Shown: positions 1 through 64,000 of the stretch, piece by piece
How positions within the stretch are numbered: the first letter of the stretch is position 1
How the letters are laid out: each line of letters begins with the position of its first letter
From: Moniliella sp. 'wahieum'
Taxonomy: Eukaryota > Basidiomycota > Moniliellomycetes > Moniliellales > Moniliellaceae
Assembly (NCBI GenBank): GCA_003971905.1
Contig: RSEE01000040.1
Coordinates: forward strand, 1 to 64,000
Direction: 5' to 3'
DNA length: 64,000 nt
Translations under genes and position numbers: made by a program
Notes under the pieces: generated by a model
Databases searched by the model: none
What the model saw: only the letters and a program-made list of their open reading frames with translations
What the model was told of the DNA's origin: nothing

Positions 1-110
1 ATGCTAGCCTTATCGCTAGTGACCTTGGCGTAACCCAGCGAGCAAGTTGGCCAGAGTCTCGTATCGCTTTCGGACAAGCGATCGCCGTGGGCCTCCTGGG
101 TCGCCTCCGA

Positions 111-857
111 CTAGGATGGTGGGCTGGGCTTCTCTTCGTCGGTAGAGGAAGAGTTGTCGAACAAGGGAATGGTGCCGGAAATGGAGGCAACTAACTTGGG
201 TTGCCCCCGCCAAGTCGCTCGGTCATTCGAGGAAGCGCCAGGATCTTGGATACAGATCCCAACAGCGACTCCTTGAGTTGCATTGGCCGTCGTTGAAGGT
301 GGGGTGACCGACTCGATGAGTTCATGCGCGAGTAGCCACCATGGCCGTCTTGGCGGCCGTGGCGCATCATCGGTACCTTCGGCAGCATCAAAGGCGAGGA
401 AACTGGCCACCTCGGCTTGCAGGTGGTCAGCGGTTCCTCCTCCGCGTCGGCGGAGCCATTGGGCTTGAGGCGAGGCGCGAGGCGACCAGATGGTCGAAGC
501 GGGCTCCTGCTGCTGTTGCAAGGTAGCTTTCGGCCGGGCATGCGCGCCGTCGGAGAGGAGCTTGTTGGTGTGGCGCACGGCATCGGGCGTGACATGGACA
601 GACGAGCGGACTGCGACGCGGGGGGGGCGGCGGCGGCGGTGCGGGACGGGGAGGAAGGAATAGGCAGCGGCGGAGATGCCGCCGAGGTCGGAGGGAGCGG
701 AGGACGTAGGTGGGGCGTCGGCAGCCGGCTGGATCCCGAGGCAGCGGCGACAGAGGCGCCAGTAGAAGGCATGCGTTTCGTGGGGATGGTGGGGGGTGGT
801 GGGGGTCGGAGCAGGCAGCGACGGCAAACTCAGGCGGTGGGAGATGCTTCGGGCCAA
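111..857 (-). CDS. Hypothetical protein, possible mitochondrial N-terminus
   Basis: This open frame of 248 codons starts with an arginine- and serine-rich, acid-poor N-terminus (MARSISHRLSLPSLPAP), which would suit a mitochondrial presequence. The C-terminal 70 residues have balanced composition (motif GICIQDPGASSNDRATWRG), which looks more like real coding than the GC-rich shadow frames around it. I recognise no domain. A competing minus-strand frame at 427-906 overlaps it, and frameshifts elsewhere in this window mean the true protein may mix both. It lies at the window edge with no gene beside it for 3 kb. It could be a chance GC-rich ORF. Confidence 0.3.
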   Translation of the reverse strand: MARSISHRLSLPSLPAPTPTTPHHPHETHAFYWRLCRRCLGIQPAADAPPTSSAPSDLGGISAAAYSFLPVPHRRRRPPRVAVRSSVHVTPDAVRHTNKLLSDGAHARPKATLQQQQEPASTIWSPRASPQAQWLRRRGGGTADHLQAEVASFLAFDAAEGTDDAPRPPRRPWWLLAHELIESVTPPSTTANATQGVAVGICIQDPGASSNDRATWRGQPKLVASISGTIPLFDNSSSTDEEKPSPPS

Positions 858-2329
858 GGCGTGGCTTTAATGAGAGAATGCGAAGCTGACGCGCTCGAAT
901 AGACACACAGAATTAAGGCCAGCCCGTCTCGGTCGAGCTGTCGAGACGCCAGGCGAGACGGCGTATGTGACGTCAGCCAGGTTTGTACTTTTTGTGGTGC
1001 GGACGCAGCACGCATCGACGACGGACCAGATCGCAGGCACGATGCATTGAGGCAGGCCTCCCAGTCACTCGCTAGCTGTCACCAGGCACTTCGGCTTCGC
1101 CAGCCACTGCCTGCGCTGGCCCTTCCTCCAGTAGGTAGCTTCCCGGCTTCAAGCTGCGCATCACCGGTGACGTCACCTGTCATGCCCCGCGGTTATCGGT
1201 TCGGGCCAAATTCTCAGAGTTGTCCCATGTCCGCGGAGCCATTTCTTGTTACAGGCAACCGTGCCGGTGCGAGAAGCTACTGTGACACTTCCGTCAAGCA
1301 GGAGTGCTCCTCGCCTGGTAGCACTTTTCGAGACCTTGTGAGGCCCGAGGCCACCCCCGAGCACTCCTGCACCTGGCCCAAGACAACAAAAGCGAATCAC
1401 CTGTGCTGAAGAGGGATCTGAGGCCTGAGGCAACCTCTGGCCGCGGAACGTGTAGGAGAAGCGTCTCAGCTGGTATCAGAGGACTTGTCAGGCACGTGCA
1501 CGAACGAACAAGCAGGTTCCTTAACAATGTTCCCGATCCTATTCAATATTCATCCTTGCAGCGAAGATGCATAAGGATGTATACCTCTGGTGATCTGATG
1601 CCGCGCTGCGAATCGCAAGGAGGCCCGTTCGTCAATCGCCTCATAGTGTTTGATTGCGCAGGAACACTCGGTTCAAGTTTTTATGAGTTACAAAAGTGTG
1701 TTCCGTATATAAGAGAGAGAAACGGGCACGTGGGGCCATGCCTCCGCGGACCTGAACCCTGAACTAGGAATGATCGATGTGGTCGCCTTTGATGAGACTT
1801 TTCGGAGTCCTGATAGTCTCTCCTCGAGGGCGATACAATCTTCGCACTGTGGTGATGGTGGTGTTTAAGCCAACCAACAACACCTATACCAAGGGAGCAT
1901 AGACAAAGGGGGGTAACATGGTCTAGAACAGATCTCAGGGGTAGCTATTGAACCTGGTAACCATAATGCATGTGTTACCAGGTGGGTCTGATCCCCCAAC
2001 ACTGACGTTTTGGCCAAAAAACGAGCCACCCGGGGTGGTGATCAATACAGCCTTTTGGTTTTTGTGTGGGTGCGTTGTTGTAAGAGCCCCTCCTCTAATA
2101 AAGGCCTTCTCACATCTAGCCATATCCTGTGTCTTGCGTCAACGCTCATCGCCGGTCTAAGGGAGAGCCCACACCATCTCGCCGAAAGTATCTTTATATA
2201 CCTCTTCACCCACAACACCTTGTTTCATTGGGACAGGAGGGTCTATGAAACCCCGGGGCCGGCCCGTTTTAGGAGGCACGATCCCTTGGGAGACGGTAGG
2301 TCGACTCACGTGGTAGTTTCGGGCTTGGG
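858..2329. other. Intergenic region, no gene recognised
   Basis: No frame here shows a recognisable domain or balanced composition over more than about 60 codons. The stretch includes two TGACGTCA-like sites (about 967 and 1168) and the inverted repeat listed separately. AT content rises after about 1500. Confidence 0.5.
1952..1983. repeat. Perfect 10-bp inverted repeat with 12-nt loop
   Basis: ACCTGGTAAC at 1952-1961 is the exact reverse complement of GTTACCAGGT at 1974-1983. The 12-nt spacer is CATAATGCATGT. It could form a hairpin or be a dyad binding site. No gene end lies close enough to call it a terminator. Confidence 0.6.
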
Positions 2330-2335
2330 CTATAG

Positions 2336-2790
2336 TTGGATCCGAGCGGAGCTAGGGACGAGGAAAAGCATTTAGTGGAGCGGCTGCATGTGTGGCAAGC
2401 TCCGTCTGCACCGGCTTGGGCCGTAGTAACATGTCTGAAGCCTCCGTGGCTTAGCGACCGGAGGAGGCAACGGGACAACACTGCCTTTTTAACAGAGACC
2501 GGACGGAGACTGGAAATCGACGTGGCTGAAGGGGGCTCGCGCGACTGGACTGATGGAGCGCTGGAGGATCAATACTAGAAGCTCGGTGGCCTCATTTAGG
2601 TCATCCGACTTGGACTTGGGCCGGGGGAGGCTATTATCGCGCGGATGCATGGCCCCTCGGGCCGGGGCCACCGGATCTGATTTAACCAACCATCATCATA
2701 CTTGGTCAGTGGACTTCGGAGCACGCTCTGCTTGGCAGGGTGGAGCAGGCGGGGCCTTAGCTTGGATCGAACCATCTCGGGTCCACAACG
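2336..2790 (+). repeat. Dispersed repeat, copy A
   Basis: This stretch shares collinear blocks with 25537-26350 in the same orientation. The shared blocks are GAGCTAGGGAC near 2348 (25545), the 17-mer GTCTGAAGCCTCCGTGG at 2433 (25641), an AATCGACGTGG block near 2515 (25768), TCGCGCGGATGC at 2637 (26201) and a GTGGACTT..GGAGC.CGCTCT block near 2709 (26273). The last two blocks are 72 bp apart in both copies. No transposase or polymerase frame is visible. A decayed transposable element or solo LTR is the likeliest source, but this is inference. Confidence 0.6.
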
Positions 2791-4268
2791 CAGCCCGTAA
2801 CAAGGAGAGTCCGACTCTAGCAACACCGGTGACACACTCTGGCTCTCCCTTTTTTGTCTGTGCAGTATGCGGCGGTGGAAGACTACAGACCAACTGAAGA
2901 TGGGGCCAGGGCACCTGATGGGCATTGTAGCTCCAAGAGTCGCAACGAGAACAGTCTATCGTTACATGCATAATGCGACTAAGACGTTCATCGAAATTCA
3001 CTCGTGTATATAATCTATTGTGTTCTCTCGCAATCCATTTACTCCCACATCAATCCACTTTTTGAAGACGAGGGTGGCGGGAGCGAGCAAGAAAGAGGAT
3101 CGCATGACAACGTCATTCGCCTCCGAACTCAAAATGAGAGGCTGTAGCACATACTAGAGATTAAGAGCGAGCCTGCGTGGGTGGGATAGATAAAGTCAGC
3201 GTTTTCCCTTGTCCCTTCCTATCGTCCGAGAGACCAGCAACGCCTACAGAGGAACATCAAGTAGCGAGTCGCCACCAGGGGCTAAGCTGCGGAACAAGGA
3301 AAACAGGAGAGAAAAACAACGGAACTCCCAGGCCTGAGAAGGAACTGAAGGGACATAGTTGGGCAAAGCACGAGCCACCCGATGGCTCAACAAACTAGTC
3401 ACCCCGCCTGAGCCGCTCGCTCCTGGCTAACGTGTGCAAAGAAACTCCTTTTTCGTGGTTGCTCTGGGCGAGAAGCGATGAGAGAAGCAACGAGAGCCAA
3501 TTTAAACTGCTGAGTGAGATGTCTGAGGCCTGCGAAGGCGCTACAGCACTTCCATGGGATCTCTTCCTTGAGGGTTTTTTTGTGGGTGTGGGGGGAGTGG
3601 GGGTAAATGATGCGTTCAAGTGGAAGCCGACGGGTGGCATGGGAAAAAGGGTGGTGTGGCGTGCGTTGTGGCGTGCGCTGCAGGGTGCGCGATGGGGTTG
3701 GATGTCGCGGCACGGGGGCAGCGCAGACACAGACCCGGCGTCCGGCTGAAATGCAAGCCGGGGCCCGGGCGGAGGCGGCTCTGCTTGCGGGCGGTAGCTG
3801 TGCACGGGGAGGCACTCGGCAGGCACAGAGCTGCCTGGCGGGCGGCGGCGGGCGGAGAATGTGTGTGATGGGCGCGGCGCCCGGCTCCGGCATGTCCGCA
3901 AGGCACGGCGGCAGTGTGGGTGGCTGGCGGCTATGCCCGGCCCGGGCGGACTGGGGTTGGGCGTGGGTTGGGCGTGGGGAGGGTGGGCGCGCAGGGTTGG
4001 GCGCTGGTTGGCCCGCAGCCGCCGCCTGATTAATCACCAGCTGGACTCATCCTTAGCACGCTGTCCCAGCCGCCAGCAGCAGCACCCAGCAGTCACTAGT
4101 CAGACAGGCCCAGCGCCAGGGCTGCCTGCGCTGCGTGGCCTGGATGCATGCGGTGCTCCCACCAAGTGCAACGTTCAGCCCGCCTTTTCACCCCCCCCCC
4201 ACCCTCCTCCCTCCTCCCCCGCCCCCCCCCCACCACCTCCCTCTCCCCCACCCTCCTCACCACCGACG
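2791..4268. other. Intergenic region and GC-rich promoter of the carnitine acetyltransferase
   Basis: Nothing recognisable is encoded. From about 3600 the strand becomes strongly G-biased, then from 4150 strongly C-biased (runs of C at 4191-4250). This makes long but low-complexity Pro/Arg frames on both strands, which I treat as shadows. Confidence 0.5.
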
Positions 4269-6177
4269 ATGCTGGCCGCTCGTCTGCCTCTGCGCGCCCG
4301 CCTGCGCACCCCCGCCTGCCTCGTGCCCCCCCGCTCCGGCACACGCCCTCGCCACCAACGCCGACATGCTCGTCGGCGCCCAGACGGCCTCTGGCTTGAC
4401 CGGCCCCCTCTTTGCCCAGCAGCACACCCTTCCCAAGCTGCCCGTCCCCGCCCTGGCCGACACCTTGCCCAAGTACCTCAAGTCCACTCTCCCCCACCAC
4501 GCCACCCCTGCCGCGCGCGCCCAGACCGAGGCTGCTGTCACCGCTGCCCTCGGCGGCCAGGACGCCGAGCTGTTCCGCACCCTCCAGCACCGCCTCGAGA
4601 AGCGCGCGGCCGAGACGGAGAACTGGATCTCGGACTGGTGGAACGAAACCGCCTACTTTGGCTACCGCGGACCCATCGTGCCCTATGTGAATTACTTTTA
4701 CTGCCACACCAACGACCGCACCCGCACCACACCAACCTCACCCGCGCCCCGGCGCTGCTCAAGGCCTTCCTCGCCTTCCGCCGCCTCGTCGAGTCGGGCG
4801 AGCTGGCCCCAGAAAGCACCAAGACGGGCGCTCTGGACTCGAGCGCGTACCCTTGGCTCTTCAATGCGTCCCGCATCCCCCGTACGCCAGTGGACTATGC
4901 GACCAAGTACAGCTCCACCACCCACAACCACGTTGTCGTTCTCCGCAATGGCAAGTACTGGTCCTTTGATGTCATCAACCCTTCCAGTGGACAAGAGCTG
5001 TCAGAGATGGAGATCCAGTGGCAACTGCAACGCATCCTTGAAGACCCGGAGAGCGCAACGGCCGACCCCCACCTGTTGGCGCCTTGACTGGTGTGGACCG
5101 GGACGAGTGGGCCAAAGCGCGAACGGGCTTGCTGGCCGCATCGCCGGTCATGAACAGACGCTCGAGACGATCCAGTCGGCGATTATTGTATTGGCATTGG
5201 ACAATGCGTCGCCCGTGCTGCCTGCCGACGTTTCGCGTGCCATTTGGACGGGCGGGAAAGGTGCGCTGAACCGGTTCTTTGACAAGCAGCAATTGGTGGT
5301 CTTTGACAATGGCGTGTCGGGCTACAATGGCGAGCACAGCACCATGGATGGCACACCGACGTTGCGGATGAACGACTTTGCTTTGGCCGCGCTCGAAGCA
5401 GGCAAGGTCGACATGGGCACCAGCCACGACTCGACCATTCCTGCGCCGAAGCGCTTGCACTTTGAGCTGGACGAGGCGGCCAAGAAGGCGATTGAGAAGG
5501 CCCAGCTCGACTTTACCACATTGCTCGACCAGCATGAGGTGGAGGTCCAGAATTTTGTTGCGTACGGCAAGGAGGCCATCAAGAAGTTCAAGGTGTCGCC
5601 CGATGCATGGGCTCAGATGGTGATCCAGCTGGCTATTGGAAACTGTATGGCAAGCCGAGCCCAGTGTACGAGAGTGCGCAGACGCGGAAATTCTACCTGG
5701 CCGCACCGAAGTCATTCGTTCGTGCTCCCCCGAGAGCACTGAGTTCTGTCGTGCGTTCTTGTCGGCTTCGGTACCGGACGTGGAGCTGCACGCGCTCTTC
5801 CAGGCCGCTGTAGCGCAGCACCTCAAGTACGCCAAGGATGCGGGCGAAGCACGGGCGTGGACCGGCACCTGTTTGGGCTCAAGAAAACTGATCGAGCCCG
5901 ACGAGGCCGTACCATTGCTCTATACCGACCCTACCTTTACCGAGAGTTCGACCTGGCGGCTGTCCACGTCGCAAATTCGTCGGAACGCTTTGCGTCGTGG
6001 GGGTATGGCGAGGTGGTGGACGATGGCTATGGTTGCTCTTACACCATCAAGAAAGAGTCGATTGTCTGGACGCTCACCTCGCGCGGACAGGACACACGCT
6101 TGCTGTCGCATTACCTCAAGGAATCGGCGCTGGAGCTGCGCGACTTTTTCCTTCGCTACCAGGCGGCCCAGCCATAA
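4269..6177 (+). CDS. CAT2: Carnitine O-acetyltransferase, mitochondrial (frame broken)
   Basis: This enzyme moves acetyl groups between CoA and carnitine so that acetyl units can cross organelle membranes. The choline/carnitine acyltransferase signature WWNETAYFGYRGPIVPY is near 4640. The catalytic His lies in YNGEHSTMDGT (near 5330), and the C-terminal part has ASWGYGEVVDDGYGCSY and the helix ending the protein at RYQAAQP. The chosen start at 4269 gives MLAARLPLRARLRTPACL, an Arg/Leu-rich mitochondrial presequence. It joins the conserved part only if one base is missing in the C-run at 4325-4332. At least four more single-base losses break the frame, for example at 5631-5640 (LAYWKLYGK) and 5697-5703 (FYLGRTEVIRS). 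The end has no -SKL-like peroxisomal signal, unlike yeast Cat2. Family assignment is firm; exon detail is not. Confidence 0.93.
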
Positions 6178-6975
6178 GATATCGAATGACATGCATCATG
6201 GCGCACAACAAGGCAGATTGCATATGTGCCATGATCCTCCCTCTTTATCCCCCCTCACCCTCTCTCCTTGCCTTTTCTCCTTGCTCTATGCAATGCTACC
6301 TCGATATGTTGCTTCTCATGAGGCAAGCTGCGCTTCCCAGATTTGCCTCACTTTCGTGCCACAATGACGTGCTGAGAGGGGAGCTCCCCAGTTCACTTGC
6401 AGTTGGTAGTCATTTTGGTCCCCTAGCATGATCGTTGATGATCGATGCGTTTCCTCCATCTTACCATCCATTTTTCACACTGCATCACCAGCTCATCTGC
6501 CGTTCACGGCGCCCACTCTTTTCGGAGCCCCCAATCTGGGCTTTCCTCAGGCCTCACTAGCTCACTGTTCTCTAAATAGCCGCTACTAGGAGACATTCTC
6601 TTTGTTCGTTTCCGGTCCGAATACCGGCGTTTTAACCAATGTGCGGGAAGGAAATCTGGCAGGGAGATAGATAGATCGATTAATGTTGGCTTGGCTGAAC
6701 TATCGCGAAGGGGTGTGAGCATCCAGTCGCGTCCCAACTGGCCAGAGGCACATTGGATCGATGATCATCACCGATCAGTCGCCATATGCCCGTTGCTCGG
6801 TGTTCGGTGATCACCACCAGTGACCGGCGCGGGCGAGGGGGGGATGGACACTGGTGCTGTGCCGGACTGCGCGACGCGTTTTGTCGGCGGCCCTTCCGCG
6901 TCCCGCGAGGTGCGGGTGGAAGAGACGTCCCTGACGTCCCCCCTCCCACCACCTTGTCCTGCCACACCGAGCGCC
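6178..6975. other. Intergenic region upstream of ASF1
   Basis: No gene is seen. The stretch holds several GATCGAT/TGATCATC words (6430-6445, 6670-6680 and 6756-6780) that recur in other promoters of this window. An upstream frame continues in phase with ASF1 but has no conserved content. Confidence 0.5.
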
Positions 6976-7690
6976 ATGTCGGTTGTCCACCTGCAGAACG
7001 TCGAGATCCTCAACCCCAACGCCAAATTTGACGCACCATATGTGTTCAAGGTGACGTTCGAGTCCATCGCGCCGTTGGCGGACGACCTCGAGTGGCGCCT
7101 GATCTATGTGGGCAGCGCGCAGAGCAAGGACTACGACCAAGAGCTCGACAATTGCCTTGTCGGTCCGGTGCCAGTGGGAGTCAACTCGTTTGAGTTTGAG
7201 GCGGCTGCCCCGGACTCGTCCAAGATCCCGGCGGAAGACCTGCTGGGAGTCACTGTCATCCTCCTTACCGGATCGTACAACGACAATGAGTTCATCCGGG
7301 TAGGATATTATGTCCACAACGACTATGAAGACCCCGAGTTGCGTGAGAACCCACCGGAAACGGTCGACCTGAGCAAGGTGCGTCGGGAGGTGCTGGTGGA
7401 AAAGCCTCGGGTGACCAGGTTCAATATCAAATGGTACGTGCTGCTTTCGTCTTGCCTCGTGGTGTGGCTCTGAATCCTATTATGTCTCCTAACCTTTCCC
7501 CTCCTTTCTCTTTCCTGTCACCAGGGACACCGAGACGACTGCGGCGATCGAAGAAGCTGCCAACACTGCCGCGGCTTCCTCCTTTGCGCCCTCGGCCGAG
7601 CCGGTGGAAGACTTGCATGGCAAAGCACTCCCACCCGTCTTCCCCTCCAGCGGCTGCACCACAATCCGCCGAGCCACAAAGGAGGCGTGA
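6976..7690 (+). CDS. ASF1: Histone H3-H4 chaperone Asf1
   Basis: Asf1 binds the H3-H4 dimer and hands it to CAF-1 or HIRA during nucleosome assembly. The whole conserved immunoglobulin-like core is present: [18 protein letters not shown] at the start, [43 protein letters not shown], and the diagnostic [13 protein letters not shown] 91-bp intron (7434-7524, GTACGT..CCAG with CCTAAC branch site) splits the last Trp codon of that motif. The second exon gives [18 protein letters not shown] and ends at 7690. The acidic C-terminal tail seen in yeast is short here; about 200 residues in all. The start at 6976 is set by homology to the family N-terminus, although the frame is open further upstream. 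No frameshift is needed. Confidence 0.96.
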
Positions 7691-8228
7691 GCACACCGCA
7701 AACCTAGCTAACCAGACGGGCGTGCTCCCGCTTCTTCTGCCCTTCCTGTGTTCTGCTCAAGGTCATAGTATCGTGTGAGGGAGCATGGGCGGTGCGGTCA
7801 CCTTCCATAGCGGCAGTTGCGGTTCCCTGGCTTGCGAGATTCCACTGTGTAGAGCAAATGCTTGCTGGCTGTGGTCAAGTAATCCAGCTCCATGACGTCT
7901 TGCCTATCCAACGTGGGATCTGCGCCTCTCCGGATGAGACCGAGCGGGCGAGATGGCGGCTGGCCAGTCAGGGGAGGGGCGTGGGCGCGCAAGCTCAAGT
8001 TGCAGGGCGGCGCAAGCCTGGGAGCGGATTGGCGTATAGCACACGGCGTAGCACGTGATCGTGACGTGTCATGCTCTCGTCACATGTGACAAGCCACCGG
8101 GTAAGCTGCGCCCTGTGAAACGTTCAACTCTCGTGCATGTGCTTGGCTAGGACAGGCCGGGACCCGCTGGGCTCGAGATCGGGCGCTGCTCCCACCACCA
8201 CTTCTCAGCCCGCGCCGCCCCAAGCAAG
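7691..8228. other. Intergenic region, ASF1 to MIX14-like gene
   Basis: No gene is seen. CACGTGATC at about 8052 and the nearby words GTGACGTG and GTCACATGTGAC (8060-8092) form a dense cluster of E-box-like palindromes about 150 bp before the next start. Confidence 0.5.
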
Positions 8229-8649
8229 ATGGACGGCGCCATGGAACTTGTGGCCAAGAAGTGTGCCAGCCAGCTCAGTGAGCCGCCCCCTTTCCCTTGC
8301 TGATATGGGTTCACGCCGTGTGCGCTAACGCAGCCTCGTGTCCTCAGGCAACTTCCAGCGCTGCTTGCTCAGCGCGCGCGACGAGCCGAGCAAGTGCGAT
8401 GCCTACCGGGTTGAGCTAGCCAAATGTTCGGCGGATGCAGTGCCGATCGTGCGGGAAACCAAGGCACGATGCCGCTCACAGATCTTGCACTACGATGCAT
8501 GCCTTGCCCACCACCGTACCGAAACGGACGACGAGTTGGCGCAGAGCTGCGGGCCTACGTTGCGTGAACTGTGGAGGTGCACAGAGCAGGTCAAGGCGAC
8601 AATGTCTCGCGCCGCAAACGAGAGCAGGTGCAGGAGGGGGCGAGCATGA
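8229..8649 (+). CDS. MIX14: Twin-Cx9C intermembrane-space protein, CHCHD5/Mix14-like
   Basis: This small protein (about 115 residues) has paired cysteine motifs typical of Mia40-imported proteins of the mitochondrial intermembrane space. Cysteine pairs sit in CASQL..FQRCLLSARDEPSKCDAY, LAKCSADAVPIVRETKARC, YDACLAHHRTETDDELAQSC and LWRCTEQV. Order and spacing resemble human CHCHD5, including the opening MELVAKKC. A 70-bp intron at 8278-8347 (GTGAGC..CTCAG, CTAAC branch site) splits a Ser codon near residue 17. The start at 8229 was chosen because only it supplies the first Cys; the frame that opens at 8338 is only the second exon. Function beyond the fold is inferred. Confidence 0.85.
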
Positions 8650-9138
8650 CAATGACCTAAGTCAGAGTGACCGGTTCGCTGCGCGCCGCGTCCCTTGCCC
8701 CACCCTGCCGTACTCTTGCAGCTCTGTTGACAAAAATTGCCCTCTGCTCGTGGTGTGCGCAAACAAAAAAGCAGTACCACAGTCGACGGGGGAGCAGGGT
8801 TGAACTGGGCTTAGGCCTTAACAGCCTCGTGTATGGATGTAATTGGTCTTTCCGTAGTCTAGAAGCCGCCGCGAGAGAGAATAGCGTGGTGCGCATCCCC
8901 CCGAATACGAGCAGCAAGTAATTCATGGCCCTTCCTCACTTCTGTGCTAGAGAGCCATTTAAAACGAAGAAGTTGTCACTTCCTGAAGCATGCTTGAGTC
9001 AGCGTGGGGCTGGGGGCGGAATGCAGTTCCGCGCTGCGAGAGTGAGACCGCTTTTTCAACAGGGCAAATTTTTTCTTCGAGACCTCCCGCCACTTGCCAG
9101 CCTGCTAACCTCTCCACCGACCCGACCGACAAAGAACC
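8650..9138. other. Intergenic region upstream of YTM1
   Basis: No recognisable gene. Frames on both strands lack conserved content. Confidence 0.5.
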
Positions 9139-10972
9139 ATGGCGGACATCGTTGGAAGCGCCGCCGCTCCCGGCGGCGCCGAGATCCGGACCGTACCGGT
9201 AGTGCTCACCACGTCCATCCCCGGCGCTGCTATCCCCGAGACGCCGTACATGGTGCCAGCAGCCTGGCGCCGAACCCACCTGTCGACGTTGGTGAACCGG
9301 GTTCTGAAGACGCAAGGCGGCGAGACCAGTGTGCCCTTTGACTTTGTAGTGAATGGCGAGCTGCTGCGCACGTCCCTCGGTGCCTACCTGGAGCAGCATG
9401 GGCTCGACACGGAAGCCATGCTGCGTCTCGAATACGTCCGCTCCACTTTGCCCCCGCGGTTCGAGTCGATCATCCCGCAGGACGACTGGGTTCCAGCGTC
9501 AGTGCCCGTCTACCAGCATATCCTTCCCTTACTCAGTTTGTTCCGGAAGGGAGTGCACCGCTGTTCCTCACCGGCTCGTTTGATGGCACGGCCCGTGTGT
9601 ATGCCGCGGACGCGCCCGATGCGCCGCGATACAGTCTCCGGGCCGCGCCTGTTGGCGCTGGCAACGCTGCGCTGTCATGCGCCGCGTGGGTTCCTCCCGT
9701 GTCCGGTGCAAGCGCCGACGCTCCCGAGAGTGCACCCGCGTGGTCACCACCGGCCTGGACGGGAGTGTCCGCATGTTGGCTTCCCCGCCTCTGTCTTGGG
9801 GGCGGAGCGGGTTGCTGGCGCTGAGCGGCAAGCACGGCTACTGTGGAGTGGTACGGTCTCCAACTCACCCTTGGCCGGTGCCCGGGGTGGGTACAAGGTG
9901 CCGGTGCTGCCAGTGAGTGCGCTGGCGGTCAGTGCAGATGGCCAAACGCTCGCTACGGGTGGTTGGGATGGGCTGGTGTCGCTGTGGAACGCAATTGGGG
10001 ACGAGGAGGAGCAAGAAGAGCCAGAAGAGGTGAATGAGCTGGACGTACAGGAGCACCGCGTGGCAGATGTGGAGCGGGAGGCGGAGTTGCTGCCGGCCCA
10101 ACTGGCGGCAGCGGCGGCAGAAAAGGAGGAGGTGCCGGATCGGCGCAAGCGGCGTAAAGGCCGTGCTGGCGAGCCGGCCCCGCTCCATGGCGCTGCTGCG
10201 CCTACATTGGTCTTGCGCCACGTGCCACCTGTTCCCGTGGCCGCTCCGGCCCCGGCTGCAGGCGGCGTTGGATCTCATCCTGGCCTGGCACCGGGCACTA
10301 ACGCGCGCGTGACGGGTGTTCAGTTTGATGCGCTCCACCCCAACCGCCTTTACTCGGCTGGATGGAATGGGACGGTCAAGGTGTGGGACACGGACCAGGC
10401 TGGTAGCATGGTGGATTCAAAGGTACGCAACTTGTTGGGCAGAAGGAATGCGTTGAGATAAACTAACTGAGGCTTGTCGTCTTTCAGGCATCGGACAAGA
10501 CAATTTTGAGTTTGACTCAATTGGCCTATGGCCAAGGTGCGCAAGGCGGTCTCTTGGCCACGGGCCATCTGGAGCGGTCCTGGGGCTCTGGGATTTGCGG
10601 CAAGGCACGGTGGCCGGAACGAATGTGGTAGCTGGGGTGGCCGAGGCCCATGCTGGTCCTGTGACAGCCGTGGCGGGTCATCCACGTTCGTCGGCCCTTC
10701 TTGCATCCGCGTCACTCGATGGCACGGCAAAAATTTGGGACGTGCGGAGCCTAAAGCAACCTCTCTTTACCCTTCGCCCGCCTGAGCTTGACCAGGCGGC
10801 TGGCGAGGCCGAGGCTGCTGAGGCTGGCACTCTTCCCCGCTTGGCCAACTTGCCTTCGGAGCGGCTGCTGGCCATCGACTGGACTCAGAATGGGCAGACA
10901 ATTGTCGCCGCGGGCGAGGACTGCCGCATCTCGGTCTGGCACGGCACCAACATTGGTCTTACTGACCTGTGA
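9139..10972 (+). CDS. YTM1: Ribosome biogenesis protein Ytm1 (WDR12), frame broken
   Basis: Ytm1 belongs to the Nop7-Erb1-Ytm1 complex, which matures the 60S subunit in the nucleolus and is removed by the AAA ATPase Rea1. The N-terminal NLE domain spans about residues 15-105 (VPFDFVVNGELLRTSL, then LEYVRSTLPPRFESI). WD40 repeats follow: LTGSFDGTARVY, TTGLDGSVR, LATGGWDGLVSLW, LYSAGWNGTVKVWD and ASASLDGTAKIWD. The last is IVAAGEDCRISVW before the stop at 10972. Introns: a very short one at 9502-9536 joins PAS to FVPEGSAPLF, and 10423-10487 has a CTAAC branch site. An acidic EEEQEEPEEVNE insert lies between blades. Frame changes near 9740 and 9840 look like lost bases. Confidence 0.92.
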
Positions 10973-11588
10973 GGGTCAGTGGCAAAACGGATTACATTGG
11001 CTTAATTTGTGCCAGGGACTGAAGACGGAAGCTCAAGGGAGGCTGAGTTGGCTGCTATACGTCTCTATCTGTGGACACAAATATGGGGATGTGTTGGTCA
11101 AACGCCAAAGGTGTGAAGGAAGTATTTCGTCCGGATGGATAGAATAGACTGCCTCATCAAAACCACGGGGACCTGTTGTCAGGCAGGCTTCGCGCTGCAC
11201 TTGGCTGGTGCTGGCTATGGCAACATCATCATCAACGTGCAGCGGAACGACAGATACTGTGGACAGGATGGGTCGCGTATGATGGAACTACGCGACCTCA
11301 CGTCTGGGGACACGTTACCTTGAACGTCGGAACACGTAACACCAAACCAGACCTCGCAGGCCACGTGATCTCCAACCGGTGATTAATGATCAGTGACGAA
11401 TTCAATTCACATTGCCTCGCGTATGCATAGACAGGCAGTGCTGCTGACGTAATACACACACGCCGTTGTTGCGTGTGTTGATTTCTGGCCAGTCCGACGC
11501 GTCGCCCAACTGGCGCGTGGGCTTGCGTTGCGTCTTCTCCAGCGCCCACCATCCCCTCTGCTGGCCTTACCCGCACGCCCTTGCACCC
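10973..11588. other. Intergenic region, YTM1 to ASK1
   Basis: No gene seen. CACGTGATC occurs at about 11363, as it does upstream of the MIX14-like gene. Confidence 0.5.
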
Positions 11589-13437
11589 ATGTCGCCCCCC
11601 CAGCCGCCGCCTGGCGTGCCCATCAACGAGGCCATCCTGCACGTTGACCAGCAGATCACCCTTTGTCTCCAGCGCATCGACGCCCACTTCAGTCAGGCCC
11701 ACGAAACGATCCAGGGTGGTATCCTCCCCAAGATCAAGCGTTATGGCGAACAGAGCCTCCAAATCGGCGATGCTTCCAAATTTTGGCGCATGTTCTTCGA
11801 AACTGCCGCCCAAGTCCGTCTGACTCAGCCGGAGGATGAGTTTGAGGCGCAGGACGAGGCGACGCAGAGCATCGATGCGGAGCATCCATCTGGCGCCTCC
11901 TTCGATCCCCAGGAGGACCTCTCGCGTTTCGACAACTCCCACAGTCTGATGGGGGAGGCGAAGGATAACAATGCAGGCATGTCGTTTGACAAATCTCTTC
12001 TCGTCTCGCCCCCAGGTGAAGCCCATCATTCCCCGCCCCGCCCTTCGTTGGGCGCTCTGAAGGGCGACACATGACCACCCTCATTTCCTGCCCAAGCCCA
12101 CTATGACTCCCGACGTATCCGATGAGAGCATGCTGTTCGACGCCACTCCACGTGTGGGCGCATATGCCAAGCCCAATCTCGAATCCCTTTGCCAAAGCCA
12201 AGCGTGAGTTGGAGAAGCAACTAGCGGCACGGGAGAACGGGGCAGACTTGTTGGCTAGTTTCGATGGCCTTTCCCAATCTTCATCGCCTTTGATGGATGC
12301 CCGCATGGCTACCCGCGTCTCGCTTCGGTTTCCCGCGAGGGTGCCGATCAGCAAGACGAACGGATGGCCACGCCGCCACAAGTCACTCGCGAGTCGCTCG
12401 ACCCGAGTGCAATGGGTCAACGGCGAAAGTCGTTGGCAGCTGCCGCAGCCGCCAACATGTCCCGCAACCGGTTTGGAGCCACTCTGGTTGCTGCACCAAT
12501 GGAGGGCACGCCTTCGGGGCAGAAACCCACCAATCCGTTCACCTCACCCTCCAAACGGACCCCGCTGGCGGGGGTTCAAGACGATGCGAGCATGGCAGGC
12601 ACACCTCGGCCGCCTCAGTTGAGTGTGCCAAAGTGGGACGGAATTGCCGATTTGCGTTCGACGCCGATTGGATCAGCAGGTACGCCGGTGCGCTTGGGAA
12701 ACGTAAGGCCTCATCGCCTCCGGTCACCATGCAGTTTTCCATCCCTCGTTCCAAGTGGCTTAAAACACCAGCCAAGGAGGCAGCGAGGCAAGTGGTCGAT
12801 GAGCTACTCCGCACGGCCGAACGCCATGGGCCGACGGCTGACGAGCTGATCACCCGTCGTCATGCGGAGTATGAGCTTGCGAAACAAAGCTTCTCTCACG
12901 GTACATCCCTTTTTGCAGAGGACAAGTCTGCTCAAGGGGCGAGACGGGCTCTGCGGACGGTCTGTTCTCGGTTCCAGCGCGAGTCGATTCCAATTTGCAA
13001 AACGAGTCCGACTCGGACTCTGACGATGACAGCGATGATTCCGATGGCTCTGGTGACGGCCCCGGTATGGGACATCCTGGGGCTACGGGCCCTGTTGGCG
13101 CGCCCTTGACACGCGATCCTACCGCGAGCAGCTTAGTTTGCTTTCGTCGCGGTCAGGGCTATCGGCGGTGCAGGCTCTAAAGGACGATACGCTGTTTGGG
13201 TCCAAGCTCGGTGCCAACCCGTTCTTTTTGTCGTCTTCCAATGCCTCGGGCAGCGCCATGGGCAGCGCCTCGGGCAGTGCCAGCAACACTACCGGTGTTC
13301 CTGGCTTTGCCCCCCGCGGCAACATTGGCGACTTGGGTACCTTTAACTTTGGCCGTCCCCTCGTCGAGGGGGGAGACCATGACGTGTCGTCTCCGCTCAA
13401 GGACTGGGGCAACAAGGAGGGAGCTACCAACCAGTAA
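11589..13437 (+). CDS. ASK1: DASH complex subunit Ask1 (frame broken)
   Basis: Ask1 is part of the fungal DASH/Dam1 ring that couples kinetochores to microtubules. The N-terminal domain is recognisable: VDQQITLCLQRIDAHFSQAH, then GILPKIKRYGEQS and ASKFWRMFFETAAQVRL. Later come a Ser/Pro-rich middle with many TP/SP sites, suited to CDK control, and SIPRSKWLKTPAKEAARQVV (near 12735), a motif region near the Ask1 C-terminus. Then follow an acidic SDSDDDSDDSDGSGD stretch (about 13000) and a C-terminus ending DWGNKEGATNQ at 13437. The reading frame changes near 12075, 12190, 12360, 12710, 12960 and 13130; I attribute these to sequencing losses. The start follows the conserved N-terminus. Confidence 0.82.
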
Positions 13438-14314
13438 CCTCTCTACTTGATGTCCATCTCACGGCACCACTGGTAGGGTGCTGCGCCAACCTTTTTGTTT
13501 TCGCTGTATCTCTGATTTCTCGCGAGCATTTTCTCTGTTCCTCTGGCGTGCTGATGCATGTGCTGTAAGCTTCACCGAACGTCTAGGAGTGTGCATAGCA
13601 GAACAGAAGATATACAAACCAGGCGAAGGATCGATCTGGGCTGGAGATAGTACGCCGTGGTTAGCGCTTCTTAGTGGTTGTTAGCAATGACTGTGTTCAT
13701 CTTGGTTACTTAGGGGGGTTAGTAGCATGCCTCAAGAGTCCCCTCCGCATATATAAGCCGCGCAAGCATTCTCCTGTATTTGCACGCTGTTCAGCCAACT
13801 TGATACGTGTGCCCTGGCGAGCGTTATGGTTCTTGCGGGAGACACAGGGACTGCTGATGGATCCGCATTGGATAAGCACAGCAGAGAGAGGGACAGATGG
13901 GGGAGATGGGAGCGAAGGGAGATCTCTCGGCTAGTGAGCAGCACCAACGGGCGGCATGGATAGCAATCAGACCGGGGCCGGTGCACAGACCGCGGGGCCG
14001 GTGCACAGCCCGGCTGCCCCGCAGACATCGTCGACCATCGGCTGCCCGGCAGAATGACGGCATTCAGTTGTTCTTGGCGATTGTGCGCCGGGCGTTAAGG
14101 CCTGAGGGCCTGAAGAGGAGGCTATTCTTCGGGCGCATTGCTGTTTTATAGACTGGAGTAATATCATTGCACACACACAAGTCCCGGCCCTCCGTCACTG
14201 TCACCCTCAACTCGACTCGACTCGACTCGACTCAACCAAACGCAACTCAACTCTCTCCACCGTCATCTTCCCTTGAGGCATCTGCATCCTCCCCGCCACC
14301 CACGCGCTGCGAGG
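13438..14314. other. Intergenic region, ASK1 to TIM44
   Basis: No gene seen. GGGGCCGGTGCACAG occurs twice in tandem, 18 bp apart (13975-14008), and a CTCGA microsatellite precedes TIM44. Confidence 0.5.
14211..14235 (+). repeat. CTCGA pentanucleotide microsatellite
   Basis: About five tandem CTCGA units lie roughly 80 bp before the TIM44 start, likely in its 5' untranslated region or promoter. Confidence 0.8.
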
Positions 14315-15952
14315 ATGGTGCCCAGAATACCTGCTGCTGCGCCTATGCTCGCCCGCGGTTCCCTTCCGCGCCCGGCGTACGTTGCCGCCCTCCGCGCCTG
14401 CGCTGTCGCCCTTCCCGCTTCGGCGTCATCCGTCAACCTTGCTGTCCGTGCATTCCACGCCTCCCGATGCGCTGGCGATGCGCCCCGCTCGCCCTTTGCC
14501 GTGTTTGTGGAGACGCTGAAGGAGGAGCTACGCAAGAACAAGGAGCTGCAGGACAATGTCCGTCAGCTGCAGGGCGAGGCGGGGAAAGTGCAAGACAGTG
14601 CTGCACTTCAGCAGGCCAAAGCGGCGTACGAGCGGATGCGTATTGTGGCCAGCCTCAAGGAGAACCCCAAGTTGCAGGCGGCTGCGAATCAGCTGAAAAG
14701 TCCGGGGGCAAGGTGGGGGATGCGGTGGGCGAGGCATTGAAGCAATTGGAAGAAAGCGAGTTGGCTCGTGCGCTCGGCGCCGTCGGTCGTGGCATCGCCA
14801 CCGTTGCCGACAAAACCACCGCCCCGTCCGCAACACGGAGGCGTATCGTGCCTTAGTTTAGCACCACCCTCGCCGAGGCGTTTGACGATGGTGGCTCGGC
14901 GCTGCGAATGTACGATGACCAGGCGGAGGCAGCCGATGCGCGCCGGGCGCGAGCGTCGCGTCGTGCTGCTCGCCTGAAGCGCATTGGCCGCCAACCGCCC
15001 ATTCATGACGTTGAAGCCGACCCCACTCCATCGGTAGACCCAGAACTGGCGGCCCGTGCCGAGGCAATGGGCATCAGCCCCGAGATGATTCAAAAGTCGG
15101 CCGAGGCTGACACTCAAGCGGCCGAGGAGGCGGAGCGACAAGCAAGCCAGCCCAAACTCTTGGCAGGCTATGCAGTTACCTCTCGAGTCGTCGAAAACCC
15201 CGATGCGGGCGAAGCGCTCGTGCTTGCTCCAGAGAAAGAGTTGACGGGCGGGAAGCTGAAAAGAATGCGATTTCCGACTCGTTTGTTGGGCGCAAGTGGT
15301 CCGAATTCAAAGAGATGTATGCCGAGTCGGAGATGCCAGCGGTGGAGCGCGTACGCTCCATCACTGACAAGATTGGTGGCTGGTTTGAGGAAAACGAGAC
15401 GGCCCAGGTGGTACGGGCGCTGCGAACACAAGATCCGGGGTTCAGCCTGGCCCCAGTTCACCGTGGAGCTGCGTGAATATGTGCTGCCCGAGTTTATCGA
15501 TGCCTACCACGCAGGTTCGCGCTTGTTGCTACGCCAGTGGTGCGGCGAGGCAACGTACAATGTGATCATGGCCACTGTCGATCCCTATCTCGCCAAGGGC
15601 TACATTGCCCATGGCCGTCTGCTCGACCTCGACTCGATCGAAATTTTGAATGGCAAAAAGATGCTCGATGGAGGGCTGCCCGTTGTGGTCGTGACCTGCG
15701 CCTCGCAGGAGCTCATGTACTTTACCGACCCACGCACGGGCGAAGTCAAGGCGGGCAACAAGGCCCAGGCCGAGGCCTGCCGGTACGCCTTGGTCTTCAC
15801 TCGCGACGAAAGCATGCTCGACAACGAGATCACGGGCGGGTGGAAGATTATCGAGGTAGGCATTCCCCGTTCCCTTCCTCCATCTCTACTGAAGCTGAAC
15901 TAACCTGTTGCTCTTGCAGATGGCCCGCCGAGGTCAAGCATCGTTCTTGTAA
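14315..15952 (+). CDS. TIM44: Mitochondrial import inner membrane subunit Tim44
   Basis: Tim44 anchors mtHsp70 to the TIM23 channel on the matrix side. The start at 14315 gives a presequence rich in Arg and Ala (MVPRIPAAAPMLARGSLPRP). Next come the mature N-terminal region with VFVETLKEELRKNKELQDN and the linker KVGDAVGEALKQLEESELAR. The Tim44 C-terminal domain has SFVGRKWSEFKEMY, EYVLPEFIDAYHAGSRLLLRQW, YIAHGRLLDLDSIEILNGKK and FTRDESMLDNEITGGWKII. A 64-bp intron at 15856-15919 (CTAAC branch site) leads to the last exon, which encodes EMARRGQASFL. Frameshifts near 14700, 14850 and 15260-15300 break the frame; the conserved motifs on either side show it is one gene. PAN3 lies 530 bp downstream, tail to tail. 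Confidence 0.94.
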
Positions 15953-16480
15953 TCTGGAACCCCTTGCCCTCCTTCCACCCTCCCGCGCTACCCACCAGGC
16001 CAATGTTCTTCATTTTTGCACCGTTACCCACTAATTTGCATACCTAATCGTCTCTCTTCACTTGTCTGCATCGCACCTTTTCCAGTCGCACCATGCTGGG
16101 ATGCGTGCCTTATCTGCCACCACTGCATTGTCCTCGCTTCGAACGGATTACAATGCCGTGTCATTTGCGAAGGGGGAAAGGCAGGCCCAGTTAAGGCCAA
16201 CCAATGCGGAAGGACCTTGGCTCTGGACGTGACCGCAGCCAGGTTGCCTTTTGTCCTGCCCGTGGCAATCCGCGCCACACAATGTCGTATAACTGCAAAT
16301 AGTCCTTTGCGTCATCCTCGTCCTCTGCGCTAACTGTCCAGTCGATAATGGTTCCGTACGCGCGCCAGATAGGGATATAGTAGCCTCAGGGAAGACTGGC
16401 AGACAGGCTAGACAACAGTGGGAAGGGATAGGCAACGGTGCATGAAGAATGCGATAAGGCGGGCAATGACCAGTGACGGG
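15953..16480. other. Intergenic region between converging TIM44 and PAN3
   Basis: Holds the 3' ends of two convergent genes. No further gene is seen. Confidence 0.5.
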
Positions 16481-18808
16481 TTAATGGTGGCAAAGTTCTT
16501 GGAACGCCGACTCGACTGCTTCCTTGATCTGAACCAGAACAATGGCAGGAACAATAGCCAACTGTTAGTGGAACGTCCGCCATCAAGCAAAAGTAGAGGT
16601 AACAAACATACTTCATGATAGCTCACTACAATGCACGTTTGCTCGTCGCGGCTCGTGAGCAGCAAGCGCTCCTCGGACCCGGCATCAAGCTTGTTGAGGT
16701 TGACCAGAATGTAACTCAAGTCCACCAACGGGGTACCTGCTTCAGTTGAGGCGTGGAAAACAGCGTCGCGGAAGAGCTTGACCAAGTACCGTTCTCCCGT
16801 TTCGGACCAGCGTGCATCATGGTCCAGCTCCCCGCGTTCATTGACAAATCCGAGCTTACACAGCAGCCGGACCAGCCTGCCATTCTCCACCTCCTTCTGC
16901 AGACTGGATCGGAGCACATCCGACGCACCCAGCGACGCATTGAGCGTATCGGCCATGCGCGGCGCCAGGCGCACAATCAGCTGCGTTGCGCTCCGGTCCT
17001 CTCCACACAGCAGCCATCGCACCACCTCCTCCAGCTCGGACGAATAGGCTCCACGCATCATAGCCAGTGCTGTGGGTACGTCTGCTGCGCGCTGGGCTGC
17101 CTCGGCACTGCCAGAAGCAAGAGTAACAATCAGCTTGGCCACATCAGCCAGATCGTCGACTTGCACCTGAGTCGGCTGATCAGCGCCGACGCCCGGAGGA
17201 GGCAGAGCGCCCTCTGGCAATGGATCCAACACGTCCAACACACTTGCTCCTGAAAAGCGTACCTTGCCAGGTTCGGTGAGAAGCACCTTGTGGGGCGTGA
17301 TGGTTCGCACCGCTAGGCCGGCGGCGTGGACCGACCGAAGTGCAGTAGCCATCTGGACCAAGTAGAGCCATAGCGTCGCCTCGGACACACCTAGGGGGCG
17401 GCGGGGCGGGGCGCGCAGCATAGCTTTGCCGCGCATATGCGGCTTGCGCATAGGGACGGAGCAGATCGGTGGCAGCGGTAGCTTTGAAGGGGAGGTGGGC
17501 CTGGGCGAGGGTGACGCTGCCGGCATGGTACTCGGTAACAAAGACCAAGTTCGATACGCCAAACGCACGCGTGGTAAACGCTTCGTACACGCCTACCACC
17601 CCCGGTATGGGCGGACGGCGCGGATTGTTAAGAGCGTTGCGCCACCGCTGGACGGCAGCCAAATGCGCGTCGGCGCCAAGGCGAAAATTGGCAATTCGCG
17701 TTAGGCAGTACGTCCGCCCATCCTCTTGCGACAGCGCCTTGTACACCGTCGTGGGGAACCCACGAAACGTACGCGACGGCTGCCCGCCCGTCGGAACCGG
17801 CGCTTGTGCTGCAAATTCTGGTGGGGCCAGCGCAGACGGAAGCCCTGTTGCTGCAGCTGCCGCGGCCGGACCGAGCGGGGGACCCTGACCTGAGTTGGCA
17901 GGCGGCGGGAGCCGTTCCAATGGGCACAAGCTGTGGTACTTGTTGACAAACTCGGGCAACTGGGGACCATGAAGGGCAGGGGGCACAGGCCCGGTCCAGG
18001 TGGCTTCTTGCCGCCGGTGTAGCAGCTCGCTCAAGTTGGAAGGAAGGAAGAACACATCGGACGCGGCCGTATCGGACGCCGCAGGGGAAACGTGGATGGG
18101 CAGGCGCGGGGGCGGGCCGGCAGGCGCATAGAGCTGGTACTGCAGCGCCAGCGTTGGCTGCTGCTGCGCCAAGGTGGGCGGCATCCCCATCCGGCCCGCT
18201 GCGGCCGTCAGGGCAGCCGCATGGTTCGCCGCATTAGCCTGGACCGGGTTGTGTGTACTGCGATGCAAACGGTGGCATCGGGACCGGCCCGACCGACGAT
18301 CCGACCCCGCCAGCGATCGGATGAGCGTACTCGACGGGCGGCCATTCGTCATCGTCATCAGGCAAATAGACACCGTTGGGGGGCACCGCCGGGAGGAAGC
18401 AGACGCGCCGGGCTCGAGGGCCGAGAGGTGGGCCGGGACTGGGGGCGGAAGGGGGCGGCGCGGAGGGCGGTGCTCATGCTGAGGGGCGGGAGCGGATTTG
18501 GCGGCTCGCTCAGCGTCGGGCTGGACTGGACGGGGGTGGAGGCAACGCTGCGCGGGACAAACACAGCGGCCTTGGCGGCGCGCGCAGGCAGTGTGGACGC
18601 GCTGGGTGGCGGCGGGGGGTTGGAGTGGAGCGAGAGGCCGGCGAGGGACGAGGCGAGGCGGCCGCCAGCGCTGCTGGGGGCGGCTGGAACGCATGGGCGT
18701 GGCTGGAGAGGGGCGCGCCGGGGGAGAGGGGAGGCGAGCTGGTGGTGGTGCCGGGGGCGGGCGGCGCGGGGAGAAGACGGGCGCAGAGGGGGAGGGCCGC
18801 GTGCTCAT
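16481..18808 (-). CDS. PAN3: PAN2-PAN3 deadenylation complex subunit Pan3
   Basis: Pan3 dimerises and recruits the Pan2 exonuclease to poly(A)-binding protein for mRNA tail trimming. Visible parts, N to C: a Pro/Ser-rich region with the PAM2-like FVPRS (near 18545), FLPSNLSELLHRRQEATW, and the pseudokinase fold. In the fold, TVYKALSQEDGRTYCLTRI, FVTEYHAGSVTL and RTITPHKVLL are clear, with RFSGASVLDVL where a true kinase has DFG. The coiled coil and C-terminal knob follow: LRSSLQKEVENGRLVRLLCK, LDAGSEERLLLTSRDEQTCIVVSYHE. An 83-bp intron (16529-16611) joins this to IKEAVESAFQELCHH. The start at 18808 is a best guess. I see no N-terminal CCCH zinc finger. Frameshifts occur near 17450 and 18300-18550. 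Confidence 0.9.
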
Positions 18809-19425
18809 TGCATTCCTCGCGTCGCGGCGGTCGGCGGGCGCGTCGCGTGGGACGGGGGGGGCGAGGCGTGGCGGAGGCGTGGCCGTGGCAGCGCAGTGGT
18901 GGCCGGGCACGCGGAGGGGCGGAATGCAGGCAGGCGTGGCGGGCAGGGTGCGATTGGGGCCTGTGGCTGCCCCCTGCCTGCGCCGCCCATTCCGCCCGCC
19001 CGCTCCAGTCCGCCGCTGCCCCTGCAGCGCCATGCATGGGGTGCAGCCGAAGCGGCCAGTCGGCCACCGCCTCCTTGCTGGGCCGCCTGTGGGCAGCGGT
19101 GCGTTCGTGTGTCGGTGTGTTGCATTATCGATCTCAGTGCATCCATACCAAGCGCCGGTCCTCGATAAGATCGCTACTCGGCTAGTAAGCGGTACCCCCC
19201 AGGACTCGCGGTCAGATCTCAGAATCTCAGAAATGACCGTCATCGATCGTCGATCATCGATCATATATACGATCGCTCGGCTCATCGATCATCGCTCATC
19301 GGCCCATCTGCAGGTTTCGTCAAAACGCCCCGAGTGCTCCAAATTGAATATTGCCGCGCCCCAGCCGGTGCCACCTCCTATCTCGCAGCCACCACCACCC
19401 CCCCAGATCTCTGCTCCCTCGGACC
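18809..19425. promoter_or_regulatory. Divergent promoter of PAN3 and the Ctr transporter with GATC cluster
   Basis: This space separates head-to-head genes. Within 19241-19304 the words ATCGATC, GATCATCGATC and ATCGCTCATCG recur almost in tandem, ending about 120 bp before the Ctr start. TCAGATCTCAG lies at 19212. The part nearer PAN3 is GC-rich and low complexity. The regulatory role is inferred from position and repetition only. Confidence 0.5.
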
Positions 19426-20109
19426 ATGGAACACGACCACGCAGCCATGATGGCCTCCATGTCCATGGCCATGGACCACGACATGCCGGGAATGCCCCCC
19501 GGCCACCACATGCCCCACCCGTCCCCCACGCCCTCGCCTTCCCCCATGTGCAAGATGAACATGATCTGGGACTGGGGCTACCCGCAAGACGTCTGCGTTG
19601 TCTTCCGTTCTTGGCAGATCCACACCACCTTTGACTTTTATCTTTACACAACCCTCATCATTTGCCTCGCTGCCGCCTTCGAATGGCTTCGCCTGGCCAT
19701 CGTGGCCCAAGACGTGGCACTCTGTGCTTCAACGTCCGCCTCCACTTCGCGGCGAGGATCTACGCCCCCCGACCTGCCTGCGCCCGCGGTCATTGCGACA
19801 GGAAGCACTTCTCCCCGTACCTCCCTGATCAAGCCGCTTTCCATCCCCCGTTCCACGCAACTTAAGCGGGCAGCGCTCCATGGCGCCCGCGTCGCGTTGT
19901 CCTTCTGGCTCATGCTTGTGTTCATGACGTACAATGCGTTCCTGGCAGCGGCCGTGGTCTTGGGTGCGTGCTATGTCGCTGCGGGGTTAACTCTGGGATA
20001 CTGACACGTAGGTGTAGGTGCCATCTTGGGCCACTACCTCTTTGACCGCGACCTGTTCCGCCGCAAGGCATCAGTTTTGCGTCCAGAGGACAGCGACATT
20101 TGCCACTAG
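19426..20109 (+). CDS. Ctr-family copper transporter
   Basis: This is a high-affinity Cu(I) importer that works as a trimer in the plasma membrane or vacuole. The N-terminus is Met/His-rich (MEHDHAAMMASMSMAMDHDM), as expected for copper capture. Three membrane segments are predicted: FDFYLYTTLIICLAAAFEWL, then VALSFWLMLVFMTYNAFLAA, then LGAILGHYLF. Hallmarks are the MxxxM motif (MLVFM) in the second segment and GxxxG (GAILG) in the third. A cytosolic Ser/Thr/Pro-rich loop of about 70 residues separates segments one and two. A 54-bp intron (19964-20017) splits the first Gly codon of GxxxG. The frame then ends at 20109 with DSDICH, a single C-terminal Cys-His. The frame is intact. Confidence 0.93.
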
Positions 20110-20138
20110 TGCACCGAACTTTTTTTTCTTCCTACTCT

Positions 20139-20632
20139 TTAGTCCCTCGCCCTGTTTTCCGTCTTACGAAGCAAGAATCGCCACATGATGATAGCATCCT
20201 GTAAGCGCATCCGAGAAAGAGAATCGGTCCCTGTAGAATACGAGCGAAAAAGGCAGCAGATATTGTGGCTAAAGATAAGCAGGACCAACAGCACCAAAAC
20301 AAGATTGATTGCCGTCGTGACTAGCTTCTGCTTACGCGCTGCTTTGATCATCTGTCTCAGGGTATACGACGAACGGCCGAGGAACAAATTCGCATCGCGC
20401 AACGTAACGCTCGCATGCTCAATATGTTTCCGCTGCCCGGACAGATCGGAAAGAATGACGGCACGCCACTCCTCGGTCTGAAGGGCTGGTTGGTGGGACA
20501 CTTACCGTCGATTGACCTTCTGGGGCTAGGAGGAGCCTTGCAAAGACGTTGTCTCTGTTCCAGCCCTTGCGACTGTGCCTCGGCCTTAGCACCTTCGAGT
20601 TCCGGGCCAAATATGCCGCTGCCGCTGCGCAA
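20139..20632 (-). CDS. VTI1: Vti1-like Qb-SNARE (C-terminal part resolved)
   Basis: Vti1 is a v-SNARE acting in Golgi, endosome and vacuole fusion. The C-terminal half matches the family: LQTEEWRAVILSDLSGQRKH, IEHASVTLRDANLFLGRSS, YTLRQMIKAARKQKLVTT, then the membrane anchor INLVLVLLVLLIFSH. The SNARE helix reads as Qb type. The resolved frame runs on for about 40 residues after the anchor, longer than usual; the true stop may be hidden by a lost base. Upstream on this strand, ELEGAKAEAQSQ (near 20590) may be part of the N-terminal helices, and an intron acceptor CCAG near 20645 is plausible. The start is not determined. The neighbouring Ctr gene is transcribed toward it. Confidence 0.72.
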
Positions 20633-21109
20633 GCCGTTCTGGCTTCGTGGTGATCAGTGTCATAGCCCCACCTTTCTATTTTCCCACCTCACCTGTTCAG
20701 GGGAACCAACTAGCAGACGCCATCGCCCGCTCCAGGTCAACAAGCCTGTAGCATGCTCCTTCACGAGCTCCGTTTTGGCGCGCCTGGTGGTGGTGGACAG
20801 GAAAGGCGAGTATGGCACCACGCATGGCAAGACACTGTCACCGAGCGGACGGCTGGGGACGCACGACGCCTGTGTTGCTCCGCCCGCCACGGGGGCAGGC
20901 AGCGCAAGAAGAGCGTCTGCTCGCGCGCGGAGCAGCGGGTGGTTTCAGTGTTTCAAGTGCCTCCCGCTGAGCGAGTTTCAGTACTCGGACGACGACGGAG
21001 GGCCCACACCAGCTACGCAGTACCCACTCAGCCTCCTCCCAACTCCGCCCTCCCGCCCGTTCTCCCCAGCGGCCCTCCACCACCGCCCCCCGCATCCCTC
21101 ACCCACACC

Positions 21110-22109
21110 ATGGTCGAAGGCAGCACCAGCACCAGCACACCAGCACCAGCACCACCAGCACCAGCACCTTCCGTCCTGCCCACGCCCAGCGGGCCACCCC
21201 GACGATGGCCCCCACCTCGTTGCTCCTGCACCGCGTCGGCCTGCCGTCCTGCGCAAGCGCAGCCGCAAGCCCACCCCTTCGTCCAAACTCGAGAGAAGCG
21301 ACGCAGAACCTAGGCGGCCTGCACCAGCTCATGAAGGGTCGTCGCGAAGGAGGCGAGCGCGGCTGGCCCGGACCCGGTGCCGCGCCCGGGCCACACCCGG
21401 CGCCCCAGCGGCAGCTTGTCCCCTATCCCGGCCGATCCGGAGGAAGAGCACATGTCTACCGAGTCAGCGAGGCCAGCGGAAAGTGCATGGGAAGCCCGGC
21501 CAACCGAGGCGGAACTCAAGTGGCGCGGGTTGCCCACCCACACTGCGCGCTCGGGATCGCGCACTCTGCTTCCTTCCCCACCACCCCCGGCTCCCAACTC
21601 GCCTATCCCCCCCTTGGTGCACCATTGAACGCCATCCCCTCCTCCTCCTCCGGCCGGGCGCACGGAGCAGATACGTGTCAGGGATTGACAAGCTGCGCAA
21701 CCTCACTTCGCCCATCAGCCGGCAAACGTACCTGACCAATCCACTCGAGAAGGGACTGCAAGCGCTGCACCCGCCCTCGTCGCCAGGTGTGCCTTCACCC
21801 TTGGGCGCCAGGGAAGAACCACTGGCGTCAATGGACCTTGACCCCATGGGGCCGGAAGCCGGGCAGGAGTTGGCCGCCATCCTTGCTTCGAAGGGGGCTG
21901 CAGACAGGATGACAGGTGGCGCCGAGGCGTGCACCCACAACCTGTCTCCGAACCAGCTGCTGCCCAAAAACGGAGCAGCAGGCGCGCGAGCGACATGCAG
22001 CGGGTCGAGGGAGGGGCAGGAACAGGAGCAAGAACAAGAACAGGAGCAGGGGCAGGAGCAGGCGAGGGAGAAGGCTGATGTGCGCATGGGGAGCGGGGAC
22101 GAGGTGTGA
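21110..22109 (+). CDS. Hypothetical low-complexity protein with QE-rich tail
   Basis: I do not recognise this gene. ATG at 21110 lies in a good context (CACACCATGG) and opens MVEGSTSTSTPAPAPPAPAP. Further on, other frames carry more protein-like text: TESARPAESAWEARPTEAEL (near 21460), then RYVSGIDKLRNLTSPISRQT (near 21680). The gene ends in a Gln/Glu repeat (EQEQEQEQEQGQEQ) before the stop at 22109. It would therefore need at least two frame corrections. A long antisense frame (21715-22803) overlaps but is compositionally random. Function unknown. Confidence 0.4.
21121..21168 (+). repeat. CACCAG hexanucleotide-type repeat
   Basis: Imperfect tandem CACCAG/CAGCAC units near the start of the low-complexity protein encode its Thr/Ser/Pro/Ala run. 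Confidence 0.75.
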
Positions 22110-22587
22110 CGTGGGGCATGTGCGCTCTTTTGTTTCGATCATCTCGATCCTCGATCAGGCCCGCAGGGTTCCTGTGATGGACAAATTCATTTGCGTCGTA
22201 GCAGCGCGGCCGGGCCGCCGTGCAGGGCGACGAATGGGGACGAAGGGGGTGAAGATGAAGCGTAGAGAGACTTGGATAGCAGCGATCAAAACAGCAGCCA
22301 AAAGTATGACTATGAGGGGCCGCTGACGGCGCTGGTGGCGCTGGTGGCTGGCGGCGCTTGCTGGCGGGGCTCAGGGGCAGTGTTGGTGCCAATGGGCCCC
22401 TCGAGGCGGCGGACATCCTGACAGTCTCGCTGGCCTGGGCGGTGTTGCGCCGCTGCCGCTCGCGCTTGCCGTCTCTCCATCGCCATCGCCATCGCCATCG
22501 CCATCCCCTCGTCTCCCTCTCTCTTCCCCCCCCCACCCCCTCCCCCGCCGCAGCGGCTCCTCGCTCTTTTCCGCCGCCGGAAGCACG
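22110..22587. other. Intergenic region upstream of the RhoGAP gene
   Basis: No gene seen. A GATC-rich word cluster lies at 22136-22158 (TCGATCATCTCGATCCTCGATC). A CATCGC microsatellite (22477-22506) lies about 85 bp before the next start. Confidence 0.5.
22477..22506 (+). repeat. CATCGC hexanucleotide microsatellite
   Basis: Four to five tandem CATCGC units sit upstream of the RhoGAP start, probably in the leader. Confidence 0.8.
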
Positions 22588-24905
22588 ATGGCCAGCCCCA
22601 GCGTTGTTGCGGGCCCACCGGTCCCTCCCGCACCCACCAGTCCTAACTCCCAACCTGGCCCGCCCTCTGCTCCGGTACCCCCACTGGCCCACTTTCTTCT
22701 CCCCCTGCCGCCTCCTGCCACCAAATCCGTCGGCAGCAGCCTTGACGTTCGACGAGGCGGCGGTGCGTGCGCTCTGTGCGACTGATGTGGCCCAGCCGCT
22801 CATGTCGGACTGGGTCGCCCAATCGTGTGGTTCGGTCCATCATTTTGCCAGCTTCCTGCGCAAACGCGCTGCGATCGAGGAGGAGTATGCCCGGTCTATG
22901 AGCAAGCTCGCGCAACGCCGCCGAATTGTATGCTGACGCGCGTACGCCTTCTTCCAACCCCTCTCTGTCCCAAGGCCTGACGGGCAACCATGGTCACGGC
23001 CCTGTACGCGCTGGCTCATACGTCCAAGCCTGGCAGGGCATCCTCTCTGCTCATAACTCGATTGCCGACGGCCGCCAGCGCTTGCCCACCTCCTCCTTAC
23101 CGTCGCCGACGAAGCCGGTGCGCTTGCCAAGGAGGCCGAACGACAAAAACGCACCACGCGCGACGCCGGCGCTCGCGCCGAACGTACCCTACTGGACGCT
23201 GAGGCGAACCGCGACAAAGCGCGCCAGCGCTTTGACCAGTCTGCCGAGGAGCTGGAACGAATTCTGCTGATGAAGAATGGTGAGACACGCAATCAAGACC
23301 TAGCCGTGATGGCCAATCAGAATGCGGCCGCTCGCCGAAGAGGCGCGCGTTTCCTCTCCCGAATCCCTAGCACCCAGTCCGCAACCACCTCCACGACGAG
23401 CAAACGCCCTGGTAAGCGGCTCAATCGGGCAGTCGGGGCTGTGGGAAAGGCATTCAACAAGCCTCGTGGCGCGGCTCAGCTCCAGCGTGCGGAGGAGGAA
23501 GTGCGACTGCGTACGTCCCAAGCGAGTGACAATTTTCGCCGCGAGAGCTTATCGGTGGACCAATTGCGCCATGACTACTTTACGAGTCAATACCCGCGCC
23601 TGGTTCGGCAGCTCAAAGACACAGCTGATGAGATTGACGCCGGTGGGCTTATCACATGGCCAGGTATGCGCTGTTGTACGAAAATGCCCTCTTGGCCGAT
23701 GCCCGCGCCATTGCCCCCTCTCCCCTCCGAGTGCCAATGGCGCATCGGCATCCAATTCTCCCCCGCACGTGGACTGAGGGACCTGCTGGAAAAAGTGGAC
23801 AATCGCGCCGACTTTACTGCGTTTATGCAAAATTGGCAAGTGGCTCATGGCGCTTCCTACCGCGGTCCTCGACGGGAACATGCACCGGCTTCCAGTCGTG
23901 ACATACTTGCCCTCCTGGCTCGAGTGGGGGAGCAAGTGGGAGCGGGCAGTTCCGTCCGCCACTACATCCACTACCCTAGGCAGTGTGACCGATCAATCAG
24001 TTACCTCGACTGCACGTTCCTCCTCTGGCGCGAGACCTTGGAGCGAGGTGACGACGTCCCCCGTGCCCGCACCAGGTCCTGGTCTTCCCCCTCCGCGCCT
24101 GGACAACGACGTGTGTTTGGTGTTAACCTAACGGAGCAACTGGAGCGCGATGGGGTAGCCTTGCCCCCCGTCTTGGCGCTCTGTGCTGAAGCGGTCGAAG
24201 CAGTGGCGCTGGATACGCGAGGAATCTATCGTGTGAGCGGGATTGCGTCGCGTGTGCAAAGGCTCAAGCGTCGATTTGATGAGGATTGGACGAGGGTCAA
24301 CCTGTTTGAGCCATTCCGCCCGATCCTAACGATCCGGACGCACCTGGGGTAGGCGAGCCAGAAGACATCAACAACGTCTCTTCCTGTCTAAGCTGTGGCT
24401 GCGCGAACTGCCCGAACCGTTATTGACGTTTGACTTGTACGAAGAATTTGTTGAAGGGTCCAAGATTGCCGACGAATGGCAACGCCAAGTCCGTCTGCAT
24501 AGCCTGATCAACGAGTTGCCCGACGCCAACTACGCGACACTCAAGGGCTTGATGCAACATTCAGCACCGTGCGCGCCCACGAGGCCACCAACCAAATGGG
24601 TCTGCAAATTTGGGCATCGTGTTTGGCCCCACCCTCCTCTCCTGCCCACTACCACGCAACTTACCCCCTACTCAGGCTGAGCGGGAACGGGACCAGATCA
24701 ATTTCCGCGATATGAGTGCTCAATGCAAGGTGATTGAGATGATCCTGGACAAATTCGAGGTACGTTGTGGGTTCCATCCTTTCCCCCGTCCTCTTTCTTG
24801 CATTTCCTTCTCCATTAGGCCTGAGATCTGACGGTGCCTCGTTGTCAGGATATCTTTGTGTTCGAAGAGAATGCCGAAGCTCCCGAACCAGCCGGAGACG
24901 ACTAA
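22588..24905 (+). CDS. F-BAR and RhoGAP domain protein (Rgd1/Rgd2-like), frame broken
   Basis: Such proteins bind curved membrane through F-BAR and switch off Rho or Cdc42 by GTP hydrolysis. The N-terminal FCH part reads FASFLRKRAAIEEEYARSMS (about 22850), followed by coiled-coil text KEAERQKRTTRDAGARAERT and QLRHDYFTSQYPRLVRQLKD. The C-terminal RhoGAP domain begins FGVNLTEQLERDGVALPPVL (near 24120). It has the arginine finger in DTRGIYRVSG and the later helices LWLRELPEPLLTFDLYEEFV and LGIVFGPTLLSC. A clean 89-bp intron (24760-24848) leads to DIFVFEENAEAPEPAGDD and the stop at 24905. Many frame changes, at 22740, 22920, 23100, 23410, 23660 and 24350 among others. Whether a DEP domain is present, as in Rgd2, I cannot tell. 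Confidence 0.85.
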
Positions 24906-25397
24906 TTCGTTCATTGTCCACCTGTCTCTCACCCCAGTGAGAAGCAAGTAGGGCCCCCCCTTTGCCTTTCTGTGCTCAACACATTACCCCCCAAGGCGGG
25001 GGCGACGTAGGACTTGCACCATGGTACATATTTCTTGCCTGTATCCCCCATCTTTGTGCTCTTCTCACGCTTCCTGCTTAAGCTGTTTGTGCGCCCATCC
25101 TTGACCACGCGCACGTAGAACGAGGCGACGCTGTCCTGTAACGTAGAACCCCGCCCTGGGTGACATGGACAGGAAACAATGTGACAAGACCTCGGGTTCG
25201 AGCCCGGCGCCGATGGAGCGACCGCCCAGACGAGTTGACATGATGATGCATGATGGGTGCCTCTTCCACCAAGACCGATACCCTTGCCGGGTGTCAGGAC
25301 GAGGGGGTAACAACTGCCATCGGTACTACAAAAAGAAACGGCCCAGCGAGCTCGAGCTACGCGGGCAGAGGTTGCGAGTACAGTGGGAAAAAAAAAT
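24906..25397. other. Intergenic region, RhoGAP 3' end to tRNA
   Basis: No protein gene seen. A GGTTCGAGCCC word near 25195 suggests a tRNA T-arm, but the arms do not pair (see rejected items). Confidence 0.45.
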
Positions 25398-25469
25398 TGG
25401 ACGAACAGGGAATTGAACCCCGGACCTCATGCATGCTAAGCAAGCGCTCTACCCCTGAGCTATCCGCCC
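25398..25469 (-). tRNA. tRNA-Ala (AGC)
   Basis: A full 72-nt cloverleaf can be drawn on the minus strand. The acceptor stem GGGCGGA pairs with TTCGTCC (two G-U pairs). The D arm is GCTC..GAGC, the anticodon loop TTAGCAT carries AGC, the T arm is CGGGG-TTCAATT-CCCTG, and the discriminator is A. The A and B box sequences (TAGCTCAGGGG and GGTTCAATTCC) are present. A run of nine T follows directly, a good Pol III terminator. There is no intron. The anticodon stem CTTGC/GCATG has one U-U mismatch at its second pair, unusual for alanine tRNA; it may be a base error. Confidence 0.93.
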
Positions 25470-25536
25470 TTTGTCCTTTCGGCGAAAGGACAGAATATTC
25501 ATATTGCAGGCGTTTCGGTTTGTGCATCTTGAGAGT

Positions 25537-26350
25537 GGAGCTAGGGACAATGTCGTAAAGAGTGCCCTTGCAGTGTATGGCAGAGGCAGCTGCAGGTGCA
25601 ATGACAAGGCTGTGTCTGCAGGGATCGAGTTGTAGGATCGGTCTGAAGCCTCCGTGGAAACTTAGCGACGGGGAGAGGCAGCGGAAGACATGCACTGCCA
25701 GAGAGCTGGTGGGACTGGACAGGGACGGGATTTGGCGTGGCTGCAAAAGAGAACCCACGGGACTGGATAATCGACGTGGACAAAGGAAGGCAGCTCAAGC
25801 GAGTTCATCGATGGAAAGCTGTTGAGAGCGGGAGGACCCGAGATGAAAAGCGAAAACGGATGACGAGGAGGCAACGAAGTGAAGAAGAGGTTGTCTGTAC
25901 TGGATTAATTGGCTGAAAATGGTGGACATGTGGTGAACAGGAGATGCAGAAGGGGACGAAAATGGAAGGTGAGGACCAGGGGTACAGGCCAGATCTAAAA
26001 GGGAAAACGGATGCAATATGGCGGTAGAAAGGAATAAGAGAGAAACAGGGGGTTAATTGGTTGTCATATGCACAATGGAAAAAGATAATCGATCACGATC
26101 AAGGCAAACCAGGACAGGATGCTGACGACTTGTGGACTCGCTTGTACTCATTGTGTTAACCACCGAAACTTTTAAGTTGAGCACAGGGGGTCGATTATTG
26201 TCGCGCGGATGCGTGTTTTTGGCCATTCGGGTCACCCTACACATGGTGTGACCAACAAGGGTCAGACTTGATTGTGGACTTGGGAGCGCGCTCTACTGGG
26301 CATGGGTAGAGCAGAAGAGTCTTAGCTCGGGTCAGATCTCAGACCATCTC
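25537..26350 (+). repeat. Dispersed repeat, copy B, beside the tRNA gene
   Basis: This is collinear with copy A at 2336-2790 (see that entry for the blocks). Copy B carries roughly 350 extra bases between the GTCTGAAGCCTCCGTGG block and the TCGCGCGGATGC block. It begins about 70 bp upstream of the 5' end of the tRNA-Ala gene, the usual landing zone of Ty1- and Ty3-like retroelements. No protein of an element is visible, so it would be a solo or decayed remnant. Confidence 0.6.
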
Positions 26351-27167
26351 AGATCTGACGCGGTGCGCATTGGAGAGAGGCTATTGGTGCGGCTGATATA
26401 GTGCTGTACACATTCAAAGAGGGCGTCCTTCGCGACAGTGAGGTTTACCGGTTGCCCTGGATATGTACTTTTTTGGTAAGGGCGTACACATGTCGTCGTC
26501 CTTACTAGTACCGCAGCAAAGGAAGAAAAAGAGACAACTATATGCCATGAGAATAAGGCGGCGGCGCAGGGAGGGGGCGGGGGAGGTAGGATTGTAGTGT
26601 GGTCTTGAGTGGCGTATATACCTGCCCTGCGGATCCGACCGTCGCACCAGCGACCGGACCGGAGCCGGGGGAATTCATTTCCTGATGCGCCCGCAGGTGG
26701 GAGTCCGAGGGCGTTGGGCGGAAGCGCACGAGCCGCTTCTTTGTCAGGTACGCAACAGGGCACCCAAGGTACGCATCGCACTGTGCGGGGCCCCATTAAT
26801 TGTCTACCGGCAGCCGCAGCTAACGCGCAGGCAGACGGGCAGTGTGTGACGAACACCCCGTCTTTTTCCCCACCCAAATGGGGCGGTGCCGGGTCCCGCC
26901 GCGTGGGTTGGCTGCCATGCTGGGCATTTCGAACGCCTCTAGAGAGGAACCATACGTAGTAGCCGGCCGCGACTTGGCACAAAGCGGAGCGGTGGAGGGC
27001 TTACCCCCCTGCTGCGACCCATCTCCCATCCGCAATCCCTTTTCTACCACCTCCATTACCACCCCGTCAGACGCTATATATCGTCCCTATCCCCCATCTC
27101 CCCCATCTTCGCACCCCCCCTGCTCAGCTGCCCCATCGAGCTCAACAATCCATCTTCTCACACCACC
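26351..27167. other. Intergenic region upstream of a small hypothetical gene
   Basis: No convincing gene. The last 200 bases are C-rich (CCCCATCTCCCCCATC), like other leaders in this window. Confidence 0.5.
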
Positions 27168-27507
27168 ATGGCCCCCCAATACCGCTTCAGCCACCAGCGC
27201 CCTCGGAGGCCACCTTCACCGTCATTCGCCGCACCTGGCTCCGCCCCACGGAGCCGAGGTCAACGAGATCCGCGCCCAACTAACGAAGGATCCCGAGTTC
27301 CAAGAAGCTTGTGCCCCCTTCCTTGCCCCATCCCAAGCGTCGGAGCTGGACCAAGTCATCAACAACTGTCGCCGCCAATTGGTCAATTCTGAGGGGGGCA
27401 TGGCCGGGCCGTCGGAGCATTGGAACAACTGGCACCAGCTTTATCTTGACGAGGATGACGAGGGCGTTCGCGATGGGCACTATGATGATTACGGGCGGAT
27501 GATTTAA
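27168..27507 (+). CDS. Hypothetical small protein
   Basis: I do not recognise this gene. ATG at 27168 sits in an ideal context (CACCATGG) and starts MAPQYRFSHQRP. After a probable lost base near 27200 the text becomes well balanced: EVNEIRAQLTKDPEFQEACA, ELDQVINNCRRQLVNSEGG, and an acidic, aromatic end (HWNNWHQLYLDEDDEG) finishing at 27507. A size of about 112 residues is expected. Two conserved-looking Cys and a Trp-rich C-terminus suggest a folded small protein. No transmembrane segment or signal peptide. Confidence 0.55.
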
Positions 27508-28165
27508 GTGCTCTTCTCTTTTTGTCCGATCTTCTCCAGTGTCTTGTTCCGCTTGTACAGCCCTCGCAAGCGAGATGCTCGAGCGCGCAGAGGTTGGATC
27601 GTGTGTGGCGAAGAGAGAACTTTTCTTTGTACGAGGAGAGAGGGATGACAACTGATATGTCAGTCTGTCCCACGTGTTGATGCAAATGACGCATGAACTA
27701 ACCTCTTATGCCCGAGCAGATCCTGCACTTTTGTGCCCTTGCCCCTCTCCGGTGCGCAACATTAGTCACACGCAATGATGGATCGAAACGGAATAAGATC
27801 AAAGCGAAAGGTGTGGTGTAATATATTTTTGGGTTGTTGGTAGAAAGGACAGTTCCGCTGCGAGCCGCACTGCGCCAGCGCGCGGCGATTCCGCGTCTCC
27901 CGTTGTGGCTGGCCGAAAAATAAATCAGGGCTGGCCGCCTCGCTGGGTAGAGACGCAAGGACGCAAGAAGATCGACGGCAACCACTCTGCTGGGCTGATG
28001 AGGGCCGTGCGGCTGCGGCAGCCTCCACTCAGTCGTTGCCTCGTCTCCTCTTCACCCACACATAGCCCTCCTCCTGCCACAGCCGCCGCCGCCGCCACCA
28101 CCACCTCCACCTACCGCCGCTGCCTGCACACCTGCCGGCCCGGCCTCCACCGCACCCCCGCTGCC
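27508..28165. other. Intergenic region and possible N-terminal extension of the next gene
   Basis: Nothing recognised up to 27997. From ATG 27998 the frame is open into the pseudouridine synthase and encodes a Arg/Ser/Thr-rich, acid-free stretch (MRAVRLRQPPLSRCLVSSSP), which fits a mitochondrial presequence. Confidence 0.45.
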
Positions 28166-31100
28166 ATGTCCTCGGCATCGTCCCTCGCCACCCATCCGTC
28201 ACCCGACCCGCAGCTGCTGGGTCTTCAGCTGCGTAAGGTGACGCCCTACTGGTGGGACTATACAACTAGTACCAAGCGCCGCTGGGTTGGCCGTGAGTTG
28301 CTCGAGGTTACACCAACGAGTTCCGCGACCGCACCAAGGAGTAACCTCTGGGCCATGCACCAAGGCCTGTGTACTGTCAACGGTGCCCGTGCTACTCCGC
28401 GACATGTGTTCCGCATGACTGATGTTGTGGTCAACAAAGCGCATATTCATGAGCCTCCCGTCACTGCCGAGCCCATCCGCACCCCATCGTGACGACCAAC
28501 AGGGCCGTCTGGTGGTCGTCAAACCGGGCTCTATTCCGTCCACACCGCCGCCGGTACCAGCACAACACCCTGCTTGAAATGCTGCGGCATCAAACGGGCC
28601 TTCCCAAGATCTATACTTCCAACCGTCTCGACCGCCTCACCTCGGGCGTCTGGTCTCTCCACCACCCCCCTCGGCGGCCCGCGAGCTTAGTGAACAGTTC
28701 CGTTCCGGCAGGGTACGCAAGTTCTACTTGGCTCGTGTTCGCGGAAGATTCCCCGACGGCCCCCTCGTTTGCCCCAGCCCATCTTACCCGTCGATGCTCA
28801 ATCGGGCGTCAACTCGTTCACCCCTGGCCGACCGTGCGAGACGATCCTGGAGAGCGGATATCCTACCATTCCGAGACGGACACCTCGATTGTCAAAGCAC
28901 AGCCGGTCACGGGCGCACGCACCAGATTCGGGTACATTGTCAGTACCTCGGCCACCCCATTGCTAATGACCCACTCTACGGGCACGACATTTGGGCTCTT
29001 TCCCTGCCACCTCCATGCGTCTGAAGCTGTTGATTTGTCGCTTTACCGCCCTTGCAGGTGGGACTGGGTCCACAGGCAGTGCTGCGGTGGACAAGGTAAT
29101 TGCGACTCTTAAGAGGCATCGCGACTTGGAGGACGATGAGGCTCGTTGGAAAGACGAGGCGCTGTTTTCCTCACTTTTGGAGCATGACGGGTACCCTCTC
29201 CCGGCTAAACTTCCGGGCGCCAATGCCCAAGCCGCTGCACTCACCGGCACGATTGGTACGCGCGAACAGATTTTGTCCAAGTTAGGCTTTCGCTGGAGAG
29301 TAGTCGATTCATGGACCAGATCCGCAACGAGAAGATCCAGGGGATTTGCTCCGAGTGCTACATCCACTCTTACCTGACCCGGACCCTGAGTCGCTTTCAT
29401 TTTCTTGCATGCATACCATTACGAGTCAGACTCGTGGTCGTACCAAGACGAGCTGCCCTGGTGGGCGCAGGACGATTGGCATGCCCGAATGACGGCCGCG
29501 CGTGCGGCTCGGCTTGAAGCCAAGCAACTAGGCAAGGATACCTCCACTATTTTTCAGGTTCCCCCAGAAGCCCGCTCCGCTCCTCCTCTGCACCTTGGAA
29601 CTCCCGCGAGGCGAACAGACTCTCCCCAGCGGGGAACTGATACGTACTTGGACCCGCTTTCCGCTGATGGGTTGACGGAACTGGAATGCCAAGAACTGGG
29701 GCACCTTTCCCAGCTCCAGTTGGAGCCAGGGTACACCCGCTTGGTTCAGAACCCGTTGGTCCTTGCCGAGAGTACGGAAGAACAGCCTCACTTGATACCG
29801 TGCTCGACAGCCCTTACATTTGACGTGTTCCCTGGATTGGAGGATGTGGCCGAGCACGATTTGCGGCGGGTGCTGCGTCTCTACAGCCAGCTGTACAAGA
29901 AAGAGGTTGCAGAGGATGAGACGACGTTAGCGTTCCTTCATTCGGGCCAGGTTGCTGTGCCACCAGGGCCGGCAGCCACGCTTCTCCTTCGCGCTTGGAT
30001 GGACGGACGGATCCGGTCCGCCCAAAGTGCCCACTTGGTTCTGAGCGAAACGGACTTTCCCTTGGCGGTAGCGCGTCGGCTTATGTCGGAGCGCCTAGCG
30101 TTGGGACGGACTAGCGAGCAAGCCAAGCGGTCCAAACGCGGCTACAAGAATAAAGCCACCCCTACCCTGATGGACATTGTTGGTGGACGACATGAGGTGG
30201 CTCCACTGGATCCCCATGACAAGCAGCTTGATGCACAGGGGAAGAGGAATACTCTCTTGACCCCACCACAAGCGAAGGATGACCAGCACCTAGATGAAGA
30301 CTTGCGTGATCTTCCGCCCTCCGAGGGGGCCATGGTGCAGTTGCTACGAGCTGCATGGGACTCTCACGAGACACTGCAACAAAGGGATCTGGCACTGCAA
30401 CGTGGGGCAAAGTCCGGTCCGAACAAGGTCGACAAGGGCCTTGCCCTCAGGCCAACAATGGCCATGGCACTTCGTTCAAGGTCTCCTTTAATCGCGGAGG
30501 CTACTTGCTGCCTACTCTCCAGACCCCCAGGTCAACCCCTTTTTAGGGGACACGGTTTGGAAATGGCTCAACGAGGGGGTCAGCCCGGGCGACCCAGCTG
30601 TGACGTGGCCTGTGCACTCACCTCACCACGCCCGAACTGGTGGTGCATGTGCGCTTGGTTCCCAATTGGTTGGTCGGGCGCCTCTTCTCTCGTGCCCCCA
30701 CGAGCTGGTCACCAGAAGAGGTAGAGACGTTGCGCCGAATGGCTTCCGAGCCAATGAGCGATTCAGCTACCGACCCACCGAACGGCGCCGTGTTCATCAG
30801 TTTGGAATTGCCTCCGCCTCCTTCCATGCCGGCGCGGCCTGAACTGGAACATGATTATTTGCGGGAGGTACGCTGCTGCGTCCCGATCGCGCCTATCTCC
30901 TGGCTGCGCTGTCTGTCCTCCCTCCTCCCTCCCCCGAGGAGACCAAGATCCTGGAACCGTGTACGGGGTGGGGCCGGATTCCGGCCGAGCTGCGCCAGTG
31001 CCTCAATGAGATTGGGAGGAAAACGTGTCGATCTTCGCGAGCGATATTGACCCCGACTCGGTTTGGAGAACCGGGGAGCTTCTCCGCCGCACCGAGCCCT

Positions 31101-31885
31101 CTGTACCTGGAATCAAAACGTATACCCATCTGTTGGATGCGGCCGAGCCTGGGCCGCTCGGACGCTGGCTGGCAGGGGAGGTACCGAATGCTGTGGGTCA
31201 TGCAAGGCAAGCAAAGATAAAGAACCCTGAGTCTTTGCCGCCCCCACTCGCGCCCCCGCGGCACCACGACGGTCGCCAGGATCATACCAAGTACAGGGAC
31301 CCCCTGCTCCCAGATGGTCTAACTGCCGAACTAGCCCAAGCCGATGCAGTGGTGACGACCTGCCATGGGGCCAGAAGGTGATGACCGCGGCCCAGCTTCG
31401 GCGGTTTTACCGCGCGTTGCTGCCGTCGCTGTTGACGGTGCTCAAACCGGGTGGACGAGCGGTGATGATGACGGCTCAGCACACTATGCTCGACCGGCTC
31501 ATTACCGACTTTGGACTGACCCAAGCGGGAGGTGGGCCGCAGTATGAAAAGGGCGACAGGGCAGGGATGAAGGTGCCCAAAGGAAGGCAAGAATGGACAT
31601 TGGAAAAGACGTTGCTCGCCTGCCTCCGGCCGACATGGGACGCGCCATGCCCTCTCCCAACCAGCCTGCCAAACGGACGCAAAACCCGGTCACTTTCCAA
31701 TACATTTCTCCTGAGAGCGATGGCCACTTGGGCGCCCATGCGATCGGCTACGAACGATCCCCGCCCGTGCCCAGGGCGTGCGCAATGCCGAACAACACGA
31801 CGGCCATCGGACTGCCAAGGCCGGGTATGTTGTGGGCTTGGTGGAGCTGCGCAAAGTGCGACTGCCTCCCTCTGCTTCGCCTTAG
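28166..31885 (+). CDS. RluA-type pseudouridine synthase fused to THUMP-like methyltransferase
   Basis: The first half is a Pus9/Rib2/RPUSD2-type synthase. Its parts are VTPYWWDYTTSTKRRWVGR, AMHQGLCTVNGA (S4-like), catalytic Asp in NRLDRLTSGV, GRTHQIRVHCQYLGHPIAND and the family's C-terminal CSECY..DPDPESLSF..LHAYHYESD..LPWWAQDDW. The same frame then continues without a stop for about 400 codons. It passes TFDVFPGLEDVAEHDLRRV (29815), which resembles the N-terminus of THUMP methyltransferases. A SAM-dependent fold then follows across frame breaks: GWGRIPAEL, SIFASDIDPDSV and TLLPSLLTVLKPGGRAVMMT. No ATG lies in this frame between 29491 and about 29997. The end near 31885 is inferred from the frame with GYVVGLVELRKVRL. 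Several single-base breaks occur. The fusion could be false if a base is missing at the synthase stop. Confidence 0.75.
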
Positions 31886-33318
31886 CTATTTGCATATGTC
31901 CACAAAGCCTGCCTGTCTGTTTGAGTGATCCGATTCAGGTACCACATAGTGTATCATTCGTCGCGCCTACTACCATGCGGGCGGTCAAGAAGGAAGCCCG
32001 GCTGTGGCAGTTCAACAAAAGTTGGGTGAAACGATCATGTGGGGGAGAGGAAACCTGAGGCATTGGGAGAGTGTGGTTAGTGTGGGCCGGGCATCTCTTC
32101 ACCTTCCAAAGATGAGGTGCACACGGCATGACATATTCCTCCCCGAGGATGGAGAGGGAAGATGGCCAGCGACTACAGGTCGAGTGTAAAAGAAATGTGG
32201 ACGATGGGTCAGAATCCGCATGTCGTCACGGAAAAGAAGAAAAAATGTGGCGTATGCAAATGAGAGAGGGCAGCCACATGATCATACAGATGACTTTTCG
32301 CCGAGGGCATGGCGGGTTGAATATGCTGTGTGTCGAACGAAGTGACGAATGATAGAATGAAGAGACGCCCACAGGGGCCCGTGGGCTAGCCTCGATCGAA
32401 AACCCCCGAGAGCAGCAGATGGACGGAGAAGCGAGGATCGATGATGCCATACGACAGCGCGGATATGGATGCGCAGGCACAGCAGCGCGCCCTGCCTCGC
32501 TCGGCGCCCGCCTCGATCCTCAGGCTGACTGTGACGTGTGACGTGCGTGTGACGCATCTGACATGCATCGCATCGCGCATCTGCCACATGTGGGGCTGCA
32601 GTGGCGCCGCGCAGGCCGCGCAGGCTCAGCAGCACACACGCAGGCACACTGCGGGCTGGTGCGGGCGCGACGGATGAGTCAACGCGCCGCCGCAGCCACC
32701 GCGCACTCGTGTGGTCCGCAAGGCTCCTCCCGAGCCTCCCCAGTCGTCTGTCTACGTCACCCAGCCTGAGAGACTGGCGCTGCGCTGCCCCCCATGCGGC
32801 CAGGAGCGGGGGTAAGCCTTGTGGCTTGCGGCACCGCGCGAGTCTACCCCGGATATCGCAGCGCTGTACTCTATGCGGAGTGATGCAGTGCAGGCGCGCA
32901 GCGGCGCAGGCACACACTTCCCCGGAATGCAGGGCCCCCGGGCAGGTGACCCCGCAGTCCTATTTTTGTTTTCCTCCGTCGCGACGCGATCGGCACTTTC
33001 ACACACTCCCCGTGCCCGCCCCCTGCGAGGCCGCTGCGTCATGCGTCATGCGTCACCGGTCACTCGGCATGCAGCATGCCACCTTCTCTTCCCTCTGCCG
33101 CCCCATCGTCGCGGCGGACGGCCCTGCCCCGGGGCCAGTGTGTGTGTGTGAGAGTCCACCCGCCTCTGTCTCTCCGGCTGCAGGCTGCAGGCTGCACTGC
33201 ACGGCGCGCCCCATCCTGTCGCGCCGCAGCACTTGGTCGGAGCTCCAAGCTCAAAAAGGAGCCCCTGACGCGCCCGCGTCCCCCTCTTTGTCCCCCCCTC
33301 CGCCATCCCCCCCCTGCC
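31886..33318. other. Intergenic region upstream of glucoamylase
   Basis: No gene seen. A TG dinucleotide run (33138-33150) and C-rich leader precede the glucoamylase start. GC content is high from 32450 onward. Confidence 0.5.
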
Positions 33319-35041
33319 ATGCGCCTCAGCCTCCTCACCGCCCTCCTTGCCTGTCTTGGCACTGCTGCTCCAGCCGCTGTCCCTCGTCCCGCCTCCCGCT
33401 CCCACCCCCACCCTCCCACCCGCGTCACCGACGAACAGCCTTTGCTGGCGTACGTTCCCAGCCCCCCCTTTAGCTGTGTACCCATGACACTCACCTCCTC
33501 TCTTTCCCCCCGCAGCTCGTGGCCAACATCGGCGGTGCTGGCGCAGAGACAAACGTGGAAGGTGCTCTGGCTGGGTACGTTCTTCTCCCCACCTCTTCCG
33601 CAGTCTTTCCGCAAAGACACCAATTAACGTACTGCATGTGAACAGAGCTGTGGTAGCCTCCCCTTCTAAGCAGGCGCCTGATTACTTCTACACGTGGACC
33701 CGTGACGCTGCTCTTGTGGCCAAGATCCTTGTGGACCGGCATGGAGACGAACAGGTCGGGTCAGCTACCCTTCCTCACGCCGCAATTGACCAGCACGTCT
33801 TCCAATCCCCACAGGCTCCAACCGGCCCGTTGGCTGTCCCGTTGCGTACTCTTCTTGAAAACTGGGCTCGGTCTGAGATGATTCACCAGAGCAACGCTGC
33901 TTCTGCCCCTGCCGGCCAAGGAGAGCCCAAATTCTACGTCAACGACGGAAGCGTTTACATGGGCCCTTGGGGTCGCCCCCAGACCGATGGACCCGCACTC
34001 CGCGCCACCGCTCTCATCCAATTTGCGCGTCAAATTGGCCTGAACGACTCGTTCACTAAAGATCTATTGTACCACCCCAACCTCGATGGATCCTCTCTCA
34101 TCAAGAATGACCTCGAATATGTGGCGCATCACTGGTGGATGCCCACATTTGATCGTATGTTGCACTTCTTTTTTGCTTTTTGCTTGGTTTGCGGTTGTGG
34201 CACTGACTCTCTTTGTTGGCTTCTGAATGTGGGAAGAGCTGAATGAGCGCCACTTTTTTACCCTCTCTGTGCAGCGGCGTGCTCTTATGGAGGGCGCAGA
34301 CCTTGCTGATGAGTTGGGTGACCATGCCGCAGCCAAGTTCTACCGCACCCAAGGTGCCCACGTTCTTGAGACACTTCAAGGATTTTGGGATGAGAAAGCA
34401 CAGCGCGTTCAAGCCTACCATGTCCCCTGGAGGTCTGGAGTTGACTGCTCTACTCTGTTGGGCTCTCTCCATGGATGGAACCAATCGTCAGTGGAGTCAA
34501 GTTTGGACGAGACGCAATTTGGACCGGCGACGCAGCGCATGCTTGCAACGGTGGACCAATACCTCTCCACATTCCGCTCGTTGTACCCCTTGAATCAGAA
34601 CAAGCCCGCACCGCATGCGATTCTGACTGGCCGTTACCCTGAGGATGACTATGCTGGATTTGAACGCACAGGTGGAAATCCATGGTACATGTGCACCCTT
34701 GCCACTGCCGAGGTACTGGACAATGCGGCAACCGTCTTTGACCATGCCCACTATCTCGACGTTACTGCGGCCACGCAACCCTTTTTCTCTCAATGGGTTC
34801 CACGCCTTGGATTGGGGCGCGCTCACCACACACACGCTCCTTTGCCTTGGTTACCGCAGGCATGCGCGACTTGGCATCTGGCATGCGGGACTTGGTTCAG
34901 ATTTATGCCTACCCCAACGGCTCCATGTCGGAACAAATCGACCGCCACACGGGCAAGAATGTGGGAGCACGCGAGCTTACGTGGAATTATGCAGCTTGGT
35001 TGTCGGCAAGCAAGGCGTCGCGTGGCACTCCCGTGTTCTAA
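33319..35041 (+). CDS. Secreted glucoamylase, GH15
   Basis: This enzyme releases glucose from starch and glycogen ends outside the cell. A signal peptide is clear (MRLSLLTALLACLGTAAPAA). GH15 motifs follow in order: ALVASPS..PDYFYTWTRDAALV, YVNDGSVYMGPWGRPQTDGP, NDLEYVAHHWW, WEELNERHFFT with the general acid Glu, RYPEDDYAGFERTGGNPWYM, and SEQIDRHTGKNVGARELTW with the general base Glu. The protein ends ASRGTPVF at 35041, with no starch-binding module. Introns at 33575-33645 and 33755-33814 are well supported. One near 33450-33515 and one near 34154-34235 exist, but their phase is disturbed by lost bases. A further break lies near 34800. Confidence 0.93.
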
Positions 35042-35869
35042 TACCCTACCTCCTCACTCAACGTTCGGAACCCTTTACGCCATCGAAGATTTGTCTATCA
35101 GACAACAGTGCTGTGCGCTGTTCTACGTTTGCGTTCCATCACCCTGCCCATGATCTGATCGAGGAGTCTTTACATCACATGATTCGCTATCGGCCCCCTA
35201 TCCGTTTCCTGAATCCAACCTTTTCTCACACTCCTCAGATAGATCATCTCCCTGCTGTTCCCTGCCGTTCCCTGTGTTGTGTGCTTCTTGACCTTACCCA
35301 CCCACACATATTCCCTCTCCCTTCCTCTCCACTTGACCCTACCACATGTTGATTGCGTTCATCAGCACATGCTCATACCACATGCTGCCCCTCCCACGCC
35401 CCGCTATAATGTTTGTACCCTCTCTGTCTACGACGTGCTGATTGTAATGAACCCGCCTTGCACGCCCTATTCCACCAGCCTTATTCCTGTTTTAGCGACG
35501 AGCGTCTGGCCTTCCCCTTCCTACCTATTGGTTCGAGTGGGTTTGATCTTTGGTCTCCTTGTTGATGTTGAGGCCAATGAGAATCCAACAATTTGAGCCT
35601 GAAATCTGAGCGTCCTTCCCTATACCAGGCCAATGCCCACACTCTCTGTCCACATCCTATTTGGTCAGGTCAAGATTCGGGCAGGATCATCTGACAGACA
35701 TGCTGACAAAAGGAGCAAAGAAAACGCCATACAAATTATTGGTTTCGATCACATAGAAGGGGGGGCCGAGAGGGAGATTCACCCGCGGTACTTTGGGGTC
35801 GTGTATTACAGGAGCATGCCTTTGTATCGTGAGTTTTGTTGCCAAGTCTTTTCAGGGACTGCATCACTT
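35042..35869. other. Intergenic region, 3' side of glucoamylase
   Basis: No gene recognised. The DNA is pyrimidine-rich on this strand. Confidence 0.5.
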
Positions 35870-36356
35870 CTAACGATCGGGCGTTGCAATTCGATCCATA
35901 GCCTGTCGAAGCATGTTTGACCCCAACGCTGCAAGTTGGGCATGCTGACATTCAGAATGCCTCCTGTCCCCGTTTGGTCGAGCACCATCACTGACTCGAG
36001 CGTTATTGATGATGGACTGCAGGCCGAAAATGGGGAGAGCGTTATGTAGCTGCTGGATCTCGTGGCTGTTCTCCCTATGCCGGCAGTGCTCGTCCAACGC
36101 GGGAGTTGCTGCCTCGCATTAGAGATGGATGTGCCCCCCCGCTGTTGCTTTCCTCTGGACTCGAAGGGAGTCTGGTTTGGTAACGTATAGTTCTCGTGCC
36201 AATATCCTCCTGGTCTTTGGGATGCGCAGAGGTTGCGCGGAGGGCGCTGATTGTGCATGGCGTCGTGGCTGATGATGCAGATGGGGGCGCGATGGGGCAA
36301 GTCTGTGTTGGTGATGGTGGGCCCAAGCCTGCGTCTGCCATGTACAACAAGTACAC
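35870..36356 (-). CDS. Uncertain hypothetical protein
   Basis: Two minus-strand frames, joined by one frame change near 36085, give about 160 residues of moderately balanced text: QEDIGTRTIRYQTRLPSSPE, then HEIQQLHNALPIFGLQSIIN and NMLRQAMDRIATPDR. I recognise no family. Lower GC than the flanking genes and the absence of low-complexity runs are the only arguments for coding. A third frame (35806-36390) is also long, so this may be noise. Confidence 0.25.
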
Positions 36357-36544
36357 CTATGTGCGTGCCATCGCAGAGACCAGGTTGCAAGTTGCAAGAA
36401 TGGGGGACACTGACGCTGTGCGGCCGCTCCGATGTTACAAATGGTCCCCCGGCCTGGACGCAGCCGGGCCCACCCGACCTTCGCGTTGTCTCCGCGGCTC
36501 CTCTCCATCACCCCTTGCTTTCCCGCCTCGATCGTCCGTCCAGC

Positions 36545-36983
36545 ATGGCTGCCACTGCCCCCCCCACTGGCCTGGTTGGAGAGCGCACCGACCTGTGTGT
36601 CGCCAACGGCTTTGTCACTACCGGCCTCGGCTTTGCTTCGGGTGCGGTCTTGTCGCTACTTGTTTTTAAGCGTACGTCCCGTTCTCCCTGCCTTGTCGCG
36701 GGGACGCGAGGTGCGAAGCTGACTTGGGTGTCCTAGGTCGCGCTTGGCCTATCTGGCTAGGGCTCGGATTTGGCCTGGGCAGCTCTTATTCCGACTGCCA
36801 GCGTATTGCCAACCCCGTGACGCTGCCAAACGTGCGGGTCCTGCTGCTGGCTCGCCCGAAGCCCAATCGGCGCCCACATCGGCGTCTACCTTTGAGCTGC
36901 TACAGACCCGAGCAGGTGAGCTGTTTGCTCAGGCTTCGTCAGCCGTTAAGGAACAAACGGGATCGGCGTCTGCTTCTAAGTAG
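36545..36983 (+). CDS. MIC10: MICOS subunit Mic10
   Basis: Mic10 bends the mitochondrial inner membrane at crista junctions by oligomerising. The two-hairpin layout with glycine motifs is present: VTTGLGFASGAVLSLLVF (GxGxGxG-type first segment), the KRRAWPIWLG turn, and GLGFGLGSSYSDCQRI (second segment). A 65-bp intron at 36672-36736 splits the first Arg of the positively charged turn. After ..SDCQRI the frame breaks once. The alternate frame continues with a Ser/Ala-rich tail, TFELLQTRAGELFAQASSA, to 36983. That tail is longer than in yeast Mic10. Confidence 0.9.
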
Positions 36984-37892
36984 ATGTTTGTTTCCAAAAA
37001 GGGTTCTCCCGGCTTCACACTGTACTCCCGCCCCCTCCCCTCCCCTTCGCTCTGGCTGTTGCTGCGCCATACCACTGGATCCAGAGTTGGTTTCCTTCCT
37101 TCTATTGCGTGTGTGGATTTGTGTGGTGCAGCTGCAACAGGGTCTGTGCCGACTTGCTCCCACCTCTCGAATTGGGGACACAATGTCGATCTTTTTGTGC
37201 CCTGCTTTTCTGCTGCGATCATGACAGGAAGCGAACACGCCTTGGAATGGAGCAATGTTGCTCCCAGTGTTGCCGATTTTAACGCAGAGAGGTGGCATTA
37301 CAATCAATGTCTTCAGCTACGTTCCACGCGCGGGGTCCGCCAAACCAGGATGCCGAACAGCCTCTGCTGGTATTTAGTCTCCGCGATGGAACATTAAAAA
37401 AGGTCAATGATAGTATGCACACGCTGCAGCGCTTCGAGAAAAATGTGAGCGCAAGCCTAAGGGACCTTCTCTACGACGGGATGGGGGAAGGACAATCGCA
37501 TCCCCAAGGTATTTAGACGTCTGCCATTGAGAACCGCGATACCGCGGATTCCGCGCGCCCTCTGCGACAGACTGAACTTCACCCCCGACCAACTCGCCCG
37601 ATAACTTACCTCTCCTGATTACATTTGCTACCCAATATTCATCATTCACCTCCCTAGCGCAGCGGCCATCTCCAATTACTGCTATGAATTGCGATGGAGC
37701 ACGTGCCAAAACAGCAAAGTGTACACAAATGAATGGTCGTAGGAGGACAGAATGATAGGGGGTCAAGTGCAAATAAACGAAATTGGCGCGGTGCAGGCTT
37801 AAAAGCAACAGAAGATGAGGATGAGCGCGACCTACCCATCCTGCCCATGGGGAAAAGAGGCAAACTTCAAGCTCGACATGGACAAAAGAGTT
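36984..37892. other. Intergenic region between converging MIC10 and TOM22
   Basis: No gene recognised; untranslated 3' regions of two convergent genes. Confidence 0.5.
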
Positions 37893-38417
37893 TTAGAAGC
37901 CGGGCGGACGTAGACCCTCCTGAGGCTGTTGACCTGCAGGAGCAGCAGGGGCTTGGGGCATTTCCGAGCATGGCGGAAGCACCAGATGACTGGCCTCCCA
38001 TTTCCCGCTCTTGCATCGCAAACCTTGCTTCATCTTCAACAGCAAGGGCAAACGGGAGACCAACCAAAAGAGCCGATGTGGTTAGGATCCAAGCTGCCCG
38101 GCCTGCAAACGCGCCGAGCCCCAGGTAAAGCCTGTCACGGTAGACACTGCACCCGATACAGCAGCACGAGTGCTTGGGGGCACAATGTCCTTGAGTGCGG
38201 CTAGACGTTCGGCAAGCGTCTCCTCAAGTGGCTCATCATCTTCGGATGATGCAATTGAGCTCTGTAAGGGGAACTTCCGATCAGTATGTTGACACAAACG
38301 AGAGAGACGACTAAGACATACAACATCACTCCCCGTTTCGTCCTCGTCTTCCCATTCCTCGGCATCAGTTTGGGAACGGCGGTAGTGTTCGTCGGTCGTC
38401 TCCTCGAGTTGGACCAT
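37893..38417 (-). CDS. TOM22: Mitochondrial import receptor Tom22
   Basis: Tom22 is the central receptor and organiser of the TOM complex in the outer membrane. The cytosolic domain is acidic (DAEEWEDEDETGSDV and ASSEDDEPLEETLAER) and includes LAALKDIVPPSTRAAVSG, the conserved region before the membrane. The single anchor is AWILTTSALLVGLPFALAVE. The intermembrane tail EARFAMQEREMGG is followed, after a frame change, by APAGQQPQEGLRPPGF ending at 37893. A 60-bp intron lies at 38262-38321. The start at 38417 gives MVQLEETTDEHYRRSQ; the frame is open further upstream. Single-base losses lie near 38095 (before the anchor) and near 37945. Confidence 0.92.
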
Positions 38418-39180
38418 AATGGAGGTAGTGGTGGTCACGGCCAACAGGCTATGACGCGGGGACCAGGCGAGGAGCTCCTGAAAATACGAAGCTTCCCTCT
38501 CGGTCATTTCAATTCCACCTTGCCCAACAGCATTCCGCCTATAAGATGACGATTTACCCCGCGTTACCGGCTCCCTTCCAACTCTGCTTGCCGACCACTC
38601 GTGAATTCAATCCTTTTCGAAGTCTTTTAGGACTGGATAGAGGAAACGTGACGTCCACCGGCCACCAGAGCCGCTATACAGTTAATCCAGCTCCGCACCA
38701 CAATTATGAGGTCAATGGTGTCACCAGCAAGTCAAGCATTCTCTGCTTCCGACTGAGATTCAAAAAAACACAAAAAACTATATGATGGGGCAGATAGAGG
38801 GCACACCTCCACTGAAAAGAGTATTACGGTATCCCCCACGAAACCTTTCTCCTTCGTTGCCGCCCTACTGGACACATGACACCGAGAGGAGAGTATACCA
38901 CCAAACTGGCCACGCTAGTTTTGCTCCTCTGAAAGTAGGCGCTTAGTGTCTCTGCTTTTGCAAATGCGGGCAATACCTGTGGGAGTAAATCAAAAATCAA
39001 AATCAAATCCAGCTTCCCGAGCGGAATCAAGAGCATGATTCCGGTGCTGCGCCCCGCTACGGCGCCAGTGTCTGGGCAGAGGGCCAGGCTGTGGCCCCGC
39101 TGGGTGCTCTGGCGAGGGGGAGCGCACCGATCGACTGGAGCCAAGTCGTCGCAGCCGCTGTCGACTCCACCATCTACATC
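38418..39180. promoter_or_regulatory. Divergent intergenic region between TOM22 and CK2 alpha
   Basis: TOM22 and CKA1 are transcribed away from each other here. No gene is seen. An in-frame ATG at 39091 lies upstream of the chosen CKA1 start but encodes no family-like text. Confidence 0.45.
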
Positions 39181-40450
39181 ATGTCCGCCCCTCCTGGCAC
39201 GGGTGGCCGCAGCGTCGCGCGCGTATATGCCAACGCCAATCAACTCTTTGGCCGCAACTGGTGGGACTACGACAACCTCAACGTTCAGTGGGGCACCCAG
39301 GACAACTACGAGATCCTCCGCAAGGTCGGTCGGGGCAAGTACTCGGAGGTCTTTGAAGGTGTTAATGTGGGTGGCGTGGTGCCCCCTCAGGCGCCTATCC
39401 CAGCCCCCGACTCTGCTTCCAGTGCTCTTGAACCCGCCGCTTCGGCCTCGGCTAGTGCATCGGCCCCGTCTCACGCCAAACCTGACGTGCCGGAAAAGTG
39501 CATCATCAAGGTGCTCAAGCCTGTCAAGAAAAAGAAGATCAAGCGTGAAATCAAGATTCTGCAAAACCTGGCCGGCGGCCCCAATGTGGTAGGGCTGCTG
39601 GACGTGGTGCGTGACCCGCAGGTATGTTACTCCCGGTTGTCCCTATGTACCTTTGGCTGACTTCCCATTTATGATCCAGTCCAAGACGCCATCAATTATC
39701 ACCGAGTATGTCAACAATACAGACTTTAAGGTGCTCTACCCACGCCTGACAGACTTTGACGTGCGGTATTACCTTTTGAGCTGCTCAAGGTATGCCTCCC
39801 TCCTTCCACTCATTTTTTTCTCTCCAGCTGACCCGCTGCCCTCCAGGCGCTTGACTTTTGCCATTCCCGCGGCATTATGCATCGGGACGTGAAGCCGCAC
39901 AATGTGATGATTGACCACGAGAAGCGCAAATTGCGCCTGATCGACTGGGGCTTGGCTGAATTCTACCACCCCTACATGGAGTACAATGTGAGGGTTGCAT
40001 CGCGTACTTTAAGGGCCCCGAGCTACTGGTGGACTTTCAAGAGTACGACTACAGCTTGGATATGTGGTCGCTGGGGTGCATGTTTGCCTCGATGATTTTC
40101 CGCAAAGAACCCTTCTTCCACGGCCATGACAACTACGACCAGCTGGTCAAGATCTGCAAGGTGCTCGGCACGGATGAGCTGTATGTTTACCTGGACAAGT
40201 ACGACATTGAGCTCGATACGCATTACGACGACATCCTGGGCCGGTACCCACGCAAACCGTGGGCTCGCTTTGTGACCCCAGAGAACCAGCGCTACATCTC
40301 GCCGGAAGCGCTCGACTTTTTGGACAAACTACTGGGTACGACCATCAAGAACGGCTGACGGCCCAAGAGGCCCAGGCGCATCCGTATTTTGCTCCGGTTA
40401 AACAAGCCATCAGCACCAACACGGTCCCCAACCCCACAACAACATTGTAG
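39181..40450 (+). CDS. CKA1: Casein kinase II catalytic subunit alpha, with inserted loop
   Basis: CK2 alpha is a constitutively active acidophilic Ser/Thr kinase. The protein is nearly textbook: [20 protein letters not shown], Gly loop [15 protein letters not shown]-type lysine in [20 protein letters not shown], catalytic loop [15 protein letters not shown] motif in [12 protein letters not shown], and [20 protein letters not shown]. It ends [18 protein letters not shown]. Introns lie at 39622-39679 and 39790-39846. Between the Gly loop strand (EGVNVGG) and the lysine strand sits an extra Pro/Ala/Ser-rich stretch of about 38 residues (39370-39480), absent from usual CK2 alpha. Three single-base losses are plain (39773-39778, 40004-40010, 40334-40337). 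Confidence 0.97.
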
Positions 40451-41359
40451 ATGAGAAGGGCGTGGACTGTCCCGTTGTGCCTTGTTCTCCCTGGCATGAA
40501 TCTTGCCCGCTTGAGGCAGGCGTCTCGCTCGGACACAGAGCATTCTACTGTCTTCTCGTTGAGTTGGCGCCCCCCCCTCCCCCTTCGCGTTACCAACTGT
40601 TCCCCCCCTATACGCCTTCCACGCCTCCCGTTGGCCAACGTCGCATGTGTATGCACCTCATTTATGACGTTTTGCCTCTTGATTCCGGCGATGGCGCTAT
40701 TTCGGTCAGTTCACTCTCTTATGTACTCCCTCGATTCCCCTAGCGGCGAAAGAAGGGCCGAGGCCACCACAGCTCTGTGGCGCTGGTCGCTCAAGTTGAG
40801 ATAGAGGAGACGGACCCGGATCGGAGATCGGAGAAGAGACGTTGTAAGACCGGGCAACTCATGGTACTGTTCGGTAGAGCATCTCTGGAGACGTACAGCA
40901 ATACCATGCAATGGCGAAGGAGGTGGTCGAGGTCCAAGCTCTAGGCCTCATGCCACGCGTGAAGGAAAAAGTAGGGTTCGTACCACCCGCCGTATAGATG
41001 TGTAGGCCTGGGAAGTCAAAGAGGGGCAAAAGGGTGATATCGCCCGTATCAATGCGCCGGTGAGCCGCCATGAGGATCAACAAGCGTGCCTGCTCAATCT
41101 CCATCCGGCTCTGGGCTATGAGCGAGATGATGGTGATACGGCGCCTTGAACTATGAATACGTTCGGGACCGCAGGTTGCCAACAGGCGTCTTTTGTCAAG
41201 CTTCAAGCTTCACGTTGGAAGACAGATCTGCTATCTGCGATCTACCGGCAGCGCAGACAGGCGTGATTTGGAAGGACAAAGTGGCTGAATGAGATACAAG
41301 TACAAAACAACTAAACAAAAAACACGCCAAGAAAGCAGGCTTCGTGGGAGCTGCCGAGC
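40451..41359. other. Intergenic region between converging CKA1 and MCM5, holding a gene relic
   Basis: Apart from the acyl-CoA dehydrogenase relic listed separately, no coding content is recognised. Confidence 0.5.
41045..41126 (-). pseudogene. Acyl-CoA dehydrogenase fragment (relic)
   Basis: The minus strand encodes SLIAQSRMEIEQARLLILMA followed by AHRRIDTG. This closely matches one helix of the C-terminal domain of ACAD10/11-type acyl-CoA dehydrogenases (SRIEIEQARLL.L.AAH.ID). The following text does not match: the expected NKAAR..IAMIKV and GGAGVSQD parts are not found nearby, nor is any N-terminal part. It looks like a single surviving piece of a decayed or truncated copy. Chance similarity is possible, but the run of identities is long. 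Confidence 0.45.
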
Positions 41360-43642
<2,283 letters not shown>

Positions 43643-44138
43643 GGCGGTGGATTGGTGGCAGGAGAGAAACCGATGCGGCAGACGCGGGCCAGCCTCACGC
43701 GTTCAGCGTCAAACCTGGGTTGCGGCGCGCCGAGGCAGCCGCCGCTCCCCGCCCGCATCGCATCGCATCCCTTGCATACGCGACACGCGACGCGATGGGA
43801 AGAGACTGGCCGCGTGCGCGCGCCCTGCGCCACGCACGTTCCGAGAGCCGAGAATGCAACTTTGGGGCTCCAGTTGCAATTGTAAATGGCAGGCGGCAGG
43901 CACGTGCTGACGTGTGGCATGCTGCAGGGGTCTATGCCCCCTTGGTGACGTAACCGGTAACCAGCCCCCCCCGCCCCCCGCAGTAGGGTTGGGCCCCGAC
44001 GGTTCTCAGCCTCGGCCGCTGAGGCTCAGCAAGCGCAGTGGCGCGCTTGGCGTCGTTGTCGCTGGGCACGCGCGCGAGTGGGTGCGTCTGCTCACCCACC
44101 CGCTTCGCCCTTCGCGCCTGTCCAGCCCGCGCTCTACC
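43643..44138. promoter_or_regulatory. Divergent intergenic region between MCM5 and the DHHC gene
   Basis: No gene seen. The DNA is GC-rich with several short palindromes (GCGTCGCG-type words near 43780). Confidence 0.4.
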
Positions 44139-45457
44139 ATGCCTGCCTGTGGTGGCATCCATGCGCCTGCCCATTCGCCGCACGGCGTACTGGCCCGGCT
44201 CAGGACAGTGTTGCGCTGGGGCCCCTTTTGCCTAGCGCTCGTCGTGCTTGGGTTTGGAATGGGGACGAGCCTGTCGGTGGCGTGGGGATGGTGCACCTGC
44301 TCGAATGGCCACGGAGGGCTGTGATGCTGGTGGTGCTGGTCTATCTACTGGGTGGGATGTTTCTCTGGTGCTTTTTGGTTGCCTCTTTCCGCTCCCCTGG
44401 CTACACCAGCGACTTGGCCACCCTTCCTGCCGCTGAGGAGGCTGTCAGTGGCGCAGCGGAGCATCCTCTGCTGCTCATGAGGACCAAAGCTCCCTCATCG
44501 ACCCCGACCAACCGCCAAACACAGAGCGCACACCCCTTTTGGCCAGCGCCGCGCCCGTGCTGGTGTCTGGGTTGAGCGTCAAAGCGCGAGGTGGGCAAAG
44601 GTGGTGCAGCAAGTGCAAGTTGCCCAAGCCAGATCGGGCGCACCACTGCCGCGTGTGCAACAAGTGCATTTTGCGGATGGACCACCATTGTCCTTGGTTG
44701 GCCTCCAGCTGTGTCGGATGGCGCACATACAAGGCATTTGTGCTGCTTGCTGCATGCCACGCTCCTCTGTATTGTCCTGCTGGCTGCGAGCTGTACCAGT
44801 CTGTGGCTGTTGTGGCTTCGGTCCTCGGACCGGCACCTGCCTCGTGAGCATGTGATACTGCAGGTCAGCTTGGTGGTCGTGACGCTGGTGTTTGCCTTTG
44901 TCTTGCTTCTGTTCACCTCCTTCCATATTAACTTCTCTTGCACAACACCACCACCATTGAGAACGTGGAGGGGGGGAACAGAATCCGAGTGACGCCTGAT
45001 GAGCAGGTTGCCTGTACTGAAGAGAGACGGCAGGCCTAAGCAAGCCAGAACGGTCACGCCTTCGTGCTCGCGCACGGGCGATTAACGTGTACGATGTAGG
45101 CCTTGGCAGAACTTTGTCACTGTGTTTGGCCGAGATTGGCGGCAATGGTGGAGGCCCACTATGCCCTCGTACGTCCTTGCGTCCTTTGCCTGCCACCTAC
45201 GTCCTGTTCCTTTTACTGACGTGCCTTCCCCTCTCTTGCAGTGAAGGAGACGGTACATCTTTCCTTGTGAATCTGACCAAGTTGGCAGAGCTGCAGCAGA
45301 TCGAGGCCCAGCTCGCCCGGTTTGCTTCACCAGCTGGCCGCCCGGGGTCCAGCCGAGACGCAGGCAATTCATTGCGCGAGGCTCTGCGCCCGCCCCTAAG
45401 GAGAAGTCTTTCCCCCCTCTATCTGCTGTTCCGCTGGACAAGTTAACAATGAGTTGA
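44139..45457 (+). CDS. DHHC palmitoyltransferase (Pfa3-like), frame broken
   Basis: This enzyme adds palmitate to cysteines of membrane proteins; Pfa3 acts on vacuole fusion factors. Two hydrophobic segments precede the cysteine-rich domain ([13 protein letters not shown] and [20 protein letters not shown]). The domain reads [20 protein letters not shown], then [20 protein letters not shown], with the DHHC catalytic motif. Two more segments follow ([20 protein letters not shown] and [17 protein letters not shown]), then the family TTxE element in [14 protein letters not shown] and YDVGLGRN.VTVFG. A last exon after an acceptor near 45240 ends [20 protein letters not shown] at 45457. The start is uncertain (44139 or nearby). 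[10 protein letters not shown] has one residue more than the usual CPWxxNCVG. Confidence 0.87.
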
Positions 45458-47864
45458 AGCGTCTGTCATTGCCCCGCACGCAAACGCCGGATGGACTGCA
45501 GCACTCCGTGTGACCCTTTGGTTGGTTGTGCTTTTTATATTTTTTCTTCCCCCCCCTCTCTCTTACCACCCCCGCCTACCCCTGCACCATGAGGGGGGTT
45601 GATGGCGGAGATTTCCGTTTGCGCCGTTTGCGGGCGCGCCTATGCTGTATCATTGCAACCAGATAGGGATTGGGAGACCGGACAACTTCACGCCACGACT
45701 CGCCCGCATCGTGCATTTGTTCGTGCCGATTTCTAACCTGGAGCAGCAAGCAAGCAAAGCCATTGGATGCATAGCGCGGCGGCACGCCTCTAGGCCTTCA
45801 GACCGGTAAAGTACCCGTGACCCTGATCATGTCCAAGTCGCGGCTATGGTGGCTTCTGGACACAGGGGTGTAATATACACGTTGCGCTATCAAAAAGTGA
45901 TGGAGTCCATTGTGATGTGTCCGGGTGGACAGCGGGGAACACAGAGGTGCGGCAGCGTACGGCTTGGGCGGGAACGTGGGGACGCGTTACGCGCGTTCTG
46001 CCAGGTTTGCCTCTTGTGGTTCAAGCGGAGCGCGCAGAGCGGAGCCCGCTTGGGCAATCGTGTTGCGTAGGATTCTGGTGAGATGCCGCCGAGTAGCCGA
46101 CTTTAGCTCGAAGGGTCTCTAGTAGGCCGCAGCCAGCACGCTATGCTGGGCGTGACTGCGGCTGGCCAGTGCCCAGGTCACCACGAGTATGTCATGTGGC
46201 GCGCCTCCTTGGTTCTACCGCGCTAGTGCATGGTCTTACTTATGTTGTATGCAAACCCGCATGCTAGTCTCATCGACTCCATTGCCTCTTCCCCCTGTCT
46301 CCACTTTCCCTGCTTACATCGCCATTGCTCACAGTTGACATCGCCTCTACCATCGCCCTCAGATGAACGAGCGTCTTGGGATCGGCTCATCACCTCCATG
46401 AAGCCCTTTTCTTGTGTGCTCATTGATCCCGCTCACCCTTTGGTAGCAATACCCGCTTGGATTGCGGGATGCGCATTGCTTACGGACTCCAACCCGCGCG
46501 CCTTCCCCCCGCCCCTTTTCGGTCATCGACTACTTGTGTCTGACTCAGCTTCGAGCAAGGGAGGCGCATACACTGACCTGCCCTGCCGCTGCTGTCAAAA
46601 CAGGTTTGTTTGGGTGGGAAATGCCCCCCTCGCTCGTCCCGGCGATTGTGGTTCTCCCCCTTTGTCTTCCCACATCAGCATTTGTCTCACGGTGCATTAG
46701 TACTGAGTACTGACTCCTGACCGCAGCCTTTTCTCCTCCCACCGGTAGGGCCCGTTTTGGGACGTATGCACGGCAAGCAGTGTATGGCTGATAAAGCACA
46801 GATCTGGTTGTGGTGCGCACATTTATATACTGTTTCTGTTTGCTCTGTCTTCGGGAGAAGAGGAGGAGAGGCAAAGGGAGGAGCTGATGGTTCTGTTTCA
46901 CGAGAGAAGAGCCTGACAGGGGCAGAGACCCCAAGAGTTGGGCCACCATAGATGCGCGTCACAAGGAGAAGAAAATGAGGGAGGGAGGGAGGACGGAGGG
47001 GGGGTGGAGGAGGGGGGGCGGGATGGGCAGCACGCAGAGCTGGGGCGACGTAGAGGCCGAGGGGGCGCAGGGGCTGCTCTCGCTTATCAGGAGGGCGGAT
47101 GGAGACAGGGTTGGTGCCCAGGCCAAATCCCTCTATCCTGGGGATTGAATAGGATACTGACTAGTGATTGGAGTGGCTACGCTTACGGTTGCGCAGTACG
47201 GGTTGCTGGTACTCCGATGGGTAGTTACTAGTGCTCGTGACTGGCCGGCTGCCCGTTCCCATTTAACGTTTTCGGGTGTGTGTTCGACCTGAGCGGCACC
47301 CTACGTCATCGAATGATCGCCCAGATCATCGGTCACCGATCAGGGGGTGCGCACAGTGTCGCCGGGCGCGGGAAGACGGGACTGCTGGACGGCCGCTGGA
47401 CGTTTTGGGTCTGCCCAGAACTCAGACTGCGTACGGACGTACCTGCGTACTGTCGTCGGGTGTTGAACGTTTGAGCGTCCGGTGCAGAGGCTGGGTGCAT
47501 CAGCCCGCGCAGGCCCGCGCAGGCCGCTGCCAGGAGGTGCCAGCGGATGCCAGGGGGCGCGGTGGGCTCGGGTGGGCCTGTGCTCAGGCTGAGCTCAGCG
47601 TTCGCCGCACAGCGCCAGTGTGGGCTCAGCAGACAGCGGCGCTGGGGCGACTGCGCTCGTGCCGAGGAATGCCGGCGTGTCTCGGGGGCGCAGGCCGGCT
47701 GGGGCTCTGATTAATCAGGGATGTATACATGCGATACTCCGTGCTTTGGGTGCGCACAGCCAGAGACAGACTGAGCATCCACTCGGTGTGCCTGCCTTCG
47801 CCCGCCGCCTGCGCCCCGCCGCTCCTCCCGCCCATGCCCACCCACCCCCGCCGCCGCCGCCAGC
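45458..47864. other. Long intergenic region
   Basis: About 2.4 kb with no recognisable gene besides the weak small ORF at 45576-45785. It contains purine-rich (46970-47030) and GC-rich low-complexity stretches and CATCGAATGATCGCCCAGATCATCGGTCACCGATCA at 47308-47343, another GATC-word cluster (split here: CATCGAATGATC, CAGATCATCGG, CACCGATCA). Confidence 0.5.
45576..45785 (-). CDS. Doubtful small basic protein
   Basis: A 69-codon frame reads MPPRYASNGFACLLLQVRNR and HDAGESWREVVRSPNPYLVA, then a Lys/Arg-rich segment (QHRRARKRRKRK) that could act as a nuclear signal. Composition is protein-like but no family is recognised and no frame extension supports it. It may be chance. Confidence 0.25.
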   Translation of the reverse strand: MPPRYASNGFACLLLQVRNRHEQMHDAGESWREVVRSPNPYLVAMIQHRRARKRRKRKSPPSTPLMVQG

Positions 47865-50800
47865 ATGCCCAGCATCGCCCTCGCCACCCGCCCGCCCCTC
47901 CCTGCCCTCGTCCTCCCCGCCCCCCCCCCCGCCCTCCACCCCCATCGCCCACCTCAAGCTCGCCATCCACATCCTCACCGCCCCCGAGCCCGATGCCTCC
48001 CACGCCAGTGTCTCCCTCACCCCCGCGCAGGAGGTGCGCCTGCATGCGCTCCACGGCTGGCGCAACCAGATGCTGCGTCTCCGCCTCGTCCAGGCCGACG
48101 TGCAGGACGCCGCGACGACGATGCCTTTGTCCTGCGCGACGACCACGACTGCTCCCTCTCGAGCCTGACGACGTGGTGGCGATCGACATTGTGCCGCCCT
48201 TTACCCTGGCCGACCTCAAGCTCCCAGACCGTCCCAAGGGCCACGTCTTCCAGTCCCCGCCCCTTCCCTCCCCGCCGCCACGGTCGTCCGGTACCAAATC
48301 CGCCCGCTCGCAAACTTCAACGCGAGCAACTCGGCCTCAACTATGTTCTCCAGCCGGCAGGGAGCCGTCGTCCCACTCTTCGTCGATTGCAGCCAACCGG
48401 GAGCGAACTACCATCAGTTCAACTACCGCCGCACGCAGCCTACCAAGCCGCGCGTCCTCCCAGCCATCGCCAGCGGCTGGCCGTTGACCGCCGCTGCCCT
48501 GGCTGCCACCCAGCCGCAGGCGGCCCCGGCCATGCCGTCCCAAACGCTCCTTCCGGCCCAGCCCGCGCTCGGCACGCACCGACAGACGCGCCTTGCCCAG
48601 CAGGCCCAGGCCCAGGCGCACTCCCACTCTCACCCCCGTGTCTTGCCGGGCATGCCATCCTCAGCCGAGCAGGGTACAAGGCGCGTGCGGCTGCACTGAC
48701 AGCCGCCACGCGGCGCTCCGCATCCGGCCCCCTCCCTGTCAGCAGTTCCTCTTCGCCCTGGATGCCCCCTACGATGGCTGCCGTACCGATCGCGCCGCCC
48801 ATGCAAGCCCCGCCGGCGGCGGCTGTGCCCTCCCCCGCTGCCTCCCCGCCGGCATCAGGCGCGCCCCCGCCCCTCCCCGCCTCGGCCCCTCTTCCCACCC
48901 CCTCCCCCCGACTCCTCTAGCCACATCCCCCTCCTCATCCACCCCCACAGCCACCGCTACCGGTAAGCCCAAGCGCTTTCCCCTCGGACGAATAACCCCG
49001 TGCTCAATGCTGGTCCGCCCGCCTCGTCCGAAAGCACGGCGCCTACTGTCGTACCCCCCGTTCCACCCCCACGGAGGCGGTACGAGGCTGGGAGGCGGAG
49101 CCCGTCCGGACCCCCCGCGGGTTGTCGGCGCTCACCACTCCGCTCAGTAAGCCTCCGTCGGCCGCCCCTTGGGCGGGCGGGTGGTTCGGCCTCGAGTGCC
49201 CCCGACCCGCCCCTTCTAGAGGATGGAATGAGTCGCAGTCGGTCCGGTGGGGCTGGCAGTGGCACGGGTTCTGGTACTCCCGCGTCCACTGGCAATGGGA
49301 AATCCTTGGGTAGCCTGTTTAGCGCCTTAACGTCAACCAACTTGATGGGCCAACCGACGCGCATGTCCCATTCGTTTGGGTCCAATGCCAGCGTTGGATC
49401 TGCGTCAGCCCACCACTCCCTGGGTCCGACAGAAAAGTCCGATTTGCCACCGCACCACTCGTCATGGGGGGTACGGATTTCTCGTCGCTCCTTAAGCCAA
49501 GGCACCATGCACGTCTCTTCTCCCGGTAGGGAGGAACCGTTGGCGTCGATGCCCGAAGAAGCAGAGTCACCCCAGGAGAAGGAAACAGAAAAAGAAAAGG
49601 GAAAGGGAAAGGAGAAGGAGAAGGAAAAGGATCAGAATCCAGCTCGTGCTCCTGTGTAAGCCGGAGCGTGTCCCTATCTCATGAGGCGTCAACCAAGACG
49701 GGCAAGGGCAAGAACCCATTGTCCCTTTTGACTTCGCCCATGCCTGGCCTGCGCCGGAAAAATTCCCAGCCTGCCGAGAAGGTGGTCCAAGTGGTGCCGG
49801 AGGTAGTGCCAACACCGATTTACGAAAAAACGCTCGGGCGAACCATCTGTTCGACGAATCCCCTTTGCCGACCCAAGCCTCGTCCGGCGCAAAAGCAATG
49901 GGGGAGGCCAAGCTGGATCCGACGAACCGGGAGCCGAATCTCCAGTGGTCTTAGTCGGCACTAGGATCCCAAGAAACGGGATCCGTGGGCGAATGGTATG
50001 CGGATGCGCAAGATATGTCGCGCCTGGTCCCGGGCGAAGAAGCCGGGGCGGGATCGCCGTCTGTCCAAACCCCCACCACGGCCATTACGCAACAAGAGTC
50101 GGGCCAGGACGAGCAGATCCCAACAGCCCTCGCTCGCCCGGCACTGGCAAGCCCGACCACGAAGGGGAAAGCGATGAGTCCATCATCAAGCACGGCTCGC
50201 CTGGCTCCCTTGCCGAACCCGCGGCTACTTCCCATCCGGGTTCCACCCCAGCCCGGTCGCGACCGAGGCCGATGCGGAACGCAAATGGCCTACGCGGCGG
50301 CGCAAAAGCCGGCGCGAGACCCATGAGCCTAAAGACGCCAAGGAGCCCAAGCAGGTCACGCCGCGGTATGCCGCGCTCCAGCGTGACTTGCAACGTGAAC
50401 GTGCGCGCCAGGCAGAGGCCGACCAACTGCGTTTGGAAGGTGGTGCAAGTGGCTCGGCCTCCGGGTTGGGCTCCGTCGGGCGGGGCAAGCCATGGCGGTA
50501 CAACTGCAGCGACAAGGGCAAGTACAACGACGGCGCATGGGGACCTGGTCGGGGATCTGTTGCCGCGATCGACACGTGGGTCCGGTGTGGGCTCGGGCTC
50601 GGGCGCTGGCTCAGGCGCCGGTCGGGGGTTGCGGCGGGACCCAAGAAGAAAGGGTTGGATTTGTTGCGGCGGAGGAACACGCGTCGTGGTCCCTCTGCTT
50701 CCACCACCACCTCTGCCTCGGCTTCGTCCCTAGCTACGGCGTCCGGGCCCAAGCATCGCCGCTACGTGTCGCAACCCGTCTTGGTTCCCGTCTCGTCCTC

Positions 50801-50987
50801 GGGCTCGTCGTCGGTCGCATCGGGCCCAACGCAAGTCCATGTTAATCCCTCCCGTCGTCCGCTTGCCTCGGCCGCGACGGCAGGCCAACCGGGAGCCGGC
50901 GTTGGCTTTGACCAAGAACAACAGCGCGCCTTCATTCGTGCCCAATGGTCCACCTGGGACGATGCGCGTCGCTCGTCGCGAGCGTGA
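47865..50987 (+). CDS. Large Ser/Pro/Gly-rich hypothetical protein
   Basis: I do not recognise this gene. Across frame changes, protein-like segments run in one direction for 3 kb. The N-terminal part has the most fold-like text: HLKLAIHILTAPEPDASHAS, RLHALHGWRNQMLRLRLVQA, AFVLRDDHDCSLSSLEPDDV and VAIDIVPPFTLADLKLPDRP. A middle part has KSLGSLFSALTSTNLMGQPT and a Lys/Glu repeat (KEKGKGKEKEKEK). The rest is Ser/Pro/Gly-rich, and the end is FDQEQQRAFIRAQWSTWDDA to 50987. It may be a scaffold or signalling protein with long disordered regions. It could also be two genes split near 48700 or 49660, where stops occur in the main frames. Confidence 0.5.
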
Positions 50988-51301
50988 CATGCATCTTTGG
51001 TTCTGTCTCCCTTTTTTTGTCGCGCACACGTCGATGTTGCTTTCACCCCCCTTTACCTTCCCATCCGCCGTCTATCCTGCTGCCCATTCACATTCATGTA
51101 TCGTGCCATCCTACCTCGCTCTTTCCTGCACTGTATTGCCCTCCTTCGCCTTCGCCTTCACTGGTCTCAGCTTGAACGTACATCTGAATTTCTCATCTCG
51201 CATCCTCCCCGCGCTTCTGCAAACGTGTGGCCCCTTCCTTGACATACAGCTGAGGTGGGGATCCCAACGTAGTTAGACCATCAACGTTCAACCACGATCG
51301 G
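50988..51301. other. Short intergenic region between convergent genes
   Basis: Pyrimidine-rich 3' region; no gene seen. Confidence 0.5.
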
Positions 51302-51527
51302 TCACAGTTGCAGAAAAACACGGTACCGTTCCGGCAAGAGCGCCAGCATGCGTCTCGCCTCTTCGGCCAAGCCGGGCGCCAAGTCGGAATCGGATGCAGG
51401 CGGTAAGAGCCGGGGCACATTGCTCACCTCGACTTCGAGCGTGTGCACACCCTTGGTGAAAGGTACAGGCAGTTCGAGTGTATACGCCTTCCAGGCCGTT
51501 TGCTTGCCCCTGCCTTCCACCTCCTCC

Positions 51528-51559
<32 letters not shown>

Positions 51560-54183
51560 ATCGGCATCGGCATCAGCATCGGAAGCAGTCAAGGTGGTCT
51601 CTACAGCGGTCAGTGGGGTGCCGCGCCAAAACGCTTGGACCGTGTACGGCTCCGACGGCTTCTCGGCCGGCGTGTCGGGCACCGCCACGGCCTCGGGGCC
51701 AGTCCGGCGGTCCCGCTTGCCAACGCGCTTGGCTGGCTTGCTTCCTTGCCCTTCCCCCCGTCCCGGCCCCAACCCCGGACTTTGAACTGGTACCGGCACC
51801 AGCACCAGCACGGACAACCAAGTCACGCAAGAAGAAACTGAGCTGAACAGAAGCCAGGATCTGGGGGTGGGCCGAGGTGCTCGGCCGCCCGAGCTGGACA
51901 AGATGTTGCGTGTGGCGGCCGTGTCAAGGACGAGTTGTTGCCTTGTCCAGTGCTTAGGCAAGGCCACCCGGGCGCGCCCCGCGGCACCACCAGGTGCATC
52001 GCCGGATGCAGCAGCGGTCGGACGCCAAACCAGGTCTAGAACCAAGTACGGAATCACATTTTCCAACCGGTCTGCTTGGTCGGACGGCCCCCCAGGAGGC
52101 AACCCCGCCTGGCCCCGTGCCGCCTGGTTCAAGGCGAAGGTCAGCTGCTCGTCCCACTTGGCAAACGGATTGAGTGTGCCTAACCACCACTCGGACCGCT
52201 TCCGATCCTCGCCTTCCAGACGTGGGGGAGGAGCAGTACTGAGCAGGTGGGATTGAGGGTCATCGGGGGTAGAGACCGGGGCTGGAGCAGGAGCAGGGCA
52301 GGAGACAGGTCGGTGTGCACCCCACCAGCTGACGAGCAGGTTGATAAGGCATGCTCATGGGCACCGCTCCGATCCGATTGGGGGCTGGGAAGGGCAAGGA
52401 GAGCACCGAAGCCGAGGCCGAGGGAGATCCCGTCGGCCCAGCTGCCATTCCCGTAGACTACCAAGGCCCGTGTAGCTGCCCCCCGACGGAGTGGCGTGCT
52501 GGACAGAGGTCCCGGCGCAGGGCGCGCGAGGGGCACCGGAAGTGGATAGGCACTGGTCCCGGTGGCCGGTACGGCCTGGCCCCAAGGAGAGGAAGGGTTT
52601 GAAGGGCGTGCCGTCGTCGAAGTCCGTCCGGATGGTCGACGCTCGCGGTCGGTGGCCGAGGTAACGTATGGCTCCGGCAACGGTAGAGAACGAGCTTCGC
52701 TCGGGAGCCATTGTTCAGGCGGGGGCAGCGGCAAGGTCTCCTTTTTAAGGTAGTAGCTCGTTTCCATCGTCCGATGCTCAGCAGGTGCCATCTGGCGTTC
52801 GTCGCCCTTATCGAGCGTAAACCCTTCGCGCAGGAAAAAGGGGATGGCACGGGCATGGATCAGGTACCGGATCCAATGGGCATCAAACCAAGGGAGGGAG
52901 CCGGCGGGATGGTAGGCCAGCGCATTGCTCAACATACGTTCTAGGTCGTGAAGCAAAGCCCACCCTTGAGTGTACCCTTTGTTGCTAATCTTGTCGTCAA
53001 TTTCCTCCAGAGAGATAGGGTCCGAAACGCGTTGATAGTAATCCACGTCGCTCTTGGGCGGAAGATGCTCAAAAAATTGAGTTGCCATGGTGCCATCAGG
53101 CCGACGACCCTCGTGGAGATGACGAACAAAATACTTGAGTGCGCTCCGCAGGTACCGAGCCCTCCGCTGGCCATCTTGGGACATATCCCCGCCTAGGTGA
53201 GAGTCCCCCGGCAACGGATCTTGGGTGGCATCCCAGTCAAGATCGCCTTCCACATCCTGAGTGCGAGCACGCTTGCGTCCCCTTCGTTGGGACGTGGTGT
53301 CGGTAGCTGCCTGGGAACCAGCCTTAGTGGGCGACCGTTGCTCTTGTTCGACCTCGGCCACAATCCCTTCACCATTTTCCTTCTTCCTTTCCAGCTCAGA
53401 ATTCTCCTCCTCGTCAGAAGAGGATTCATCCGACTCGTCGGCGCCGGCAAATTTGTTTGTCACGTGGGAGTCGTTGGGTTCAAAATCAATCTCTGGGGGC
53501 CAGAGCCCATCAGGAATGGTACCCGAGATGACCAATTCAGGGTACGTATCGCGGATCAGGCTGGTAAGCTCACGCGCTCGCTCGTAGATCGGTGATCCTT
53601 TCTCGTTAAACCGCTTGGCATTGAGGCCAATGAGATCGCAGTCCTTACGAAGCTGCTCGAACGACTCGTACGGCTCAGCCAGTTGGACCTCATTCCTCGT
53701 GCCCGCACTACGCTTGCGGCTGGACGCGCCCGTTGCTCGCCAACGGGCGATGACCTCGCTGAAAGAGATGGGATGTTTGATGAAGGTATAGTAGCTTGGA
53801 TAGAGCTTTCGGCTGGGTAAAAGGTAGAAGGGCTCGGCAATGTGTGTACCATCCTCGCTGTGCGTAAGAGGGGCAAGGGTCAGCCGGGCACGAGGATGTG
53901 GGAAGGAGACGTACGCAGCGTGTTGAGCAGCACGAGAAGCAAGTCGTGTCCAAGACGGACAATCTCGCTTGGGTCAGTAATGGCACGTGGCTTGGCCACC
54001 TGGATACTACGACGACGGTGAAGATCGGCCTCGGTGGCGGCGGGGAGCCGGTGGACCCGCTGGCTCGGGCGTAGCGGGGAGGGCAGCACCAGCGCGGGTG
54101 CTGCGGGTCCGGGAGCCAGAGATGATGTTGTCGGCGGAGAGCCCCATCATCTCGTGGGGCTGTGTGGCAGTCTGCTGCGACAT
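51302..54183 (-). CDS. RSC4: Tandem bromodomain protein, RSC4-like chromatin remodeller subunit
   Basis: Rsc4 recruits the RSC remodelling complex to acetylated histone H3. The start at 54183 gives MSQQTATQPHEMMGLSADNI. Bromodomain 1 includes EIVRLGHDLLLVLLNTL, FYLLPSRKLYPSYYTFIKHP and CDLIGLNAKRFNEKGSPIYE (pieces in different frames). After an acidic linker (DESDESSSDEEENSELERK), bromodomain 2 has FFEHLPPKSDVDYYQRVSDP and LERMLSNALAYHPAGSLPWF. A Pro-rich linker leads to a C-terminal domain, SEWWLGTLNPFAKWDEQLTF, ending LLPERYRVFLQL. A 57-bp intron lies at 53858-53914. A run of alternating Asp-Ala (about nine pairs, 51531-51594) interrupts the C-terminal domain. Yeast Rsc1/Rsc2 have BAH domains; none is seen here. 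Confidence 0.82.
51531..51594 (+). repeat. TCGGCG/TCGGCA hexamer repeat encoding Asp-Ala run
   Basis: Tandem hexamers lie inside the RSC4-like gene and read as alternating Asp-Ala on the minus strand. All units keep the frame, so length changes would add or remove Asp-Ala pairs. Confidence 0.85.
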
Positions 54184-56606
54184 GGTGGGAGTGGATGAGG
54201 TGCGCGGGAAGGCAGTCAGGGCAGAAGGAAGGCGGGGGAAGCGCCGCGTGCAAGCGGCGGTGACGGGGTGCGGGCAAGTAGAACGCGTCGAGTGATAAAA
54301 GAAACGAGGCAGGGCGGAAAATGCCCACGCACTCAATTCGGCACCGCTGGCGAAACGGGTTGGGCGAGGCGACGGGTGGATTGGGCGCGCCGACGCGGCG
54401 GGAGCAGGTGGGGGGGGGGGCGGTGGAGATGGGATGGACGGGACGGGACACGTCCAGCTGCGCGACGGCCGATGATCGATGGTCGATGGTCGATGACAAC
54501 CCTGGGCCAGCGCAGTGTCTGTTACGTAATACATCGACGCGTCCTTGCTCGCGTGCAGCATGACACATGGCATGCGACAGGGGGTACGCGAAACCTGCCA
54601 CGTCCGGCTCGCCGGCAATGCATCCTGAATAGGCGGTGCCTCCTCTCAGATCTCGGGCCCTTCACGCCGCATAGGGCAGAAAGGAGCTCCCCCGTCTTCC
54701 ATACCCTTCGTACATGGTCTATTTCTCCATATGGTAGGAACTCCGATACATAGATAGATGGGTGTGTGTGGCCAAAAGAAGTCACCCCCCTAATAATGAG
54801 ATCCTCTTCAATTCTCTCGTCCATCATATTGACATCATCGATCCTCCCTCTCTTCCCACATGTATATAATTTCTCTTTTCGCAGTCCGGATGCGAGCCCA
54901 CTTCTGCATTCTCTCTATCACTGCATCTCATCACGCGCATCACCTGGGATAGAAAGCCAGCATCATTCCCTCTGCTTGGGGAGGCGTCTCCAATGTCCCT
55001 GCTTAGCGCTTAAAGCTGTGAAGTGACACGGTTTTTCGCAAATATGCAATCGATATAGACCCGAAAAGAGAGCGACAGCCTCCGCTGCCCACAGCCCGGG
55101 CCCTCTCCACACTCTGGCGTGCTCATATATTAGCGTGTGAAACAGGGCGCAGTGTCAAATTATCTTCTCTCCGATCACCTCGATCACCAGGTCATACCTA
55201 TAATGTCGCATTTCACGGTGCCCTCTCGTCTGCTCTCAAACTCATTTCGGCTGCGATTCTTATGCAATGGAGGCGGCCAGGGGCTGCGTCCCATAGTATC
55301 CACACCTAACGTTCAGGAGGGCTGCAATAAATGTGCAAAGGCTTACACAGCGCTCCCAGCGCTCTCAGCACTCAACAGCGCGCCCAGCCGTTGAAGAGGT
55401 GAACGGCGGAGGTGCACATTGGCATCACTGTAGCGCGCCCTAGGCCGAGCACGATCAGTTTGATATACTGGAGAGACAGTATGGGATAGGTACACAGCCG
55501 CGGGTGCCAGCCATGAAAATGCATAAATGTGCAGTAATAGTATCTAGTACTTGCAACGACGCTGGCGGCATGTGGGTGCCATATTATTTGACGTGGCTCT
55601 CCGTGTGGCGCATGCTTAAATTGCGGGGAAAGCAGGGGGCTGTGGCGCAGAGGCTGGTGCCACGCTATATCTGTGTTTGATTTTCACCGTGTGGAAGACT
55701 ATAAAGACAAAGACAACATATAGTGTGCAATGTGACACACGAGAGATTTGGGAGATAAGGCCAAGTATATAGTCTGTGGACCCTACTCTCAGATCTCAGC
55801 GCCGGCCTCCCTTCCGCTGCGCATAAATCGCGTTGGGGAATGGCCGACGTCCGAGGATCAGTCACCGACTCGCGTTTACGCGCGCGTCAACACAGGCCAC
55901 ACGACTCCAGTGTCCACATCTTAATTCGTAAAGAACAAAGAGAGGTTATTATGAGAGCCAGAACAACAGAATCTCATCTTTGTAATTCACGAGATTTGAT
56001 GTGTTTTGGCGCTCAAAACCACAACCGCTCTCAGTGATACAACAGGTCCTAATGCCTCTCGTGACGGCTGTGACCATCACCGTCACAGCTTGGCTCGTCT
56101 TTAGGGGCAGAAGCATCAATCGTCTCTCCCTTTTGTATGAAGGGGGGGCGACGCTCGCAGCTGTTGACGCTGGTGTCCATAACAGCGATTATGCAAGCGT
56201 GATATGTCTTAAGCCACCATCAGCTGCGCCACATACACACCACTTAAAGCAATAACGTCTGTTGCACATACGTCATGGAAGGCATCTCATCTCCATATTA
56301 GTAACTGTATCTTACATTAGAGGAGAACTCTGTATATAATTACGACTAGTACTACACGTGTTCCTAGCCCCACACTATGATCGTTTCTCTTCCCTAACCA
56401 TATCTTTCTATGGACGCTCTCCGGCTACCATATCTCAAACTCTAAAGGGGTAATGATAATGGTCGAGCGGACTCTGGCATGTCCTTCCCAACGTGCAGAT
56501 GACGGGCTGCATATCATATATCAACCCCCGCCCGGCATATCCCTCTCATAACAATTGCCTCCCCACCCCCCCTCCCGCATCTCCACTTTTGATCCCAGTA
56601 GTCATC
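54184..56606. other. Long AT-richer intergenic region
   Basis: About 2.4 kb without a recognisable gene. GC content falls clearly after about 54700 compared with neighbouring genes. A GATCGATGGTCGATGGTCGATGAC cluster (54473-54497, near the RSC4 promoter) and TCAGATCTCAG at 55789 are present. Very short frames only. Confidence 0.5.
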
Positions 56607-59061
56607 ATGCCTCGCGTCCACTTTCCTCTCCCTGGAACGGAAATCCACCTGCTTTCCACCCCGAAACACCGCCGCAACGGCATAACGAGGATTGGTAAGT
56701 CGAAGCGTCAAGAGCATACTACTATCTCTAGTAGGACGAAGAAGAAGCACTGTGTGTTCTTGCTAACTGTGATCCATCTTTTTATGAATGTGTTTCATTT
56801 TGCTCACAGGCTTATGCCTACCCCCAAGCCCGTTGTCCTTCCTCCCGAGGCGAAGAAAGTTTCTCGTTACATATCCGAACACTATCGTAACATGGGCATA
56901 CGTGCTGTTACCAACTCGAATCAACAGCCGCAGTCCAACGAGCTCATCAACATATCCCACGGTTGGGGAGGAAGCCTCCCACCAGCAGATCCGAAGTCCA
57001 CATCCCATTCTAATCTTGGTCAACAACTCAAACATTTGTCCACTCATCAATATCATGGCGACTACGCGCCCACCCCCGTCTCTTATCATCGACATCTAGC
57101 CTCATCACACAGTCACACTCGTACCGAACCACACTCCGTCTCATTCCCTCTTCAACGCGCCCATTCCAAGGACAAGAACCACGCCCAGAACATCACATCA
57201 TATCACTCCACACCACCTACTACGTTTCCGGCAGAGCGAAAGGCATACAACACCGAAGAAGCCTATTGTATGCCCGGCTCTTACCCCGACTCTCTCCAAC
57301 AGCCGACATCAAACTATAAATACCCCAGCACACCGGTCAACTACGGTCCCGCCACAACAGGAGCTGCATCAGCTACGCATTCGATGGTAGCAGGAAGCTT
57401 GACCACGACTCGTCCTCGGGCTCACAGCATTGATTATGGAAGCCGTCACTTTCCTACTCAAAAGCCCAGTGCAATCCATGTGCATTCCTGGACCGACCCC
57501 TTCAGCCAGGCTTCCACGGGTTCTCACAGTGCGTACCCACCGGTTTCTTACCAGTTTGTACCGCGCCCCAACCTTTTCTCCTTATTTTCTTATTTACTGA
57601 GTGACGTCCTCATCTCTCTTCCTTTTGTTTTACAGGAATGAGAAGCGCTCGCGCGTCCAAAACAGTCCGTTTTACACCGTCTACATTTGACCCTATCGCT
57701 AAGCGATCTCAGCCCCTGGTTCAGTTTCACGAACCAACTCAAGCCCAGATGCAGCCCCGGTCCCAGTTCAGCCCGTACATCAAGTTCCGCCCAAACCACA
57801 TGCGTCACAACTTCAACCCCAGGTCCAGCATCAACTTCAGCCCCAGCTTCAGCTTGGCACCCACGGTTCCCATCATCCGGCGCCTCCAATTCCGAGAAAG
57901 CCCTCCGCAAAGGCCGAACCTATGCGTCAGATGTACCCACCACCGCCACTGTCTTCTCATTCCACCCTCATGCCACGTCAGACGCAGCAGCATAAGGATA
58001 GCTCAGCCCAGCCTTCATTCACGTCTGGCCCTTCTGCTTCAGCGCATGGCTTTCCCTTCGTTATACGCGTCGGCGAGCCCTATTGATTGGGATCAGCTAT
58101 GTGGGCCATTCTAAACTGGGCCTGAACGGGCCGTGGAACAAAGTGGATGAAATGCTGCGTTGGATCATGTGGCAGAGTCCTGATTCGGAGCGGTACAAAC
58201 CCGAAAATGTGGTGTTTAAGGACGATCCCAACCTGTCCGTGCGCAGCCAGCCCACTCGGGCTAATATGGAGGGGGCGATGAACTGGCTCGTACGCGACGC
58301 CCAGCCGGGCGATTCGTTCTTCTTCTACTATTGCGGTCACGGCACCCATCTCCATCCTTCCCATATGACAGGGGGGGCGGATGAAACACCGGAGTGTTAT
58401 ACCGGCTGATTATGCGACGCAGGGAATCATCACTGATGAAGACCTCTACCATCATCTGGTAGCCCCCTTGCCTGCTCAATCCAAATTGGTTACCGTGTTT
58501 GATTGTTGCCAAGGAGAAACATGCTGGCCTTGCCATGGGTATACAATGGCATGGGCAACCTCAAGGAATCGAAAATGATTGAATGGTGGGAGGATGAACG
58601 GTGGGCCAAGGTACTCCGCGCTTTCGAGAGCAACGATATGGACAGTGTTGCCCGAGATATGTTGAAAATTTTGCCTCAAGCAAGTGTTCAACAGTCGCGT
58701 GACCAACTCATACGCAACCGAACGTCCAAGGCCATGGTGGTACGTCAATGATATCCCTCTCATCCATTGAGTGTTCTTTATTTTGGCTCACACACGAACC
58801 CCCAAAATGATCATGGTATGGCACAGATCGTCCTCTGGAAGTAAGCTCGACAGCCAGATCAAGGGCCGTCGGGGCCACGAAAGCACAAGCTTGGGAGCAC
58901 TCACTTCCTTCCTTCAACTTCTCCAGAAGAACCCTTCCCCGACCTATTATCACGTGCTCACCCACCTTCGCGACCAGCTTGTGGTGCAGCATGGCCAAAA
59001 GCCCCACTTGGCTTGTTCTCACTTTATTGAAGGCCTGATGAACCACACATTTACGATCTGA
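56607..59061 (+). CDS. MCA1: Divergent metacaspase (clan CD cysteine peptidase), frame broken
   Basis: Metacaspases cleave after Arg or Lys and act in stress and protein quality control. A long Pro/Gln/Tyr-rich prodomain comes first, e.g. STPVNYGPATTG and HQLQPQLQLGTHGSHHPAPP (another frame near 57810). The p20 part starts RRRALLIGISYVGHSKLGLN (58060). It continues FFFYYCGHGTH (catalytic His) and LVTVFDCCQGET (catalytic Cys), then LALPWVYNGMGNLKES. The p10 part ends KPHLACSHFIEGLMNHTFTI at 59061. The usual DxCHSG is DCCQGE here. Introns are likely at 56694-56810 (GTAAGT, CTAAC branch) and about 57531-57638. The start at 56607 is tentative. GC content is lower than in other genes of the window. 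Confidence 0.85.
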
Positions 59062-60083
59062 CGCCGCCTTACCAGATGATGTGGTACTTTGCTGCCGGGT
59101 AGAGTCCAAGGATGCCCTTCGGACTCCCCGCCATACCATATACATTCGATGATGATATATCTGTTCTGCATCGTTCACTTTGTTTCTCCTGTGGATCGTT
59201 CTTCAAGCTTCGTATTTGCAATATATGCCACTTCCGTCCCATCCTATATCATCCCTTCATCATATGAGTGTACACGCCGGAGTGGAATTTGCGTCTTTCG
59301 TTGACCTAACATATAATTCCGGCTATTTTCATTGAAAATGATGGTTCATAGTTGCACACATGCTCGCCAACACACGCCCATATCCCAATCCACCCACGCT
59401 TCATTCGGTTCTTCGAAGGAATGCTGAGAGCTTGACCGTTCTGATCCGCTCGTTAATACGCCCTTTTGATGGCATATTGATTCGATGGACGCGCGCGAGC
59501 TGACAGAACAAGCTGGCGAGAGCACACAGGGTTAAGTTTCTCGCTATTGTTCTACTATGAACTGGGCAGAAAACATGATATAAACATCCACTCAGTACGC
59601 TCGCTCTGATCCGCAGGGTTTTGACGATAGCGCTAAGGTAAAAAAGAAGAGGGCAATAAATTCCTTCGCCATTGCCGATCAGTTCAACTGTACCGCGACT
59701 ATACGAAGACCTAGTCAGGCTGGCTCACAAGACGTGCATGCCTTGAAGGGTACGTGCCGTTTAGGGATTGCCTCATGATGCGCCCCCATGCTTGATTGGA
59801 CGCAGGTGCAGACGAGGATGCTCCAGCGGTGCCTCTGCCGACAGGGCAACACTTGCGCCGAAAGGTCTGAGACTCAGATCGAGACCTGGATTTGAATCTG
59901 AAACATTCGGCCATAGTTGGAAGGGACCTCAGGTCACATGTCACAACCCCCCCACTTATTCCGCCCCCGGTTGTTCAGGTTTTATAGAGCAGGAGGAGGC
60001 GGGGACTTTTGTCGAATTCCCCCATCCGATCCCTCTCCGCTGTTCCGCCAACCTCCTTACCACCTGCCTGCCCACTCCCACCC
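59062..60083. other. Intergenic region upstream of FUR1
   Basis: No gene seen. AT-rich until about 59700, then GC-rich into the FUR1 leader. Confidence 0.5.
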
Positions 60084-60814
<731 letters not shown>

Positions 60815-61195
60815 TCACGTTTGCCGTCATGCTCAACTGACGCTCGCCTCTGGTCAGACCGATCAGAGGAAAATGCAAGAAATGCAGTTTAGGATGTGGA
60901 TTGAGGGAAATCTGTGGGGCTGGGAGGATTGTATGTGCAGCGCACGGACAGTACGCCGATCTTTCCAGGACAGACCCTTGAAGTTTGAGCTACTCCTGTT
61001 ATACAAGGTCGAGACTGGGCGTCCAGAGTCAAGGCCCAAGGGGCCGATGACAATGAAAACGTTGACATGACGGTTGAGATCCGAATCACGCATGAGAACA
61101 GAACAGGTTGGCTAGGACTGTCTAACAAAAAAACAAAGCCGCGCCAAGAGGAACTGCAATTTCGGATTGCTATTACCTAAGGCAACCGCCATGGC
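60815..61195. other. Intergenic region, FUR1 to FMN-binding protein gene
   Basis: No gene seen besides the read-through frame of FUR1. Confidence 0.4.
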
Positions 61196-62075
61196 TCGTG
61201 CACTGTACTCACACTCACACCTGCCAAATCCCAGGCCTCGGGCTGAGGCCCCAACAGACCTCCTTTTCCTGCCCAGATCTACATCGGTTTTGATAGCTTC
61301 GAACCACCAATGTCGTCGCAGCCCGGGTGGAAACATTGCTCCAAGAGACGATTGCGGCCAGCACTCGGGTAACAGGGTCCCTCTGCCAGTGAGTATGCGC
61401 ATGCCTAGCTACTTCCCAGCCTCCTCATCTGCGCCAGGGTTGGGTGCTAACGAAATACGCGCAGATTACTATACGCTCTCCACCATTGATACCGGTCCGC
61501 CTCCGACGCCCAAAGCACGTATCGTGGTCCACCGTGCCTTTCTCAAACGAGCACAGGGCGATAAGGAAGTGAGCCTGGTTCAACGTGGGTTTGCAAGCAA
61601 CAGTGTGCTTGTCACCACAACCGATTGGCGCTCGCCCAAGGCCAATGCGCTCACCGAGCAGATCACCAAAACCGCAAAGCGTATGCCGAGGTGTGCTGGT
61701 GGTTAATGATGCAAACCTGATGTTCCGTCTGGCTTGTGTCGTGCAATTGCTGCCTCATCAGTCGCAAGCTTCGCTGCTCGATGGAACGCTCACGCCGCCT
61801 TCCACGAGGGAGAGGCTACGTTTATGGCAGCTCGAGCGAAAGAGACTGTTTGACAACATGCCCCCGGGTTATTGGTTTCTTTTGCCAATCCGACTGGGGG
61901 TGAACCCACCCCTATGAAAGAGAACTGTTTGAGGCACATGAGCCCGGTCCGGGAAGGACACTCCGCCGCCCTCAACACTTGGTCAACCCCTTTCCCTCGT
62001 TTTCTAAGAAGCCCCAGAGGCTACGACAGTGAAGAAAAGGAGATTGTCCACCAAGCTGATCTCAAGTACGGATAA
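61196..62075 (+). CDS. Pyridoxamine-phosphate-oxidase-like FMN-binding protein (Alr4036 family)
   Basis: Members of this family fold as split-barrel flavoproteins. The pattern fits: RTTNVVAARVETLLQETIAA (near 61300) and YYTLSTIDTGPPPTPKARIV with VHRAFLK, then SNSVLVTTTDWRSPKANALT, AEVCWW, FRLACVVQLLP, LERKRLFDNMPPG and SFANPTGGEPTPMKENC. A likely intron at about 61388-61462 has GTGAGT, CTAAC and GCAG signals. Frame breaks occur near 61680 and 61870. The start at 61196 is weak, since it opens a frame that does not hold the conserved text. The C-terminus may extend to about 62230 in another frame. Substrate unknown. Confidence 0.65.
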
Positions 62076-64000
62076 ACTTGTATGGCGGCCAAAGGCGTGG
62101 ATACTGACGGTTGGACAGTTTTGTTCTCGTCGCATTGGCCACCGTACGAATATCGGTGTGTTGGCCTTGGTCCGGGCGAAACGATCATTATGGACACTGG
62201 AGGGTGAGCGCCAAGCAGGTGGAAGGAAGTGTGGATGAGCACAAGCTCGTTCCCTGATAGGCCACCACTGTGTCTGACATGGAGGGCTTGCCTACTATGC
62301 GAGAATTCGGTTTTCTATGAGGATAGCATGCCTTTATTTCTGCCAGCGTGCTGCTGCTTTTTAAGAAGGCAGTGGATCAGTTTTATCAGATGGCATATCG
62401 ATAGTATATGATGTCTACAGAATCAACACTGCTCCACTTTTTTCTGTAGAGAAGCACTTCGCATGCCAGGCTCGCTCATTCGGCGCTGCTGCTAATTCGT
62501 GCCAACTCAATGAGAAGCCAGTGGAGTCACCGCGGTAGATCGAACCCCCTGTGGTTCCCCCATTCGCATCCAAATTGAATGTAGCGCGAGAGGATACGAA
62601 CGCGTGGTAGACGAGAGAATCGATGAATATCCAATGAGACTCCGCAGTAAGGCATTTTGCAATGCCGAAACATCTTGTTGGCCGTCTTTTTGGTGGCACG
62701 ATAATACCCGCCGTCGTCATAACCAAGGAAGGACAGCTCCTGAAGTATACTTTTAGCGTTTTGTCACATTCCGCTTGCTCCAAAACAGTCCGAGCAACTC
62801 CTTTTCCCGGCGTTCCCCGGAGTTTCGCGGTTCCTCAAAAGTACCCCCTTTCCGTGGGCAATTACTGCATCGGCCCCGAATCCCTAAAGTGTGGTCCCCC
62901 CCTCTTCCCAACCCTCGGCAAGTTCCTGTGGCCCTGTCACTATAGTTCACCGGGCAATCCATGTGCCGGCCTTCCTCCCACGCTGCGTCGTGTCTTGTTT
63001 CCATCAGATGCGTTTTGCACACCCCATGGCTTGAGGGACTGTAGAATCTGTTTGGGGCGGCAACATATCCACCGAAGTCATGTGCCAACGTTCAACGTTT
63101 TCAACACGTTCAACATGTCATCCACCGGCCTATTCGAAGGTCTCCCTCCACGGAGGCCAATCATTAATCATCATTACTTGTCCTCGGCCTCACATGCGGC
63201 TGCATGATAGTGGGCACAAGTGCTGCTGCGCAAACGCGAAGAGGTGACCGGTGATCGATGAGAACGGAGATCTGTGAGATCGGGATCGATGAGCAGATGA
63301 GCTAATCAGCGTGAGGCCTGAGTGCCTGAGCGATGGCTCATCGGCTGAGCGAGAACCGGGGGCCTCGGGCCGGTGAAGCGTTCGTTTCCTCTGCTCCTCA
63401 TGTCATGGATGAGGCTGAAGCGGCGCTGAAGCTTGAAGCTTGAAAAAAATCAGATTATCGAAGATCGATGAGAGAAGCTTTTGCAACCGGAAGGGGGGGA
63501 CAGATGGATTTGGTGGTGCGCAAAAGTTGTAGGTGGCCCTGGCAAGGTAATAAATCAAAGCAGAGGCCTCCCCACCGCGGGCCGGAGGGGGACAGGTAGG
63601 CGGGAATGGTCGGTAGCCTGTAGGGTGGCGGTGTAGGGTGTACGACTGTACTTTCGCAGTCGCAATGCCATGATTGAATGTCATGGCGGGGGCACTGGGG
63701 CACTGCTGGCACGGAGGGGCTGAGCGCTCGGAAGCCCAGAGCGCTCAGCCTGGGCGTTTAGCCGCTTAGCCGCCGTGGCGGCATCCTCCAGCACTGGCGG
63801 TGTGCCCCTATAGACCTCCGTCTGACCGGCTGACTACTGCCCGCAGGCCGCAGCTGGCGCGCCTCGTGCGGGGGTGGCGGACCACGTGGGGGGGGCGTCC
63901 GGGCGAGCCAGTGACGAGCCGGAGCACCTGCGACGGAGCCTGGGGGCAGTGTGCCCGCGTCGCTTCCGCTTGGTGCATGCGGCTGATCGCTACGGATCGG
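62076..64000. other. Terminal region without recognisable genes
   Basis: Frames at 62662-63207 (+) and 62415-62783 (-) are long but show no domain. GATCGATGAG and GAGATCTGTGAGATCGG words cluster at 63245-63300. GC content rises strongly after 63700. Confidence 0.45.

Follow-up and report, generated by a model that had tools for sequence, protein, structure and literature searches.

A putative in-frame fusion of an RluA-family pseudouridine synthase and a PF01170-type RNA methyltransferase in Moniliella sp. 'wahieum'

A stretch of 64,000 nucleotides from the Moniliella sp. 'wahieum' assembly (contig RSEE01000040.1, positions 1 to 64,000; 'the window' in short) carries an RluA-family pseudouridine synthase and a PF01170-type methyltransferase, joined in frame by a linker that is itself conserved. 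Judged from the sequence, this join is real and conserved: a search of the host genome (69.5 Mb, 223 contigs) recovered four further copies of the fused gene (C7, C45, C3 and C10), and the order of the domains is the same in all five. These copies were assigned to three diverged loci, namely locus A (window and C7), locus B (C45 and C3) and locus C (C10). In the window, the whole gene would run on the forward strand from a proposed ATG to a TAG (28166-31885), with several frame changes in the assembly, and it probably encodes one polypeptide of ~ 1,200 residues in which a linker of ~ 110-120 residues connects the RluA-family synthase to a class I RNA methyltransferase. Such a fusion had been proposed in a sequence-only reading of the same DNA. 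The in-frame join held up, but the two halves are not contained within one end-to-end open frame in the window.

The synthase and methyltransferase halves

The synthase half was recognized from NRLDRLTSG (28621-28647, forward strand), a motif kept in all five copies, whose Asp we take to be the catalytic residue of the pseudouridine synthase. The second part of the RluA-family domain (PF00849 positions 60-151) was located at 28671-28943 on the same strand, where it scored E = 1.2e-5 and 26.0 bits (cut-off 26.8). A 631-aa frame of C10 (L031:1938-3830) stays open from the N-terminal region of the synthase across the linker and as far as the beginning of the next domain. The C10 frame scored E = 2.2e-27 and 96.6 bits with PF00849 (cut-off 26.8) and 220.7 bits with TIGR00005, above the curated cut-off of 192.7, which together with the RLD motif in every copy bears out the family named in the sequence-only reading. 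The low scores of the window for PF00849, as for PF01170, are at least partly due to the several frame changes in each half. Across the genome, PF00849 gave six matches, all on fused loci; this is a lower bound, since the window itself was not among them. The C-terminal extension of the synthase, with its conserved FIFLHA...PWW stretch, presumably resembles that of Pus9/Rib2, and no model of the Pus8/Pus9/Rib2 branch was found among the Pfam or NCBIfam matches. The synthase would most likely be a fungal enzyme of the Pus8/Pus9 type, with the anticodon stem-loop of tRNA as its target.

In the methyltransferase half, all on the forward strand, we identified KILEPCTGWGRIPAEL (30945-30992) and SDIDP (31040-31054), presumably SAM-binding motif I and the acidic SAM-binding motif, respectively; the corresponding patterns [DE]PCxGW and SDxDP are present in all five copies. 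Further downstream, the C-terminal part of PF01170 (profile 128-181), which includes DLPWGQK and VLKPGGRAVMMT, was matched at 31357-31518 (E = 4.1e-6). The bit scores of 27.1, 38.5 and 35.1 for the window, C7 and C10 all exceed the cut-off of 22.3, with each match confined to the C-terminal part of the profile, and they support the proposed PF01170-like methyltransferase. The matches of C7 and C10 lie in a 464-aa frame (E = 1.3e-9) and a 134-aa frame (E = 1.4e-8), respectively; the remainder of the C10 gene is a 451-aa frame with no Pfam match. A 509-aa frame of C3, which stops short of the domain end, gave no PF01170 score.

The NCBIfam matches weakly point to the tRNA m2G families as the nearest relatives of this half. 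The C10 tail matched best to Trm14_Arch (tRNA m2G6; E = 3e-6), followed by EmtA (23S rRNA; 1.3e-4) and TIGR01177 (2.2e-4), and C7 matched TIGR01177 (9.3e-6), Trm14_Arch (1.8e-5) and EmtA (3.8e-4), while the window piece alone gave 0.016 for Trm14_Arch, 0.033 for TIGR01177 and 0.089 for EmtA. EmtA, a model for an rRNA methyltransferase, thereby came close to the tRNA models in C10 and C7. All of the C10 and C7 matches are far under the curated cut-offs (Trm14, NF040721: 26.6 of 280 bits, partial; TIGR01177: 25.2 of 316.55 bits). A PDB search with profile A2 gave no match, and one with the C-terminal alignment A3 gave six weak matches, including 1wg8 (E = 0.39) and TrmN 3tma (E = 0.48), none of them significant; the PDB match to arcTrm11 5e71 (E = 0.83) was likewise not significant. 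Several other matches were dismissed as chance: three weak ones to peptide deformylase and, all under cut-off, Dopey_N (E = 0.067 and 0.031), AviRa, C2c1_RuvC-like and DUF2761.

A genome search with PF01170 gave three matches, all on fused loci. This count is a lower bound, because it missed a Trm11-like gene at C1:1392061-1392273 (L055:836-2558, minus strand), which is spread over several frames and has a partial TIGR01177 match and a PF01170 score below cut-off. The idea that the genome has no PF00849 or PF01170 genes besides the fused ones was rejected, the counts for both being lower bounds, and so was the idea that the fused half is the Trm11 of this genome. The presence of a separate Trm11-like gene counts against a Trm11 identity for the fused half, which is more likely of the THUMPD2/THUMPD3 kind. 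Most likely, this half belongs to the Trm14/THUMPD3/THUMPD2 group and would make N2-methylguanosine with a Trm112 cofactor.

Motif IV differs between the copies. It reads DLPWGQK in the window (31357-31377) and in C7, whereas C45 and C3 (L029 and L030, minus strand) and C10 (L031:4974-4994) have ELPW, so that the methyltransferase of the latter three could be weakened or changed. Together with the weak family scores, this exchange would fit an alternative that we consider unlikely, in which the fused protein is made but the synthase alone is catalytic, and in some copies at least the methyltransferase-like half has turned into a scaffold or a part that binds RNA. It is countered by the D retained in the window and C7, by motif I and SDxDP in every copy, by a PGG stretch that shows no variation across the five rows of A3, and by a pN/pS of 0.23-0.51 in the single stretch of this half that was tested, which indicates purifying selection. 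A catalytic methyltransferase half is the reading that we prefer.

The junction and the linker

The two halves are bridged by a stop-free frame of 444 aa, found at 29390-30724 on the forward strand. It contains both the PWW of the synthase end (29456) and FDVFPG at the start of the next domain (29819), and its ATG at 29489 is followed by the next in-frame one at 29999. The claim of a frame without stop or ATG through the junction was therefore correct. The frame is longer than any forward stop-free run among 1000 first-order Markov sequences of 28166-31885, which reached at most 350 aa, with a 99th percentile of 317. Its length is nevertheless by itself a weak argument and no proof, as 16 stop-to-stop frames of at least 330 aa, some overlapping, are present in the GC-rich 64-kb window. 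Elsewhere in the window, stop-free frames at 17180-19288 (702 aa) and 18023-19168 (381 aa) overlap on opposite strands. Beyond ~ 30460, the 444-aa frame departs from the conserved reading as judged against the other copies, and outside the junction frame (about 28166-29390 and 30460-31885) the gene shifts register several times in the window. The SAM-binding motifs are positioned as the sequence-only reading had placed them, but they sit in separate stop-to-stop stretches and not in the 444-aa frame: ASDIDPDSV lies in a stretch (31010-31381) that has the same register with stops intervening, and VLKPGGRAVMMT lies in one of a different register (31231-32058).

Stronger evidence was obtained from the linker that follows the C-terminal PWW of the synthase (29465-29818, forward strand) and is conserved as protein according to stop, codon-position and pN/pS tests. 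These tests compared three diverged copies (window, C10 and C45); C3 was omitted on account of a frame break within the linker, and C7 for its near identity to the window. Frame 0 had no stops in any of the three copies, whereas each of the other five frames had 1-4 stops per copy. Differences at the first, second and third codon positions numbered 49/45/72 (106 codons), 37/36/70 (100 codons) and 22/19/56 (105 codons) for the three pairs, a third-position excess with one-sided binomial p = 0.004, 8e-5 and 7e-7. Up to LSQL, pN/pS was 0.57, 0.47 and 0.31 in frame compared to 1.03-1.41 in shifted frames, and for the first part only it was 0.64, 0.43 and 0.32 compared to 0.91-1.44; the codon-test alignments were built from the frame-0 proteins, which gives some bias towards frame 0. 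No date is given for the divergence, as dS was infinite or near 2 in the linker comparison. With the linker open solely in the junction frame and changes concentrated at third positions, it is very probably translated.

These results also bear on a second alternative, a very improbable one, by which a Pus9-like synthase and a separate methyltransferase would be two ordinary adjacent genes whose frames meet by chance. In-frame ATGs are indeed found inside the linker of C45, C3 and C10, so that a shorter, methyltransferase-only product is possible from those copies. In contrast, C7 resembles the window in having an ATG near the synthase end and, in translation, none in frame for the following 510 bases, although the next domain starts near 29819. 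This, the conservation of the linker as protein in the same frame at three diverged loci, and the identical order of domains throughout speak against two separate genes. We infer a single mRNA and a single protein.

The linker leads into a region whose protein sequence is conserved across all three loci (29819-30200, end approximate, forward strand). According to PMC9957541, the solved Trm14 and TrmN have a ferredoxin-like domain followed by THUMP and the methyltransferase. By this order, a THUMP module would fall at ~ 29819-30200. The resemblance to THUMP enzymes suggested for this part was, however, not borne out, as PF02926 gave no match in the pieces of the fusion loci that were scanned, with E up to 1 or 10; the Pfam model is maybe too insensitive for such members. 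In the genome search, PF02926 had two matches (C53 and C29), both outside the fusion loci.

Copies of the fused gene and frame breaks

C7 (576132-580133) has 97.1% DNA identity to the window across the whole 28000-32000 query, and C45 and C3 are 96.0% identical. C10 is more distant, with 75.8-75.9% identity to the C45/C3 pair and 68.5% to the alignable part of the window, and a match of ~ 280 bases links the flanks of loci B and C. Besides two 80-base matches, the neighbouring glucoamylase region (33300-36300) has a near-full match in the genome only at C7. The glucoamylase-type frame itself, of glycosyl hydrolase family 15 (33488-34243, PF00723 E = 8.6e-26), lies downstream of the fused gene; a tRNA-Ala (agc) was found on the minus strand at 25398-25469.

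Pairing was also observed for other genes. The Trm112-like loci, whose match is partial (profile positions 17-40 of 40), form a 95% pair with both strands compared, and the two THUMP loci are 92% identical to each other along 1.3 kb. U6 snRNA has at least five matches in the genome (48 of 3350 candidates scored), two of which form a 95% pair. Among seven loci for the RNA polymerase large subunit, there are three pairs (C41/C42, C129/C14 and C12/C118; 97.8, 95.9 and 97.2% identity) and a seventh locus (C134) with 85% to the first pair. On these identities, the assembly seems to consist of paired haplotypes plus some diverged third copies; a mixed sample may also be the source of copies. The pattern suggests that loci A and B are probably paralogues, and the flank match shared by B and C that C is probably a diverged relative of B.

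Every copy of the fused gene is broken, the positions of the breaks differ among the five, and a single frame spanning both Pfam domains is absent from all of them when the frames are read unjoined. The full-length protein is therefore inferred from overlapping evidence. Between the window and C7, 113 indels were counted over 7.6 kb, among them 63 single-base and 30 two-base ones, and within the gene 38 of 40 indels were not multiples of three. Per kb, the synthase part had 18.8 indels, the linker 2.6 and the methyltransferase part 7.3, an unevenness along the gene for which we have no explanation; three non-coding stretches gave 16-24 per kb, about equal to the synthase part. Mismatches between the same two copies amounted to 17.3 per kb in the synthase part and 13.1 in the methyltransferase part, compared to 43-53 per kb in upstream and intergenic DNA and 22 downstream. 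Substitutions are thus constrained while indels of one or two bases are not, as is expected from sequencing error or a poorly polished assembly. Gene-family decay or an artefact due to poor assembly, which the breaks in all copies and the near non-coding indel rate of the synthase part might suggest, is slightly less probable still than two adjacent genes, given that mismatches in the synthase part are 2-3 times rarer than in upstream and intergenic DNA, that the breaks differ in place, that the linker and the next region have a synonymous excess, and that the motifs are present in all five copies.

Proposed activity and relation to known systems

Taken further, the fused gene would encode an apparently undescribed two-activity enzyme that combines a Pus9/Rib2-type synthase with an m2G methyltransferase in a single chain. 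It would be old enough for duplicates to have diverged at two or more loci of the genome, with an Asp-to-Glu change in motif IV in one lineage; our confidence in this fuller proposal is evenly balanced. In the fused enzyme, both catalytic sites would probably act on one bound RNA, possibly a common tRNA substrate; alternatively, the RNA-binding part of the methyltransferase half would hand the substrate over to the synthase half. The Trm112-like pair and the U6 genes in the genome leave both tRNA and U6 as possible substrates. Fused genes are classically taken as a sign that the two proteins work together. A link between pseudouridylation and m2G methylation, if true, would suggest that both marks go onto the same RNA or are added at one step, and the fused gene would provide a natural construct for testing it.

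The enzyme families are ordinary, and their combination is not described in the titles and abstract beginnings searched: none of these reported a synthase-methyltransferase fusion. Relatives were not confirmed in viral contigs, nor in prokaryote genomes by one scan with A3. A different pairing, of a PUA-domain protein with a SAM-domain protein, is described for an archaeon in PMC3714255.

With the RluA family (PF00849, TIGR00005), the fused gene shares the family profile, the NRLDR motif and a long C-terminal extension. The methyltransferase half has the C-terminal part of PF01170 in common with the tRNA m2G6 methyltransferases Trm14, TrmN and THUMPD3, to which the Trm14_Arch match of the C10 tail also points. 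It differs from them in scoring far under the family cut-off, in lacking a detectable THUMP and in the synthase added N-terminally. According to PMC10415138 and PMC13109388, THUMPD3-TRMT112 is responsible for m2G6/7 in tRNA and THUMPD2-TRMT112 for m2G72 in U6 snRNA. THUMPD2 would be of the same enzyme class as the fused half, with U6 as a possible substrate here as well. Trm11, which makes m2G10 with Trm112, belongs to the same superfamily, and its likely counterpart in this genome is the separate gene at C1. In architecture, the fused gene can be compared with the Pus8(Rib2)/Pus9 branch. In yeast, the Rib2 synthase is fused to a deaminase of the riboflavin pathway, whereas the C-terminal partner here is a methyltransferase. 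If the fusion is true, it would give a second partner to the synthase branch that is known in yeast for its deaminase fusion.
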